A DNA stretch of 64,000 nucleotides, from the NCBI RefSeq assembly GCF_003171515.1, contig NC_089393.1, positions 1,178,001 to 1,242,000 of the forward strand, read 5' to 3'. The translations under genes and the position numbers were made by a program. Under the pieces are notes generated by a model that saw only the letters and a list, made by a program, of their open reading frames with translations, ran no database searches and had not been told where the DNA came from. The DNA is from Pyrenophora tritici-repentis (Eukaryota > Ascomycota > Dothideomycetes > Pleosporales > Pleosporaceae). This document shows, one piece after another, positions 1 to 64,000 of this stretch; within the stretch, counting starts at the first letter, position 1, and the number at the start of each line of letters is the position of its first letter.

Positions 1-350
1 ACAAGGCAGTATAATTGGAAAGAATGAGGATTTGCAAGTTCCATGGTCGATATAATCACGGATGTTGGTTGGCTTTGCACTAAGTGCGTAAAGGGAAATA
101 ACGATAACTAGGAATGCATTCTGTGTGGTTGTTCTGATCAATTGTCTTATCTCTAGGTTGCTATGAAGATATACGCGGGGTTAGTACGAGTCAGACCGAA
201 GTAGGACCGACGCGGCCCGTGATTAACATCTGTAATCCGACAACGGATAGCATATTAAACTGCAATATAATGACGAATGAGACATATGACACGTCAAAAG
301 CCGGCCGTCCTTTAATAATCATAATGTCGGATCACAGATATCAACGATAT

Positions 351-435
351 CTCAGCCACGCGATCGGCCGCACTGATCTCGGTCACGCGAGCAGGCGCAC
401 TAGCATCAGTCACGCGGACAGGCGCACTGATCGCG
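351..435. repeat. imperfect GC-rich minisatellite, about 3 units
   Basis: Three degenerate copies of a roughly 27-29 base unit follow one another, each carrying CACGCG, then GGCCGCAC or GGCGCAC, then TGATC or a relative. It is the only structure seen in the first 550 bases. The open frame across it is a by-product of the repeat. Confidence 0.5.
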
Positions 436-551
436 GCGTCCGAGCAGCGCTCAGACCAGACCTCCTATATCTAGCTCTTCTATAGTTCCCCTTCGCAAGA
501 CAATCAATCAGAACCATCACCGAACAGAATGCATGTAGGACATCACGATAC

Positions 552-996
552 TCACAAGCAGGGTGCTGGTATTTTCGTCGTACGACCACTTATAGAATTG
601 TAGACTACAATCTCTTCATCTGCACATGGCATGATGCTGTCAAATAGACCTAGCTGCACCCAGTCGATTTCCATTCTTTCAGATCCATGATAATGTATTC
701 GGTGGGAAATGAGATTTTGCGCCCCAAGCATCAGCAGCGGCGGCTGGTTCGTGGGCTCAAACACTTACGATTCCACTGGCCCATAATTTTATGTGCGGTT
801 TACTGAGGCGAGTACCAAAGAAGATCTTTTGATATAAGAGAAATATGTCGATGTCTTCCGGCAGGGAATCCAGCCTGGGCACACCAATGAGCGGATCATC
901 TGGATCAGAGCTGGCAAGAACATTGTGCCGCGTCGTCGTTGTGTAATATTCAAAGGTAGCGTCCGCCCATACAGTCCAAGTCTTGCACACAAACAC
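552..996 (-). other. possible coding fragment, unrecognised
   Basis: Two minus-strand open frames abut here with protein-like composition. The upstream frame is followed by a GTAAGTG donor-like site near 775, and the downstream one ends at a GTGAGT donor-like site near 557, as if these were internal exons of a gene. No family is recognised and no start or terminal exon could be placed, so this may be debris. Confidence 0.2.
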
Positions 997-1886
997 GATG
1001 CTGAGTCATTTCAAGAAGTTGATGTTATAATCCAGTGATCAAAATACATGGCTTGGACAATTTGTTCACTCCATAGTCGGGCCGATTGCCACGTACCGGT
1101 ACTTCTTGAGTCGGACCATACCCTGCCGATGCAAGCGAGGGCGCGCCCTGCAGGAGCCGGGGATAGCAGTCGCTAGTTCGGCCCCGCGCAGATTGAAATA
1201 CTTCGTACGGTGTACGCATCGGAGTTGTCACCAAGCCAAAGCGGTGTCCGCTGCATTGCCAAACTAGCGTCGTATTTACATACAGTACACCCTGACCGAG
1301 CCTAGTTAAACTCGGGTCCAAGACAGCCCTTTCCCTTCCCTCCGGCCGGTACTATGAGGATCTAGATACGGCTTTTCCCCAACACCGCAAACACGATAGC
1401 CCTCCCGAATGCCGTAACCCTCATGGTCGTACGTGGCTCTTTGAAATGTACAGCGATTATCCCGGATAGCTTTATTTGTTAGTAAACGATGCATGTAGCC
1501 GGATGTAACGATGGAATCTTAGCATGTGGAATAGAGACACATCAATGCAACATACCGATATGATTGGCGTTGTTTCAACGGAAGCGCATTTGGAGATCGT
1601 GACTCTCAACAATTAGCTTGGTAAATCGATGCTTGAGCCCATCACTTTCATTGCTAGTAAGGCCATTGATATATTGATGTCCGACGGCATAGACGCTTTA
1701 CCAACCCGTGGCCGGGTTCTTACGAACTACCGGATGCTTCGGTCGGAGATTCGCGCCCACGTTCGCTGAGGCCCCTCGTGGGACTTAGAACCGATGACCT
1801 GAAGCGTCTCTCTTATGCAGCTCCGCAAAGGAAGCGGCTAGAGTTTCTAGAAACATCTGTAGTGGGCGCGAAATGCGGTCTTATAG
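997..1886. other. no gene seen
   Basis: Only short overlapping frames without splice sites or recognisable motifs. Nothing supported. Confidence 0.5.
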
Positions 1887-2737
1887 CTATATCCAGAAGC
1901 CCATAGCGTATCTTTTGCGGAAATGCCAGCCACAGTTGTTGTTGATGTAAGCGAGGAGTCGTCTGCCTCCTTCTGATTCAGGCACTTGAGTTATTCGGAG
2001 CGAGGCATAATCACTTGGAAATGGTTCGTAGCTGATATTGTTGTGCTATAAACCGGAACAGCTTTGGTGTGCCGGGTCGGCAGGGTCAAATTGTGTTCCT
2101 GCTAAGATCTTCTTGTTCTCTTCAAATTTGATGTGCAAGATTTCAGAATCTGCGTCTGGAGTGGGTTAGACAGTATGGAGAGACGAGGTAGCTGGCTTGT
2201 CAGTAAAAATTCCTAGCCTTTGCACTATTGACTTCTACATGTCTTCAGTGAGCTCGTCTTGTTGACTAAAAAGCACGACGCCGTGACGCGAGAGTAATGT
2301 CATGATTAGCGACTAAGAAGGCCATCTAGGTAGTCATCGACAACCAGATGCGGTTGCCACATATCTGGAAGCTGACCTGTTATTGCCAACACGAAGCAGT
2401 TCGTCTTCGTTCGGATCCTCGAACTAGGATTTGAGGCTTGCGTCCGGCAACTCCGCCCCGATTGTTGATGTAACATTGAACTATCGAAACTTTTCCAACA
2501 TTCCAGTGGGACTCAATGTCACTCTTGTAAGAGCCATAGTCCATCAATCATCCGCGGCTCTCGATCAACATCAACAGGAATAGGCTTAATCTTAAGTCGA
2601 ATGAGCATCTGTCGTTCGTAGGGGTCTAAAGATGTTAAATAGTTGAGTTTCAATACTGTTGCCGACATATTCATCAAGTTAGTAAGGCGCTGGGTGACGT
2701 GGTCCATGTCCAATGAGATCGTATAGAGCCAAGCCAA
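1887..2737 (-). pseudogene. degenerate coding remnant, family unknown
   Basis: Reading the minus strand, 2737-2519 gives 72 residues and 2150-1887 gives about 87 residues of natural-looking protein (for example FEENKKILAGTQFDPADP and SYEPFPSDYASLRITQVPES). The second part is broken by an in-frame TAG at 2046-2048, and the part between is out of frame. This looks like one gene that has lost its frame. No family could be named. Confidence 0.35.
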
Positions 2738-3023
2738 TCAAGTGTTGTCGGCAGTACTACGGTCATTACTATGTAGGCACTCCTTGCTTGCAGCACTAGT
2801 CATCATGGGATGAGGCGGTCTAGGACAAACAGTTTGCGGTACTAACTGCACTACAGCCGCCGAGCCGTCGAGCCACGTCGATTGTGTGCAATATAAGCAC
2901 AACTGAAGCCCGTCATATTCGCGACGTGATCCTCTTATTCATCCTACTCCATCTGCCCTGCCGTCCATCACGTTTCTCTGTTTCCATTATTGTTATTGTT
3001 ATCATTAACATCAACACGCCGAC

Positions 3024-3451
3024 ATGTTTCAGACGATCAATATCGTGACCCCGGCTGAAGGAAGAGAGAAAAGGGTATAAAAATTCTCCTGTTCAACTTC
3101 TGAACCTGTGGCAGCTGACTTGATGTTATTATGCGTCTTCCAGGTTGGCGAAATGCTAGACGATCTCGTCTGTGAGGTTGAAACGCACGAGCCGAATGCG
3201 CTCTCGTTTCAAGTTGTTTGGGACAATGATGCAAAAGTGTATTATGTGATCGAGAAGTTCGTGAAATAACATCCATAGTTTATGCTAGAAAGACATTGAC
3301 GGTTCACAGATTCACCGATGAAGCAGCCTGGGCGTATCATCGCGACCAACCCTACACAGCAGAGCTGCGTCGCATATCGCAGGAAGAACATAACCTTGCC
3401 AAAAAGGTGGATGTGCGTTTTGTTAAAATTTTTGCGGAGTTTGCAAGATAG
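3024..3451 (+). CDS. ABM-domain (antibiotic biosynthesis monooxygenase-like) protein, 3 exons
   Basis: Exons 3024-3074, 3144-3256 and 3310-3451 give 101 residues. Intron 1 (3075-3143) has a GTATAA donor, a CTGAC branch and a CAG acceptor. Intron 2 (3257-3309) uses the fungal donor GTTCGT and a CAG acceptor. The protein begins MFQTINIVTPAEGREKR and contains the central EPNALSFQVVWDN and the helix DEAAWAYHRDQPY, the layout of small dimeric alpha-beta barrel ABM proteins (about 100 residues). Such proteins include cofactor-free quinone-forming monooxygenases of polyketide and terpene pathways and also general housekeeping proteins, so the substrate is unknown. A pyrimidine-rich leader precedes the ATG. 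It lies 140 bases upstream of a broken prenyltransferase gene on the same strand, which suggests a relic of a secondary-metabolite cluster. Confidence 0.75.
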
Positions 3452-3591
3452 ATGGCTGTAAGCAAGTGTGGGATTAAACGCACTTCTGTTGTATTGGTGT
3501 ACTCATGTGTACATTGTGCATCGAGTCCGTCGCACTGCAACCAGACGTTACTTCGAGCTGTACTGCCGACTCACAGCACGTGACGAGCAAG

Positions 3592-4512
3592 ATGGACGGC
3601 ATAGCACAGCCGTCTCTCACCCTATTAAAAGCCCCCTACCCAATCGACGCCGCGTGCTCATACATGGTATCACTACCCTCGAAAGGGGTCCGTTCCACAC
3701 TGATCTACGCGCTAAACCAATGGTTTCAGATCTCGAACCGGCACGTGAATCTAATCAAAGAGATCACAAGTATGCTGCACAACTCGTCATTCATTCTACA
3801 CGACATCCAAGACCAATCGCCTCTTCGCCGTGAAAAACCAGCTGCGCATACTATCTTTGGTACCGCGCAGTCCATCAATAGTTCCACATACCTTTTCGTT
3901 CGTGCCATGCAAATGGTCAGCGATAACTTCAACCGCGCAGTGCAACGATCTTTCCTAGAGATACTACAACGCATGCACATTGGCCAGAACTACGACCTGC
4001 ACTGGCGATTTCACCTCATCTGCCCCACCGAAGACGAATATTTCGAGATGGTCGATCAGAAAACTGGCTGCATGTTTGAGGTGCTTCTCCTGCTTATGGC
4101 GTCAAAATCACGACATGCCAAGGAACAAAGTTTCAGTTCATTCTTGCGCATCTTCGGACGCTACTTCCAGGTTCGAGATGATTACATGAATCTAACGTCC
4201 ACAGAATACACGTAGGGCAAAGGGTGCTGCGAAGACCTGGACGAGGGAAAGCTGTCGTATCTCCTGATTGAATGCCAGAGAATGGCACCAGCGTCGTTTG
4301 CGCAAATTGCGGCTATCTTCCGCAACAATCAAACTGATACCGTGCGGTTGTCGCCAGAGACGAAATCTTACATTATTTCCTTGTTTAAGGCATCGGGTGC
4401 GCTGGATGTTACGATTGACTTGATTACGGAGATGGAGAGGCAACTTATCAGTGAGGTTAAGCGGTTAGAGGGCCAAATGGGAGAGCCAAACTGCTTCAGA
4501 CTCTTAGCTTAA
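3592..4512 (+). pseudogene. geranylgeranyl diphosphate synthase-like polyprenyl synthetase with an internal stop
   Basis: The frame from ATG 3592 (an upstream in-frame ATG lies at 3505) covers a near full-length trans-prenyltransferase of about 306 codons, interrupted by TAG at 4213-4215. Before the stop are the substrate-binding stretch LPSKGVRSTL, the first Asp-rich region as HDIQDQSPLRREKP (the usual DDxxD has lost its first Asp), and the second Asp-rich motif FQVRDDYMNL. After the stop the same frame resumes with CEDLDEGK, normal for fungal GGPP synthases, so the stop replaces one codon and no intron is needed. GGPP synthases make the C20 precursor of diterpenes; extra copies usually serve diterpene or indole-diterpene clusters or form the C-terminal half of fusicoccadiene-type synthases. 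No terpene cyclase is present. The changed first metal motif and the stop both argue for a dead gene. Confidence 0.8.
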
Positions 4513-5004
4513 ACTCAAGCGTCTCATAAGCTTATGAACAATGACTTACTAAAACATCAATACAAATTATCTCCTCGTGAAGTAATAATAACGGCCAACA
4601 CCGGTATCACTGGCGATGAAAAAGTTCAATGAGCTTCGACAAATGAGAATACCGATACCATAATACTAAGCTTCATTATGCTAGCCCTGAAAATCTGAGC
4701 CGCACTAGCGGCTAACAGTGGATCTTCCACGCGTTATCATCACTCCACCCACCGCGTGAGGCGAGCGTGGCGCATCATCTTGATGTCGTCCGACGCAAAT
4801 TCTTGAAACAGCCGGGACAAGTCGGGGTGAACTAGAATTTTACTCGCCAAGGTGACGTTTTGTTGGCAAGACATGTATAAAATGGCGGTTGCGGCACCAG
4901 CACCGCTTCTCACCCTCAGCATTCACATCTACAGCAGATAAGCCGTCGCATACGTCATACCACACACAATCAAACTTCAAATCATCAATTGCAATATTAC
5001 TACC
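4513..5004. other. intergenic, promoter side of the next gene
   Basis: No gene supported. Apart from a TATA-like box at 4876-4882, nothing structured is seen. Confidence 0.5.
4876..4882 (+). promoter_or_regulatory. TATA-like box
   Basis: TATAAAA lies about 125 bases before the ATG at 5005 and is followed by a pyrimidine-rich, ATC-rich leader, a normal layout for a fungal promoter. Confidence 0.45.
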
Positions 5005-5263
5005 ATGCCTTCTTTCAAGGGTAAGATATGTTCTTTTTATAGTCACCACCATCAAATTAACGTAATATCTAGACTCCGTCTCTTCTACCCCAGCTTCCGC
5101 ATCGGGCGCACAAACACCTGCTTCCACAACCACACCTGCATCTACCCGCGAGACTCTGCACGCCGCATCAGCAGCCCTCGGCTTGACCTCGCAAGGGCTG
5201 GACCTTTGCCCACACTGCTTCCGCGAGATGTCGCATTGCAACGAGAGATTCGCTTTCGCCTAA
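5005..5263 (+). CDS. small hypothetical protein with C-terminal CPHC motif, 2 exons
   Basis: Exon 1 is 5005-5020; a 52-base intron (GTAAGA donor, TAG acceptor, 5021-5072) leads to exon 2, 5073-5263, giving 68 residues. The N-terminal half is Ser/Thr/Ala/Pro-rich and probably disordered. The C-terminus carries LDLCPHCFREMSHCN, three cysteines and two histidines that could bind zinc. No signal peptide or membrane segment is seen. The family is not recognised. The splice model is supported by the frame, the donor and acceptor, and a TATA box at the expected distance. Confidence 0.6.
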
Positions 5264-5948
5264 GCGTCATGAACGCTAGCGATTGATGCGCCGGGACGCG
5301 AAGGCGTAATCGGCTTTGTACAACAGTGAGATACCCTCATCGCGGGGAAAGGAAATTGGAGCAAAGGAAAAAAACTGGGTTTTGGTTAGGCATGGGTTAA
5401 AGGTTGGGCAATATAGGCGGCGTTGGTTTTGCATTTGTTTTTTCATGTATAGTGGCGGGCTGGTTCACTCCACTTTGAGGGCTCCGGCATATCGGAAATG
5501 TGCAATAATTGCATCACATCTCAATTCAATCATGTGGCCTACTCGCGGCGAAGTAATTCAGTGTGCGTGGCTCCAGATATGACTTGGGTATGATGTGGAG
5601 TCTGGGAAGGACATCGGGTGATTTTGGAAGCGGTAGCAAGGGTCTGGTGGCTATGATGTCATCGCGACCTAAGACTATCCTCTTTCCCCAAGCCTTTCGA
5701 GCACGACGCACCTTGACAGGTCCGGTCAACTCAGCATCCTTTGTGTCCATACCCTTCGACTGATATCCGGCTTCATGGCAGAGTCGGTGTGTAGACCTCG
5801 GGAGGAGATGCGCGCCACGGCGATTCCGCCGATAAGCGGTCCGATGACAGCCACCGTACCATAGTGCATTAGTCAGTGCAGGATGATAAAGACTTTTTGC
5901 CTCAACAGCATCAGACTTTCACACACATCTCTACGCCAAACCTCGAAG
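5264..5948. other. intergenic, no firm gene
   Basis: Short frames exist on both strands. A minus-strand stretch near 5860-5760 reads MHYGTVAVIGPLIGGIAVA, transporter-like in composition, but it cannot be extended into a gene. Confidence 0.4.
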
Positions 5949-7565
5949 ATGGCTGTCCTGCAAGAGGCCAACAGTGCCTCGCCAATTGAGGAAACGACGC
6001 CCCTTCTGCCACACGAAAATGAACCCAAACAAAGAGAAGGGAAGCGGGGCGTATCAGTCTTGTTTCGCGCTTTGCTCTGCGCTTTTCTCGTCTCGTTGAC
6101 CTTTGGCATTACTCAAGTTCCCATCCTCTATGCTTTCCGCCTCATGATGTGCGATGCGTTTTACGAGCATCATGAACCGGATCCCGACGTCGATGATATT
6201 TGCGCCAGGCGCGAGATCGAGGCTGGAGCTGCGCGCTCTTTTGCTGTTTTGGCCTCGTCGACTACGATTTTTGGTCTGGTGAATCTGCTTGTAGCTGGGT
6301 GGACGATTAAAAGGCTGGGCGTCAAGTTGGCGCTCATTATTCAGATTTTTTGGCCTGCGGTGCGTCTGCTGGTGCAGACTATCGGTATCATGCACGGCGG
6401 CAAGATTGGCATCTTGATTGTGCAGTCTTCCCAGATCATCACTGTCGTAGGTGGCCCGAATGGTTACGTCCTATGTCTCAATTCGCTGGTTGCCGATGTG
6501 GTCCAGCATGAAGCGCGGACTGGCTCATTGGGCCGCCTTCAGGGCTGCATGTACTTTGGCTCCGCAATTGGCTTTTTGGTTGGTGGTGTTGTAGGTGACT
6601 ACTTTGGTATTCTTGCGCCGTTCCGCATGACGCTGGCATTGTTCCTGCTATGCTGCTTATACGTTGCCTTGTCTCTACCTGCCATGCCTCCGCCCATAGA
6701 GGACGAGAACGCGAAGCCTCGCCAAAGCACCGGTATTGCGCGCTTCTTGGGCCCTCTTCGAATCTTTGCGCCGCAAAAATGGGTTCTACCAGACGGACGT
6801 ACATGCACTCAGACCGGAGCATTGACCCTAGGCATTGGCGTCTTCTTGGGTATCCTTGCGACAGGATATATACCAGTGCTACTCCAAATGTACGCAACTG
6901 CGGAATTTCATTTTGGTACCAGTGAGAATGGAGCATTGATCTTCCTATACTCGTCTTTGAGAGGTGGGTTTCTCTCCCTCGTCTTCCCGCGCATCATTGC
7001 TGCTGGGCGGAAATGGCTGGGTGACGGCGACAAAAAGAGGGAAGAGGAAGAAGAGCAAAGGGGGCCACTACTCGCAGTCCATGTCATACCGCCCACGCCC
7101 GCGACAACAGAGACTGTTGATCCCCTGGAGAATGAGGAACCGCCAAACCCAGAACCAACGAATGAACAAGAGACGTTTGCGTTTGACCTGTTCTACGCGC
7201 GTTTCAGTCTTTTGCTTGATGGGATCCTTACCGGCGTCGCCGTCTTTGTGTCGCAGGGATGGCAGATGTTTCTTGTCGCCGTATTGCTACCATGTGCTGC
7301 AGGTACGGGTGCAGCGTCAAAGGGATCGATCCTCCAGATGCTTCCAAACGCCGAGCGCGTCGACGCATTGGCTGGCATTACACTTGTTGAAAACATCGCA
7401 CGACTGTCGACCACTACAGTATTCGGATTGACATTTGCGGCGCTCGCTGAGATCGGGCAAAGTCATCTCACGTTCGTCTGCAACGCTGCTGTTGCATTGC
7501 TCGGCTTCGTGGTCTTGATTTTCACGCGCTTTCCGCCGAAAGGTAGTCATCGGGTGGGAGCCTAA
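5949..7565 (+). CDS. MFS transporter
   Basis: Single exon, 538 residues from the ATG at 5949 (MAVLQEANSASPIEET); an in-frame ATG at 5883 would add 22 residues without homology-like character, so the later start is preferred. About twelve hydrophobic segments are split by a long charged central loop (KKREEEEEQRG and a Pro/Glu-rich stretch), typical of a two-bundle major facilitator. The dileucine-like TTPLLPHE at the N-terminus resembles a vacuolar or endosomal sorting signal. The sequence suggests the fungal branch related to tetracycline/folate-type (SLC46-like) carriers, but the substrate cannot be read. No introns or disruptions are seen. Confidence 0.85.
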   Translation: MAVLQEANSASPIEETTPLLPHENEPKQREGKRGVSVLFRALLCAFLVSLTFGITQVPILYAFRLMMCDAFYEHHEPDPDVDDICARREIEAGAARSFAVLASSTTIFGLVNLLVAGWTIKRLGVKLALIIQIFWPAVRLLVQTIGIMHGGKIGILIVQSSQIITVVGGPNGYVLCLNSLVADVVQHEARTGSLGRLQGCMYFGSAIGFLVGGVVGDYFGILAPFRMTLALFLLCCLYVALSLPAMPPPIEDENAKPRQSTGIARFLGPLRIFAPQKWVLPDGRTCTQTGALTLGIGVFLGILATGYIPVLLQMYATAEFHFGTSENGALIFLYSSLRGGFLSLVFPRIIAAGRKWLGDGDKKREEEEEQRGPLLAVHVIPPTPATTETVDPLENEEPPNPEPTNEQETFAFDLFYARFSLLLDGILTGVAVFVSQGWQMFLVAVLLPCAAGTGAASKGSILQMLPNAERVDALAGITLVENIARLSTTTVFGLTFAALAEIGQSHLTFVCNAAVALLGFVVLIFTRFPPKGSHRVGA

Positions 7566-8121
7566 TGAATATAGCTCATCGCACTTCGGCCGACATTTAT
7601 CTTGGGTTAATTATTTTCACGTCCTACTCCGGTGTACGTTGTCTGCAGTTGTGACTCGACACACGAATCTCGGCTTATCGCTTAGGCGTGCCTACAGCGG
7701 CACGCGGACATATCCCCCCAGGTACAGCGTACGATGAACGTTTACACATCCCCATCAAATGCATGAGCGGCTGAAGCTTTTGAACAGTGGTGAAAACACT
7801 ATTTCGAGACATCCGTAAGCCAATTACACGGTTGTACTAAATAATCATTATCTGGCTGTCATCTGGCTAGGCTCATGTACAACGAGGGCGCGTCTACTTA
7901 TATCTGCTTACCGCCCCGCCAACACAAGGCTTGCCGAGCTTCTAGTTAAATCCAATCCTCCACAACCAGAGAACCGACCCAGATCATCTTGGCAGCTGCC
8001 TACTTGGGATGCAATAGCGAATACAGAAATGAAATAAATTAAGGCATTGCGACTCCAGTCGAGATTCCTCTGACGTTGAACATTTGCGATCATCGAGACC
8101 TTCTGTTTTCGCGCTACTGCC
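7566..8121. other. intergenic
   Basis: About 550 bases without a supported gene between two plus-strand genes. Confidence 0.5.
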
Positions 8122-8905
8122 ATGTTGAAGCTTTTTGTTGCATCGTTCTTATCGAGCGCAGTTCATGCGCAGTATAACCTCACATACATCAATTTGATGT
8201 ACCGTGCCGAACCTACACTCACATTCGTATCCTCCGATGCCACAGCGACTACCTACAAAAAAGTCTGCGATGCCGAAACGACGACTCCTACTCCGTCTTT
8301 GTCAATAAAATACATAGGTAAGTCCAAAAATGATGGCACGTTGTGGATCGCACCCCTGACTATGCCATCCAGCCCCTTCGTTGATAACAGCGGGCTACGA
8401 CAACGGCCGGTCTGTCGCCCTCTCATGTTACGCCACCGCACTACCAGCCAGCACCCCGCTTACCGCACCCTCCCCCTGCATTCCCTTCACCCTGTTCCAA
8501 GGCCCAGAGACCTGGGGCTTCCACCTCACAGACGCGGCATCCGGGGGGTTGACTAAGAACGGCGAGTGCACATGGACGGACGTATTTACTGAAGTCCCTA
8601 TAACTTGCGATGGGGATGCGCGCGGCGGAGACTACGGTTCCATTGTATATCCTAGTGGGCAGCCATCGGTGTGGTCGCAGAGCGATTTGAGAGCAACGGA
8701 AGAGTTGAAGTTTGCTGTGGCGACTGTTTTGGGTATGACGGCACCTGCATCTACCGCAATGCCGACGCGAACGGGGATGGGGGCTGAGGCTGGACTGAAA
8801 GCGACAGGGAGTGAGGGCGGGATGGCTGGTGGACCGCGTCCTACTGGCCTGGTGGCGATGGCTGGGGGTGCGGTTGCGGTTGGAATAGCAGCGTTTATGC
8901 TGTGA
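8122..8905 (+). CDS. secreted, probably GPI-anchored surface protein, 2 exons
   Basis: Exon 1 (8122-8317) encodes a signal peptide (MLKLFVASFLSSAVHA). The intron runs from GTAAGT at 8318 to AG at 8372, the first AG after a CTGAC branch; an alternative AG at 8390 keeps the same frame and removes six residues. Exon 2 is 8373-8905, giving 242 residues. The middle part contains conserved-looking cysteines and FTLFQGPETWGFHL; the end is Ser/Thr/Gly-rich and finishes in the hydrophobic tail GLVAMAGGAVAVGIAAFML with no following charge, the signature of a GPI attachment signal. Role in the wall or at the surface is inferred; the domain is not recognised. Confidence 0.7.
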
Positions 8906-9210
8906 TGAGATGTTTAGGCCATGGGGCATGAGCACTTGTGTATTCTTTACTATCTTTGACAGTATACCTATTAATACCGTTCCAACCGTATACAGTGGTG
9001 TAGGCTGCCGAAAGCAGCGAAAATGTCCATCTGCAGGGAGTTCACGGGAAAGAAGTATTGAGAAATTCACTTGTCAACGGTCTGGCGCAAGGGTATAGAC
9101 GTTTTTGTTTGAGATTTTGGCCACTCTCGATAGCAGCAAGTGTTCGGGAGAATCTCAACTGGAAAACTTCACTGCCAGATAGCGTGCTGGTCTAATCTTT
9201 CACATGCCAC
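8906..9210. other. intergenic, convergent gene ends
   Basis: Tail-to-tail spacer between the GPI protein gene and the symporter relic. Nothing else seen. Confidence 0.5.
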
Positions 9211-11259
9211 TTACTTCTTCCTGTCAATCTTCTCCGACTCCGAATACGGCGACGTACCAGCTTCCTCTTCTAGCCCCGGCGCAATACCTCCAACAATGTT
9301 CGTGTCATCTTTTCCAAGCAAGGTCTGAGGAGCATACTGCCTATTGCCCTCATCGCGACGTTCTGGTGGCACAAAAATGTTCAAGCTCTTAGGAATGATG
9401 AAGCCCACAAGAACAACTAAAACAATGAGATGAGCGACCATGAAAGCAAAGATCTGAAGTGGATCGCCGCGTGTGGCGTAAAAGGTGGGATAGGCGAAGC
9501 AGAAGATGATGGAGAGTACGGGCGCGGCAAAATAGCGCAAGATGGGTGCCCAGAAGACGGGGAGTCGCCATTGGTTACCGACGCATACTACGTAGTTGAG
9601 ATCGCGCGCTAGTTGGTTTCCCTGGAGGTTGTTAGTAGAAGCTCAATTGGATTTGCGGACGGATTGTTCTTACAAAGTACATTCCGACCCACCAGTCACG
9701 GTTCAGGAATTTGTTGCGGCCCCAGAAACGAGGCGCCGTGGAATTCGGTTCCTTCGCAATCAAAACTGAGATGATTGTGCCAGCAATGCAAACGCCGAAG
9801 CCAACATCAGCGCCAATCTTGTCGGAGACTGTGTACGTTACCAATAATTTGGGCACCGATGTAAGAGCACTAGTGGAGCCAGAATGAAGGTGCGCCGGCC
9901 TGACCGATGATATCGACGAAGCGGTAGAACGAAGTAGCGCAGACGCATTCGGTCCATACGACGAAGATGAGCGAGATGTTACTGATCCATGCATCGACTG
10001 CATTGGTAGCTTGGTAGCCAAATCCGGCCGAGTAGAACAGCGACAGCAAAGCCGAGATGATAGTGATTACCGTCGCGATACTTGAGTGCTTGAACTTCCA
10101 GCCCCAATGGGTATCGCACATGGATGTGATCATCGCATCCAGTGGCGCGAAAGACGAGGAAACACCAAGCAGAAAAAAGGTCAAGAAAAACAAGACAGCC
10201 AAGAAAGGTGCGCCGGGCATTTGCTAGATAGCGCTGGGAAGAGTGTAGAAGCCGAGCGTATACGTGCCCACGGCTTCTTGTTGGCTCTCAGGTGTCATAC
10301 CCAGGTTGCCAACGACACCAAAGACTGCAAAGGCAGCAAACGACTCGAAAAGAGCATTGGCGCTGCATATCATCATGACATACTCGACTGCATTGGCGAA
10401 CTTTGAGTTATAGGATGCATGGGCTGTGTAGCAGCCGAAACCCACACCCGTAGAGTAAAACACCTGACTGGTGGCCGCTTGCCCGATCTTGCCCGCGGCG
10501 AGCTCATCAGCATTAAATTCGCCAAAGTAAAGCTTGATTCCTCGGCCTGCATTCGGTAATGAAGCTCCACGCCCAACCAGGACAATAGTAAGAATGATGA
10601 GAAGGACGATGGTAATGTACACCACGCGGGCGGTGATGGCAATGCCCTTGTACAAACAGATCCACACGATGAACCACGAGAAAAGACACAAGCCGATTAG
10701 CTCACCGGAGACGTCTATCCCGGGATAAGACACATATTACAGTACTTTACTGCCGTCGTCGCTGTATACGGCAGCAATTGGGGGAACTTCATTGACCACA
10801 TGACTGAAATATGCCTGTGGATTTTCCGTCCGTGGGAAAGAAAGAGTCGGCTGATCGGAAAGAGTTTCGGAAATATACTATAACCCAGGAGAGGACTGAG
10901 ATGTAATAAATGGCTACAGCATAACCGACGCAGACCATGCCGAACCCGACTCCTGTAAAACGTCGGTCAAGACCGTTATATCCTATGACGCAGCCGCTAC
11001 GATAAGCCTGTCCTATGGCGACTTCTAGGATAAGCACTGGAATGGCGAGGAGGCAGATGGTCATAAGATAGGGTATGAACCACTGGATGCCGTTGTCGTT
11101 GAAGACCTGGGACGGAAAACGAAGCAGATTTCCAAATCCTATGGTTCCTCCCATTGAGGCCAGTACGTAGGGTGCTCGCGAGGGCCATTCTGCACGGCCA
11201 TCGGGCGCTATTCGAGGTGGAGGGAACACGGCCCGCATGGCTCGTCGAACGGCGTTCAT
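9211..11259 (-). pseudogene. SLC6-type sodium:neurotransmitter symporter, multiply inactivated
   Basis: Starting at 11259 the minus strand encodes a fungal SNF/SLC6 transporter: the family signature GTIGFGNLLRFPSQVF is in the first 60 residues, followed by hydrophobic segments such as LIGLCLFSWFIVWICLYKG and FLAVLFFLTFFLLG. The last intron (9622-9673, GTAAGA donor, TACTAAC branch) is intact, and the C-terminal tail ends at 9211. The body is broken in five places: a +1 shift near 10811-10817, TAA at 10737-10739, TAG at 10224-10226, TAG at 9870-9872, and a shift near 9836-9842. Reading continues in good family sequence after each break, so they are lesions rather than introns. At least one stop sits where the family has Gln, which fits C-to-T change at CpA. 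The family imports amino acids or related solutes; no product is expected here. Confidence 0.85.
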
Positions 11260-11332
11260 GGTAGGCGTGCAGTCTCCAATGCGCTCAGGAAGGCAAAGTA
11301 GACGGCTTGGTGGGCAAAGATGTTAACATGAA

Positions 11333-11361
11333 GAGTTGGAGAGTTGGAGAGTTGGAGAGTT
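11333..11361. repeat. 8-bp tandem repeat abutting the hAT element
   Basis: GAGTTGGA is repeated three and a half times. Its last eight bases (GGAGAGTT) form the left target-site duplication of the transposon. Confidence 0.8.
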
Positions 11362-11916
11362 CAGACTTGCTATCAGTCAGGTAACTCAGTTCGAACTGAC
11401 TGAACTGACTGCCAAGACTCAGTTCAGTCAGTCAGTTCTTGAGGCAGCTGGACGTCAGTCCAGTCAGTTCAGAAGCCTCCAGACTGACTAAACTGACTGA
11501 CGTTAGACTGACGTTAGCTGTTTTTAAAGCAGTATTTTAGAGTTGTGAAAGCCACATTTAGTGCGGCTTCGAAGCCGCGCTAGTCCTAGATATATAGACA
11601 CTAATCCTATATAAGTTAAAGCATCTAGCTTTAAGCTAATTAGAGTTTGCGGAAATGCGCTACCCGGTGCGCACCTAGTAAGCCTTTCGCGTCGCGTCGC
11701 GTCGCGTCTGCTATACACACGACGCTAGACTACTGTTGCCATAATACTTCTTGGTGTACTTCATGTCTACTCCCTCTAATTCAGGCCTTCGCCGCCTTGT
11801 AGAATGCGACAAGCGCAATTCTCCTTTACCATCGCTATCAAACGCGCCTACTGTTGGCGATACTGCGAGCGAGGCCTAGGCTGATGAGCCCTTGGCAGTA
11901 CAGGCGGACTTCCCCA

Positions 11917-11949
<33 letters not shown>

Positions 11950-14441
11950 ATTACGACGGGCTTGATTTTAAGCGTGTGCCGTATCTTGAGCGGCGCTAGG
12001 TTGAGCGTAATAGTCGCGGTGGGCCAAAAAGCTGGATCTACCGCCACGGCTGGGCCGTCTGGCACCGCAAGTACAAGAAAAACTACTGGCTTTGCCGGTA
12101 CTGCCATCAACGACGGAAGCAGGAGGCTTGCTACGAGGCTGACAGCACTACAAACGCCGGCCGACACCTCTCAAGCAACAAGCCTGGACACACACGGACC
12201 TAACGGACCTGTACCAATTGCTAGCCGGGAGGGCAATATTATGGGCGCGCTCGCAAAGTCCCAAGTACATATTATGAGGTCTAAAGGGATAGAAATATCG
12301 CAAGAGGTAGCAAACGAGATGGCAGCAAGCTTTTCAACCTCTCGATTTCAGGACGCGCTGAAGGACTGGGTAGTCGCGGACAACCAGAGCCTTCGCGTAA
12401 TAGAAACGCCGCAGTTTCGAGCCATGATTGCGGCCGTGAGCCCGCTAGCCGAAGCTCTCCTTTGGCGTAGCCACCAAACGCTCCACGATCATATTATTAC
12501 TGAGTACAATACATACATACCAGCTGTTGCCAACTACCTTCGCGAAGCCCGGTCGCTTATACACGTGTCATTCGACAACTGGACTTCAACTGGTGGGCAG
12601 TATGCTTTTACTAGCCTCTGCGTACATTACCTTAACAGCGAGGGCAAGCTAGTTGACCACCTGCTTAGGTTGCCTAAGCTACACGGGGCGCACACTGGCA
12701 ATAATATTGCCGCTGCAGCAACAACAATACTTCGGCTATTTGGCGTTGACAACGCGAGGGTTGGGTAACTTGTGCTTGACAACGCAAGTAACAATAATAC
12801 TGCAGTTGAGTCCTTAGCAGAGGAGTTTGGCTTTATCGCAAGCGAGCGGCGGCTGCGGTGCTGCTGCCATATACTCAACCTAAGCGCACAATTAGTAATT
12901 TGGGGCAAAGACCGTAGCGCGTACGAGAATGAAGCCGCACACCTTGAGGAAGAGGAGAAGTACATGGATGAGTGGCGCAAATACGGTCCTGTTGGCGTCC
13001 TCTTTGACGTGATTGCGTCTATCTGTACGCCTCAAACTCGACAACTACTAGAGCGCCTACAGTGCGAGGAGGCAGAGTCTCTAGGTGTTACACCCCACAT
13101 CCGGCAGCTTGTGAAGCCTGTTAAGACACGCTGGAATAGCTATTTCAACACGTTTGTCCGTGCAGCTGAGCTACACGGCCCTATCGATGGCTATATTGAG
13201 TGTAAACTTGAGGAGCATAGTGCTGCAACAGCAACCTCACGACGCCGGAAGAATCGTGACCAGCTCCCTGCTGCCCAGCCACGGTTATATATACGCGAAG
13301 GGGGTCTAAGCGGCAAGGACTGGGCGACAATAACAGAATACATTCGACTCCTTGAGCCATTTGCCGAAGCTACACGGCTACTTGAAGGTCGCGGCCGACA
13401 CGGCCGACACGGCGCTATATGGGAAGTTCTAGTAACGTTTGAGTGGCTTCTTGACCAGCTTGAGGCTCTCAAAGACCGCCTTAAGGATGTAAATTACGAA
13501 GATCTAGATGCGCCTGAAGATCATCTTATTACAAACGTTAACCTTGCGCATTGTAAGCTTGCTGAGTACTACGCAAAATTCGATAACGCGCCTGTCTACT
13601 ACACTGCTACAATACTACACCCGCACTACAAACACCACCTCTCAGCGCTCTGGAAGGTGCCTGACACCCATGTCACTGCCCGTGACGGTGTCCACTATCG
13701 CGACGGCTGGCTTGACAATAACCACCGGGCATTCCTGCGCATGTGGCAAGGGCGGAAGGACTCTGCAGCCACTTCAGCTCACACTGTAACGCCGCCGCGT
13801 AAGAAGCCCCGGCTAGGGATTTCAACGTCGCGATCAGCTTTTCTACAGTCGTCAATTGAGCAAAGCACACGGCAGTTAGAGGCAAGCCTTGCTAAGGATG
13901 AGTATGAGATATGGAAGCGGCAACCAGCGTTAGCTGAGGAGGATTGGCTGTCTCTTAATCCGCTTCTATACTGGGAGTCAGTTGCTGGGCAGTTCCCTAT
14001 ACTCTCAAAGTTCGCTATTGACGTCCTAACAATACCAGCAGCAGCGGCAGACTGTGAGCGGACTTTCAGCGAGCTTGGCGACATGTTAGGCACCCGGAGA
14101 CTCCATATAAAGCCAGAGCTTATTTCAGCTTTGCAGAGCTTGAAGAGCTGGAAGAGGCTTGGTATACAGCCAACAACTACCTCAGCTTCTGGGCTAGCGC
14201 GCACACTATCAGAGGAAGAAATCTCAAAAGTACAGGAGCATTTATCTCAGTTCGACGTCAGGTAACTCAGTTCAGTCAGTCCAGTCAGTCCGCAGGCCGC
14301 GGCGACGTCAGTTCAGTCAGTCAGTTTTAGTTTAATTGAAAAGTCTTGGCAGTCAGTCCAGTCCAGTTCAGTGACCTCAGGACGTCAGTTCAGTCAGTCC
14401 AGAGAGCTCCGGACTGACTGAACTGACTGATAGCAACTCTG
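11362..14441 (+). mobile_element. hAT DNA transposon, 3.08 kb, with terminal repeats and 8-bp target duplication
   Basis: The left end CAGACTTGCTATCAGTCAG matches the reverse complement of the right end (CTGACTGATAGCAACTCTG) at 18 of 19 positions. The flanking 8-mers GGAGAGTT at 11354-11361 and 14442-14449 are identical, the hAT-typical 8-bp duplication. Inside each end (about 11379-11517 and 14264-14430) lie dense direct and inverted copies of CAGTTCAGTCAGT-like motifs, probably transposase-binding subterminal repeats. The transposase gene between them is disabled. The element sits 102 bases upstream of the start of the broken symporter gene. Confidence 0.9.
11763..14265 (+). pseudogene. hAT transposase, degenerate
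   Basis: From ATG 11763 one frame gives an acidic Asp-rich stretch and then a BED-type zinc finger region (KSWIYRHGWAVWHRKYKK, NYWLCRYCHQRRKQEACY, then a spaced His), but it meets TAG at 11877, another TAG before the finger, and TAA at 12201. The catalytic part is in the next frame from about 12200 on, with SFDNWTSTGGQYAF, a TAA at 12766-12768, then VLDNASNNNT, the RRLRCCCHILNLS segment and the C-terminal hATC dimerisation region (PLLYWESVAGQFPILSKFA, then AADCERTFSELG). At least four stops and one frame change make it non-functional as read. Whether an intron hides part of the N-terminal damage cannot be excluded. Confidence 0.85.
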
Positions 14442-14449
14442 GGAGAGTT

Positions 14450-15922
14450 GGAGAGAAAGAGCAAATTCTCGAGATTAAGAGAGAAGCCACAGAGCTCCAT
14501 CCTTCTACTGGTGCCTCCCACGCCCCTGTGAACGTGACCCAAGGCCACCTGTAGTCATGGCGCGCGTCACGACGCAGTCTTCAACCAACGAGTCGGCACC
14601 TCATGGACGGGCTTGTCGCGTGCCAGGGCGATAATCACTGGAAGACAGCCGCCTAAGTCTACTGATACCAACTATCAAGCTTGGTGAGGCGTTCCCTCCG
14701 CTATCTTACAGGTGGAGCTGTTACGTGGGCGCGGAGACGCGCCTTGGCTGCCAAGATGTTCCCGGTGGAGCGGCATGTGTAGGCGTCGATAAAGGCCCTG
14801 ATTTACTATTTCAGGACCCGGGATGGCGGAGACAAGATAAGAACGCGTGAAAGTCGCCGTCGCGAGTTAAATATCCTAGCTACAAATCCTGGGAGTGGGA
14901 GTAGTTCGGAAGCGTGGTTGCTGTGCAGCAATGTGACATTACAACAGCAGCTGCGTCCATTCCTCTCGCTCCAAGCAAAAGTTCTGATAAATATGCAGCC
15001 AGGCTTGAAAGTCGCTTCGCGAATCTCGATCTATCCAAGGTTTCGGAATTGAATCGAATCAACGCTGAGGTCGCGACTCGCGAGGGTGGCAATCTGACTA
15101 GAGTGGCTGGTAAGTAGATTATGCAGCTGCCTTCACGGTATGTAGGCTAGATTGAGTGTCAATAAGTTTACCAACAGCACGCAGTGCGTTGAGTGTTATA
15201 CTGGCACCTGCGCCCTATTGTCATGGGCCGAGCTTGGCAGTTGGGGGTCGCCCAATCTAAGTAACTTAGTATTCCCGGTTTGTTTTCCGTTTACACACGT
15301 CCCAGCCAACGGGTGCGCATCAATAATGCTATTCTACTGTCTTCATCTCCAGAAAAAAACAAAACGGAACATAACACGTTGTTCCATTCGAGGAGACCAA
15401 TGGACGCATTCACTACTTTGCACATCAGAAAAATCTCGCAGTCCCCGTGAACCTCGTCATCTTTTGTCCATGCTAGAGAAACATCTGTAGCACGTACAAA
15501 AATCACATCGTACGTGCTAGGATCCAGTACGATCGTATATGAGAGGGAAGCCAAGGGACTCTGGATGGTGAAGCCGATCGCAAAATATCCCGCCGAGCGA
15601 ATGTTGGGAGGAAAGACGGGCGAGGCAGAAGAGATGTAGGCCGAATTGCGACTGTCACCACACAACAGTAACATGAACAGCATTAGCATGGTTGTTGCGA
15701 AGAAGAGTTCCAGCCGAATGACTTGCGAGAAATTGCTTCTGGTCACCTTGAAGTTTTAGACAAGCAACAGTTTGGCGTGGACGATACCACAAGTTTTTTT
15801 TTGGATTTGCTATCTATTTATTGATTGGAAGAACCCTTTGCGTACAGACTGACTGGCACATATACCAAGGTCCCGCCACGTATATGACACTATGACACTC
15901 TCGTAGCTCCACGTTGTCCTAT
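14450..15922. other. intergenic, weak coding traces only
   Basis: A short plus-strand stretch (14914-15110, ARLESRFANLDLSKVSELNR) ends at a GGTAAGTAG donor-like site, and a 151-codon minus-strand frame (15746-15291) starts MTRSNFSQVIRLELFF with a hydrophobic N-terminus. Neither could be assigned to a family or completed, so both are left as possible remnants. Confidence 0.35.
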
Positions 15923-16704
15923 CTAAGCAACTATACCTATGGCAAGAGCTGCAAAGATCCAAATCAGAGGTGTGGTCTGGAGTAACTCGCTGTGGTTTTC
16001 ATCTTCCTTATCGTGATCCATGTTCAAGGTAATGTTCCTAACCGGCCTCTTAGGCCTCCGGGTCTTGCGCGATCTTTCCATCAAAGTCCTTGTAGGAATC
16101 TCCCTTGCCAATAGTCCTGAGGCCTTGTGGTCTGATGCTTTGTACACGTTGCTTGCGACGGTATGTTGGCTAGCGAACGACCCCCCAAGCAGCATTGCCT
16201 TATCCTGAGGTTGGCCATCCGTTGTGTTGAGAAGAAGCTGTGTGGAGCCATTCAGTAGAGCAAGATTGCCGGTTGGCAACTCGGCAGCGGAAGCTACCTT
16301 GGAGGCGGGCTTGGTCGGGTCTACAAGCTCGTAGACCATCTTGCCAGCGAGCATGGTCTGCTGAGAGGAGGATATCAGACCCGGCTGCATAACGCAAACA
16401 GTCGTTGACGATGGGTTGCATGTGCCGTTTCGAGAGCCTTCCCCAGATATAACAAGTGTGTAGGAGCCGGGAAGCATCTTCTCAGTTCCAACTCTCACAG
16501 CCAAACCGGAACCTGCGGCGGCTAGAATTCTACATGTTAGGATCGTTGTTCCATGTACCGCTTAGATGGCAACTTACGCTCTGCAAGAACACCAGCAGCA
16601 CCGCCACTGGCAGCTGCGGTGTTGAATTCCACCGCAAGACTGTCCATGGCTTGTACAGACTGTAAAAGGCCAGCCAACAGAAGTGTACGGGAAGAGAACT
16701 GCAT
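15923..16704 (-). CDS. secreted, probably GPI-anchored protein of unknown function, 2 exons
   Basis: Exon 1 is 16704-16578 and exon 2 is 16521-15923, joined over an intron with a GTAAGT donor and CTAAC branch; the first AG would create a stop, so the AG at 16522-16523 is used (a third AG nine bases on also keeps frame). The product is 241 residues. It begins MQFSSRTLLLAGLLQSVQA, a signal peptide, has a Cys pair in GTCNPSSTTVCVMQPG, several N-glycosylation sequons, a basic middle (RSRKTRRPKRPVR), and ends in TPLIWIFAALAIGIVA, a GPI-type tail. The basic run could be a processing site. Divergent from the repeat-peptide gene at 17822. Confidence 0.65.
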
Positions 16705-17821
16705 CTTAGCAACCAGGCTTGAGAAGAGATGTATAAGAAGAAAAAGAAGAAGAAGAAGAAGTGGAGAAGGTTGTGGGGGAGAAGGTCGATGGGAAATGAA
16801 TAGAAAACAAAAGAGGGACAGCGAAGCCAACTATATAAGATTTCCAGTAGAGACCTACGGTGTTCTCGCATCGCTATTCTATAGCCATTGCTTCGTAACC
16901 GCATATCGTACGCGTACCAGCCGTAAAGCCCAGTATGAAATAAAGACAATAAGTTTAACGCTAATGTTTCCCCAAGTCGCCGTTGCATAGACCGATCTTT
17001 TCAGATGTTGATTAAACAACGTCGCGGGGATAGACAAACATCAATGCAAAAATAGGACATGCCATATGCGAACCATGGGTTTGTATGGGTTATACCAGAT
17101 TTACTAAGTTAAACCAGCTTGCCAAGGCACGTGTAGTGGAAACACGCACAGACTGTTTGGGGTTAGAGTATAGTGCCGAGGCCTAAATGCGGTGCGCGCA
17201 CGGGCTTTGAAAAGGCTTCGAAACTCTTGACAGCCTTGACAGCTGTGTCTTGGCGACCGAACCGTTCATGCCTGCACTTGTTTAGTATGACTGTCCACTA
17301 GCGCGCGCGTGTCAAAGTATGACCGCTTCATGCCGGCCACGTCGCGCACTGGGGTCGCTAGACAAGCAACGTTCGTGCTCAGGCAATGCAGTACACACGC
17401 CGTTGTCATCGATCTGGTGACGTCCCCGCCAAGCGCTAACCCCACGAATTTGGCAAAGAGCCTCCTCCATCATGCAGTAGTTCTCGCTGACGCTGGGACA
17501 TGTGGGAGAATCGGTGTTTATGCTCTGCGCTTGGTAGCTATCTCGTCGAAACAATGCTAGGTACTTGGCAAGCGGATGCCTTATTCTCGTCCTTGTAGGA
17601 AGCACTTCCAACTGATATAAAGATGAGCATCCACACGACAGTTGGAAATCATCACACAGCATCACTCATCTCATCACCACTTACATTCTATCACGGTCTC
17701 ACAGGTTGACGATCCGATACTTTCTTCACTTCAACTTTCCATCTTCATTCACATCTTTCACCAAACTTCACTCCCACTTCACTTTACCCCACCCCACTTC
17801 AACACCCTCAACACCTTCAAC
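16705..17821. promoter_or_regulatory. 1.1-kb divergent spacer between two secretome genes
   Basis: No gene is seen. It contains a TATA-like box at 17616-17622 (TATAAAG) about 200 bases before the ATG at 17822, followed by a long CT/CA-rich leader. On the other side a GAA-rich purine tract (about 16735-16765) forms the leader of the minus-strand gene. Confidence 0.5.
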
Positions 17822-18997
17822 ATGCACGCTTCCACCATCGCAGCTATCTTGGCATTCACTGCTGGCATGAGTGTCAACGCCGCGCCGGTCGTCGGTCCCC
17901 AAGTCATTTCCAACACCCAGCCCACTGAGCTTCATACGATCCTTGGCCATGCTGAAGCTGACCACAAAGTGTAAGTTTTCCTAGAGAATGATATGGAACA
18001 GTATGCTAACAGTAACAGGAGCGAGCTCGCCATCGACGAAGTTAACACCCAGCCGCTTACAACGAGGGACCCCGAGGCTCGCATTGGCAAGGGAGGAGCT
18101 GCTAAGGGTATCGCTGGTGGCATTGGTGCCATCGCTGATGGCCTCACTATCAGTTCAATCATTGGAGGACAGCAACAGCAAAAGAGAGACGCCCGCATCG
18201 GAAAGAGTGGTGCTGCCAAGGGTGTTGGTGGCGGTCTCGGTGCCCTCGCTGATGTAGTCACCATTGGCGGACTTATTGGAGGTCAGCAGCAGCAAAAGAG
18301 AGACGCCCGCATCGGAAAGAGTGGTGCTGCCAAGGGTGTTGGTGGCGGTCTCGGTGCCCTCGCTGATGTAGTCACCATTGGCGGACTTATTGGAGGTCAG
18401 CAGCAGCAAAAGAGAGACGCCCGCATCGGAAAGAGTGGTGCTGCCAAGGGTGTTGGTGGCGGTCTCGGTGCCCTCGCTGATGTAGTCACCATTGGCGGAC
18501 TTATTGGAGGTCAGCAGCAGCAAAAGAGAGACGCCCGCATCGGAAAGAGTGGTGCTGCCAAGGGTGTCGGTGGCGGTCTCGGTGCCCTCGCTGATATAGT
18601 CACCATTGGCGGACTTATTGGAGGTCAGCAACAGCAGAAGAGAGACGCCCGCATCGGAAAGAGTGGTGCTGCTAAGGGTGTTGGTGGCGGTCTCGGTGCC
18701 CTCGCTGATGTAGTCACCATTGGCGGACTTATTGGAGGTCAGCAACAGCAAAAGAGGGAAGCACGTGTAGCTAAGAACTTCGGCAACGCAGCAAAGGGCA
18801 TCGGTGGTGGTGTCGGTGCCATCGCTGATGTAGTCACCATTGGCGGACTCATTGGAGGTCAGCAAAAGAGAGACGGCGAGGTAGCTCAGCCAGTAGCGAG
18901 GGGAGAGCGCAAGGTGATCGGAAAAGCCCCAGAGGTCGAGGTCGGATGTATCTCTAGCGAGTTGGGATGCACCCACCGGATCATCGGCGCTCAGTAA
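17822..18997 (+). CDS. secreted tandem-repeat protein with Kex2 sites (putative repeat-peptide precursor), 2 exons
   Basis: Exon 1 17822-17970 and exon 2 18019-18997, joined over a 48-base intron (GTAAGT donor, GCTAAC branch, CAG acceptor), give 375 residues. MHASTIAAILAFTAGMSVNA is a clear signal peptide. After about 70 residues come seven tandem units: one divergent (EARIGKGGAAKGIAGGIGA), five almost identical 38-residue units beginning DARIGKSGAAKG and ending IGGQQQQKR, and one divergent last unit ending IGGQQKR. Every unit ends in Lys-Arg, the Kex2 cut site, so secretion would release peptides of about 36 residues: a basic start, a Gly-rich hydrophobic middle with several GxxxG spacings, and a Gln tail. 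The C-terminal domain has a Cys pair (GCISSELGCT). The layout matches fungal Kex2-processed repeat proteins; no Tyr or Phe is in the repeat and no UstYa/DUF3328 gene lies nearby, so it does not look like a dikaritin. Confidence 0.8.
18188..18757 (+). repeat. 114-bp coding minisatellite, five near-identical copies
   Basis: The repeat starts GACGCCCGCATCGG at 18188 and recurs every 114 bases. Copies differ by only a few bases (for example a GAT-ATA change in the fourth unit), which suggests recent unequal exchange or gene conversion. Flanking first and last units are clearly more diverged. Confidence 0.9.
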
Positions 18998-20477
18998 GAA
19001 GTGTTTTGCTTAGAGAACTAGAGGATAGATTATATGATAGACGACTCAATTGATTTGAGAATACAAAACCCAGCAGCACAAAAGTGACTCGTGAAAACAA
19101 CTTTGGAAACTATGTCAAACAGGAATCTCTACTTGTGAAAAGACTTACCATTGAGACCTTTCAACCAACGCAGCAGCACTCCTGAAATCGTTTATCAGAG
19201 TTTGATTTGCAGCTAATCATATAAGGTTTGTGAATTTCAAAACGCATCATCACGTTCGAAGCTGCAAGCTAAGCAATGGGCGCTTATCTCGTCATCGAAG
19301 ACGTCTCTGAAATGTTAGTGAGTATTGCCGCTTCAGCAGTGAGGTTGGTTGAGGCGTTCAATCTTGGATCAGGGTCGACTTGTAGCTGTAATCTTTTATA
19401 TTTATTTTTCGTTTAAGAGCGGAAGTTTTGGGTCGCCTGTGGGAGAGTACCATGATACTCGAAGGCACAATGAGAAATGAGGAGTCATCGAAGAGTATAT
19501 CTTCAACTGAGGGCAGTTGCCGCGCTTCAGCAGTGACATTACTTGCATAGACGTTGTTTACTACTTTACATCATACAGAGCCATTGCGATGTTGCCCTTC
19601 TTCAAGGGGTCTGATACTTATATGATGATACCTACATATTCTTCACGCTACCTGTTCGTATCAGAAAGGGTGGCTAATGCTACGTGGCACCGGGCACAGC
19701 CCCTCTCCAAAATCCCAGCATCCATATCATCGCAACATGAACGATAGCATAGCTTACTTCAATCAGCTATAAACGCCCATGTTAACGTTCTCCAGACTTG
19801 GCGGCTAGGAATTGGGACTCTTCAACGCAATGCATGGCTGAGGCAACCCTAGGGCATTTGAGACCGATGGTTACGTCATTGCAGTTTCACGAAACATGGA
19901 GAAGATAAGAGTGATCATGGAGAGGAAGGAAGTCAATAGACATTAACAATAGCATGATTATCATGAGACTCATCAATCAGTTCATGGTCGAATGAAGGTA
20001 TCCTCCACGTCGAAGCCATGCGCGAACGCACCATTCAGTATGTTATGGGCATGATTAGCATCACCTTCATATCGTTGAAATCAATACCGACTTTACGTTG
20101 CTAAGCCTAGCACCGCCTTCATGTCATCAACATCAATGCCGCCTTCACGTCGTCAACGAACGCATCCTTCATGCTATCAACATCAACACCACCTCCTTCA
20201 TTTCATCAGCATCTAACACCCTCTTCGCGTCTTCAACATTAACATCGCCATCACTTCACCAACGAACGCCTCCTTCACGTCACAAACACGAACGCTTCCT
20301 TCACTTCGTCAACATCAACATCGCTTTCACGTTACCGATATCATGGCTAGCTATGAACACCATTGTGAACCATAACTAGATTGACTAGAATACCAAACCA
20401 AAGCATATTATGATAAGTTCAAAGACCAAGAACCCACAGAGTGATTGCCATATAAAGTCATGCAAGACGACCTTACC
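18998..20477. other. gene-free stretch with degenerate ~30-bp repeats
   Basis: No gene supported. From about 20040 to 20335 a degenerate minisatellite repeats motifs like CCTTCACGTCGTCAACATCAAC with changing spacers, some ten times; the 93-codon frame there is produced by the repeat. Confidence 0.55.
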
Positions 20478-20638
20478 TAGACTCCGCAACAATCAATTCA
20501 ATCCGGTCACTCTCCTAGACCCACTTACCTATCTAGGTAGGGCTTAAACTCCTATAGGTAACTACTAGGCTTAAAGCGGCAATCAATCAATCCAATCTGA
20601 ACCTTCTAGGACCCACTTAATTGATTGTTGCGGACTGT
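20478..20638. mobile_element. 161-bp MITE-like element
   Basis: A perfect 16-bp inverted repeat, TCCGCAACAATCAATT (20483-20498) and its reverse complement (20619-20634), bounds the unit. Identical 9-mers GACCTTACC flank it at 20469-20477 and 20639-20647, a target-site duplication. No coding capacity. A 9-bp duplication would suit a Mutator-like family, although 8-bp hAT duplication plus one chance base is possible. Confidence 0.75.
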
Positions 20639-22067
20639 GACCTTACCCCACACGAAGCTTCAAAAAATCACCCAAACTTTTACCTGCTCAAAGCCTTATG
20701 GAGCCTTTACCATGCTTCCCTTGGCGGCTATATCCCTGGCCAGAAACATACCGACCCATGCCATCGATAACCGCAGTCATTGCTCTCGATAAACCATGAA
20801 AATATCGAACTGCTCAAAGCACAAGAGTCCAGACTTTTACCACACCACGTCACCCTGAATAAGCTTGGTCTCAGGCCTACTTCTCCCTCGAGGCAGCTTT
20901 CCTAACCACAGATTTCTTCACGCTTAGAGTAAATGAAAATAAATAGTAGAACTGAAAAGCAGATATGTGTTCACCAAATCAAACTCGTCTTCGTGAAGTC
21001 CATGCGAGGGCTTGCCATGAGCCTGCACCCAACGAACCCATGCTTCCCTGGCGGAACGATCCTATCTCTGCTCAGAAATTGATCGGCGCATGTTCGTGAT
21101 GAGATCGAATGGCGGTGTTTGCTTTGACCCGACTTCTTCTTGCAGCAATGCTGCTATGTAATGAAGCTGAGGATCGCCCAAGTATTTGTCGGGGTCTGTT
21201 CAAACCATAGAGAGCTCTTTCAAATCGACAGGTCGGGGTTCTTCGGGCTGACTTGTCTTCGCTGACTGTTGCTGGGCTTCCGGTATCTCCTCGTTGCTGA
21301 TTTTTGCCTTCGTCGATGGTCCAAACTTCTTCATCCATAACTCTAGGGCCTCGTCTTTTCATCTCTCAACCCCCCTCAACTCGTCAATCAAGGTATCTTT
21401 GTCAATATCGCCTCTAATGTCGGCTAGCCTGTAGGAGATCCCTTCGTGCGTCGGATGGGAGAAGAGATAGCATCGGTGATATTCTCCTTCAGTTTTATGT
21501 ATTGTGGTGTAGTAGCTTGTCACGTGTTCGGCGTTAGGTAATCGGCGCTAGGGTTGAGTATTTTAGGGCGACTCCGCGAGGAGAAGCTCGATATCATCGG
21601 ATCAGTTATCGTACACGATTCTTAATACTACCGTTTATTGTTCGGATACCTTCTTGTTCTCTACTCTCTACCGATTGCGGGTCGGCAGCCTCTCTTCTGA
21701 CTATTGAGGCTATCCCTCTACCACAGTATGTAGGTCCCCCATACAGCCCATACCTCTTGTATGGGTCTCTCGATTCTCTTGGTGGCGTAAGAGATTCGCA
21801 TTCGCTTACTCTTCTCTGAGAAGGCCAGTGTCGGCTTGATGGGGTCGCTCATGGCTCAAGGCTTCGTTAGTGTTGTTGTCGCTTGATGAGTCGGTATCTG
21901 GAAAATAATATTGTGGGATAGAGGTGGAAGAGAGAGAAGAGGTATAATTAGAGCAATTTATAGCCCTGTCCTAACATGTCCAGAGGTAGGAGATCAGACT
22001 GCACACTAAAGGTGTATTTTAACACTTTTTTGTAACCACACGATTCTCGGATATCGGTAAACTAGTT
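20639..22067. other. gene-poor stretch with one coding remnant
   Basis: Apart from the remnant listed separately nothing is supported. The phrase CCATGCTTCCC(T)TGGCGG occurs twice (about 20710 and 21040), hinting at duplicated debris. Confidence 0.4.
20925..21352 (-). pseudogene. coding remnant, family unknown
   Basis: One minus-strand frame reads as protein for about 140 codons (LELWMKKFGPSTKAKISNEE, then DPDKYLGDPQLHYIAALLQE, then DRSAREAWVRWVQAHGKPSH) but is cut by TGA at 21200-21202 and TAG at 21062-21064. No start, no donor sites and no family were recognised. Probably a decayed gene or transposon-carried segment. Confidence 0.4.
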
Positions 22068-23752
22068 TTACAGTTTAATCCTGATCGACTTTGACTGCAT
22101 ATACGCCAACAAGCCCTCTTTACCCAACTCTCGACCCATTCCGCTCTGCTTGTAGCCGCCAAAAGGCATGATGTTGTCTGGTGCATATCCAGAGTTGATA
22201 CCAATCGTGCCAGCCTTGATCTTGGAAGAGACGCGAAGCGCGCGCGCGAGGTTCTCCGTGTATATGGCTGCTGACAGGCCTGGTAAAAGAATTAGTATGT
22301 GTCACCACACCAGCGTTGAAGGTGTCAACTCACCGTAACTTGTATCGTTCGCCAGCTTGATAGCCTCCTCTTCCGCTTCAAATGTCAATACAGATAGCAC
22401 TGGGCCGAATATTTCTTCCCTGTAGATCGTGCTGTCTTTGCCAGGGTTCAGGAATATCGTTGGAGTGACGAAGGCACCCTTGTCTCCTTTCCGTTCACCG
22501 CCAACCAGCAGCTTCGCTTCCGACTTGCCCGTTTCGATGTAACCGAGAACGCGCTCGAGTTGCTTCGTATCCGCTAGTGGGCCAAGTCTCGTATTGGCGT
22601 CGCTGGGGTCGCCCATCATACCAGCGGCACCCTCAAAGTGCGCTTTTAGGGTTGCTATGAACTTGTCGGCGATGTTAGACTGTACGAATAGGCGAGAGGT
22701 CGCAATGCAAGCTTGTCCGGAGTTGAAGAGGAAGCCTTGTGAGTTTCTAGAGGAATGTCAGCTGCGTTAGCTATGCGAAAAAAGAACACTTACGCTGCAA
22801 TAGCAGCATCGAAATCTGCGTCATCAAACACTAGAGATGGGGATTTCCCCCCAAGCTCCAGCGTCACTCGCTTCATATTACTCTTGTTTGCTGCATCGAC
22901 GACCTTTCTTCCTGAAAGACCAGATCCAGTAAAGCTGATCTTGTCGATGTCCATGTGTGCAGCCATCAAAGCTCCGGTTTTTCCCGCGCCAGTGATAATG
23001 TTGACGACTCCAGGAGGGAATCCAGCTTCTTTGAAAAGGCGCGCGATGATCAAGATGCTGAATGGAGATTTCTCGGATCCTTTGAAGACAAAGGTGTTGC
23101 CAGCTGCCAGAGCAGGTGCCATCTTCCATGCCATGGTCCTGGGTTTGTTAGTATCTCCTCTCAGACTTTTGCTGTACAACATACATGATAGAGACATTCC
23201 AGGGACCAATGCCCGCACAAACGCCGTAGGGCTCGTATTGAGTTATCCTGAAAGCGCCATCTTCTAAGGGATAGGTCTGTCCTTCGATCTTGTCCGCCCA
23301 ACCTACGCAGATTCACGAGATTAGTAAAGTCGCGCCTCTGTCTCGCAGTTCACATACCAGCGTAGTATCTCCATGTTGTTGCAACCATAGGTACTATCCA
23401 GCCGCCCATGATAGACGTGGGCTGGCCCATTGCAGTGACTTCGGCTTTGGTGATCTCGGCATCATTTGCTTCGATGAGATCCGCAAGCTTGAGCATTACT
23501 TTGGCGCGCTGGGCCCCGTTGAACTTGCTCCACGGTCCATTTTCGTAAGCTTCGCGGGCGGCAGCGACGGCGGCATCAACTTCGGCAGCATCGGCCAGGT
23601 TGATCTCACCCACTATCTCGTCGTTTGCGGGGTTGTAGACTGTGTAATTTTCAGAAGAGGAGCCTTCAATAAGCTGTAAAGGTTAGCCTTGCTACTGAGC
23701 AGAGATGGCCACGTCTTGCCTCCTCGTTGATAAGATGGAAGTACTTCGACAT
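22068..23752 (-). CDS. NAD(P)-dependent aldehyde dehydrogenase, 6 exons
   Basis: Exons 23752-23720, 23673-23358, 23302-23185, 23138-22794, 22746-22334 and 22279-22068 give 478 residues, the usual size of the ALDH superfamily. Intron 1 has a GC donor (GCAAGA) with a normal CAG acceptor; the others are GT-AG, 46-55 bases. Landmarks are GPWNVS, the nucleotide-binding [11 protein letters not shown], the general-base Glu in LELGGK (about residue 250), the catalytic Cys in NSGQACIA (about residue 284), [10 protein letters not shown] and the C-terminal [14 protein letters not shown]. All expected catalytic residues are present, so an active cytosolic enzyme oxidising aldehydes to acids is likely; the substrate class is not clear. 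Confidence 0.9.
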
Positions 23753-24598
23753 TGCCGATTGAGTGGAGTGCAGGGTAGTATTCAAATACAGGAAGAAGCG
23801 AAGATGTCTGCGATATACCGAACGTCTCAGTCTGCATTATATAGTGAAACTTGTTGCCCCTCCATGCTGTCGTCAGATGCTTTCGCCGCTTCGCATCTCC
23901 TACAATCAGCATCGCTTCAGTGATCACTCATCCTTCAACCCCGCTTCCTTTAACGGTTACATCCGTGAAGATTACCCATTATGTGTTACTCGAGGTTCGC
24001 CTGTGTGTTAGCGCTTATTGGCATGCATGCGGCGTAGTGAGATCGCCCCTCAGCACAGCTTGATGAACAGTAACTAATCTAACAGAGAAGGACGGTTTGT
24101 CGCGTTCCGCGGATGTCAGAAGCTACTCAGCGTTTGGCGGCTGGTTTAAATAGGCAGAGGCAAAAGTGAAAATGCTCGGTAGAGCTCTCGTTAAAATCAT
24201 GTACCTAGCTGACTTGAGTAAAACAATGCCATCCATCAGGTGTCAAAGAGTATGGATCTATCCAAGAATCATGTGAATATGTATGATGATGCACGAATTT
24301 GTAATTACCGCTGCGAGTTTCCGGAAAGAGAAAGAGCCCTGGTTGCACAAGCCAATGACTAAGCTTGCCCCACTTGCTGCATGCGTATGTTGGAGTTCCA
24401 ATGCCATGTGCGTAGTATTGCTTTGTATGTGGGAATGCAATCATTCCTTCAAACTTGATCAACTCACAACTTCCGATAGCCGCTTCTCAAGATCTCGAAA
24501 GCAAGACATGCAAGGCCATGAAGAAACCCAGGTCTTAACCACTACCTTGTCCCCAATCCAGATCCATTCGTAGCACCTACACATTACTCGTATCCGCC
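23753..24598. other. intergenic, holds one copy of a dispersed repeat
   Basis: No gene. A copy of a short dispersed repeat is at 24157-24204 (see that entry). Confidence 0.5.
24157..24204 (+). repeat. dispersed repeat, copy A (shorter)
   Basis: Shares GAGG, the run GGTAGAGCTCTCG and AAAATCATGTA with copies at 39649 and 44618, in the same order and spacing; it lacks the 3' part of the other two. Confidence 0.6.
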
Positions 24599-25875
24599 TT
24601 ACCGCTCCTCCGCCATCTCCCTCCCAGTCTCCGTCTTCATCATACGCGGATAATGTGCGAAGCGCTCCTCAACAGGTCTAATCCAGTTTCCAATCAACTC
24701 GTCACTACGAACATTATTGCCGTCGCCGTATGGAGGGAAACGGCTCACACCAACCGCGCCAAGTCCCTCCAGCCGAACCGCGTCTTGAAAGATGCAAAAT
24801 GCGTGATTTTCATCCGCGAAAGCCTTGACGCCTTCTTCATCTGCGATTTCCATGGTGTATGGGACCTTTGCGATTAGCTGAGCGGCCTGGTAGCGGATGG
24901 CTGCTGGACAGCCGATGTGACGGTTAAGATGACTTCTATTCAAGCGAGTAGAAGGTTAGCTTTTTGCTCCGCAACAGTTATGAGCCCGGGATCGCTTGAT
25001 CCTGCCCCAGTAACACCTTGGTGGTTTACTGGTAGGGTGGGTGACCGCATGCGAGCTGTGCACACCACAATTAGCCAAGAACACTGCGCATGACAGCTGC
25101 AAAGCTGGGAGCCAGCTGTTAGGGCCACGGACGTAGAATACCAGATGCTCGGAGCAGAATATACAGGGCATGTTGCACTGCGGTCAACATGTATGAAAAC
25201 CTTGAAAAGCTACCAGCTCTGCGCTATTGCTACGATCTGGGGGGGTGTGTGACGGTTAAGATGACTTCTATTCAAGCGAGTAGAAGGTTAGCCTTTTGCT
25301 CCGCAACAGCCGAGCGGTTCGAGGAAGGCGTCGATGATGTCGATTTGCGACCATGTTTCTCCTGCGTCTTGGTATATGTCATTGCTAACGTCGTGTATCA
25401 TGCATGCGACCCAGATAGATAAAGGGTCGATGCTACGTGCCCATTCGTTGCATTCACTCTCTTTGTGGAGAATTGTAGCGGCGTTGGAGACGATGCGGCA
25501 GACGTGCTGGTAGTCGTGCGATGGATTCATCGTCTCTCCAAACCTGCGTATAGAGATGTTGATGGCCGCGAACCATTGACGGTGCTCTGGCTCGATGGCT
25601 AACTTGTCCATGTCAAATAGTGAATAGTCATTCTTGACAGCTTCGGTCTCGAGCGTGACAGGTCTTGATGTTGGAAGTGCGGGAAGAGCCTTGTCCAATA
25701 GGCTCATATTCACTTTCGCTGGAGTCGATGTGTTCGTGGTAGTGGGAGAGGTGTTTGCATTTCGAACTGGTGTAGCGGGTGCATCCATTGGAGGGGGTGG
25801 AGGAGATCCGATCGCGGCCTGGCTCTTCGACAGACCACGAAAGCGGTGCGAGATCGCATTGACAAGGTCCTTCAT
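24599..25875 (-). pseudogene. HD-domain phosphohydrolase-like gene split by a TRIM insertion
   Basis: From ATG 25875 the minus strand encodes a disordered N-terminus and then an HD-superfamily core with the first His in SHDYQHVCRIV and the His-Asp in ACMIHDVSNDIY. At LEPLGC the frame runs into the 393-bp element at 24916-25308 and stops six codons on. Beyond the element the same protein continues with the segment around IFQDAVRLEGLGAVGVSR, which carries the last metal-binding Asp, and ends at 24599. Omitting the element and one copy of its 5-bp duplication leaves a 292-residue frame with no other break. The interrupted product (about 195 residues) would lack the fourth metal ligand, so it should be inactive unless the insertion is spliced out. 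Substrate unknown; HD proteins often hydrolyse nucleotides or phosphate esters. Confidence 0.8.
24916..25308 (+). mobile_element. TRIM: 393-bp terminal-repeat retrotransposon in miniature
   Basis: Two 61-bp direct repeats, 24916-24976 and 25248-25308, differ at one base, start with TG and end with CA. The 5-bp target duplication GCCGA lies on both sides (24911-24915 and 25309-25313). Directly after the first repeat is GTTATGAGCCC (24977-24987), the reverse complement of the anticodon stem-loop GGGCUCAUAAC of initiator tRNA-Met, as in copia-type half-tRNA priming. Directly before the second repeat is GGGGGGGTG (25239-25247), a polypurine tract. The 271-base interior encodes nothing. Together these are the full set of LTR-element signals in a non-autonomous unit, oriented plus, probably mobilised by a Ty1/copia relative. 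One LTR difference implies a young insertion. Confidence 0.92.
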
Positions 25876-26125
25876 GGTGAAACTGCAGAGTATGATTCGA
25901 CTAGTATCTAGAGTAGCTGGTGAAGATCAATGGTAGATCTGTCGAACGTATCGCCAAGGGTAGAAGTGGACACAAGGAAAGAAGCGTCAAGGGATAAATT
26001 GCCAGCTTGAGTATGACATCCCGTTAGCCTGCGAGATTAATGCGCTCTTTGAACATAGGTGAGTGCGCCCTTCACCCAGGCTTGGCACAAGGTTTGCACA
26101 TGCGCCGCCAAGGTGAGCCCTCCCT

Positions 26126-26965
26126 CTACTCCACGACCCTGCAGTAGTCCGAATAATCATGCTTCTCTTCTGATTTCTGCTCATCAATTGTTTCAATTCC
26201 GTAAGCCCTCAAGATCCACTCCCACAGAAGCGCGTTTCCGAGTCGAACAGGTCTTAGCAGAATCCAACTGATGAACACGGACCATACCGTAGTCAAATCG
26301 TAAAGGACTTCTATGCTTAACAGTGCTTCCAACCAACTGAGACGAAGGCGTTTGGGTTGGGCCACGAGATGTATGAGCATGTTCATGGAGTAGTATGTTA
26401 CCAGGGATCCGCCCCCAGATACAACGTCTTCTAGTATTGCTCTCCAACTGTGACGCAGGAACCTAAGAAAAGCTTTTGTAGACAATTCACGATTTGCCTT
26501 CAGCTGTACGGGCATCGTCTCCAACCGAGCTCTGTAATGCGAGGCGAAGATGATATGCCATGTCTCTGGATACCTGGCCTGTGGATCCTTGATATCGAAT
26601 CTCAGCCGAATCCATTCAAGATGCGATATGACAAAGAAAATGAGACAGAAATGTAGTGCTAACGGGTAGAGCTCGGTCATCTCGGCGGGGTGTTCTAAGA
26701 GGTATTCGGGCAGCCAGTGTGCTACGGGTCCTAGCAGTATGGACAATAGTGATAGGGCAAGCGCATATGACACTTGTACATTGTACTTGCGTCTAATGAC
26801 GAATTGATAACCCACCCAGAGGATTGAAAGAATAAGGAACAAAAGAGGTCCCCCTTTGGTGTACATATGGTATGGCACAGCTGCGCCTGAATAAACGAGG
26901 TACGACACATAGCGATATGGTGAGATGGGCTGGATTCTCGACGGTGTCCTGGAGGAGTCCTCCAT
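26126..26965 (-). CDS. polytopic membrane protein, function unknown
   Basis: The ATG at 26965 (MEDSSRTPSRIQPISPYRY) gives 279 residues; an in-frame ATG at 27109 would add a low-complexity Ser/Phe leader derived from the purine-rich 5' region and is less likely. Five to seven hydrophobic segments are seen, for example GGPLLFLILSILWVGYQFV and ALALSLLSILLG, with a basic cytosolic stretch around SHYRARLETMPVQLKANREL. The hydropathy and the single His/Trp-rich loop recall wax-synthase-like acyltransferases, but no active-site motif is present and the length is short for them. An undetected 3' exon is possible. Function is not assigned. Confidence 0.5.
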   Translation of the reverse strand: MEDSSRTPSRIQPISPYRYVSYLVYSGAAVPYHMYTKGGPLLFLILSILWVGYQFVIRRKYNVQVSYALALSLLSILLGPVAHWLPEYLLEHPAEMTELYPLALHFCLIFFVISHLEWIRLRFDIKDPQARYPETWHIIFASHYRARLETMPVQLKANRELSTKAFLRFLRHSWRAILEDVVSGGGSLVTYYSMNMLIHLVAQPKRLRLSWLEALLSIEVLYDLTTVWSVFISWILLRPVRLGNALLWEWILRAYGIETIDEQKSEEKHDYSDYCRVVE

Positions 26966-27678
26966 CGTGTCGTTGTTTTTGAATGAGTGTGTGTATGTGT
27001 GTGTTGGGATGGAAAGAAAGAGTCTTGGGGAGAAGGAGAGAGACAGAGAGAAAAAGAAAAGAGAGAGGGGGGAAGAGAATATATGTGCGTCAACCCTATA
27101 CACTGTCATTTTGGTAGCGACTCAAGTAACCATGATAAAGCTGACGCACCGACCCGCCCAGAACTACCACATCATAATGACTGCGAATGATTACAGCGAC
27201 TCCCTGGATTCTGAAACACAAGACCAGTCACAATCCACATATCGTCGCTTCCGCATACAGGTTTGGTAGCGACCCACCGTGCCCAAGAAATAGCGAAAGA
27301 CGTGAGATCTCACGAATGGGATGTGGTATCTTTGTGTCGTACCATGGAACAAGTCCATGCGCCGAGTGAACAGACATGGCTTCCGAGGATATGATAACCT
27401 GAAAAAAAGTGTCGTATCCTAACGCTGTTGCTCCGGGCTAGTACAGCCATGATCAGACGATACTGTCTTGCCGGATCTCGAACATGCCCTTCTGAGCATA
27501 CTCTTTACTCCTTTCATGCGTAACTTATACCGCTGGTCCTCGCCTGACTTTGCGAGAAGGCGTTGCAGACAGGAGTCTCGCAGCTGGTCCCTGGAGCCGC
27601 AACGGCCCACCTCTTGGAGCGCAGCCTGGTATACTCATAATGTGTGTAATAGATCCTAAACCCCAACGCTCCCCATCC
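26966..27678. other. intergenic
   Basis: Purine-rich leader of the preceding minus-strand gene at 26966-27080, then no supported feature. Confidence 0.5.
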
Positions 27679-28206
27679 TCAACCACCCACCTTAGCCACA
27701 TCCCCACCCTTCTCCAGCGCATCCTCTTCAACATTTCCCTCAACTTTCTCCACATCCCCTCCATCCGAATCCCCTCCTTCTGCATCTTCACCGTCCTCTC
27801 CCTCAACCCCAGCCTTCCCCTCCTCCAACGCCCTATACTTCCTTCTTGCCTTCTTGGCCTTACTAGCCTTCTTCTTACTCTTCTCCCTAGCCTTCACCCT
27901 CGTCCTCGCCTCATCCCCCAACTGCAACTCCTCAATGCGATCCTGCAGTATACGCCGCGCCATCTTGCGGTTAATCTCCCGCGACCGCGTATCCTGGTAC
28001 TTGACTACGATGCCTGTGGGGATGTGCTTGAGCTGCACGGCTGACGATGTTTTATTGATCTTTTGACCCCCGGGCCCGGAGCCTTTGAGGAAGTTTTCTA
28101 TGAGGTCTGAGTCGGGGAGGGGCACGCGGGGCGGGAGGGATTTGGAGAGGAGGGGGTGGGATGTGTGTAGCGGGCGGTGGAGGGGAAGGCGGGCGAAGAT
28201 GCGCAT
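27679..28206 (-). CDS. mitochondrial peptide-chain release factor-like protein (GGQ domain)
   Basis: From ATG 28206 the product is 175 residues; an in-frame ATG at 28266 would give 195. The Arg/Leu/His-rich start (MRIFARLPLHRPLHTSHPLL) looks like a mitochondrial targeting peptide. The catalytic GGQ loop follows (FLKGSGPGGQKINKTSSAVQ) with the helix REINRKMARRILQDRIEEL, then a Lys-rich tail and a Glu/Asp/Gly-rich end. The absence of a codon-recognition domain places it with the mtRF-R (C12orf65)/yeast Rso55 group, which act on stalled mitochondrial ribosomes by cutting peptidyl-tRNA. It is divergent from the gene at 28579 with about 370 bases between. Confidence 0.8.
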   Translation of the reverse strand: MRIFARLPLHRPLHTSHPLLSKSLPPRVPLPDSDLIENFLKGSGPGGQKINKTSSAVQLKHIPTGIVVKYQDTRSREINRKMARRILQDRIEELQLGDEARTRVKAREKSKKKASKAKKARRKYRALEEGKAGVEGEDGEDAEGGDSDGGDVEKVEGNVEEDALEKGGDVAKVGG

Positions 28207-28578
28207 GGTAGTCGTGGAGGTAGTTTCAAGGCGGGAGGTGAAGTGATGGGTGCATCGTGATAGCATTGACGCGGAGGAGCGGGTTGTCGTCGTCGTTGTG
28301 ATAGCTTTCAAAGTTGCATCGTTGTTGGCAGATACGCGCACTTTCTCGAACAAACTACTCGGGAGCAATCCCCGTAACGTTGATCCCTGCTCCCAATCCA
28401 CACCACAACCCCGTCCCTGAACCCTCAATCTCCCGCATCACCAACAACAGCAACCCGACAGCAACCCGCGCACCATTAGCCCACGCGACTGCGCCTCTTC
28501 GAACTACCGCAGCCCTATCCCTGCGCCGCAAAATACCACGCAATTCCCCAAATTAAACATACAATCAACGACTTTTAC
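28207..28578. promoter_or_regulatory. divergent promoter region
   Basis: Lies between the release-factor-like gene and the putative SPT small subunit gene. No motif stands out. Confidence 0.4.
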
Positions 28579-29058
28579 ATGATCGACTCTACCGTCCTCG
28601 CAACCGTCATCCTCCTCTCCTCTGCATCCGCGCTCCTCCTCGCCGCCATGCTGTACCCGTCCGCCCTGCTACGCTGGTTCCAGCGTAAGCGCTATCAATA
28701 CGAAGTCACCTTCTCCCTGTACATGTTGACATCTACGGAAAAGTTTATTTTCAGTACGTTTGCATCACAGCCTTTTCCTGCGCTTCCGCTATTCGCAGAG
28801 ACAAGGCCCCCTTTCGCTTTTCGCACGCAATAAATGGCTAATGTGGTTGCAACAGATTCGGTGCTCTTCCTTCTTCTCTCCCTCCTTATTATCGCCGCGT
28901 CGTTGTATCTACCGGAACATCTTACTATTATCGCGAATCGCATGTTTTATTACTTGTCGGGGCATCAGGAGACGCTTGCGAGTGGGGCGCAGAAGATGGG
29001 ACAGCCGCCGATGGCTGAGTCGGGTGTCCCTTCACATGCACCGTTGGGGGAATTATAA
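28579..29058 (+). CDS. putative small subunit of serine palmitoyltransferase, 2 exons
   Basis: Exon 1 28579-28753, a 102-base intron (GTACGT donor, GCTAAT branch, ACAG acceptor), exon 2 28856-29058; 125 residues. The N-terminus is a hydrophobic helix (VLATVILLSSASALLLAAML), then YQYEVTFSLYMLTSTEKFIF followed by the helix SVLFLLLSLLIIAASLYL. A Tyr/Glu-containing amphipathic stretch ending in a EKxxFN turn before a membrane helix is the hallmark of the small activating subunits of serine palmitoyltransferase, the ER enzyme that starts sphingolipid synthesis. The fungal version is longer than the human ssSPT proteins. The family call is from motif resemblance only. Confidence 0.6.
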
Positions 29059-29662
29059 GGGCGCAGAGAATGTATAATGGGGATAATGGGTCTGTGGGTG
29101 TTCGGAAATTCGCCCATGGTTGGTCCTGGGTAGCATGTGAAAGCGGTGGGAGAGCCTGGTGGTTGGGGAGGTGGATTATGCTATCTCTTCAACCTGTTGT
29201 ATATTCGGTGTTGTTATCAAGACTTGGTTCAATTGTATAGAAGGACGCTGGCGTTATTGGAGCGTATTTGCAAGCATCATCTTCAGCTCGGGGCCTTGTG
29301 CACAGCAGAGATACCATACTAATGTTAATGCCATGTTATCACATCCATTACCATGTTCAAGCTTGGGTAACGTATTCCTCGTGCATGACGACCAAAAATA
29401 TAGCACATCCAGGGGCTAGCTGGTATATTGACTTCCACAATACATTACATCGATCAATTGGAGGTATATGAAAAACCAAAACGTCCTCAAGATCTGACTC
29501 AAGCCACCTAATGCTTGATTGATTGCGAGAAGGAGAACGTCCGCCAACTTAAGGATGATAGCCGCACCACCAGAAAATGCCATGTAGAAACGAGAGGCAA
29601 ATGATTGGACATGTAAAACCAAGAAAAATGTAACGTAATAATCACAATCCACCCTATCTTTA
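29059..29662. other. intergenic
   Basis: No supported feature. Confidence 0.5.
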
Positions 29663-30349
29663 CTACCCGAAGAGAACCCGCACTGCATTGACCAACGCCG
29701 CAGTGCTATAGTCGTTGATGGTAACCAGAGTTGGAAAATCGTACGTGGCATTGGCGTAGGCTTGCGCAATAGCATCGTCGGCGACCAGAAGCAGAATGAT
29801 TGGAATACCCACTGTTATGGCGTTTTTCTTAGTCTGTGTCGTTATATCTCGGGCGAACTTCAACTGTCGCTCAAATGCTTGAGTGTCGTGACTGAGAACG
29901 TTGGCAGTGGTACAGATGACAATGACGACCGCTCCGCATGCCCGAAGGAAGTCTCCATGCGTCTCAGTCATACCGTAGTCGAGACGGTACGGGACGTGCC
30001 GCACTTGACGTGGTAGTGCTCGACCTAAAGGCTCGAATGGGTCCATGTTCTTGGCCAATGTGGTAGAAGGTGAATGAGGTACGAATGGAGTGAATAATGT
30101 GATTATCTCGGCTTCATTGAGGCATCGTAGTCGTTGAAGGGTGTTCGTTGGGCAGCGCAAGAGTTTTGCATTACCGGAGGATGGGGCATTTTGGAGTTGT
30201 GCTGTCAATGCAGACTTGCTCGGTGCCTGTGGTGTCATATGGACGCGCTGGCTCTTCCGTCCGACCATTGTCATGTACTGGTCAACCCAAGTAAGATCTC
30301 GAACCAAGAAGTTAATAGGACGGGGGATCGCAAGTGCATCGATGACCAA
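29663..30349 (-). CDS. hypothetical protein, 5' end unresolved
   Basis: About 229 codons are open on the minus strand; ATG codons occur inside (MTMVGRKSQ and MDPFEPLGRAL). The C-terminal half reads like a folded domain with alternating beta/alpha character: VPYRLDYGMTETHGDFLRAC, GAVVIVICTTANVLSHDTQA, then VGIPIILLLVADD and FPTLVTINDYSTAALVNAV. The frame extends upstream of 30349 (IKSWTLVIDALAIPRP) to a region where neighbouring frames (30350-30635) also look coding, so exons or a frameshift are missing from this model. No family is recognised. Confidence 0.4.
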   Translation of the reverse strand: MVIDALAIPRPINFLVRDLTWVDQYMTMVGRKSQRVHMTPQAPSKSALTAQLQNAPSSGNAKLLRCPTNTLQRLRCLNEAEIITLFTPFVPHSPSTTLAKNMDPFEPLGRALPRQVRHVPYRLDYGMTETHGDFLRACGAVVIVICTTANVLSHDTQAFERQLKFARDITTQTKKNAITVGIPIILLLVADDAIAQAYANATYDFPTLVTINDYSTAALVNAVRVLFG

Positions 30350-31727
30350 CGTCCAGCTTTTGATTTCTGCTTCGAATCGAATCTCGCTTCCAGCTCAGTC
30401 TGAGGCCTCGGGTCGAAAAATAAGATAGGATGCTACCCGTGAGACGGATGGAACCGTTACAGGCAACCGGGGTAGAGTAAGATGTTACTAGTGAGGTTTC
30501 TTGGATATCAAAATGGCAAGGTAACGATGTAGCTACCAGATTTCGCGGCCGTTCCAGAGGTCGTTGGAAGATATGCTGATATAGAGCCCTGGTAGCTAGA
30601 ATGACGATCAAACTGATGTTGCCTGCATCATTCAAGCCATACGGGCCGGTTCACCGCAACGTCTAGCTCTACAGTCGGTTATTGAAATTTATGTTTGAGG
30701 TGGCACGAGATCAAAGAAGAAATATGTAGTACAAGACCTTGGCCATGCGGTTACGGCGTGCATTAAGCCAGGCCGTACCAGGCGGAGTTGGTTCCGAGTG
30801 GATACGATCTCAGTCAACGGCCACGACTGAAGTACTGCGGCGGCGGTGCATGTGGGTAAGTAGTTCAAAAAGCGTTTAACCGCATGACGACGGTTGCATC
30901 GGATAGCAGCAGGATCGTGTACCGGCAGATGGATACAGGCCAATAAAACACCATATGCTAGGTGAAAATCGCAATAGTAGCGAATTATCCAATGGATCGG
31001 CCGAGGCGCTCTTGTATTGGTACAAGTTCAAAATAGAGGGCGATCCTTGACCGGAAACGGATGCAGTGAACCTATGACTACTCGAGTTATAGGGACCAGA
31101 GACTGGCCGGGTTGGTAGCTTAGGTAGGTTCCCGCCGCATATACGCCATCAGTCAGGGAGTACAGCACGCGGGGGTCAGTACGATTCGAGTGGAGGTGCA
31201 GCAGGCATGCTCAAGTTGATCGCTGACCTGTAAGGCGACCTGCCACTCGAGACCGATCAAGACCGCGCAGGCCGAGAATACGACCGCTCAATGCTTTTTT
31301 GTGTAACTCCAAGGGTTGACTTTAATGTGGCGAGGGTCGAGAGCTGCGGTGCATGTTCCAGTGACGGCAAGGCCATGCGGGTGACATCTGCACGACTGGT
31401 TGAAAATAGTCTAGGTAGCGTGAACGAGCCGCGGATAGCCAGACCGGCAGCCGCAATGTTGTGCATGCATACGCGGCAGATTTGGCTTGCCATGGACAAC
31501 TAACTGGCGATGCATGACGAAGGGTTGAGTGAGGGCGAGTGAAGGAGGTGTGGCATGTGCGAGCCTGGCTTGCGGTCCCGGCCTCCTCGCTTGTTTCCTT
31601 CCCGTCCAAAGCGGCAAGGCGCGTCAGATGTCAACAACCATCACGACGCGCCCGCCTACATACACTGAAGCCACCTTTAACGGCTGACCTCGGTCTTACT
31701 GTGTGTGTGTGTTGCATTGAGAGCGTG
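30350..31727. other. intergenic or 5' part of the neighbouring hypothetical gene
   Basis: 30350-30635 may hold upstream exons of the minus-strand hypothetical gene. From 30690 on nothing is supported. Confidence 0.4.
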
Positions 31728-34261
31728 ATGCCATCTGTTACCGGTAAACCCACTTCGATCTCGCCCTGTGCCAGCTACTGACCGGCGCCGCAGATGAGCG
31801 GCCCACGCTGCAGGAGACGCTAAACTTGTTGCATGAAGGCAAGTTGCTATGCGGCTGCTCAGTCCGTCCAGTCACGGAAAGCGCTGACCATGGTTCACAG
31901 CATCTAGAACAACCGCAAAGCAACGGACTATCAAAGTCTCCAGCATAGTCCATGTCATTTGCCGGTACGCTTTGGAACAAGGGCTTGACCAAGATGCGCT
32001 TCGTGAGGTTGTGCAACTCGCATCTGTGAAGACTTTGTTAGACCAAACGACAATCACTACTCTTGTCAAAAACTTGTACCCCTCCCAAAGGATCCCAAGC
32101 GATGTTGTCATCACTGTCGTGGGCGCTCTTGGGCAGGGCAAGGGCAAGCCTTCGTCTGGTACGCAAGATAGCCTCGTAAAATGGCTTATAACGGTCCACG
32201 AGATCATCGAGGACCCTAATGTCTTGTCTCGTCTGTATGGAGTGCTATTCGGTATGCTTGATATGATCAGTATCAGGTGCGTCAACCCAGTCAGATTTCG
32301 ACCACATGGGTACTAAGATTAGAAGGACATCCTTGTGTCATCTGCTGTCTTTGATTACCCGCAGGAAGCATGTCAAGCCATTTCGGATACAGCAGCTGTA
32401 CGTATGGATATACTGCTCAAAAGAGAGCTATCCGCCGTCAGCCACTAATTGACGCAGACTTGAGCTCTCCCGTGGATTAAGCAATGAGCCTGCGCTTCAA
32501 GGGCTTCTTCGCGTGTACAAGGACTACTACCCAGATATAATTCTTGGAAGTACCTCGACGAGCCGGAAGTCGTTCGCTCCGGTAAGCATCCGTCCCTTGT
32601 ACTACCGCAAATGCAACCTCAGATCTCTGTTGTGCCTTCCCCGCAGCTCATTGTCGTACTGCTGAACATGTACTAACGGAAAAGCGACCGGATGATGAAT
32701 GGCGGGCCAGGATCACCGCAGTTCACGCGAATAGCACAGCAGCAGACGACTTTACGGCAGACGTGCAGAATGGCTTCAAGGTGCGACGAAAGGGACCTAG
32801 AGGTAGCAAAGGATCGGCTATCCCCGACGTCCACACCTACCATGCTACTGAAGTACGTCAAATTGCTACCAAGAGCGACAAGCGTTGACATGGTGTGGCA
32901 GGCATCCATAACCTTAGAAGGCATCGATAACGTGGACGATTTTGTGGAGAAGCTTGACAGGATTGAGCCCCCAGGTCAGCTAGTGTCCCTGCTTGCGGAT
33001 CCACTACTGCAAAAGTACGTCGATCTAAAGCCTTCGCCGATTGCAATTGCCAGAATTGGTATCTGGCTCTCGACATGTCTAGAGGAGCAATACGATCTCT
33101 ATCGTCAAGGGGATAGGGATGATCGATATCTTTCCGAAGTCCTTGATGGGCTATTGACGTGGGCACAATATACTAAGGTGAGTGCATCCCATAGCGGCTC
33201 GATACATTACTAACCGTTTTCAGTCAATACATCCAACTGCATTGGCGTTCCTGCGAGAATTTCTACTAATCTGGAATGGACCAGACCATCTTGCTACGAT
33301 TCTGGGACTGCTGTCTTATGCCGAGATTGAGGAATTTGAAGATATTCAAGCCACCTACTTCTCCCCTATCGAACGAGCTCTATCAGCCCAGGGTATCCCA
33401 GCATATACAGAGCTCGTCAACTTTTACATCATGCTGCTACAACACCAGATATCGAACACATCCATGAAGCTACCTGACCGTATCGATACTGCTCAGCAGG
33501 TATTGAGAGATTTGGTGGCGCATGTATCCACGTTGTTCACCTCAGCCCTTTTGTCAGTACCGCAAGACTCAGGCGTCGGACTCAAATCGGCTATCCTCTC
33601 CTTCTACGAGCTACTAAGCACCTCCTCAAAACCACACGTTATCCCGATCATACTTCCACCGATGCATCTTGTGTATCTCCTCGCCCAAGACACGTCTTCG
33701 GTTATTCTCTCCCGCATATGCGGTATTATCGGCGCCTACAAGTCTGCTTTCGATGCGCACCCAAAGCCAATCAAGAAATACTACTCAACAGAAGTCACAG
33801 ATGCATTCAACCACTGTCTGCGCGACATGTATAACCTTGTCTGGGTCTCTCGTGGACTTCTTGCCCAAGACCAGAAATCTCAAGGGCTCTACTGCGACGC
33901 TGAACTTCGCTTCGAACTTAACAGCTATCTAAATAACTTGAGTCGTGAATACTCAATCGGAAATGCGTTCACTCTGTGTAACAGCGCTTGGTTGGCGTCG
34001 CTCACTGCTGCTGCTTGGCGCGAGGTCGAGGAGCGGAAGATCAACCAAGGGGGTCTTGACAAGAGCAAAGTTCGGTACCACCAAGGACTAGTCAGCGAGA
34101 AGAGCCTGGAAACTCTGAAGCGTAAGGGTGGCGTAAGTGTGGAGTGGGAGGGCCCTAGTGGGTTCAAGGTCATGGTGTTGCAGTGGCTTGATGAAAGAGG
34201 AATGGGTGGCATAAGATCACTGATGTTTGCTACAGTCATGAATCTCAAGACTGCTTTATAA
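31728..34261 (+). CDS. Mis6/CENP-I/Ctf3-type inner kinetochore protein, 8 exons
   Basis: Exons 31728-31743, 31794-31838, 31901-32276, 32323-32397, 32458-32581, 32685-32852, 32902-33177 and 33224-34261 give 705 residues, normal for the family. Intron 2 has a GC donor (GCAAGT); the rest are GT-AG with clear branch points. Recognisable stretches are TAKQRTIKVSSIVHVICRYA, LVKNLYPSQRIPSDVV, VLSRLYGVLFGMLDMISIR, RKHVKPFRIQQLLELSRGL and the helix-rich FVEKLDRIEPPGQL. The protein is an alpha-helical solenoid of the constitutive centromere-associated network that helps load CENP-A chromatin. No break is seen. The identification is by resemblance to Mis6 proteins. Confidence 0.8.
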
Positions 34262-34571
34262 CTATTCAAATCGGCAGTTTCTAGATTCGTAGTGTATTGG
34301 TTAATATGGTCAAGATGAAGTGTTGGTTGTATACTATCAGCGCACAGATCACCAACAAATGTTCATCAAATGGTCAACAAATGTTCATCAAATTTGCTTC
34401 AAATATCAACGAATCAATTCTGAATCAGTTCTGGGCTGATTCTTCGGCCTATAGCTCGGCCAAAGAGGCAACCCCGCACATCTAAAATTTCTTACCACGC
34501 ACTGATGCGTCCGCAACTTCCTTATCCCGTCGTCTCATCTCAACCTGTTTTCGACGCAAATACACCGCATC
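34262..34571. other. intergenic
   Basis: Contains a short AT-rich direct repetition of ATGTTCATCAAAT(G/T); otherwise nothing. Confidence 0.45.
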
Positions 34572-35798
34572 ATGGATCTTGTGTCGTACCTCCAAAAATG
34601 CGCTAAGGATGGCAAGCCACGGTGTAAAACATCACACATCCAATATTGACAATATCTCCACTCAGACCGGGCGTCAATCGACGAATATCTCGCCGCGAAA
34701 GCAGCAGGCTTTCGTGACCGCCCTGCTGCAGCAGGCTCGGAACCCCGACTGGAACGACCAGTTGCGGGTGTTGAATATGGTCCACCAGAGCCTTTCATCA
34801 TCTCTCAGGGTCTCATAACAGGATGCCACACCTGTCCCCGACAATCCAACCTTAGCCGTTGTGGCGCCTGCAAAGTAGTTTACTACTGCGGCCCTGAGCA
34901 CCAAACTACCGACCGACCACGACACAAGCTATGGTGCAAGAATATCAAGAATATCATGTTCGTCATGGGCAAAGACGAAGCTGCTTTGAGGGCACACCCG
35001 GGAGATGTGGATACACCACCCAAGGCGTTCGAGACGGCTGTGGGCAAATTCCGGGGATACTAGAGGACAAGGAACTACATGAAGTCAAGGAACGAGCTCA
35101 TTAGTGCACTGGGCAAGATCAACACCAAATTAGCTGCACAGGCAGCTCTGGACCATGCGCTCGACCTTCTTCGCCTGAATCCCCAGGACAACATGTATGT
35201 ACGCAGCTGCGTGCCAACCCTCTTCCTCCGCTTGGGGCGAGACCAGGGGTGCTACTCTTTCTGCAAGTGGTGGGTGACGGTCGGACACGATTACGACTAC
35301 GACTGGAGGGACACTCGACCATCCCAGCTCATCATGAAGAATACAGATGCGTTCGAGCCCGTCGATGCTTTCGAGAGGGTCAGGAATTTCACCAGGCCTA
35401 ATCCTAATAACAAGAACGTGCCGAGCTTCTCTGACCTCTCCCACGTCGTCGCCGTCACGTTGGTCAAGATCCGTATACTCTTGACTCTCAACGGTACCTC
35501 ACCCACCTACATGAGTCCCATCGTCACCGGCAACCTCGTCATCATGAGCGCGCAGAACCAAAAGGCGAACATTGAGAAGCTCGACAGGCAGATAAAAAAA
35601 CTATACGATTCGGTGAAGCGCATCAACAAGCATTTCTGGCCCGCTCTCTTGAAACCATATTACCATTTTACAGTCACTCCATATGAGTACGGGATGGGTG
35701 ACGAGGGGGAGATGCAGAGTAAATTGAGGGAATGCTACAATGCCTGGATCAAGACACCGGGGGCTATTGAGCTTATTCGGAAGCTGACGGAAGGGTAA
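34572..35798 (+). pseudogene. MYND zinc-finger protein with two nonsense codons
   Basis: One frame runs from ATG 34572 (MDLVSYLQKCAKDGK) to TAA 35798, 409 codons, cut by TGA at 34647-34649 and TAG at 35061-35063. The finger is CHTC, then C-G-A-C, YYCGPEHQ and RHKLWC, the Cys/His order of a MYND domain. The rest, including ALDHALDLLRLNPQDNM and LFLRLGRDQGCYSFCKWW, matches the architecture of a large, variable fungal MYND family. The reading is continuous on both sides of each stop. The first stop could be CGA changed to TGA; a GT-AG intron bridging it fails because it shifts the frame. A readable fragment starts again at 35079. Likely a recently dead paralogue. Confidence 0.7.
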
Positions 35799-36448
35799 AT
35801 GAGATGGGTTGGGTTTGTAGCTTGGCTAGATAGGCGCATGCGCGGACAGTTGATATTTACAAAGGTGTTGCATGTGGTTGGAATACGTATCGACCCCAGG
35901 TTCCGAGATGAAGATGTTAATCCTCTGCGGAGAAGAACAGGACCCATCCCAACACACGGCCACTGTTTACAACAACAACAACAAGTCTACTAAGCTCAGG
36001 CAGATGGGGCTATCCTCGGCAGCTAACGTCGGCGCGATGCAGTGGCACGCGTGGGTCTTCCTGGCGTGAATGACTCGCGGATGCTACGTGAATAGTTGCG
36101 CCGACACGTTGATCAGGTCCAACAACATTCTGAAACTGCGACAAGAGTGTTTTTTTGTGTCGCACATGGATGATGAGACGAACATGATCAAGACGATGTT
36201 TTTGGCAAAGAGCGACGGGGCGGGAAAGAAAGTTGCGCAGCTATGACGCTACACGGCTCGCGAAACACGTGCGCTCAAAGTTCCTGGGCATTGGCCGTTA
36301 AACCAGCATCCCCACCAGCTAGACCCAGCTTCAGGCTTCAGAAAGTTCATGCAGAGCCTTCCGGCGCGGGTATTTCTTATTCCCTAGCTATTGCTTCCGG
36401 TAGTTACTGCAAGCTTCATTCATTCACCATCCCCACGCTCGCTAAGCC
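35799..36448. other. intergenic with faint coding traces
   Basis: A plus-strand frame (35872-36245, one TGA at 36067) reads partly protein-like (for example VSHMDDETNMIKTMFLAKSD) and could be a further decayed segment of a neighbour. Otherwise the promoter side of the VTC gene. Confidence 0.3.
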
Positions 36449-39001
36449 ATGAAGTTTGGAACGACACTCCGCAAGAGCGTGTATGCGCCATGGAAGGACA
36501 AGTACATCGACTACGATAAGCTTAAGAAGCTGCTCAAGGACAACGAAGACGACGACTCCTGGACAGCCGACGACGAGAGCGCGTTTGTCGACGAGCTTGC
36601 AAACGTCCAGCTCGAAAAGGTGCACAACTTCATCACCGACATCTCGCAGAAGCTACGCGACCGGACCTCGGCGTGCGAGAAGAAGCTTGAACCATTGGCC
36701 ATAGGGATTCAGGATGACAAGGAGAACAAGGACAGCCAGCCTGAAGGCGCGTCGGCCGACGCCGGCGATGCGACGAGGAAGCCCGAGCCTAGCCAGCAGG
36801 AACGGGAGAAGCTTTTGAAGGAGGTGTTGAGCGAACTGGACAACATCACAAAGGAGACCAAGGAGCTCGAGGCCTTTAGTAGAATCAACTTCACCGCCGT
36901 CATTAAGGCGACCAAGAAGCACGACAAGATCCGCGGCACCTCATACCGCCTGCGTCCCTTCATCGACGCCCGCATTGCCAGCCACCCGCTGCACACGGAA
37001 GATGCCTCGCCACTGCTATACAGACTGTCTGCGCTCTACTCATTTGTGCGACAGAGCTTGGAGGGCAAATCTAAGGAGGCCTTGTCATTTGACGAGAGCA
37101 ACGCCGTGGGCGAGGACTTCACGTCCTACAAGTGTATGTTGCATGCTGGATGAACTACATGCACAAGCTAACATGTTCAGTCTGGGTCCACATGGACAAC
37201 CTCTTCGAAGTCAAGACCGTCATCCTCCGCCGTCTTCCCGTCCTCGTATACAACCCTCAGACGTCTAAGGTCGCCGAGGGCACCCAGCGTGACCCAACAA
37301 TCACCTCCATCTACTTCGACAATCCCAACTTTTCGCTGTACACGGACAAGGTTAATGGCAAGCCCGATGCGGCTTCACTACGTCTAAGGTGGTACGGGCA
37401 TCTCAATGAGAAGCCCGAGATAGTATTCGAGAAGAAGGTCATCAAGGAGGGTGATGCGGCCGAGGAGGTCCGCTTCCCAATCAAGGCCAAATACGTTCAG
37501 TCTTTCCTCGAGGACCACTACCACATGGAGAAGAGCATCGAGAAGATGGAGTACCGGCCGAACAAGGACCAGAAGAAGCTTGACAACTTCAAGAAGGCTG
37601 TTACAGACATCCAGGGCTTCATCAAGGAGCAGAAGCTACAGCCCATGGTCCGCGCCAACTACACCCGCACCGCTTTCCAGATCCCCGGCGACGACCGCGT
37701 TCGCATCTCTCTAGACACCAACCTCGCCCTCATCCGCGAAGATGCGCTAGATCTCGACAGGCCATGCCGCGACCCGGATGACTGGCACAGGCGAGACATC
37801 GACAACGCTCAGATGGAATTCCCATTCAAGGCAATCAAGAAGGGCGAAATCCACAAGTTCCCATACGCGCTACTTGAAATTAAAGTCAAGGGCATGAAGA
37901 AGTATGAGTGGATTGAGGACCTGATGCACTCGCATCTTGTCAAGGAATCGCCGCGCTTCTCCAAGTTCGTCCACGGTGTCGCGAAGCTCTTCGAAGATAA
38001 CGTCAACACTTTCCCCTTCTGGCTCAGCGAGGTGGACAACGACATTAGGAAAGAGCCGGAGACGGCTTTCGATGAAGAGCAGGAGAAGAAGCGCAAAGCT
38101 GCCGAGGACGAGTTCGCTGTGGGTTCACTCTTCGGTGCCCGCGCAAGCCCCAGCTACCGTCGCTCCATGGCCTCGCCCGTCGGCTCCCCAGCAGCAGCAC
38201 GTTCGATGCCCAAGAGCGCCAGCGCAGCAGCCCATTCCATGCCCGCTACCCATCCCCAGCTACCCACCATCGGCTCGCACCTCTCTCAACGCGAGCAAGA
38301 TAACGGCAACGGCACCAACAACGGCCGCGTAGAAGAAGAAGCTGACTCGGACGAGGACGACGTCCCCGCCTTTGGCAAAACCACCAAACAAGGCCGTCTT
38401 GCCTCCCTCTTCCCCTCCTTCTCCACCTCAAAATACGCCCGTAAACAACAGCGCAAAATCCAACTTCCCCCTGGTATCAGAGACCCCGGCGTCTGGATCA
38501 AAGACCAAGGCCCTGTCCGCGTAGAAGCCAAGGTCTGGCTCGCCAACCAACGCACGTTTATAAAGTGGCAGCACGTTAGCGTCTTGCTCGCCTCTTTATC
38601 CCTCGGTCTATATAATGCAGCCGGCGAAGCGAATAACATCGCAAGAGCGCTTGCTGTCGTGTATACGTGTATTGCGGCCTTTACTCTGGCGTGGGGATAT
38701 GGGATGTATGTTTACAGGGCGAAGTTGATCAGGGAGAGGAGTGGAAAAGACTTTGATGCTATTACTGGGCCACTTGTGGTTTGTGTGGGGTTGGCGGTTG
38801 CGTTGTGTCTGAATTTTGGGTTCAAGGTATGTTATTTCTGAGGGGTCGATGTGAAGAGGAACACTTTTGCTAACGTGTGTGTTGTAGTATAACGCACTTG
38901 TCAACGGTGGACATCACCATCATCATCATAGCAGCAATGCGACCGCTGCTGCTGTCAGCGTGAGTGTAGGTGTGAGTGAGCAGATGGAGTTGAGGATCTG
39001 A
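36449..39001 (+). CDS. vacuolar transporter chaperone, VTC2/VTC3-like (SPX, polymerase-like core, VTC1 domain), 3 exons
   Basis: Exons 36449-37133, 37181-38826 and 38888-39001 give 814 residues. The N-terminal SPX domain (MKFGTTLRKSVYAPWKDKYI, then KKHDKIRG) senses inositol pyrophosphates. The middle is the VTC tunnel domain (LRLRWYGHLNEKPE, TAFQIPGDDRVRISLDTN, FPYALLEIKVK, HLVKESPRFSKFVHG). After a Ser/Pro/Glu-rich linker, three membrane helices form the VTC1-like part. Length and the missing ERKTHxEDW motif of Vtc4 favour a Vtc2/Vtc3-type subunit of the vacuolar polyphosphate polymerase. The last exon adds a tail with six consecutive His. The complex makes polyphosphate from ATP and moves it into the vacuole. 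Confidence 0.85.
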
Positions 39002-42000
39002 GCACCATTATTGCATTAGTGTATATGTGTGTATGTGTGTTTCCCTTGGCAAAAGGAGTTGGACTGGACTGGGCTAGGTTGTGCGAACAGTAGTTTACCT
39101 GTTATATTCTTGTGTAATACAAAGGACCTGTCAGTAACGTTTCTAAGATTTTGCTGTGCTGTTACGGTTGTGAGTTTTGAAAATACATGTGCTGTACCAG
39201 TCGGTACCTGTGTGAGAAAAGAAAAAAAAGGGGGGGAAGGGGTTTGTTACACGAGAATGGGTTACAAGCTTGTTTCAGTGGATCTTTTTTTGTTAGTCAG
39301 GGGTTTGTGTTGCACTTGCTGGTGGATGAGCTAGCGTTGGTTGTACGGACGGTCACAGTTTGCTGGGTTCACCTTTTGGACTGTTGGTTTTATTCGTTAG
39401 GCTGCAGTTGGAATGTAATGAGTTTTTGCAATTGTTATGATAGATCCTTTCTATCGATATCGTAGAGGCCTATATGTGAGTAGAGAAATGTGGAAAACTT
39501 CATGTAAGATCAACTACATACATAGTCATACAGAGGCACCCCCCAAAACTACCGCATCCAAAAATCCTCGAATGATAAAATCGGCGCAGCAAATTCGCGA
39601 TCGAAGAGAATCCCTGACCTGTACTGTGACCCCATCTGTCTGTTTCTTGAGGCAAGTGCGAAAAAGCTCGATAGAACTCTCGTCAAAATCATGTAATTGA
39701 TAGTTCTTCAGTTTGGTGTCTGTTCCTTGTCGTGGTTGCCAAATTACTTGCACGACTCTAAGCCAAGGTACCGGTTGACAGTGTGTGGCCGACAGCGTAA
39801 AAATTCTACAATTGGCTAAAGAAGACTCTCACTCTCGTCCTACATGTTTGGTGAGAAGCATGTAACGTGATGTCAAGTTTGTTACTCGGTCGGAGATGAC
39901 GATGGTGTCGCTGAGTCGTCTTGTGGGTGAGCTGACATGAGCGTGGTGTTTCAATCCTACCAATCCCCCATGAATTGGTGTACTTGATCAATCTAAACAG
40001 GCGTCACAAATTGTGGCTGAGGGTTTCAGCGGGTTGCAAAAAGGGAATCTCTTGTTCTTGTTGTTCTTGTACGCCGGGCCTGACAATTCGTGGTTGACAT
40101 GTCAAGTGAAACCGGATACCGGCAATGGGCCGAGTCCGTCATCGGGTACATTGGGGTACATGGCATTTCCGTGTTACATTGTACTTTTCGTCCGCAGGTC
40201 TATCAGCGTTGGAGCGGGAACACGACGTAAGAGGTTGGAGATGAGAAGACGAGTGTTTGGCCGGATCAAGGAATAGCGCAAGGCACACATTGTGGTGTAG
40301 TAATGATGAGGCTGCCCGTTGGTGGCTGCGCCTAGTTTGTGTTTCGCAAGCCCAAGCCTGCCAAGCATCAATGGCGGGTGCTTCTGTGGACCCTTTTTAC
40401 GCGGCCTGGTTAGTGTTGCGGGTACAGTCGCGGATGAGGATGCCGTTGTTGAATTGCTTGTTTAGTGTCGGGGAAATTACAATTACACTTTCCAAGCTAG
40501 AGAGACGGTCCTCTGGCGAAGGCTTATAGTGCCGTACTCTATTATCAGCAGTTGGAAGGTTGGCCAAAGAGGAACGTAACGTCTTGAAGTGGGTGTACTA
40601 CCAACCTCGTGCGAGGCAGAAAAGTGACACTGAGAGGACGGCATGAAACGTGCCACACCCGAACTCGCAGCCCTAGAACCAGGAACCACGCACATCGGAG
40701 ACTGAACGACAGTCGTGCTTTTGGCCTAGGTAGTTGTCAACGCAAGGAGGCTTTTTCGCAGTGCATACTTGCCCACGCTATCGCCATGCACATGCAGTGG
40801 AATTCTGGCCTCATCAGTGGCAAAATCCCCGGAATCTCTTCCAGAACACTTTACAAGATGCAAAATCTAACCGCCGACCGGTAAGGCACCGCTCGAGTCG
40901 GTGGCGACAGAAATAGCCGCACCGGGTTAATAATCGTAGAGAGGGGCGCAGCACCATTGTAATCATCCGCCGTGTTTTGAGGCAATTCTCAATCTGCGGG
41001 TGAAGAGCCGTCGGTTGCCTAATGCTGGGGGTTTGGCGTAACACGGCAACGGTGCTCTTGTAAGCCCGTCTCCGGGGACAATTAGTATCGACAAGCGTCA
41101 AGATAGCAAGCTTCTTGTTCCAAGGTTAGCGGAGGATGAGTTGGTCGCACATTAAGGTGGAGCGAGTGGCTAGGAAGGCGCATTGTCGATCCCGGGCACG
41201 GGCTACCAAGCTTCCTATTCCGGCATCCAACCACCAGGAAGTCCCACTTGCTTTGACGTCTTCGCAAACAACAACAACTACTTTGGGAACCCCTGGCTCC
41301 ATAACTAACAAAACACCCTGCAATATGGCACACCTTGTGCTCGCCATTGTGAAGTTTCACTTCACTGTACAATGGTCAATTTCCTTGACTCTACCACTAC
41401 CGGCACCTGGCTAGTAAAATTCATTTCATTTCGACTGTACTAGGCTGCATAAACAGTTCCGCCCCTAGGCCAGGTTCACACGGCTCCTAGGACCCGTTAT
41501 CGACAATTATCCTGCTGATCCCGTGCACTCATGCAGGAAACATGTGAATGTCTTGTGTGTGATTGGTGTCACGACGTCGAATGCACGTTTGTACTCGACC
41601 GGTGGGTTGGTGCGTTCGCTCAAACGAGGCACACCCGGTAGTGTGTAGTATTTATTTGTACGAGCGGGTCTCGATGCGTCACTCATGTAGAACTTCAACC
41701 TCCGAGTGGCGCCTGTCAAACTTCTTAAGCAGCCTGTTGCCCGTCCTCCAGTCATTACCCCGTCGCTCTGGCATTAAGTGACCTTGCAAGTGATTCACCA
41801 TCTCCAATTGTACAGTTCCGGGCGTAAACACGCTAGGCTCGCCACTTCCTCCTCCCCCGCAGTCGCTTCCTACTCTGGTTTTATTGGCAGTCGACCCAAC
41901 AATCTCATCGTAACAATACTCCCACACACACCCACACGCCTACACTACAGCAACCGGCTCCCTCCGCGGTTGAAGAGCACATTCTTTCCGGGAAACATCC

Positions 42001-42041
42001 ATCCGATCGATAATAGCCTGTGAAGCTATCCAACCTTACCT
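39002..42041. other. 3-kb gene-free stretch
   Basis: No gene could be supported on either strand. It holds copy B of a dispersed repeat (39649-39716). The last 300 bases are CT-rich and form the promoter side of the peptidase gene. Confidence 0.5.
39649..39716 (+). repeat. dispersed repeat, copy B
   Basis: About 68 bases match 44618-44686 at close to nine bases in ten, with most differences transitions, and match the shorter 24157-24204. Key shared words are TCAAAATCA, TAATTGAT and GTTCTTCAGTTTGG. Confidence 0.7.
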
Positions 42042-44321
42042 ATGAAGACTTCTTCGGTGCTCGCTCTTGCGAGCTTCGCTGCTTTCGCTGCCGCTTCGCC
42101 CATCGCACCCACCCGCACTCAACGGATCCACAAACAGGCTCGCCAGGCCAATGGCACCACATCAGCCCCATGTGCCAGGGTATCTGAAGCCATTTATGGC
42201 GACGACTCCCACCCCTATGCACTCCAGGTCCCTGCTGGAATTGCGTGGGATTGCCTCAACGAGATCCCGTTCAATGCTTCCTCAGCAACAGAACTAGTCA
42301 AGCAGCTACGACCGTACATCAACTGGCAGAGCACACTCGATGTATTGAAGGATCCTCCAGCTGAATACCAAGAGAAGGTTCAGGCCGCTGTTGACATTCT
42401 TGGTGGCCTCGACAAGATTGACGCCGACATCAACGCTGGTAACTTTAAGAACGAGTACGATTTCGGTTTCACTCTGTACAGGCTCATTCTGTCTGCCCAT
42501 GACGGCCACTTCACGTTCGTCCCCGACTCGGTTGGTAGTATCTTCACATGGGGTCGCCCTGTCCCTCTGGTCTCGGTCTCTGCCGATGGAGAGCAGCTAC
42601 CTGCAGTATTTGCCTACGCTGATGTTCTTGGTATGCAATTCAAGAATATTACTTACACGCCGTCCGCCGTTGTGGAGATCGACGGCAAGGATGCTACCGA
42701 GTTTCTAGAAGAGTTCAGTCAGTTTGGCAGTCTACAGGACCGCGACGCCCTCTACAACAACGTCTTCTATTCGCTTCCGCAAGTCAGCCTCGGCACCTCA
42801 GGCGCCGCCACTGGCACCTTTAGCGGAGGCGGTCGTGGACGCTTGGTCTATCCCGGACCCACAACAACTCTAACCTTTGCCAATGGGACTAGCTACACGA
42901 TGGAGAACTTTGCTCGTCCAATCATCGCTTTCCGGGGAATAACTACCGGAAAAGAGCTGGCTGAGCGGTGGATCTACTGGGGCTCCTCTGGCCAAGCCTC
43001 CGCAAAGGCGAGCACGCAGGAAGCTGCCACTGCCGCTGTTCCTGTTATTGGTAGCACTGCCCCTGGCTATCCCACTCCTATCGAAGCCGGGCCTCAAAAT
43101 CTCATCAACGGTTATTATATTGACGCACCCGGTTACGAGGGTGTTGCTGTGTTGTCGGTTCCCAACTTTGTCGGGAACGGCGGCGAGGACACCGAAACAG
43201 CCTTCAAACTCACCACACAGAATTTCCTTCCCAAGGCCGCTGCAGATGGCAAGACTAAGTTGATCATTGACCTTCAGGCCAACGGTGGTGGCACTGTGCT
43301 TCAGGGCTATGACATGTTCAAGCAGCTATTCCCCGACCAGGACCCGTATGGTGCCAGCCGCTTCCGTGCCCACGAGGCCCTTGATCTCATCGGCCAAGCT
43401 ACGAGCCAGTTTGCCTCCAAGTTTCCTAGGAATGAAATCTCGGAGAACTACACCATTGGCCAAGCTCAGTCCTCATACTTTGACTACAATTTCGACATGA
43501 AGGTGGATGGTACCCCTTTCTCGTCTTGGGACGAGAAGATTGGACCCCAGGAGGTGAACGGGGCGCTATACACCACACTCGTCAGGTACAACCTCACTGA
43601 TCCCTACATCCCTTATATCGGTATCGATGTTAGCGGATACAACCAACCAGCGAATGTCACCCTGAAACAGCGGTTCAAGCCTGAGAACATTGTTCTATTG
43701 ACAGACGGCTACTGTGCCTCTACATGCACCATTTTCGCCGAGTTCATGAAGAATCAAGTGGGCGTCAAGAGTATCGCCATGGGCGGCCGCAGCAACAAGA
43801 AGCCCATCCAGGCCATAGGCGGTGTCAAGGGCACCAACAATTACGCATTCAGCTTCATTCAACAAAATGCCCAGAAAGCCCTCGATTACGAGCCGTCACT
43901 CAACACCTCCATTCTAGCCACAGACTACGGCAATGATCTCGTCTTCTCTCGCAGCGCAGCTAGTGGCGTGAACGTGCGGGATGGACTCCGCAAGAACGAC
44001 ACCTCTGGCATAGCTCTGCAGTTCATCTACGAAGAAGCCGACTGCCGTCTTTACTACACTCCAGAGATGACAACCGACATCACTTCTGTATGGAAGGCAG
44101 CAGCAGACTCGCAATGGGGCAACAAGAGCAAGTGTGTCGGCACCCCCTCTTACGGTGACTCGAAGGTCTCCGCACTGAGGCTGGGGCAAGAGGTCACTAC
44201 CAAGCTGAGCAGACCAGGTACATCTGCGTCTTTCTCAGAGAGCCGAATGCAGGCCTTTGAGGACAGTTTCAATCTCTTCACGGACAACAAACTTTCGGGT
44301 GACGGTTACATGCTACCGTAG
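42042..44321 (+). CDS. secreted S41-family serine peptidase (tail-specific protease-like)
   Basis: Intronless, 759 residues. MKTSSVLALASFAAFAAASP is a signal peptide followed by a basic, probably Kex2-processed segment. The C-terminal half carries the S41 (ClpP/crotonase) fold: KLIIDLQANGGGTVLQGYDM and, with the probable catalytic Ser, LTDGYCASTCTIFAEFMK followed by the glycine strand KSIAMGGRS. The N-terminal half (ILSAHDGHFTFVPDS) resembles the substrate-side domain of CPAF-like fungal proteins. Many N-glycosylation sequons fit an extracellular enzyme. Such proteins are common in the secretomes of plant-associated ascomycetes; the natural substrate is unknown. No break is seen. Confidence 0.85.
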   Translation: MKTSSVLALASFAAFAAASPIAPTRTQRIHKQARQANGTTSAPCARVSEAIYGDDSHPYALQVPAGIAWDCLNEIPFNASSATELVKQLRPYINWQSTLDVLKDPPAEYQEKVQAAVDILGGLDKIDADINAGNFKNEYDFGFTLYRLILSAHDGHFTFVPDSVGSIFTWGRPVPLVSVSADGEQLPAVFAYADVLGMQFKNITYTPSAVVEIDGKDATEFLEEFSQFGSLQDRDALYNNVFYSLPQVSLGTSGAATGTFSGGGRGRLVYPGPTTTLTFANGTSYTMENFARPIIAFRGITTGKELAERWIYWGSSGQASAKASTQEAATAAVPVIGSTAPGYPTPIEAGPQNLINGYYIDAPGYEGVAVLSVPNFVGNGGEDTETAFKLTTQNFLPKAAADGKTKLIIDLQANGGGTVLQGYDMFKQLFPDQDPYGASRFRAHEALDLIGQATSQFASKFPRNEISENYTIGQAQSSYFDYNFDMKVDGTPFSSWDEKIGPQEVNGALYTTLVRYNLTDPYIPYIGIDVSGYNQPANVTLKQRFKPENIVLLTDGYCASTCTIFAEFMKNQVGVKSIAMGGRSNKKPIQAIGGVKGTNNYAFSFIQQNAQKALDYEPSLNTSILATDYGNDLVFSRSAASGVNVRDGLRKNDTSGIALQFIYEEADCRLYYTPEMTTDITSVWKAAADSQWGNKSKCVGTPSYGDSKVSALRLGQEVTTKLSRPGTSASFSESRMQAFEDSFNLFTDNKLSGDGYMLP

Positions 44322-44617
44322 TTGCGGAAACGGGGGCCTGGATGACGTGTCTCTCGACGTTATTGGATGCAAAGCGTCTGTATTGTTAATGTGTATTGTT
44401 TTTTCTTAAAGAACGCTGGCGTAGTATAGCTGGTAGCTCACGTTCCTCCCCTACGGCGGCGCAATTATACCCTGTGATCGTTTTTTTTTTCAAATCACAA
44501 CTGATGTCCCGATGTTGCAATTATGTGCTTTTTCTCCACCGTATGTGATGTTTACCTTTATCACTCAGATCCTTAAATCACTGTTTCGCCTACAAGATCG
44601 ACTCGGCACCAGCCACA

Positions 44618-44686
44618 GAGGTAAGTGTGAAAAAGGCCGGTAGAGCTCTCATCAAAATCAGGTAATTGATGGTTCTTCAGTTTGGG
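44618..44686 (+). repeat. dispersed repeat, copy C
   Basis: Pairs with 39649-39716 over its whole length and with 24157-24204 over the first part. All three lie in intergenic DNA in the same orientation. Confidence 0.7.
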
Positions 44687-45059
44687 ACGTCAAGGAACCA
44701 GCCATGGAGTTGGGTAACCAGCATTTTAGGTACTATGAGAACAGCGCCATACCGCTTTTTGCCCCCCCAAAATCGCCTTTTCCGCAGTAGAAACGTCAGC
44801 ACAGACAGCACTGCTGGACGTCATGTTCTTTTGTAAAATCATAGCTATGCGGCCCTGCAGTCCGTCCCAGCATGTGTTCTCAACCTCTGTACTTTTGAAT
44901 ATTTCCCTGGCTTTTCCGCTCGGTTGAATTATAGTAAAGAATACGTTTTTTTCTTACACGCAGGACAACAGCAGAAAAGACATCAATTCTGTTTTCCTTG
45001 CTTTTAAAAAGTCACAAGGTATTTAGCATAGCTCTTTTTACTAACTTTAGAAGAAAAGC

Positions 45060-45740
45060 ATCGCATCTCGCTGGGTCATTTTTAAGCGTAGAGTAGGGCC
45101 TTGGGAAACTGCGAGAAGAGAGCAGACATTTTACAAGTGCATTGTTGTTTCAGTATCTAAAAAAGGCGGGAAAAGAGAGGGAAGACATTTAAGTTGACAA
45201 TGACGTTTTTGAGCAAGCCGAGAGAAAAGACAGACATAGCTCTCTGCCATGATCTTTTTAGTATAAGATAGAGGACTTGGAGAAATCGGAAAGAAGAGAG
45301 AAGATATTTGTATGTATTCAATGTTTTCAGTGCCTATAGAAAAGGGCGGGGAAAGAGAGAAAAGATATCCCAATCCACGGTCTCGTTTTTAGCAAGTCGA
45401 GAGAAAAGACAGACATGATTCTCTGCCATGAACTTTTTAGTGTAAAATATTGGCCTTAGAGAAGTCGGAAAGAGAGAGAGAGAAGATATACGGGGAGAAG
45501 TCGCAGTATCATTTTAGTACCCACAGAAAGGGCGACAAAGGAGAGGAAAGACATTCGTCGCTCCTCTGTTCTTTTTAATCCAAGGTAGAGGCCTTAGAAG
45601 AGTCGGAAAGAGAGAAGGAGAGAAGATATAGGTAGTATCAGATATCTTCAGTACCCACAGAAAGGGCAGGAAGAAAGAGAACGGTCATCAACTCGGTGTG
45701 GTTCATTTTTAGCAACTCGAGAAGAGAGACATGCCTTGTA
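45060..45740 (+). repeat. degenerate tandem repeats, unit about 140-180 bp
   Basis: The block order TTTTTAGCAAG-TCGAGAGAAAAGACAGACAT, CTCTGCCATGA, CTTTTTAGT, GGACTTGGAGAA-TCGGAAAG, GAGAAGATAT, CAGTACCCACAGAAAGGGC recurs about four times with substitutions and length changes. Anchor words TTTTTAGTATAAGATAG (about 45256), TTTTTAGTGTAAAATAT (about 45434) and TTTTTAATCCAAGGTAG (about 45572) show the period. No coding capacity. Confidence 0.65.
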
Positions 45741-47175
45741 TGTACTCCGTTTTTAATAATAAGTAAAGTACGTCCAAATTTGAGAGTAAAAGGTAGAGAA
45801 TACTCAGAGAGCACATTGCTTACACTGTCCTTGTTGATACGGCTAAGGTATCGGAATCACCTTCGTTGCAACGAGTTGGAAAATGATTATGATTGTTCTT
45901 GTTCTTCTATGGAGGTGGAGGGAGATCGGCAGTAAGGCAGCAGCTAGAGCTCGGACCATACGGCTTAGTCAGCCGTGTAATCCAAGCTCGTGCATGCAGC
46001 AACCAGCTGCCTTATCTACCGCAGGTTCGATTCTGTCGAGACGCGGTGAGAGCCTTCACTAGTATTCACGGTGAATCAGGCTTCCCGTGCTCTGATTGGC
46101 CAGACACTGATTAGTCAGCTGCTCCGTGCGCGCACCATAGATATTCTCCCTTCTCCCGTAGCTCCAATACAACAAGTTGACGCACGTTTCTCCACCTTCA
46201 TCAGATTCCCAACAGTCCTTTCTTTTTAAAAATAGCCCAGGAACTCATTTGGTGTAGCGCTTATCTTTTTGAGAAGTATTAGAAGGTAGAAAGTAGTAAA
46301 GAGAGAGGGAGAAGTAAGAAAGCAAGTTAGAAGCGACATTTGTACTTAGGGTGTGTAAAGTTACTGGAGAAGACCACACATGGACATATGACAGTATTTA
46401 GTTAGTTTACAGTACAGCGGGGAAACATCTAGATCATGTAAATGTTTTTTTCTTTTAGATTTTTGAAAGTAAAGATTGTTTTGCGGAAGAAAAGAGTAAG
46501 AGAGAGAGGTGCTCCGTAACATTTTATAGCATGCCTTATTCAAGGGAGCAGGAGAAGACGCGACAGCCAACGGACATTTGTCCATGATATGCCCTTTTTG
46601 GTGTACAAAGAAACAGAACATAGGTCCTTGTTCTTCGTCTTTAGATTTGAGCAAACAGAGTTCATTTTTAGAAGAAAAGATGAAAAGAGAGGGAAGTAGT
46701 CCGCAGGCTTTTATAGCAAGTCGTGTTTGAAAGAGTGGGCGAAAAAGAGCTAGCCAACCGACAATGTTGGGTGATACAGAGCTTTGGTGTCCAGAAGAAA
46801 CAGAACATCAATGTCCAGCTTACTAGATTTTGAGTTTTTAGAAATAGAATGCATGGAATAAAAAAGAAGAAGAGAAGAGAGGTAATCCCTAAGTTTTATA
46901 CCCGTCATGGCTAGATCACCAGGACAGAGCAGGACACAGACGGACATCCATCCTATTAGCGCCTCTTTCTATGTCTAGAGCATGGAGACATAACATGGCT
47001 TTCTTTGCGTTTTATTGTTTCGACAAATAACATGATTTTTGGAAAACAAAAGAAAGGACAGGAGCCCACATCTGCGACAACAATAACTTTTTTGGTGTCC
47101 AGAGAGTGAAGACATAGAGAGGAAGGTCGTGAGAATTTAAAAATTTCTGGGAAGTAGGATTTAGGGTGTGAAGGA

Positions 47176-47244
47176 AAGAAGAAGAAGAAGAAGAAGAAGA
47201 AGAAGAAGAAGAAGAAGAAGAAGAAGAAGAAGAAGAAGAAGAAG
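47176..47244 (+). repeat. (AAG)23 microsatellite
   Basis: Twenty-three uninterrupted AAG units, 69 bases, in non-coding DNA. The long open frames across it are artefacts. Confidence 0.95.
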
Positions 47245-47694
47245 GCAGAGAGAAGCAGGGATTTTATATCTCGCGGGCTGTGGCTTAGCGCCATAGCCGG
47301 ACAGCCAAGACATGTGTTCCGAGTGGGAATTTTGATTTGGAAAATTTGTAGTAAGGCTCATGGGTATAGTGCAAGCGACGTTTTGGAATGCATATTGCGC
47401 CTGCTGCCTCTCCTATCCCATGTCAGTATACCACGGTTCTTTGAAATGAAATGGAGCGTCATAGATTTCATGGCTCCATATTTTGAAGAAAAAGACTAAG
47501 AGCGAAGAAACACAACGGAATGTGTGGATCCATCCGGAGGACATCAAAAACAACGAGAGCTGGCAAGATGAGTATTAAAGAGAACATTCTATTATTTGTT
47601 TGGCTTTCCGAAAGCTCCCTCATCACCACTGCGAGATGAATAAGCTTGTCTATCTACCGATCCGGGATCTCAGGATTCCAACTCGCCCTATAGC

Positions 47695-48183
47695 TTAGGC
47701 GACAGCAGAAACCTCAGAGGGAGTAATGGTGAATATGGCACCAGCACCCAACCCGGTGTGCTCAACAGTCCTGTTACCAGTGTAGGTATACCTCACATCA
47801 CCCCTACGTCCTGTTAGTCACACACTCTTCTCATACCTCGCACGAACAATTACTCACTGCGTGTATGTGTACTGCACAAGGACAGTAGCACCAACATCCC
47901 TTCCGAGGTTGATCTCCTTGGTTTGAACATCACCGGGCAGGTCTAAGCCGACCTGGCCGCAAGACTTGTAGTCCTGGACGCTGGTTCCGGAGCAGAACTT
48001 GGCGTCAAAGGACGGCTCGCCATTCGGGCCGGCAGGTGCGGAAACGTTGAGGGAGTAGTAGCAGGTTGCGGCAGTGCAGACGCTGGAGAAGTTGTCAACT
48101 GTCCAGTCCCAGGTTGCGTCGCGGGGAAGGACGGCGGCTGAGGCGCTGGCGGCGAGGAGAGCGATGGAGATCTTGGAAAGCAT
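47695..48183 (-). CDS. small secreted protein, Alt a 1-like, 2 exons
   Basis: Exon 1 48183-47858 and exon 2 47803-47695, with a GTGAGT donor and CTAAC branch; the AG right after the branch is skipped for the one at 47804-47805, which restores the frame. The product is 144 residues. MLSKISIALLAASASAAVLP is a signal peptide. The mature part begins WDWTVDNFSSVC and has four early cysteines, CYYSLNV, and YKSCG, followed by a beta-rich tail. Size, spacing and strand-rich character resemble the Alt a 1 (AA1-like) family of dothideomycete secreted proteins, which bind plant defence proteins or flavonoids, but the match is weak. Candidate effector or surface protein. Confidence 0.65.
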
Positions 48184-48761
48184 CTTGATGGTTTAACGGG
48201 TTGATGGATGGGGTGTTGAAAGTGTATTAGGTTGCGTTGCTAAAGTTGTGTTGGAAGCTGGTGAGTGGCTTTCTCAACTGTCCGACAGCTACCCTTTATA
48301 CACTTTGCTTCTCGTACTCGCCGCTCGACGATTCAGTGTTAGAGACAAATAGTTAGGCCTCCGTTCCAAAATAGAACACGAGCTTGCCAGCCTTGCATCG
48401 CCTAGTCGTACGTAGCCATGACCACTGAGTGCCAGGTTGCATGCAGTGAAGTGGACTAGCATGCGCCTCCCCCAAAGTATCTTTATGGGGTTACGTCGAT
48501 CATGACGGATGCACGGGTACGGCGGCGCCATGTCAAGTAAGGTACCACTGCCATGTATGCAGTAGTGGTTGACAATCTTCGTATAACGCTTACGAAGCGT
48601 GACAAGCCTTGGCGCTAGTGCCCAAAAGGGAAACTATGCTGGCGTCAGGGGTGGCGCCGAGTACAACACATCGTATTGATAGTGATGAGAGATTGATGCA
48701 TCATCATGCTGATGGTAATGAGCCCACAGTCGCGTGTAGAATCCGCTGGAAGTCCACTGCC
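48184..48761. other. intergenic
   Basis: Contains the TATA-like box of the minus-strand gene at 48294-48300; otherwise nothing is seen. Confidence 0.5.
48294..48300 (-). promoter_or_regulatory. TATA-like box of the Alt a 1-like gene
   Basis: TATAAAG on the minus strand about 115 bases upstream of the ATG at 48183. Confidence 0.45.
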
Positions 48762-50348
48762 TCACGTGGGTCCTGGCTCACGATTGGGCCTCTTCTTACT
48801 CACAGGCGATCCGGTGTAGGCGTAACTATCAGTGACCGCTCTCATCATTCCCGGCCGTCGTGATATGCTGGGCAAATCAAAAGGACTGGCGTGACTATGT
48901 GTAGACCCAGGAAGACCCAGTCTTGATTTACTTCCCGGTGTCGCAACTGGGTCCACGGGTACTTCGGAAGGTAACGGCTCTGCAAGTGGATCAGACAAGA
49001 ATATAGCCAGTAGCTTCTCGACTACGTCGCGCATTCGATCCGGCTGGACATGCAGTGGTTTCTCCGACATGTGCTTCCTCTGCAGGGAGTCAATAATTGT
49101 TCACATCATGAGTAGTATAGCTTACCATTGCCAACGTTGCACCTTTGTAGGTCTGATGATAGATCAGCTTGTATTCTTCATCTTTGGCAGCTTCTTCTGC
49201 CGCATTTTGCTCATCTAATTGCTGGTTCCCCTCGTCGCCAGCAGCCACGGATGCGCGACGGGACTTGTTCTGCTTTCGCTGCTGCAGGCCATGCATGCGC
49301 ATCGCTGCCATGACCACCTTTACAAGCGCATCTTTATTACGAGATTCCGTTGTTGGCTCCTCAGGTTGTGTAGGCACAGTTGCAACCTGAGATAGGTTTG
49401 AACGCCTGTTTTGTGGTTCTGGTAGACCCTTGCGACTCAGCGGTCTGGCATCAGAGGTAACGCTCGGCGATCGGGACAGTGGCCTCGAGGTGGACCGAGA
49501 AAGAGTGCCATGTGCGGATGGCGGTCTCGAATCTGGATGCGGCGCAGTCTTGAAGTCAATGGAGAGCGACGATTTGCGGTGGTTGTAGGGTTGCTGAGAC
49601 TCGTTTCCGCGAGCAGCAGCAGCCGATACTGCTCTTCCGCCCCTCCCTCTTGCCTTTTTATTGGCAATGGTAGCCTCTTCGAAGATGTCTCGCTGCTTCT
49701 TTGGCGACTTGAGTGTAGCATGAGACTCGAGTAGTGGAGGGAGGAATTGAGCGTCGGCGTCAGCGGGAACGGAATGGCTAGACTCGTGGAGGAGATGGGA
49801 CGAAAGCGGTAATGCATGTACTCGCAGCTCCGGGAGTTGCTTGCCCTGGGCGTTGTCGACGAACGGGGACGACGAAGGCGGTGTCGGCAGACCAGCAGTA
49901 GCAGAAGCAGCGATGGTGCCATAGAAGAGCAGTTCCGTTACAATAGGCTTCTGATTGCTATGCTCAACATTCTCCACCTGTACTAGAACACCAATTGGCG
50001 ACTGTGATTGTGTCAGATGCCACCAATCCTTCGTAGAATGGTCTTGCGCGTCTGAGAACGAGGGCTTGGCTAGTAGTATCGACTCGAACCAAGCCTGTGT
50101 AGCTTCCTCTGTCGTCCAAACATCTAGGCTGGGTCCTGCAGCGAGATATAACGGGATCTTCGCGGTATCAACTGTACAGAGGAAGTGTAAAGCGGTCGTG
50201 GGGAGGGCGGGCGAAGATGCGACATTGTGAGACGCGAGACCGACTTCTGCATCTTATTAGCAATTATGTGGCGTCGGGCAATGGTATGGAGACCCTTGAT
50301 GATATTGCCATCTGGAAGTACAATGTCACCGCTCCAGATGTCGGTCAT
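48762..50348 (-). CDS. Sld7-like DNA replication initiation protein, 3 exons
   Basis: Exons 50348-50294, 50246-49126 and 49079-48762 give 497 residues. The N-terminus MTDIWSGDIVLPDGNIIK matches the opening strand of Sld7 proteins, and the C-terminal helical region (KDALVKVVMAAMRMHGLQQR, YKLIYHQTYKGATLA, then RKHMSEKPLHVQPDRMRDVV) matches their C-terminal Sld3-binding domain. Between them is a long disordered Ser/Pro/Arg linker with SP/TP sites. Introns are 47 and 46 bases; the first has a less usual GTCTCC donor. Sld7 with Sld3 brings Cdc45 to replication origins and is a target of S-CDK control. Assignment is by motif and layout. Confidence 0.7.
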
Positions 50349-50620
50349 GGCGTTGTATACAACAATGCTCTGGTGAGGTATGACGGGATGCAAGACGGCT
50401 GACGGCTGGTAACTATGACGCGCTTCCGACGCTAACCACACGCGACTGCACGTGACATATCCAGGCAAATATGAGAGGCGACCCTCAGACCTCCAATGCG
50501 AAAGTACATCTCGTTCCGATTTTTCAAATCAGTTTCTCAAATCTTTGTGCATGATCACGTAACAACCATCGCCAAGTCGCTACAGCACCAAATACGTTCA
50601 TTATTAACGGAGCCTGCAAT

Positions 50621-51037
50621 TCAATAAGCAAGTATTCTTTCTAATATCAGCTGTTCCTCAGCGAAAGACAAACTGTGTTCCTCTGGGAGAGGTATCGTAA
50701 AATCGTACAGGAACCCAAACCTCAAGAAATGCGCTTGGTTCTCGGAAATGACGTGGTAGTAACGCAACCGGCCATCGAGCCACTCGATCCTCCATCCGGG
50801 TCGCGGCACCTCTCTAATCTTTCCATTTTCCCCCACCACCTCTAACCTCAAACGGCTGCCTTTCACCTTACCGTTGTATTTGTGAACCAACTCACGTACA
50901 CTCGGCCTGTGACTCCAGAATTGGTTTTCCTCTTTGACTGGCGTGGCTGGGAACAAAGCCTCTCCTTTCTCTGGGTCCCGGAGCATTTGCGCTGCTGGAT
51001 CCTTTTCTTTCGGTGGGTGCCGTAGATGTCCGAGCAT
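50621..51037 (-). CDS. hypothetical protein, 138 residues
   Basis: A single-exon frame begins MLGHLRHPPKEKDPAAQ. The C-terminal two-thirds looks folded: SVRELVHKYNGKVKGSRLRL, PGWRIEWLDGRLRYYHVISE and a final amphipathic helix SFAEEQLILERILAY. No signal peptide or membrane segment. The family is not recognised. Its codon use and the strong protein-like character support a real gene. It lies 272 bases upstream of the Sld7-like gene on the same strand. Confidence 0.6.
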   Translation of the reverse strand: MLGHLRHPPKEKDPAAQMLRDPEKGEALFPATPVKEENQFWSHRPSVRELVHKYNGKVKGSRLRLEVVGENGKIREVPRPGWRIEWLDGRLRYYHVISENQAHFLRFGFLYDFTIPLPEEHSLSFAEEQLILERILAY

Positions 51038-52152
51038 CTTGTTTAGGATTTAGAGGGAAAGTTTACTTCTCTAGGGCTGGATATCTAGTATTACAAAAAG
51101 CCGTATTGGTAAGGTTTTTGATGGAGTCTTCCAGCAGAGGGGAAGATTTTGGCGTGTTATTGTATAGTTGGGTAATTTCTCACCTACTGACACAATATTT
51201 CCTACACACAGCATACACACTGGAGGCCCAGGCAGTGAGACATCACTGCACATAGTGTTGAGAATGTTCACATTGATGGGTGGGCATCGTAAGTCTTTGA
51301 TCCGTGAAAGCATGTTTGTCTCAGAGTATCTTCTTTGTCTAAAACATAAGTCTTCTAGAAGATGTTAGCACCAATAGTGGGTATACGATACCCCACCGGA
51401 CAAACGGCAAATCGTGTTTAGAATGTCAGATAGATGCTGGAAAAAATCGCAAATCTGCGTTTACCTACCCACATAGATCGAAAACATCGTTACACCCGCT
51501 GATCTAAGTATATGAACAACAAAAGCAAATCATCACAAGATCCATCGCCCCGTACTTCTCTCCTAGATCGCCATCGTTGTTTGCCACATGACAAATACCT
51601 ACGCCATGAAACCTCCTTAGTGAACCGACATCTCCTGTGCCGTACCCCTACCAAGAGAAGCAATTTCCAGGTTACTGGGCTTCCACGCCGATTTCCCACG
51701 ACTGTTTGCATTGATTTTAACGTCCAGGACAAGGCACGTAAAGCTCGCTCCCGTGACAGGTGTCAAGCAAAATGAGGGGGTGATTGAGGCTGCAAACCAA
51801 GAAAGGGTGAGACGTCAAGAGCTTACAGTGAGTGGAGACGACTGCTTGGCACGACATTGGCGAGCAGAAAAGTATCTCGACCACACTCAAGCACGTGAAT
51901 ATAAGAAGATAGTGAAGTCAAGTACGATAGCATTTATTGGGGACAAGTAGAAATTAAATCTTCGTTGCAGCCTGATCGTGTACAATCTGCAGCCGACTAT
52001 GTAGCTACAGTTGGCTGCCGGCGGGGTATAAAATGCATGATTTAACAAAGCGAAACACAAGGAAGTAACAATTGGTGTTGGGCAAGACACCGTACATGTA
52101 CAACAGCAAGTCATTTGGGCCCAGTAAGTGACTTTATTAGCTCAAGGGGTGC
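51038..52152. other. intergenic
   Basis: No gene supported. Confidence 0.5.
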
Positions 52153-53671
52153 TTAAGCCTCGGCTTGTTTCTTCCCCTTGAAGATGTAGCGCAGATTCTT
52201 GACGCGCTCCTTGATGGTTCTGGATTGGGTGACTTCGTAGAGAGGCTTGTGTTCCTCGTAGATGTCGTGGACGTCCTCATAGTCGACGTGTACGTACGCG
52301 CGCTCAACGTCAGCAAGGCCTAAAGAGTATTAGCATTGAAGAGGTATAATAGCAGGACAGTGAACCCTACCTTCGAGTTTCCTTTGAAGGGTCTGAGCAA
52401 CATCGTGCGTGACCTTGAGCGGCTGTCCCTCATCCATCACAATATCTACTTCGACGTAGTAGTTTTGTCCAGCGTGGTATGCGCGGCAGGTGTCAACCTT
52501 TTGGATCCTGGTATCATGTGTAACGACGAGGTAAATGAGCTTGCTGATAAACTCTTGGGGCGCAGACTTGCCAACCAGTAGCCAGACATGATCAAACGCG
52601 TTGGCAGCCCATGAGGTAAGGATCAAGACACCAATCAGGATAGCACCGATAGGGTCAAGGTACCAGACGACGCGGCTGCCCACAATGGACATGGCAAGAC
52701 CAAAGGCGTTGACAACAATGTCGTTGCGGTGATCGATAAAGAAGACATGGACGGCAGGGTAGCGTCGGAAGATGAAGCAGTAGATACACAAAGATCCCTT
52801 GCAAAAGATTGCAGTTGCGACAAATGCAATGGGGATGATGTGGAGCTGCTCATGCTCCTTTGCACCAGCGCCTAGAGCTCTACCGGATTCGATCTGATAA
52901 ACGTTAGCGACAGGACAAGTCACAAGGGCGGCTGTGGCTTACAATCAATTGGATGGCGACAGTAGTCATCAAACAACAAAACATGATGATACCGATCGTT
53001 TCAATGCGGGTCCGCCCTACTGGGTACTTGTACACGCTTGGCCGAGCCGCCATACGAGAGGTGATGAGCATGACGACCGAGGACACCAGGTCCATAAAGG
53101 CATCTGCCGCTGTGGCGAACAGCGACAACGAGCCTGTAGAGATGGCAGCATACATCTGAATGACGAAGAGACAGAAGTTGACGACGAAAGATGCGTTCAC
53201 GGCAAATCGCACTTTCGGACCATTTTCCAGCTGGTCAAGAGCAGCCAAGCGCTCTTCATCACCGCTCTGGAGAAACTGATCGATGAGAGCGTTTTGCCTG
53301 GTGTAAAACTTCTTCATGTGCCTAGGTTTGGCCAGTGGGTAGTCTGCCTTGAGCTGCTTCTGTGTCACATCGTCCCTTAGGTGTTTTCGCAGATCCAGAG
53401 GGTCGGTATTGACAGTGATGGTTACATCGTCCTTGGCTCCATTGGAGGATGCATTGTCGACAGAGGACAGCCCTTCAATAGCATCTGGCGCATGCTCCGT
53501 ACCTGAGGCGGATTGGTTTGGCACTGACGTGGACCCAGCATTGGCTTGTGTGAAAGTTTGGTCACCAACTTGGCTCCGGATTGGGCCGTCAGGTGAGACT
53601 TCAAGGCATCAAGTCAGACACAAGCGCACGAAAACGGATGCCTGATACATACCATGGGTATCGGATGACAT
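52153..53671 (-). CDS. cation diffusion facilitator (Mn/Zn-type), 4 exons
   Basis: Exons 53671-53653, 53598-52943, 52893-52371 and 52319-52153 give 454 residues. A long N-terminal cytosolic part is followed by six membrane segments. Two metal-site motifs are DAFMD in the second helix and DHRND in the fifth; DxxxD at both places is typical of manganese-preferring CDF proteins (plant MTP8-11 group and fungal relatives) rather than the HxxxD of zinc carriers. A cytosolic ferredoxin-like domain with VDIVMDEGQPLKVTHDVA closes the protein. It would export Mn or a similar metal from the cytosol into an organelle by proton antiport. Divergent from the ZIP gene at 55308. Confidence 0.85.
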
Positions 53672-55307
53672 GGTGGCCGATGGGCGTACGTGGACGTATG
53701 GACAGTCTCTAGGATGTGCTGTGTGAGGGAGTTACGAAGAGTGGTGCTATATGCCTACACTTCGGGCACGCAATGTAATAAAGCACCACAACAAAACGCC
53801 ACAGCGGCGTTGCTCCCGCTCGTCTCCGCAGCGGAACTTTTTCCTGAACCCTGAAGACATCACGAAATAGCCAGATTGTTTGCACCAATACGCGGTTGTG
53901 TGTCTGCTGTGTCTTTGGTGCGCGTGCAGATGGCTGGGCGCGGAGCCTGAAACTTGCTAAGCTTTTTCAGCACCTCGCTTCCTCGCCTTAGGCACTGCAG
54001 CCATGCTTGGATAGGTGAGGCTCGACCGTCTTGGCCTGAATTTCATACCTTAAACAGGCTTGGCATTCTGCATGCGCGGAGGCGTGCCCCACACGTGGCC
54101 TTGTGCCTTGTAAGGTATGAGGCTGCATGCTTGCATGGTATGAGTTTGGTGCTTCGAAAGGAGCAAGTGTGGCGCTGGCACGAAACTGCGCCATATGTGC
54201 TGTGTTTGTCAAGGTCACGGCTAATGAGGCATGTTCGCAAATATCCCAAACAAACCAAGTCAGCAGAGTGGTGGACTTTCTGGACTTAGGCACACAAGTC
54301 CGGAGTGTCTGTCCTCCAGCTCCATATGTAGCAGGTATAACGCGAGAACCATCTTCTCTTGAACCGGCTGGAAGCATCACACTACCCTGCAACCGGCTAG
54401 CGCTAGCGCCGATCGGCACCGGTAGGATCATATCACCTGTACGCGGGGCTATAACGGGAACCGTTTATGACTTCACATTTGCTGCTCTACATTTTGCAGG
54501 TTTCAAACTCACCGAATTGTGACCGGTTATGTGATGTTCTTTTCCCACAATTCCCGACGTCGGCTTTCGTCCTAGCCGGCCTTGGCCCATACACGTCAAC
54601 GCCATGGCGAAACGTCTCATTGGCCCACCTGATTTGTGTACTCAGCCTCCTCGAACCTCAACTGCTCCAGGTCGTTGCACTCGAGCCTCACCCTCAATGC
54701 TTCGCATCTCCACAATCTCGTCGAATGGTCCACTCGGCGGAAACGAGACTTGAGCCGCATCAAGTCCCACCCCCTCTCGAAGATCGCCCGGGCTTGCCAA
54801 GCTCGTAATGGCATGACAGGTGTCTCCAATGAGCTTCGTACGTTAATTGAATACCTATTTTGTCTCCAGCCCTACGCCTCAAATGGTCTTTGCTTCCTTC
54901 TGTTGTCTGCGCCATGCTTGCCCTGGTACCGTCTGAACCTCCGCCCTCTCTGGCTGAAGCTTCAACCATCAGAAGCGGCATCTGAGGCACAGGCCACTGT
55001 ATCAAGGCTCCGCTAGCGTCGTCAACCCTATAGCTCGCAGATCTGTGAGTGATCGCCTTGAATACGGTTAGCTTCCTCATGCGATTGTGAGCTTAAATCA
55101 TACATAGGCTGCGGTGCCGAGCCTATTGTCCCATACTTCAACATCAGTTCATTGCATCTTGAACATTGAGTATCTTTGAGAAGGTGTTTACTTCTTTCTC
55201 TTCTTCTTCTTCACTTCTCATCGTCGCCGGCGACGAGACTGCTGGCAAGTCTTAGGATTATTCCAAACATTCCTTCACACTCCCTTTAACCTCTCTTTTA
55301 ATTCACT
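53672..55307. promoter_or_regulatory. 1.6-kb divergent spacer between two metal transporter genes
   Basis: Short frames here have no motifs or splice logic. The last 150 bases are CT-rich (CTTTCTCTTCTTCTTCTTC), a usual leader for a well expressed fungal gene. Confidence 0.45.
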
Positions 55308-56636
55308 ATGGAGGCCGCCAACGAAAAGCCCGCTTGCGGTAGTGATAAGGATGGCGCCGAGTACGACTTCCCTTTGCACGTGGCGGCAGTCTTCATCGTC
55401 TTCTTTGCCTCCATTTTCGGTGCTGGTTTCCCAGTCGTGGCAAAGAAAGTCAAGTGGATGAAGATCCCACCCCCAGTCTTCTTCTTCTGCAAGCACTTTG
55501 GTACTGGTGTCCTGATTGCCACTGCCTTTGTCCATGTAAGTACAAGTCTCTCCATGTATGTCTAGATTTGAGCTAATCATGACCAGCTTCTCCCCACTGC
55601 CTTCGCCTCACTCAACGACCCCTGCCTTCCCGATCTCTTTACCGATGACTACCCCGCTCTTCCCGGTGTCATCATGATGGGCTCGCTCTTCTGTCTCTTC
55701 GTTATTGAGATGTGGCTTCACGCAAAGACTGGCGGTCACAGCCACGGTGGTGCTACCGGCGAGGCTTTCAACGGTGCCCAGAGCTCAGGTGCTGGCATTC
55801 AGGCCGCTTTCAACAACCCCATTCGTCGCGTCGAGAGCTACGACTCACAAAAGACCATGGCCATGAACGAGAAGCGAGGATGGACTGAGGAGTCAACATA
55901 CCCTGTCGACGGCTTCCCATTCCCCAAGGGCGGCAGCGACGAACTCGATGCCAAGTCGGAAATGCCCGCATGGTTCATCGTCTTCTACGAGCAATACGTT
56001 CGCCAGCGTGACGAGATGATCGCTACCATCAACCGCGCCATCCCCGCCCTTCCTAACCACCAGCACCAACAACAGCGAGAACAATCCCCGGCTGCGGCCA
56101 ACTCTTACTTCGACGATGATGTTGAGGCGGCTGTCGACCCTCTTGTGCTCAAGAAGATGTCCATGCAGATCACACTTATTGAAGGTGGTATCCTCTTCCA
56201 CTCGGTCTTCGTCGGCATGACCATCTCCATTACCGCCGAGGGTTTCATCATCCTGCTCATTGCCATCGTCTTCCATCAGATGTTCGAGGGTCTCGGTCTG
56301 GGAACGCGTATCGCCGATGTTCCTTACCCCAAGACCAGCTGGAGGCCCTGGATTCTCGTCGTTGCTTTCGGCAGCACTGCTCCCATCGGCCAGGCTATTG
56401 GACTTTTCACTCGTGGCTCTTACGATCCCAACAGTGCTTTCGGTTTGATCATTGTGGGCGTGTTCAACGCCATTTCCTCTGGTCTTCTAATCTACGCCGC
56501 GCTTGTCGATCTGTTGGCCGAGGATTTCCTTTCCGAGGAGGCACAGCACACCATGACTGGCAGCACCAAGACCAAGGCTTTCATCTTCGTTCTCTTGGGC
56601 GCAGCTGGTATGTCCATTGTCGGAGCCTTCGCTTAA
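55308..56636 (+). CDS. ZIP-family zinc transporter, 2 exons
   Basis: Exon 1 55308-55535 and exon 2 55587-56636, intron GTAAGT...CAG, 425 residues. Eight membrane helices are expected. Helix 2 ends KHFGTGVLIATAFVH, the central loop is His-rich (HAKTGGHSHGG, NHQHQQQ), helix 4 carries HSVFVGMTISI and helix 5 the HQMFEGLGLG metal site (HxxxE), all diagnostic of fungal Zrt-like ZIP proteins. It should import zinc across the plasma membrane. No damage is seen. Zap1-type control is known for this family, but no site was searched for exhaustively. Confidence 0.92.
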
Positions 56637-58167
56637 ACGCGTTTGGAGTATTCTGCGGCCTTTTTCGACACGTCGCACCGCACCTTCTTTGCGTCTCTCC
56701 AGCGCAATCCCCTTCCTGACCCCCTCCCCGAACCTTTATCTTTAGAGACCCGTTTCGCAGCATTCTGCGCACGAGGTCACGATCGTTTGTACGAGTACAC
56801 GGCGTCTGTCTATTATTTGAGAGACGAAATGCATCCACAGTATTTCATATCGGGGCAGCCATTCACTCTTTACGTGTTCATTTTTGTTAGTGCATAATGT
56901 CATGTTATTCCGTTGCCCAGCATCACCAGTCACGCTATCCTTCATAGTTTACACTCTTGTTATGTATCTATGTTCTTCCGTGTCCATAGATAGCACGAAT
57001 TAATGAATCAAAACCAATGTCCAAGACTTCTCTGAACCACCTTTCTAAATCCATGCCATGTCCAAAGTGACCCTTGACTCTGTGCTGTCCTTCAAATCTT
57101 AAAGTCTTGTCAGTTCCAAGTCCAGCGCCAAGCACCTACTCAACCAAGCTTTCTGACATGGCAGAAGCGAAAGTCTTGATCGCAAGCCAGCAGAAGGTTC
57201 AGCAGTTAGAACATATGGGTCCGGCGCATCTTCTGAAAAGAGCATGGGACAGAGGTTCCCCACGTGTTAGTGAAAAAGCGGCGAAACAGAGGTTCCTTTT
57301 CGAGAGTCGAGAATGGCCAGAGCTTCGCCATCGAGTGCAAGCTGCAAAAAAGTCGGCGCTACTCACATTGTCCCTTCAACGAGTGCTTCACCAACCCTCT
57401 TTATATGCGATATGTCACCAACGTCCAAGCCCCTCAGCCGGAAACCCCATAGTCCGGTAAAACACCAAGCTGTCTTCACACAAAAAGACCTACACGACAA
57501 GATACACCACTGTGACCGGGCTTTCAGCTTACCGAAGCACTTTCCCTAGGTGCCGAGCGAGCGTCGCGCACTCGCCCATAATGCAGCCAGTCGCTTGGCT
57601 GGACCAAGGCGTCGCGAGTGGGCATGCGCAAGGCTTGGTTCAGCGCGGGGAGCGGTGCCAGTGGCTACAGAGTAGCTGCTAGGCTAAGCTTGGCTGAGGT
57701 GCGTTAAGAGTAAAGTTGTGTTTCACCGGGCTGTGGGGATTACTACCAACGCCGGCGGGGTGATCGGCTCGTGGCTGAAACCCGTTCGCGACGCACGCTG
57801 CGGGCGGATGATTTGTCGCAGGATTGGTCTGATGCAGAAAACGTTCAGGAAGCACTTCATACCCGGATTAGGTATGTATCAGCGTGTTGGCTCAGGTGTA
57901 ACGTGACATTGTCAAGTTCAACGTGACATTGTCAAGATTAATGTGACATTGTCAAGATCGGTGGATTAACGTATGTCATCCTCTTTCTGGTCGACGAGGC
58001 AACTTCCTACATACAACGTACCCGTATTCGACACACGTGGTTATCGACCTCTCTGTTGCTGACAAGTATATACGTAATCAACGCAGGATAGGACGCGCAC
58101 ACATTCAACACCGTGACGTATCAGAGTGGGTGAAAAGTGCTGGATTGACACTAAGTGTACGTCCCCA
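56637..58167. other. intergenic
   Basis: No gene supported. It contains a short 20-bp tandem repeat (next entry). Confidence 0.5.
57900..57959 (+). repeat. 20-bp tandem repeat, 3 units
   Basis: AACGTGACATTGTCAAGTTC and two variants (ending GATT and GATC) follow one another without spacers. Confidence 0.85.
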
Positions 58168-58884
58168 TCACACCTCACCCTTCCTCTCTTCCCTCAGCGC
58201 ATTCCTTACAATAGCACCGCACATCTTCGCATACGGATTCGTCCTTACACTCATCTCCCTCGCCACCTCATCTCCATACCGCGCCGCCGCCGCAAAATCC
58301 CTGCTCGCCAGCTCCTCCAAATCGCTCTTCCCCCGGCCATCAAGCTCAGTCTCTGTTTCCACAGCCTTGAGATACAGATACGCACGATGCGAATATGCTG
58401 TTCTTAGGATGCGCGCTGCGTATGTCGACACGGGCGCTGTTGGCGATGAGGCGGGTAAAGAGAGATGAATCGCGCGCGCAAGGTCTGTGAATACGTCTTC
58501 GATATCTTGTTTTGGTGATGCGAAGATGGTTTTTCCGTCATGTAATGCTGCTTCTAGTCTCATTCTGCGGAGCATTGCGCGGTTGACGTAGGCACTGGCG
58601 TAGTTTGGCCACGCGGTTATTGTGCCGTTTAGGTGGTCGATGGCGTCGTCGATTGCGGTGACGTCTGAGTTGCTGGAGACGTTGCGTACGATGTCGTTTT
58701 GTTGCGCTTCGAGGGTTGATAGTTGTGAGGATGGTATACTGGGGTGAGCGGGTAAGGAAGAATCGATTGCTGCGGTGTCTCTTGACTTTGCTACTGATGA
58801 TGGAAGGGTTTCTGGGTCGAAGAGCGCGTTCAGGATGCGTGCGTCGTTTGCCGATAGAGTGGTATTGGGAACATCGATCGCCAT
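58168..58884 (-). CDS. TTC36-like tetratricopeptide repeat protein
   Basis: Single exon, 238 residues from the ATG at 58884, which has the better context (CACCATGG) than the in-frame ATG at 58893. The opening SANDARILNALFDPETLPS, the TPR pair around YASAYVNRAMLRRMR and TAYSHRAYLYLKAV, and the end NPYAKMCGAIVRNALREE follow the order seen in TTC36 proteins (N-terminal NxxxLNALFxPE, TPRs, final NPYAxxC). The role of this conserved family is poorly known; a link to tyrosine catabolism has been reported in mammals, where TTC36 binds and stabilises HPPD. That makes its place next to the HPPD gene (59655, divergent, 770 bases) notable. Confidence 0.75.
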   Translation of the reverse strand: MAIDVPNTTLSANDARILNALFDPETLPSSVAKSRDTAAIDSSLPAHPSIPSSQLSTLEAQQNDIVRNVSSNSDVTAIDDAIDHLNGTITAWPNYASAYVNRAMLRRMRLEAALHDGKTIFASPKQDIEDVFTDLARAIHLSLPASSPTAPVSTYAARILRTAYSHRAYLYLKAVETETELDGRGKSDLEELASRDFAAAARYGDEVAREMSVRTNPYAKMCGAIVRNALREERKGEV

Positions 58885-59654
58885 GGTGAACAAAGGAGCT
58901 GTGAGATAGTCTTGTGGTGGTTAAGATTTGGTTCAGGATTTCGTATTACAGTCGACGTTAACTTGGTAGCAGAGTTGTTAGTCCTGCGAGAGTGATTTCC
59001 TTGCACTACTTCTAATCCCGACTATCACATGTTTGACTTGAGCATGGCTGCGGATGTACTATCATGGCCACTCGGCTCAACGCCCCAAGGCGGCTTTCAA
59101 CGGCAAACTACCCGCTTCCGCCGACGGTACCACAACGCGACGTAGCAAGCAACTACATACATGCGCACAACACTCTGCTAGTTACGCAGCCTCGCTGCGG
59201 GAAGTAACAACAAAACTCCACAAGCCACTCAGCTTGCAAAGGGCCGATTTGAGCGTCTGCTGTACGCTTGCTCCTGGTGTTTGCGCGCAACCGCGACGGA
59301 TACCAGCGGTCCGTTCATTGGCGGACAGCGCCGGACAAAGGCACATTGCTTCTGCGACACCATCACGTGAGCTCGGCATAACCGCTTGATGACGCTACTT
59401 TTGGACGAACGTGTGGGAGTTGCTTAGTGAGAGCTATCGGTACACCGGTTCGTCAAGGGAAGTGGATGCAGCATAGACCATGCGGTGAAAGATAAGAATG
59501 GGTACAACTTCGATGCGCATAGTTTGGGCCTTTTACTTTACATACACCCAAATTACAGACTGAGTTCTCTCGAATACTTACTTGGAGCTTTTTCAACTGA
59601 ACCACTGCATTGTTTTTTGAGAAATTGCTTCTTTCTCGATATTGGTAATTCATC
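58885..59654. promoter_or_regulatory. divergent spacer between TTC36-like and HPPD genes
   Basis: About 770 bases between two start codons facing away from each other. No feature was singled out. Confidence 0.4.
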
Positions 59655-60926
<1,272 letters not shown>

Positions 60927-61102
60927 AGCACTTATGATTTCATCTTTCAGCATTGTTTGGCGTTTCAAGCAAGTCAATGGTAGTCGTCGAGCGACATGAT
61001 CAAGCATCAATACATTAGTCCATCTCTTCATAAGCCAAGAAACATTTCCCCTTTTTTTTTCCAAATCTGCGCTGATAATAACAATGTAGTGCGACATGCA
61101 TC

Positions 61103-63644
61103 CTACATGGGCAGACTCCAAATGAAATCCAAGGTTCCGTCATCAAACCCCTGGAAGCTCTGCTGCCCACTATCAAGGCCGAAAGGCGCCATTGCCGGAT
61201 CAAAAGGCAGCGCAAGCCAATCATCCTCTGGCATAAGATTTGATACGTTTTCCGCAAGCGATGACAGGCTGGATTGACCGGCGTTGTGGTTGTTCAAAAA
61301 GTCCATGCCTGTCGTTCCACCTTTAAGGTCAGCGGACGTGGCACGAGATGGAAGGCGTGGAGGACGTGAGGAGACGACAAAGCTTTCGCGTAGACGGGCG
61401 ACGTGGAGGTCGAGAAGGGTAGCATAGCGGGAGGCTAGGTGCATATCGTCGAGAGTGCCTGTACTATTAGCAAAAGAAGGCTGGGGGCGTCTAGACGTGC
61501 TTACTTGCGCGCAGTGCCCGTATGGCTGCGTCCAGGATGTCCAAAGACGACTGCAGTTTTTGGTTTCGCGACCCTAGACTTAGCCCCTTGATGAGGTAAA
61601 TTGCTGATGTAGTGATGCGCAAGAAAATCCTAACTGGTGAGTAGCGAAGCGCGCCCGTTTCTGACAATTGGCAAACCTTTTGCAGTATCTGACAGCTGCC
61701 GTCAACGACTTCTTGGATAAAGTCGTAGTCTCTGGGTTCGAGATTGAAGGGAAGATTGTCCCCTTGGGGAACGTCCGGATCGGTTTCCGCAAGTGTGCGT
61801 TCGACAACAGCCTGCATACCGAGCGAGTTTGTGTATATTCGGACATACTGATATTCAATATGCAGCATATCGTGCAGTCCCACCTTGAGCTCTGAATGAC
61901 GTCAGAAAGCATCACTTCAAACTTACTATGAAATGGACCACTTACTGCAAGGGTCGAGGTACTTCTTCCTCCAGGATGTCAAAAGGGGTTGGAAATGCTC
62001 CAAGAGTCCAATGTAGCGGCCGGTCCGCAGCAAACTTCTCGTTGTCGCCGAGTTAGGGTAAATGGTGTCTGAGATTGATCGCGCAAGTTTAGTAAGCTCT
62101 ACCCAAGCACTCATAAAAGACTGCCACTGCTCTACAGCACCCGTTGCAGAGTCGATGGGGATCTTCTCCATCAACGCATGATTGAGGCTTTGTGGAATCA
62201 TCGAAGTGCATCCAAGGCGCCATGATAGTTGTTCAAGCAGAACGTATAATAGCTTTCGGGCTCTAATCCTTCGCAGAACGAGGTATTCCGAAGTAAACTT
62301 CGGGTAAGATACCTGGTCTTTGTCAATCCGGGCATTGTCTTCGAAGAGACCCAACTCCTGTGCCAGTGAAAGTGCGCAACCCATCAACATCCAAGACATA
62401 CGATCAGAGCGCTTCGCTGGCTCAATGACGTCTTCAAGCCATCGATTTGAGGTTACATCCCCCTCTAAGAGCTTTGCCCCTTCCTCGGTGGTGTTGTTTG
62501 CGCCGATCATCAGTTCACAATCCCAGCCGTCAGCAGCAGTCGGAAAGTGTAGCGCACGCGGGTGCCATTCGGATAGCAGCAGAAGTGCCTCAATTGATCC
62601 AATTGTCCGGCTCTGAGCTTTGGAAGGCTTAACCTGTCCAAGCATGATCTTCATGATAAAGCGTTGACATTGCTCCCATAACCTGTCGTGCACAAAGTAG
62701 CCCCGAGAAGCGCCCCCTACACCGGGAAGAATGTTGTATCTGGATGATATCATGAGTATAGTAGTGCAAAGAAATGGATCCAGTGCAATCAACGTGTAAT
62801 GGTTCTCATGATGCGAGTAGAACTCGCCAAGAATGGGCGACAAGGGCGAACAGTTCTTGAAGAACAGATCAACATAGGTGACGGCTTCATGTGCGGAGAA
62901 CCATCCCATCTGCACGAATCGACACGATGTCCACGTCTTCAGGGTCTCAGGTGAGGGTGTAGACATTTGCACGGGTTGTGCCCTGAAGGTGTGGAACGGT
63001 GACGACGGCATGCCATTGTCGTAGCCGGAAGGTCCCGATCTGGGCGTCTCATATGCTTGGGAACCCGACTGCTCCTGGCTGTCTATTGCGTCACGGTGAT
63101 GCGCAGCCTCGAAGAGCAGATTCAATGCATCACTCCCGCTCGAGACAACTGTCCTCATCACCGAATGAGCTAGGTCTGGCTGGGAAGATGAGATGCGGCG
63201 CAGATGGCTGTGTGGAGACTGGTGGTATTCAGAACGGTGATTGCCGTTGACATGAGGGCTACCTCCTGGGGTGAAGCCATGTGTTGATATGGACGACCTG
63301 TGGCCTGGAGATGGCTGCACAACTGGCGCAGGGTTTGATTGAGGACGGACCGGCTCTTCCTCCTCTTCATTCTCTCTCGCCTCTCCAGGTTTGCGTCTCT
63401 TGACCCACGACCGCTCAGACCGGAAAACACATTCGCGCATCTCTCGCTTGCATCTTTGACATGGCGGCTTTAGTTCGCCGCCATCAGGACCGGTACCCAG
63501 GATGCATTTTGCCTTGCGTTGCCGACAATTGATGCATGCTTTGTACGCACGCTTGAAATCCTCTGGGTGGGTCCGCTTCTTGCTCGAGGCTGAATTGGTG
63601 TCATGTTGGCCACTGTCGACCGTAGTATCCTCTCTTCCAGACAT
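61103..63644 (-). CDS. Zn2Cys6 transcription factor, possibly Aro80/HmgR-type, 3 exons
   Basis: Exons 63644-61946, 61891-61505 and 61458-61103 give 813 residues. The binuclear zinc cluster is Cys 37, 40, 47, 62, 65 and 72 (ACINCRQRKAKC then PPCQRCKREMRECVF); the 14-residue middle loop with PPC and the RERxxCVF ending recall Aro80. A Glu- and Ser-rich linker leads to the fungal-specific regulatory domain (residues about 250-650), and the end is acidic and aromatic (MPEDDWLALPFD, LDFIWSLPM), suiting an activation domain. Introns are 54 and 46 bases. Lying tail-to-tail with HPPD, it could control aromatic amino-acid use, as Aro80 and HmgR do in other ascomycetes. That role is inference. Confidence 0.85.
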
Positions 63645-64000
63645 TTCACATTACCACCAAACGGTGATACAACGGATGGCGCAGGAATGGTTCTCTAGGA
63701 ACGTGGGGCGGGTAACAGCGACAAAGAGTGGAAGATGAAGGGAAATTCTCGCCCCGCCTCGGCTATCCGCGGTGCGCTGTCCCAACAACCCAACCTCTTC
63801 CGTCACGTTGCTTAGGTAATCACAGCAAACTTGCACTAACTATGTTGCCGGGCGATCACAATGTCATGCAGCATTGGAAGACGATCAGCAGGTGAGTGGG
63901 TATCTTATATGGTGAAGGCACATACCCCTTACCCATACATTTCTACTACTATTGCGTTAAAGGGACTGTGGTGAGGTAATGGGTGATGGTACTTTGGTTC
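63645..64000. other. upstream region of the Zn2Cys6 gene
   Basis: No gene seen up to the window end. Confidence 0.4.

Follow-up and report, generated by a model that had tools for sequence, protein, structure and literature searches.

The window analysed here is a 64-kb stretch (C4:1178001-1242000) of the 40.9-Mb genome of Pyrenophora tritici-repentis. It contains a real, young TRIM of this fungus, a non-coding LTR retroelement, in which the 5S-type box C in the interior is the unusual part, and one that the earlier note on this DNA overlooked. We consider it likely that this TRIM is helped by copia and is transcribed by Pol III from a promoter split over the repeat and the interior. With a little more reserve, we favour assigning it to an ascomycete class of copia-dependent TRIMs with a split 5S-type (type 1) Pol III promoter, in which TATA and start would lie in the 5' repeat, a TFIIIA box C past the primer site and a T-run terminator in the 3' repeat. 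Only complete elements of this class would be transcribable, with an R region of approximately 10 nt.

The element is 393 bp (24916-25308; Table 1) and is bounded by two 61-bp TG...CA direct repeats that differ from one another at one base, repeat position 46. The motif GTTATGAGCCC directly follows the left repeat. No ORF that reaches 100 aa is contained within 24916-25308, and two host-gene ORFs overlap the element's edges. Its short TG...CA repeats, its length below 1 kb, the primer-binding site and polypurine tract that adjoin the repeats, the lack of coding sequence, the target site duplications (TSDs) and the existence of several insertions identify it as a TRIM. The repeats, their single difference, the GCCGA duplication, the half-tRNA primer site and the G-rich tract had been described in the earlier note, correctly to the base.

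Table 1. Features of the element and the interrupted host gene (positions are those of the window)
Feature	Position	Strand	Basis
Host gene, 3' part, P0001 from residue 190	24599..24910	-	
TSD GCCGA, left copy	24911..24915	+	sequence
5' terminal repeat, 61 bp	24916..24976	+	repeat comparison
Weak TATA-like stretch TTAAGAT, -30 to -24 relative to the predicted Pol III start	24924..24930	+	weak for F1
Predicted Pol III start (+1), repeat position 39	24954	+	prediction, box C set to +83 as in 5S genes
T-run TTTTT in 5' repeat, +8 to +12	24961..24965	+	sequence
Primer-binding site GTTATGAGCCCGG, complementary over 13 nt to the tRNA-Met(CAT) 5' half (tRNA read as initiator)	24977..24989	+	
Resemblance to 5S +66 to +82, 10/17 to 5S consensus	25019..25035	+	
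5S-type box C, GGTGGGTGACC-N4-GCGA	25036..25054	+	
Polypurine tract TGGGGGGGTG, directly before right repeat	25238..25247	+	
3' terminal repeat, 61 bp	25248..25308	+	
T-run TTTT in 3' repeat, predicted Pol III terminator	25294..25297	+	prediction
TSD GCCGA, right copy	25309..25313	+	
Host gene, 5' part, P0001 residues 1-189	25309..25875	-	

When a 403-bp query was used to search the genome, at least 13 matching pieces were returned (genome match counts are lower bounds throughout), some of which belong to a related family, here named F2. As these pieces include a second complete 393-bp copy, the element is not a chance arrangement. Its own family, F1, has at least two complete copies, that in the window and C3:3594231-3594623, which differ at one of 393 bases and are flanked by different TSDs, GCCGA and ACGTT, respectively. 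Full-length solo repeats with a TSD were found at C4:48313 (GAACT), C2:4942121 (TATAG) and C1:1033061 (AAATA), an older one (82%) at C7:58215 (TATTT), and partial solo repeats at C8:2100665 and C5:1449598. A search with the repeat, proposed in the earlier note as a check, thus found it to be not unique but present in several copies and solo repeats with 5-bp TSDs. That note's description of a complete, young TRIM agrees both with the near identity of the other complete copy and with the presence of 5-bp TSDs at all six full-length F1 insertions (two complete elements, four solo repeats). Among the fetched loci, the solo repeat at C1:1033061 has a paralogous empty site (84% over 107 bp across the junction, L070 and L086), and none was found for C4:48313, C2:4942121 or C7:58215. 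The solo repeat at C4:48313-48373, with its TSD GAACT, lies at the margin of a copia RT match. A half-tRNA primer motif at C2:4942263-4942273, approximately 80 bp from the solo repeat at C2:4942121 and on the same strand, is unexplained.

The copy in the window interrupts a host gene. The protein P0001, a 292 aa P. tritici-repentis database entry with 8 member sequences and 3 contigs, joins both host-gene pieces with nothing between them and retains the coding for one GCCGA, and one of the host protein pieces is 100% identical to a protein named for P. tritici-repentis. In the window, the host frame (ORF 25288-25875, 195 aa, minus strand) stops six residues inside the element. As P0001 reads through the site, we conclude, from protein-level evidence, that an uninterrupted allele exists and that the element breaks the gene here. 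The source names of P0001, TUN199_09139 and Alg130, suggest to us an origin from other isolates. An allele that lacks the element yet shows no single GCCGA, which the earlier note had named as evidence against insertion, did not turn up in this check, made at the protein level, where P0001 is continuous across the site. Pfam returned only sub-threshold PDEase/HD matches for one host-gene piece and no match for the other. The coding region of this hypothetical host protein is cut in the window and whole in the database entry, and a copy that interrupts a gene found whole elsewhere in the database points to recent activity. That the repeats arose by local or segmental duplication, with no mobile element involved, has in our estimate almost no probability. 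Just two complete F1 copies were found in the assembly, as such duplication might leave, but the 5-bp TSDs differ among the six full-length insertions, a retroelement primer site and polypurine tract are present, and the uninterrupted allele in the protein database already refutes this reading.

The half-tRNA primer site proposed in the earlier note gained in length from the genome's own tRNA genes. ARAGORN identified tRNA-Met(CAT) at three of the five genome places holding GGGCTCATAACCC, and from their sequence these genes are read as initiator tRNAs. The reverse complement of the tRNA-Met(CAT) 5' half starts GTTATGAGCCCGGCGCG and so matches the element over 13 nt, the match starting exactly after CATAAC. 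For Drosophila copia and yeast Ty5, the match likewise starts right after the anticodon loop, where the tRNA is cut. Both are autonomous elements, cited in the available part of PMC10886601 for a half-tRNA primer of this anticodon-loop type.

GTTATGAGCCC occurs 223 times in the genome, tRNA genes and TRIMs included, compared with 11 occurrences of the reversed control. Its position relative to copia RT matches was examined for 100 listed places, 91 of them on C1-C3, and for 150 listed RT matches scored out of 407 candidates, 59 of them being on C1-C3. In 34 of these 59 cases the motif precedes the RT match on the same strand by 2-5 kb (distances taken to the match's low coordinate), and in the other 25 no listed motif falls in that range; random placement gave a mean of 0.56 and a maximum of 4, and flipping the strand gave 0. 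Among 14 copia leaders chosen for holding the motif, two (L105 and L106) have it in the register of the TRIM, with ACA directly followed by GTTATGAGCCCGG. At the 3' end, the L105 element has CTGGGGGGGAG followed by TGTAACGGTT, where the TRIM has CTGGGGGGGTG followed by TGTGACGGTT. A pattern for this junction of polypurine tract and repeat matched 12 places in the genome, the two F1 copies and ten copia-like sequences with CTGGGGGGGAG followed by TGT(A/G)ACGGTT, whose likeness to F1 is short, approximately 20 nt. For four of the ten copia-like junctions a listed copia RT match precedes the junction by 848-851 bp, and two of these four RTs have stop codons; for the other six, the 150 RT matches scored out of 407 candidates include none so placed.

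The search for a copia element with the TRIM's termini, also suggested in the earlier note, therefore led to the family at C1:998655, which has the primer site, polypurine tract and repeat tip in common with F1. As it shares both the primer register and the junction, this family is the best helper candidate. Two further groups (L027/L039 and L043) were rejected as partners, their ends, GAGGGGGAG followed by TGTTGA or TGTTAA, being a mismatch to F1. From the common ends we infer that the element was probably moved by a copia retrotransposon supplying proteins in trans. The copia helper to which the earlier note pointed has good support, short of proof, in the primer site and ends common to a resident copia. 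Separately, TGGGGGGTGTGTCACGGTT has 15 matches, including C2:1235169, C2:1293787, C2:5028938, C3:87388 and C3:1509543, and in all five of these C2 and C3 cases GTTATGAGCCC lies 1.28-1.53 kb upstream. These sequences may belong to another and larger non-autonomous LTR family that has the same ends.

The 5S genes of this genome have GGTGGGTGACC-N4-GCGA as their box C, and in F1 this motif lies 59 nt beyond the first base of the primer site. The pattern GGTGGGTGACCN{3,6}GCGA has 38 matches in 41 Mb and none in the reversed control. Thirty-two are at Rfam 5S matches (28 above the Rfam cut-off and 4 below) and six are in TRIMs, and the box C spacer is 4 in all 38. A looser pattern, GCCCGG-N{38,66}-GGTGACC-N4-GCGA, recovered the same six TRIM sites and nothing more. 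Two of the six are in F1, three in F2 (on C10, C9 and C7) and one in a third family, F3. The complete F2 element on C10 is 395 bp, with 70-bp repeats that have 1 difference and the TSD ATTTA, and the complete F3 element on C6 is 598 bp, with 65-bp repeats that have 4 differences, the TSD ATTAT and a primer site with one change. The C9 and C7 pieces of F2 appear to be duplicates of a single piece, and their upstream sequence is unlike the F2 repeat. Of 11 F2 solo repeats fetched, ten were parsed (L118 was left out by the parser) and eight of these have perfect TSDs; L119 and L120 have common flanks and may represent one event.

Box C lies 58-60 nt from the primer-site start in all three TRIM families and is found only in the interior, the terminal repeats being without it. 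In an Rfam scan, neither 5S nor tRNA models matched the element, and the two matches to other families were below threshold. As the Rfam 5S model has no match in the element, box C, rather than a complete 5S, carries the link to 5S. The Helenus type of repeat, which is tRNA-like, was considered and rejected: Rfam gave no tRNA match for the element, and none of the 11 F1 and F2 loci scanned with ARAGORN contains a tRNA gene; the same scan gave no sign of F1 lying beside tRNA genes. Two F2-type repeats (C10:2111836-2111906 and C1:9875286-9875356) end 36 bp upstream of two 5S genes, and as their upstream flanks look duplicated they perhaps represent one insertion. Targeting of Pol III genes by retroelements is known in other systems, according to the portion of PMC5911963 available.

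In 28 of 29 5S rows the gene begins 82 bases ahead of box C, with ACATACG (once GCATACG); the exception (L086) is a fragment, and L085 was missed by the 5S pattern. With box C set to +83, +1 falls at F1 repeat position 39. Among 27 distinct 5S stretches, A/T runs are strongest at -29 to -24, with single peaks elsewhere, for example at -40 and -6. The TATA runs of the complete F2 (-34 to -24) and F3 (-35 to -23) copies are placed roughly as in 5S genes, and the TATA-like stretch of F1 is 6/8 A/T, which is equalled elsewhere in the F1 repeat. All three families have the T-run, at roughly the place expected from a 5S gene. It is only TTTT in F1 repeats other than the 5' repeat in the window, and TTTTT in 10/10 parsed F2 solo repeats, for which the parser itself required at least four T. 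TTTT is absent from the F1 and F2 interiors and occurs once in that of F3, between the primer site and box C.

A 5S matrix covering +66..+105, box C included, scored 8.9 in F1, 0.0 and -3.6 in F2 and 2.6 in F3, with the best positions 41-43 nt past the primer-site start in all three families, and -20.1 or less in 14/14 copia leaders. The F1 site has the top score of the 64-kb window, where the runner-up scored -3.1. For +48..+82, the score was reached by 3 and 4 of 2000 single-base shuffles in F1 (two rows with the same letters), 13 and 36 in F2 and 15 in F3, which suggests a modest further similarity to 5S upstream of box C. For +66..+82 alone the numbers, again of 2000, were 6 and 11 in F1, 78 and 349 in F2 and 30 in F3, and this part alone is not convincing in F2. 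The matrix comparison of the TRIMs gave no clear 5S resemblance at +1..+47 or at +102..+110, after GCGA. As the 3' arm of 5S is missing, a role as promoter is favoured over mimicry of 5S RNA.

The partial nature of the similarity, without +1..+47 and without the 3' arm, would also suit a dead relic, a 5S fragment or 5S-derived SINE that entered an ancestral TRIM and hitchhiked without function, and an origin by SINE3 insertion has been proposed for Cassandra and Ajax in the accessible part of PMC10886601. A relic is expected to decay evenly, yet F1 and F2 are only 72% identical around box C while its 15 bases and the 58-60-nt distance are unchanged across families, and we regard this explanation as improbable. 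We give somewhat more credence, though still little, to an ordinary TRIM transcribed by Pol II from the TATA of its repeat, with box C as a conserved RNA packaging or folding signal that is 5S-like by convergence. The TATA runs of F2 and F3 fit Pol II as well, and the stretch from primer site to box C has a predicted hairpin in which, for 4 of 16 pairs, both bases are substituted in one or more of four sequences (the 5' end of the F3 row is misaligned). Copia elements are presumably transcribed by Pol II, and the resident copia has the TRIM's primer site. However, the 11-base core of box C is in none of the 14 copia leaders, so box C was not inherited from those leaders, its 15 fixed bases with a spacer of 4 are found in 41 Mb only at 5S matches and in these TRIMs, and in F2 and F3 its distance from the TATA is approximately that of 5S genes.

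Under the Pol III reading that we prefer, TFIIIA would bind the interior box C, and TFIIIC and TFIIIB would then assemble at the TATA position of the 5' repeat. Pol III would start near position 39 of that repeat and produce an RNA of approximately 344 nt that runs through the primer site and interior and ends at the T-run of the 3' repeat; such a start and stop would leave an R region of only about 10-12 nt. Copia proteins would package this RNA in trans, the initiator tRNA, cleaved after its anticodon loop, would supply its 5' half as primer, and the same proteins would copy it before insertion with 5-bp duplications. As box C is outside the repeat, complete elements would have the promoter and 3' repeats and solo repeats would not. 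The weakest step is that Pol III must pass the T-run at +8 to +12, although termination inside the first dozen bases is perhaps unlikely.

The earlier note held that TRIMs are rarely recorded in filamentous fungi, a statement that the literature amends. From the text available of each source, they are on record in the filamentous ascomycetes Cochliobolus heterostrophus (PMC4112212) and Venturia (PMC4646964), and rusts and some Agaricomycetes have TRIMs with this tRNA-iMet anticodon-half site (PMC10886601). Those of C. heterostrophus, a related filamentous ascomycete, are likewise tied to copia, being related to Copia-1_CH (PMC4112212); the text available of that source gives no analysis of their promoter or primer. 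Kojima 2024 named as TRIMp3 the TRIMs with Pol III promoters in their repeats, Cassandra, Ajax and Helenus (PMC10886601). As described in the accessible sections of that paper, fungal Helenus resembles the present elements in TRIM size, 5-bp TSDs, tRNA-iMet anticodon-half site, copia partner and a proposed Pol III promoter, but has a tRNA-like sequence within its repeats and among fungi has been reported from Pucciniales and a few Agaricomycetes; the elements described here have a 5S-type box C, in the interior, and an ascomycete host. Cassandra of plants and Ajax of nemerteans are, in the parts seen of PMC10886601 and PMC7215508, TRIMs with 5S-type promoter motifs, Ajax also with 5-bp TSDs. 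Their 5S part is in the repeats, whereas box C here is downstream of the half-tRNA primer site and outside the repeats. Compared with TRIMp3 spacing, the Pol III motifs here are box C and, in F2 and F3, a TATA at approximately 5S spacing, together with weak upstream similarity. As the part resembling a small-RNA gene is outside the repeat, the present elements lack the feature that defines TRIMp3, but they plausibly work in much the same manner. Among the matches listed in a search of literature titles and abstract openings, subscription papers and preprints aside, none reported an ascomycete TRIM with a 5S-type box, or an LTR element with such a box in its interior.

A working split promoter would solve the two-promoter problem that identical ends pose for an LTR retroelement, since with an essential box in the interior the 3' repeat could not start transcription into host DNA. 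Pol III-driven TRIMs would then gain the ascomycetes and a second architecture, and the finding would suggest that copia reverse transcription can draw on Pol III RNA.
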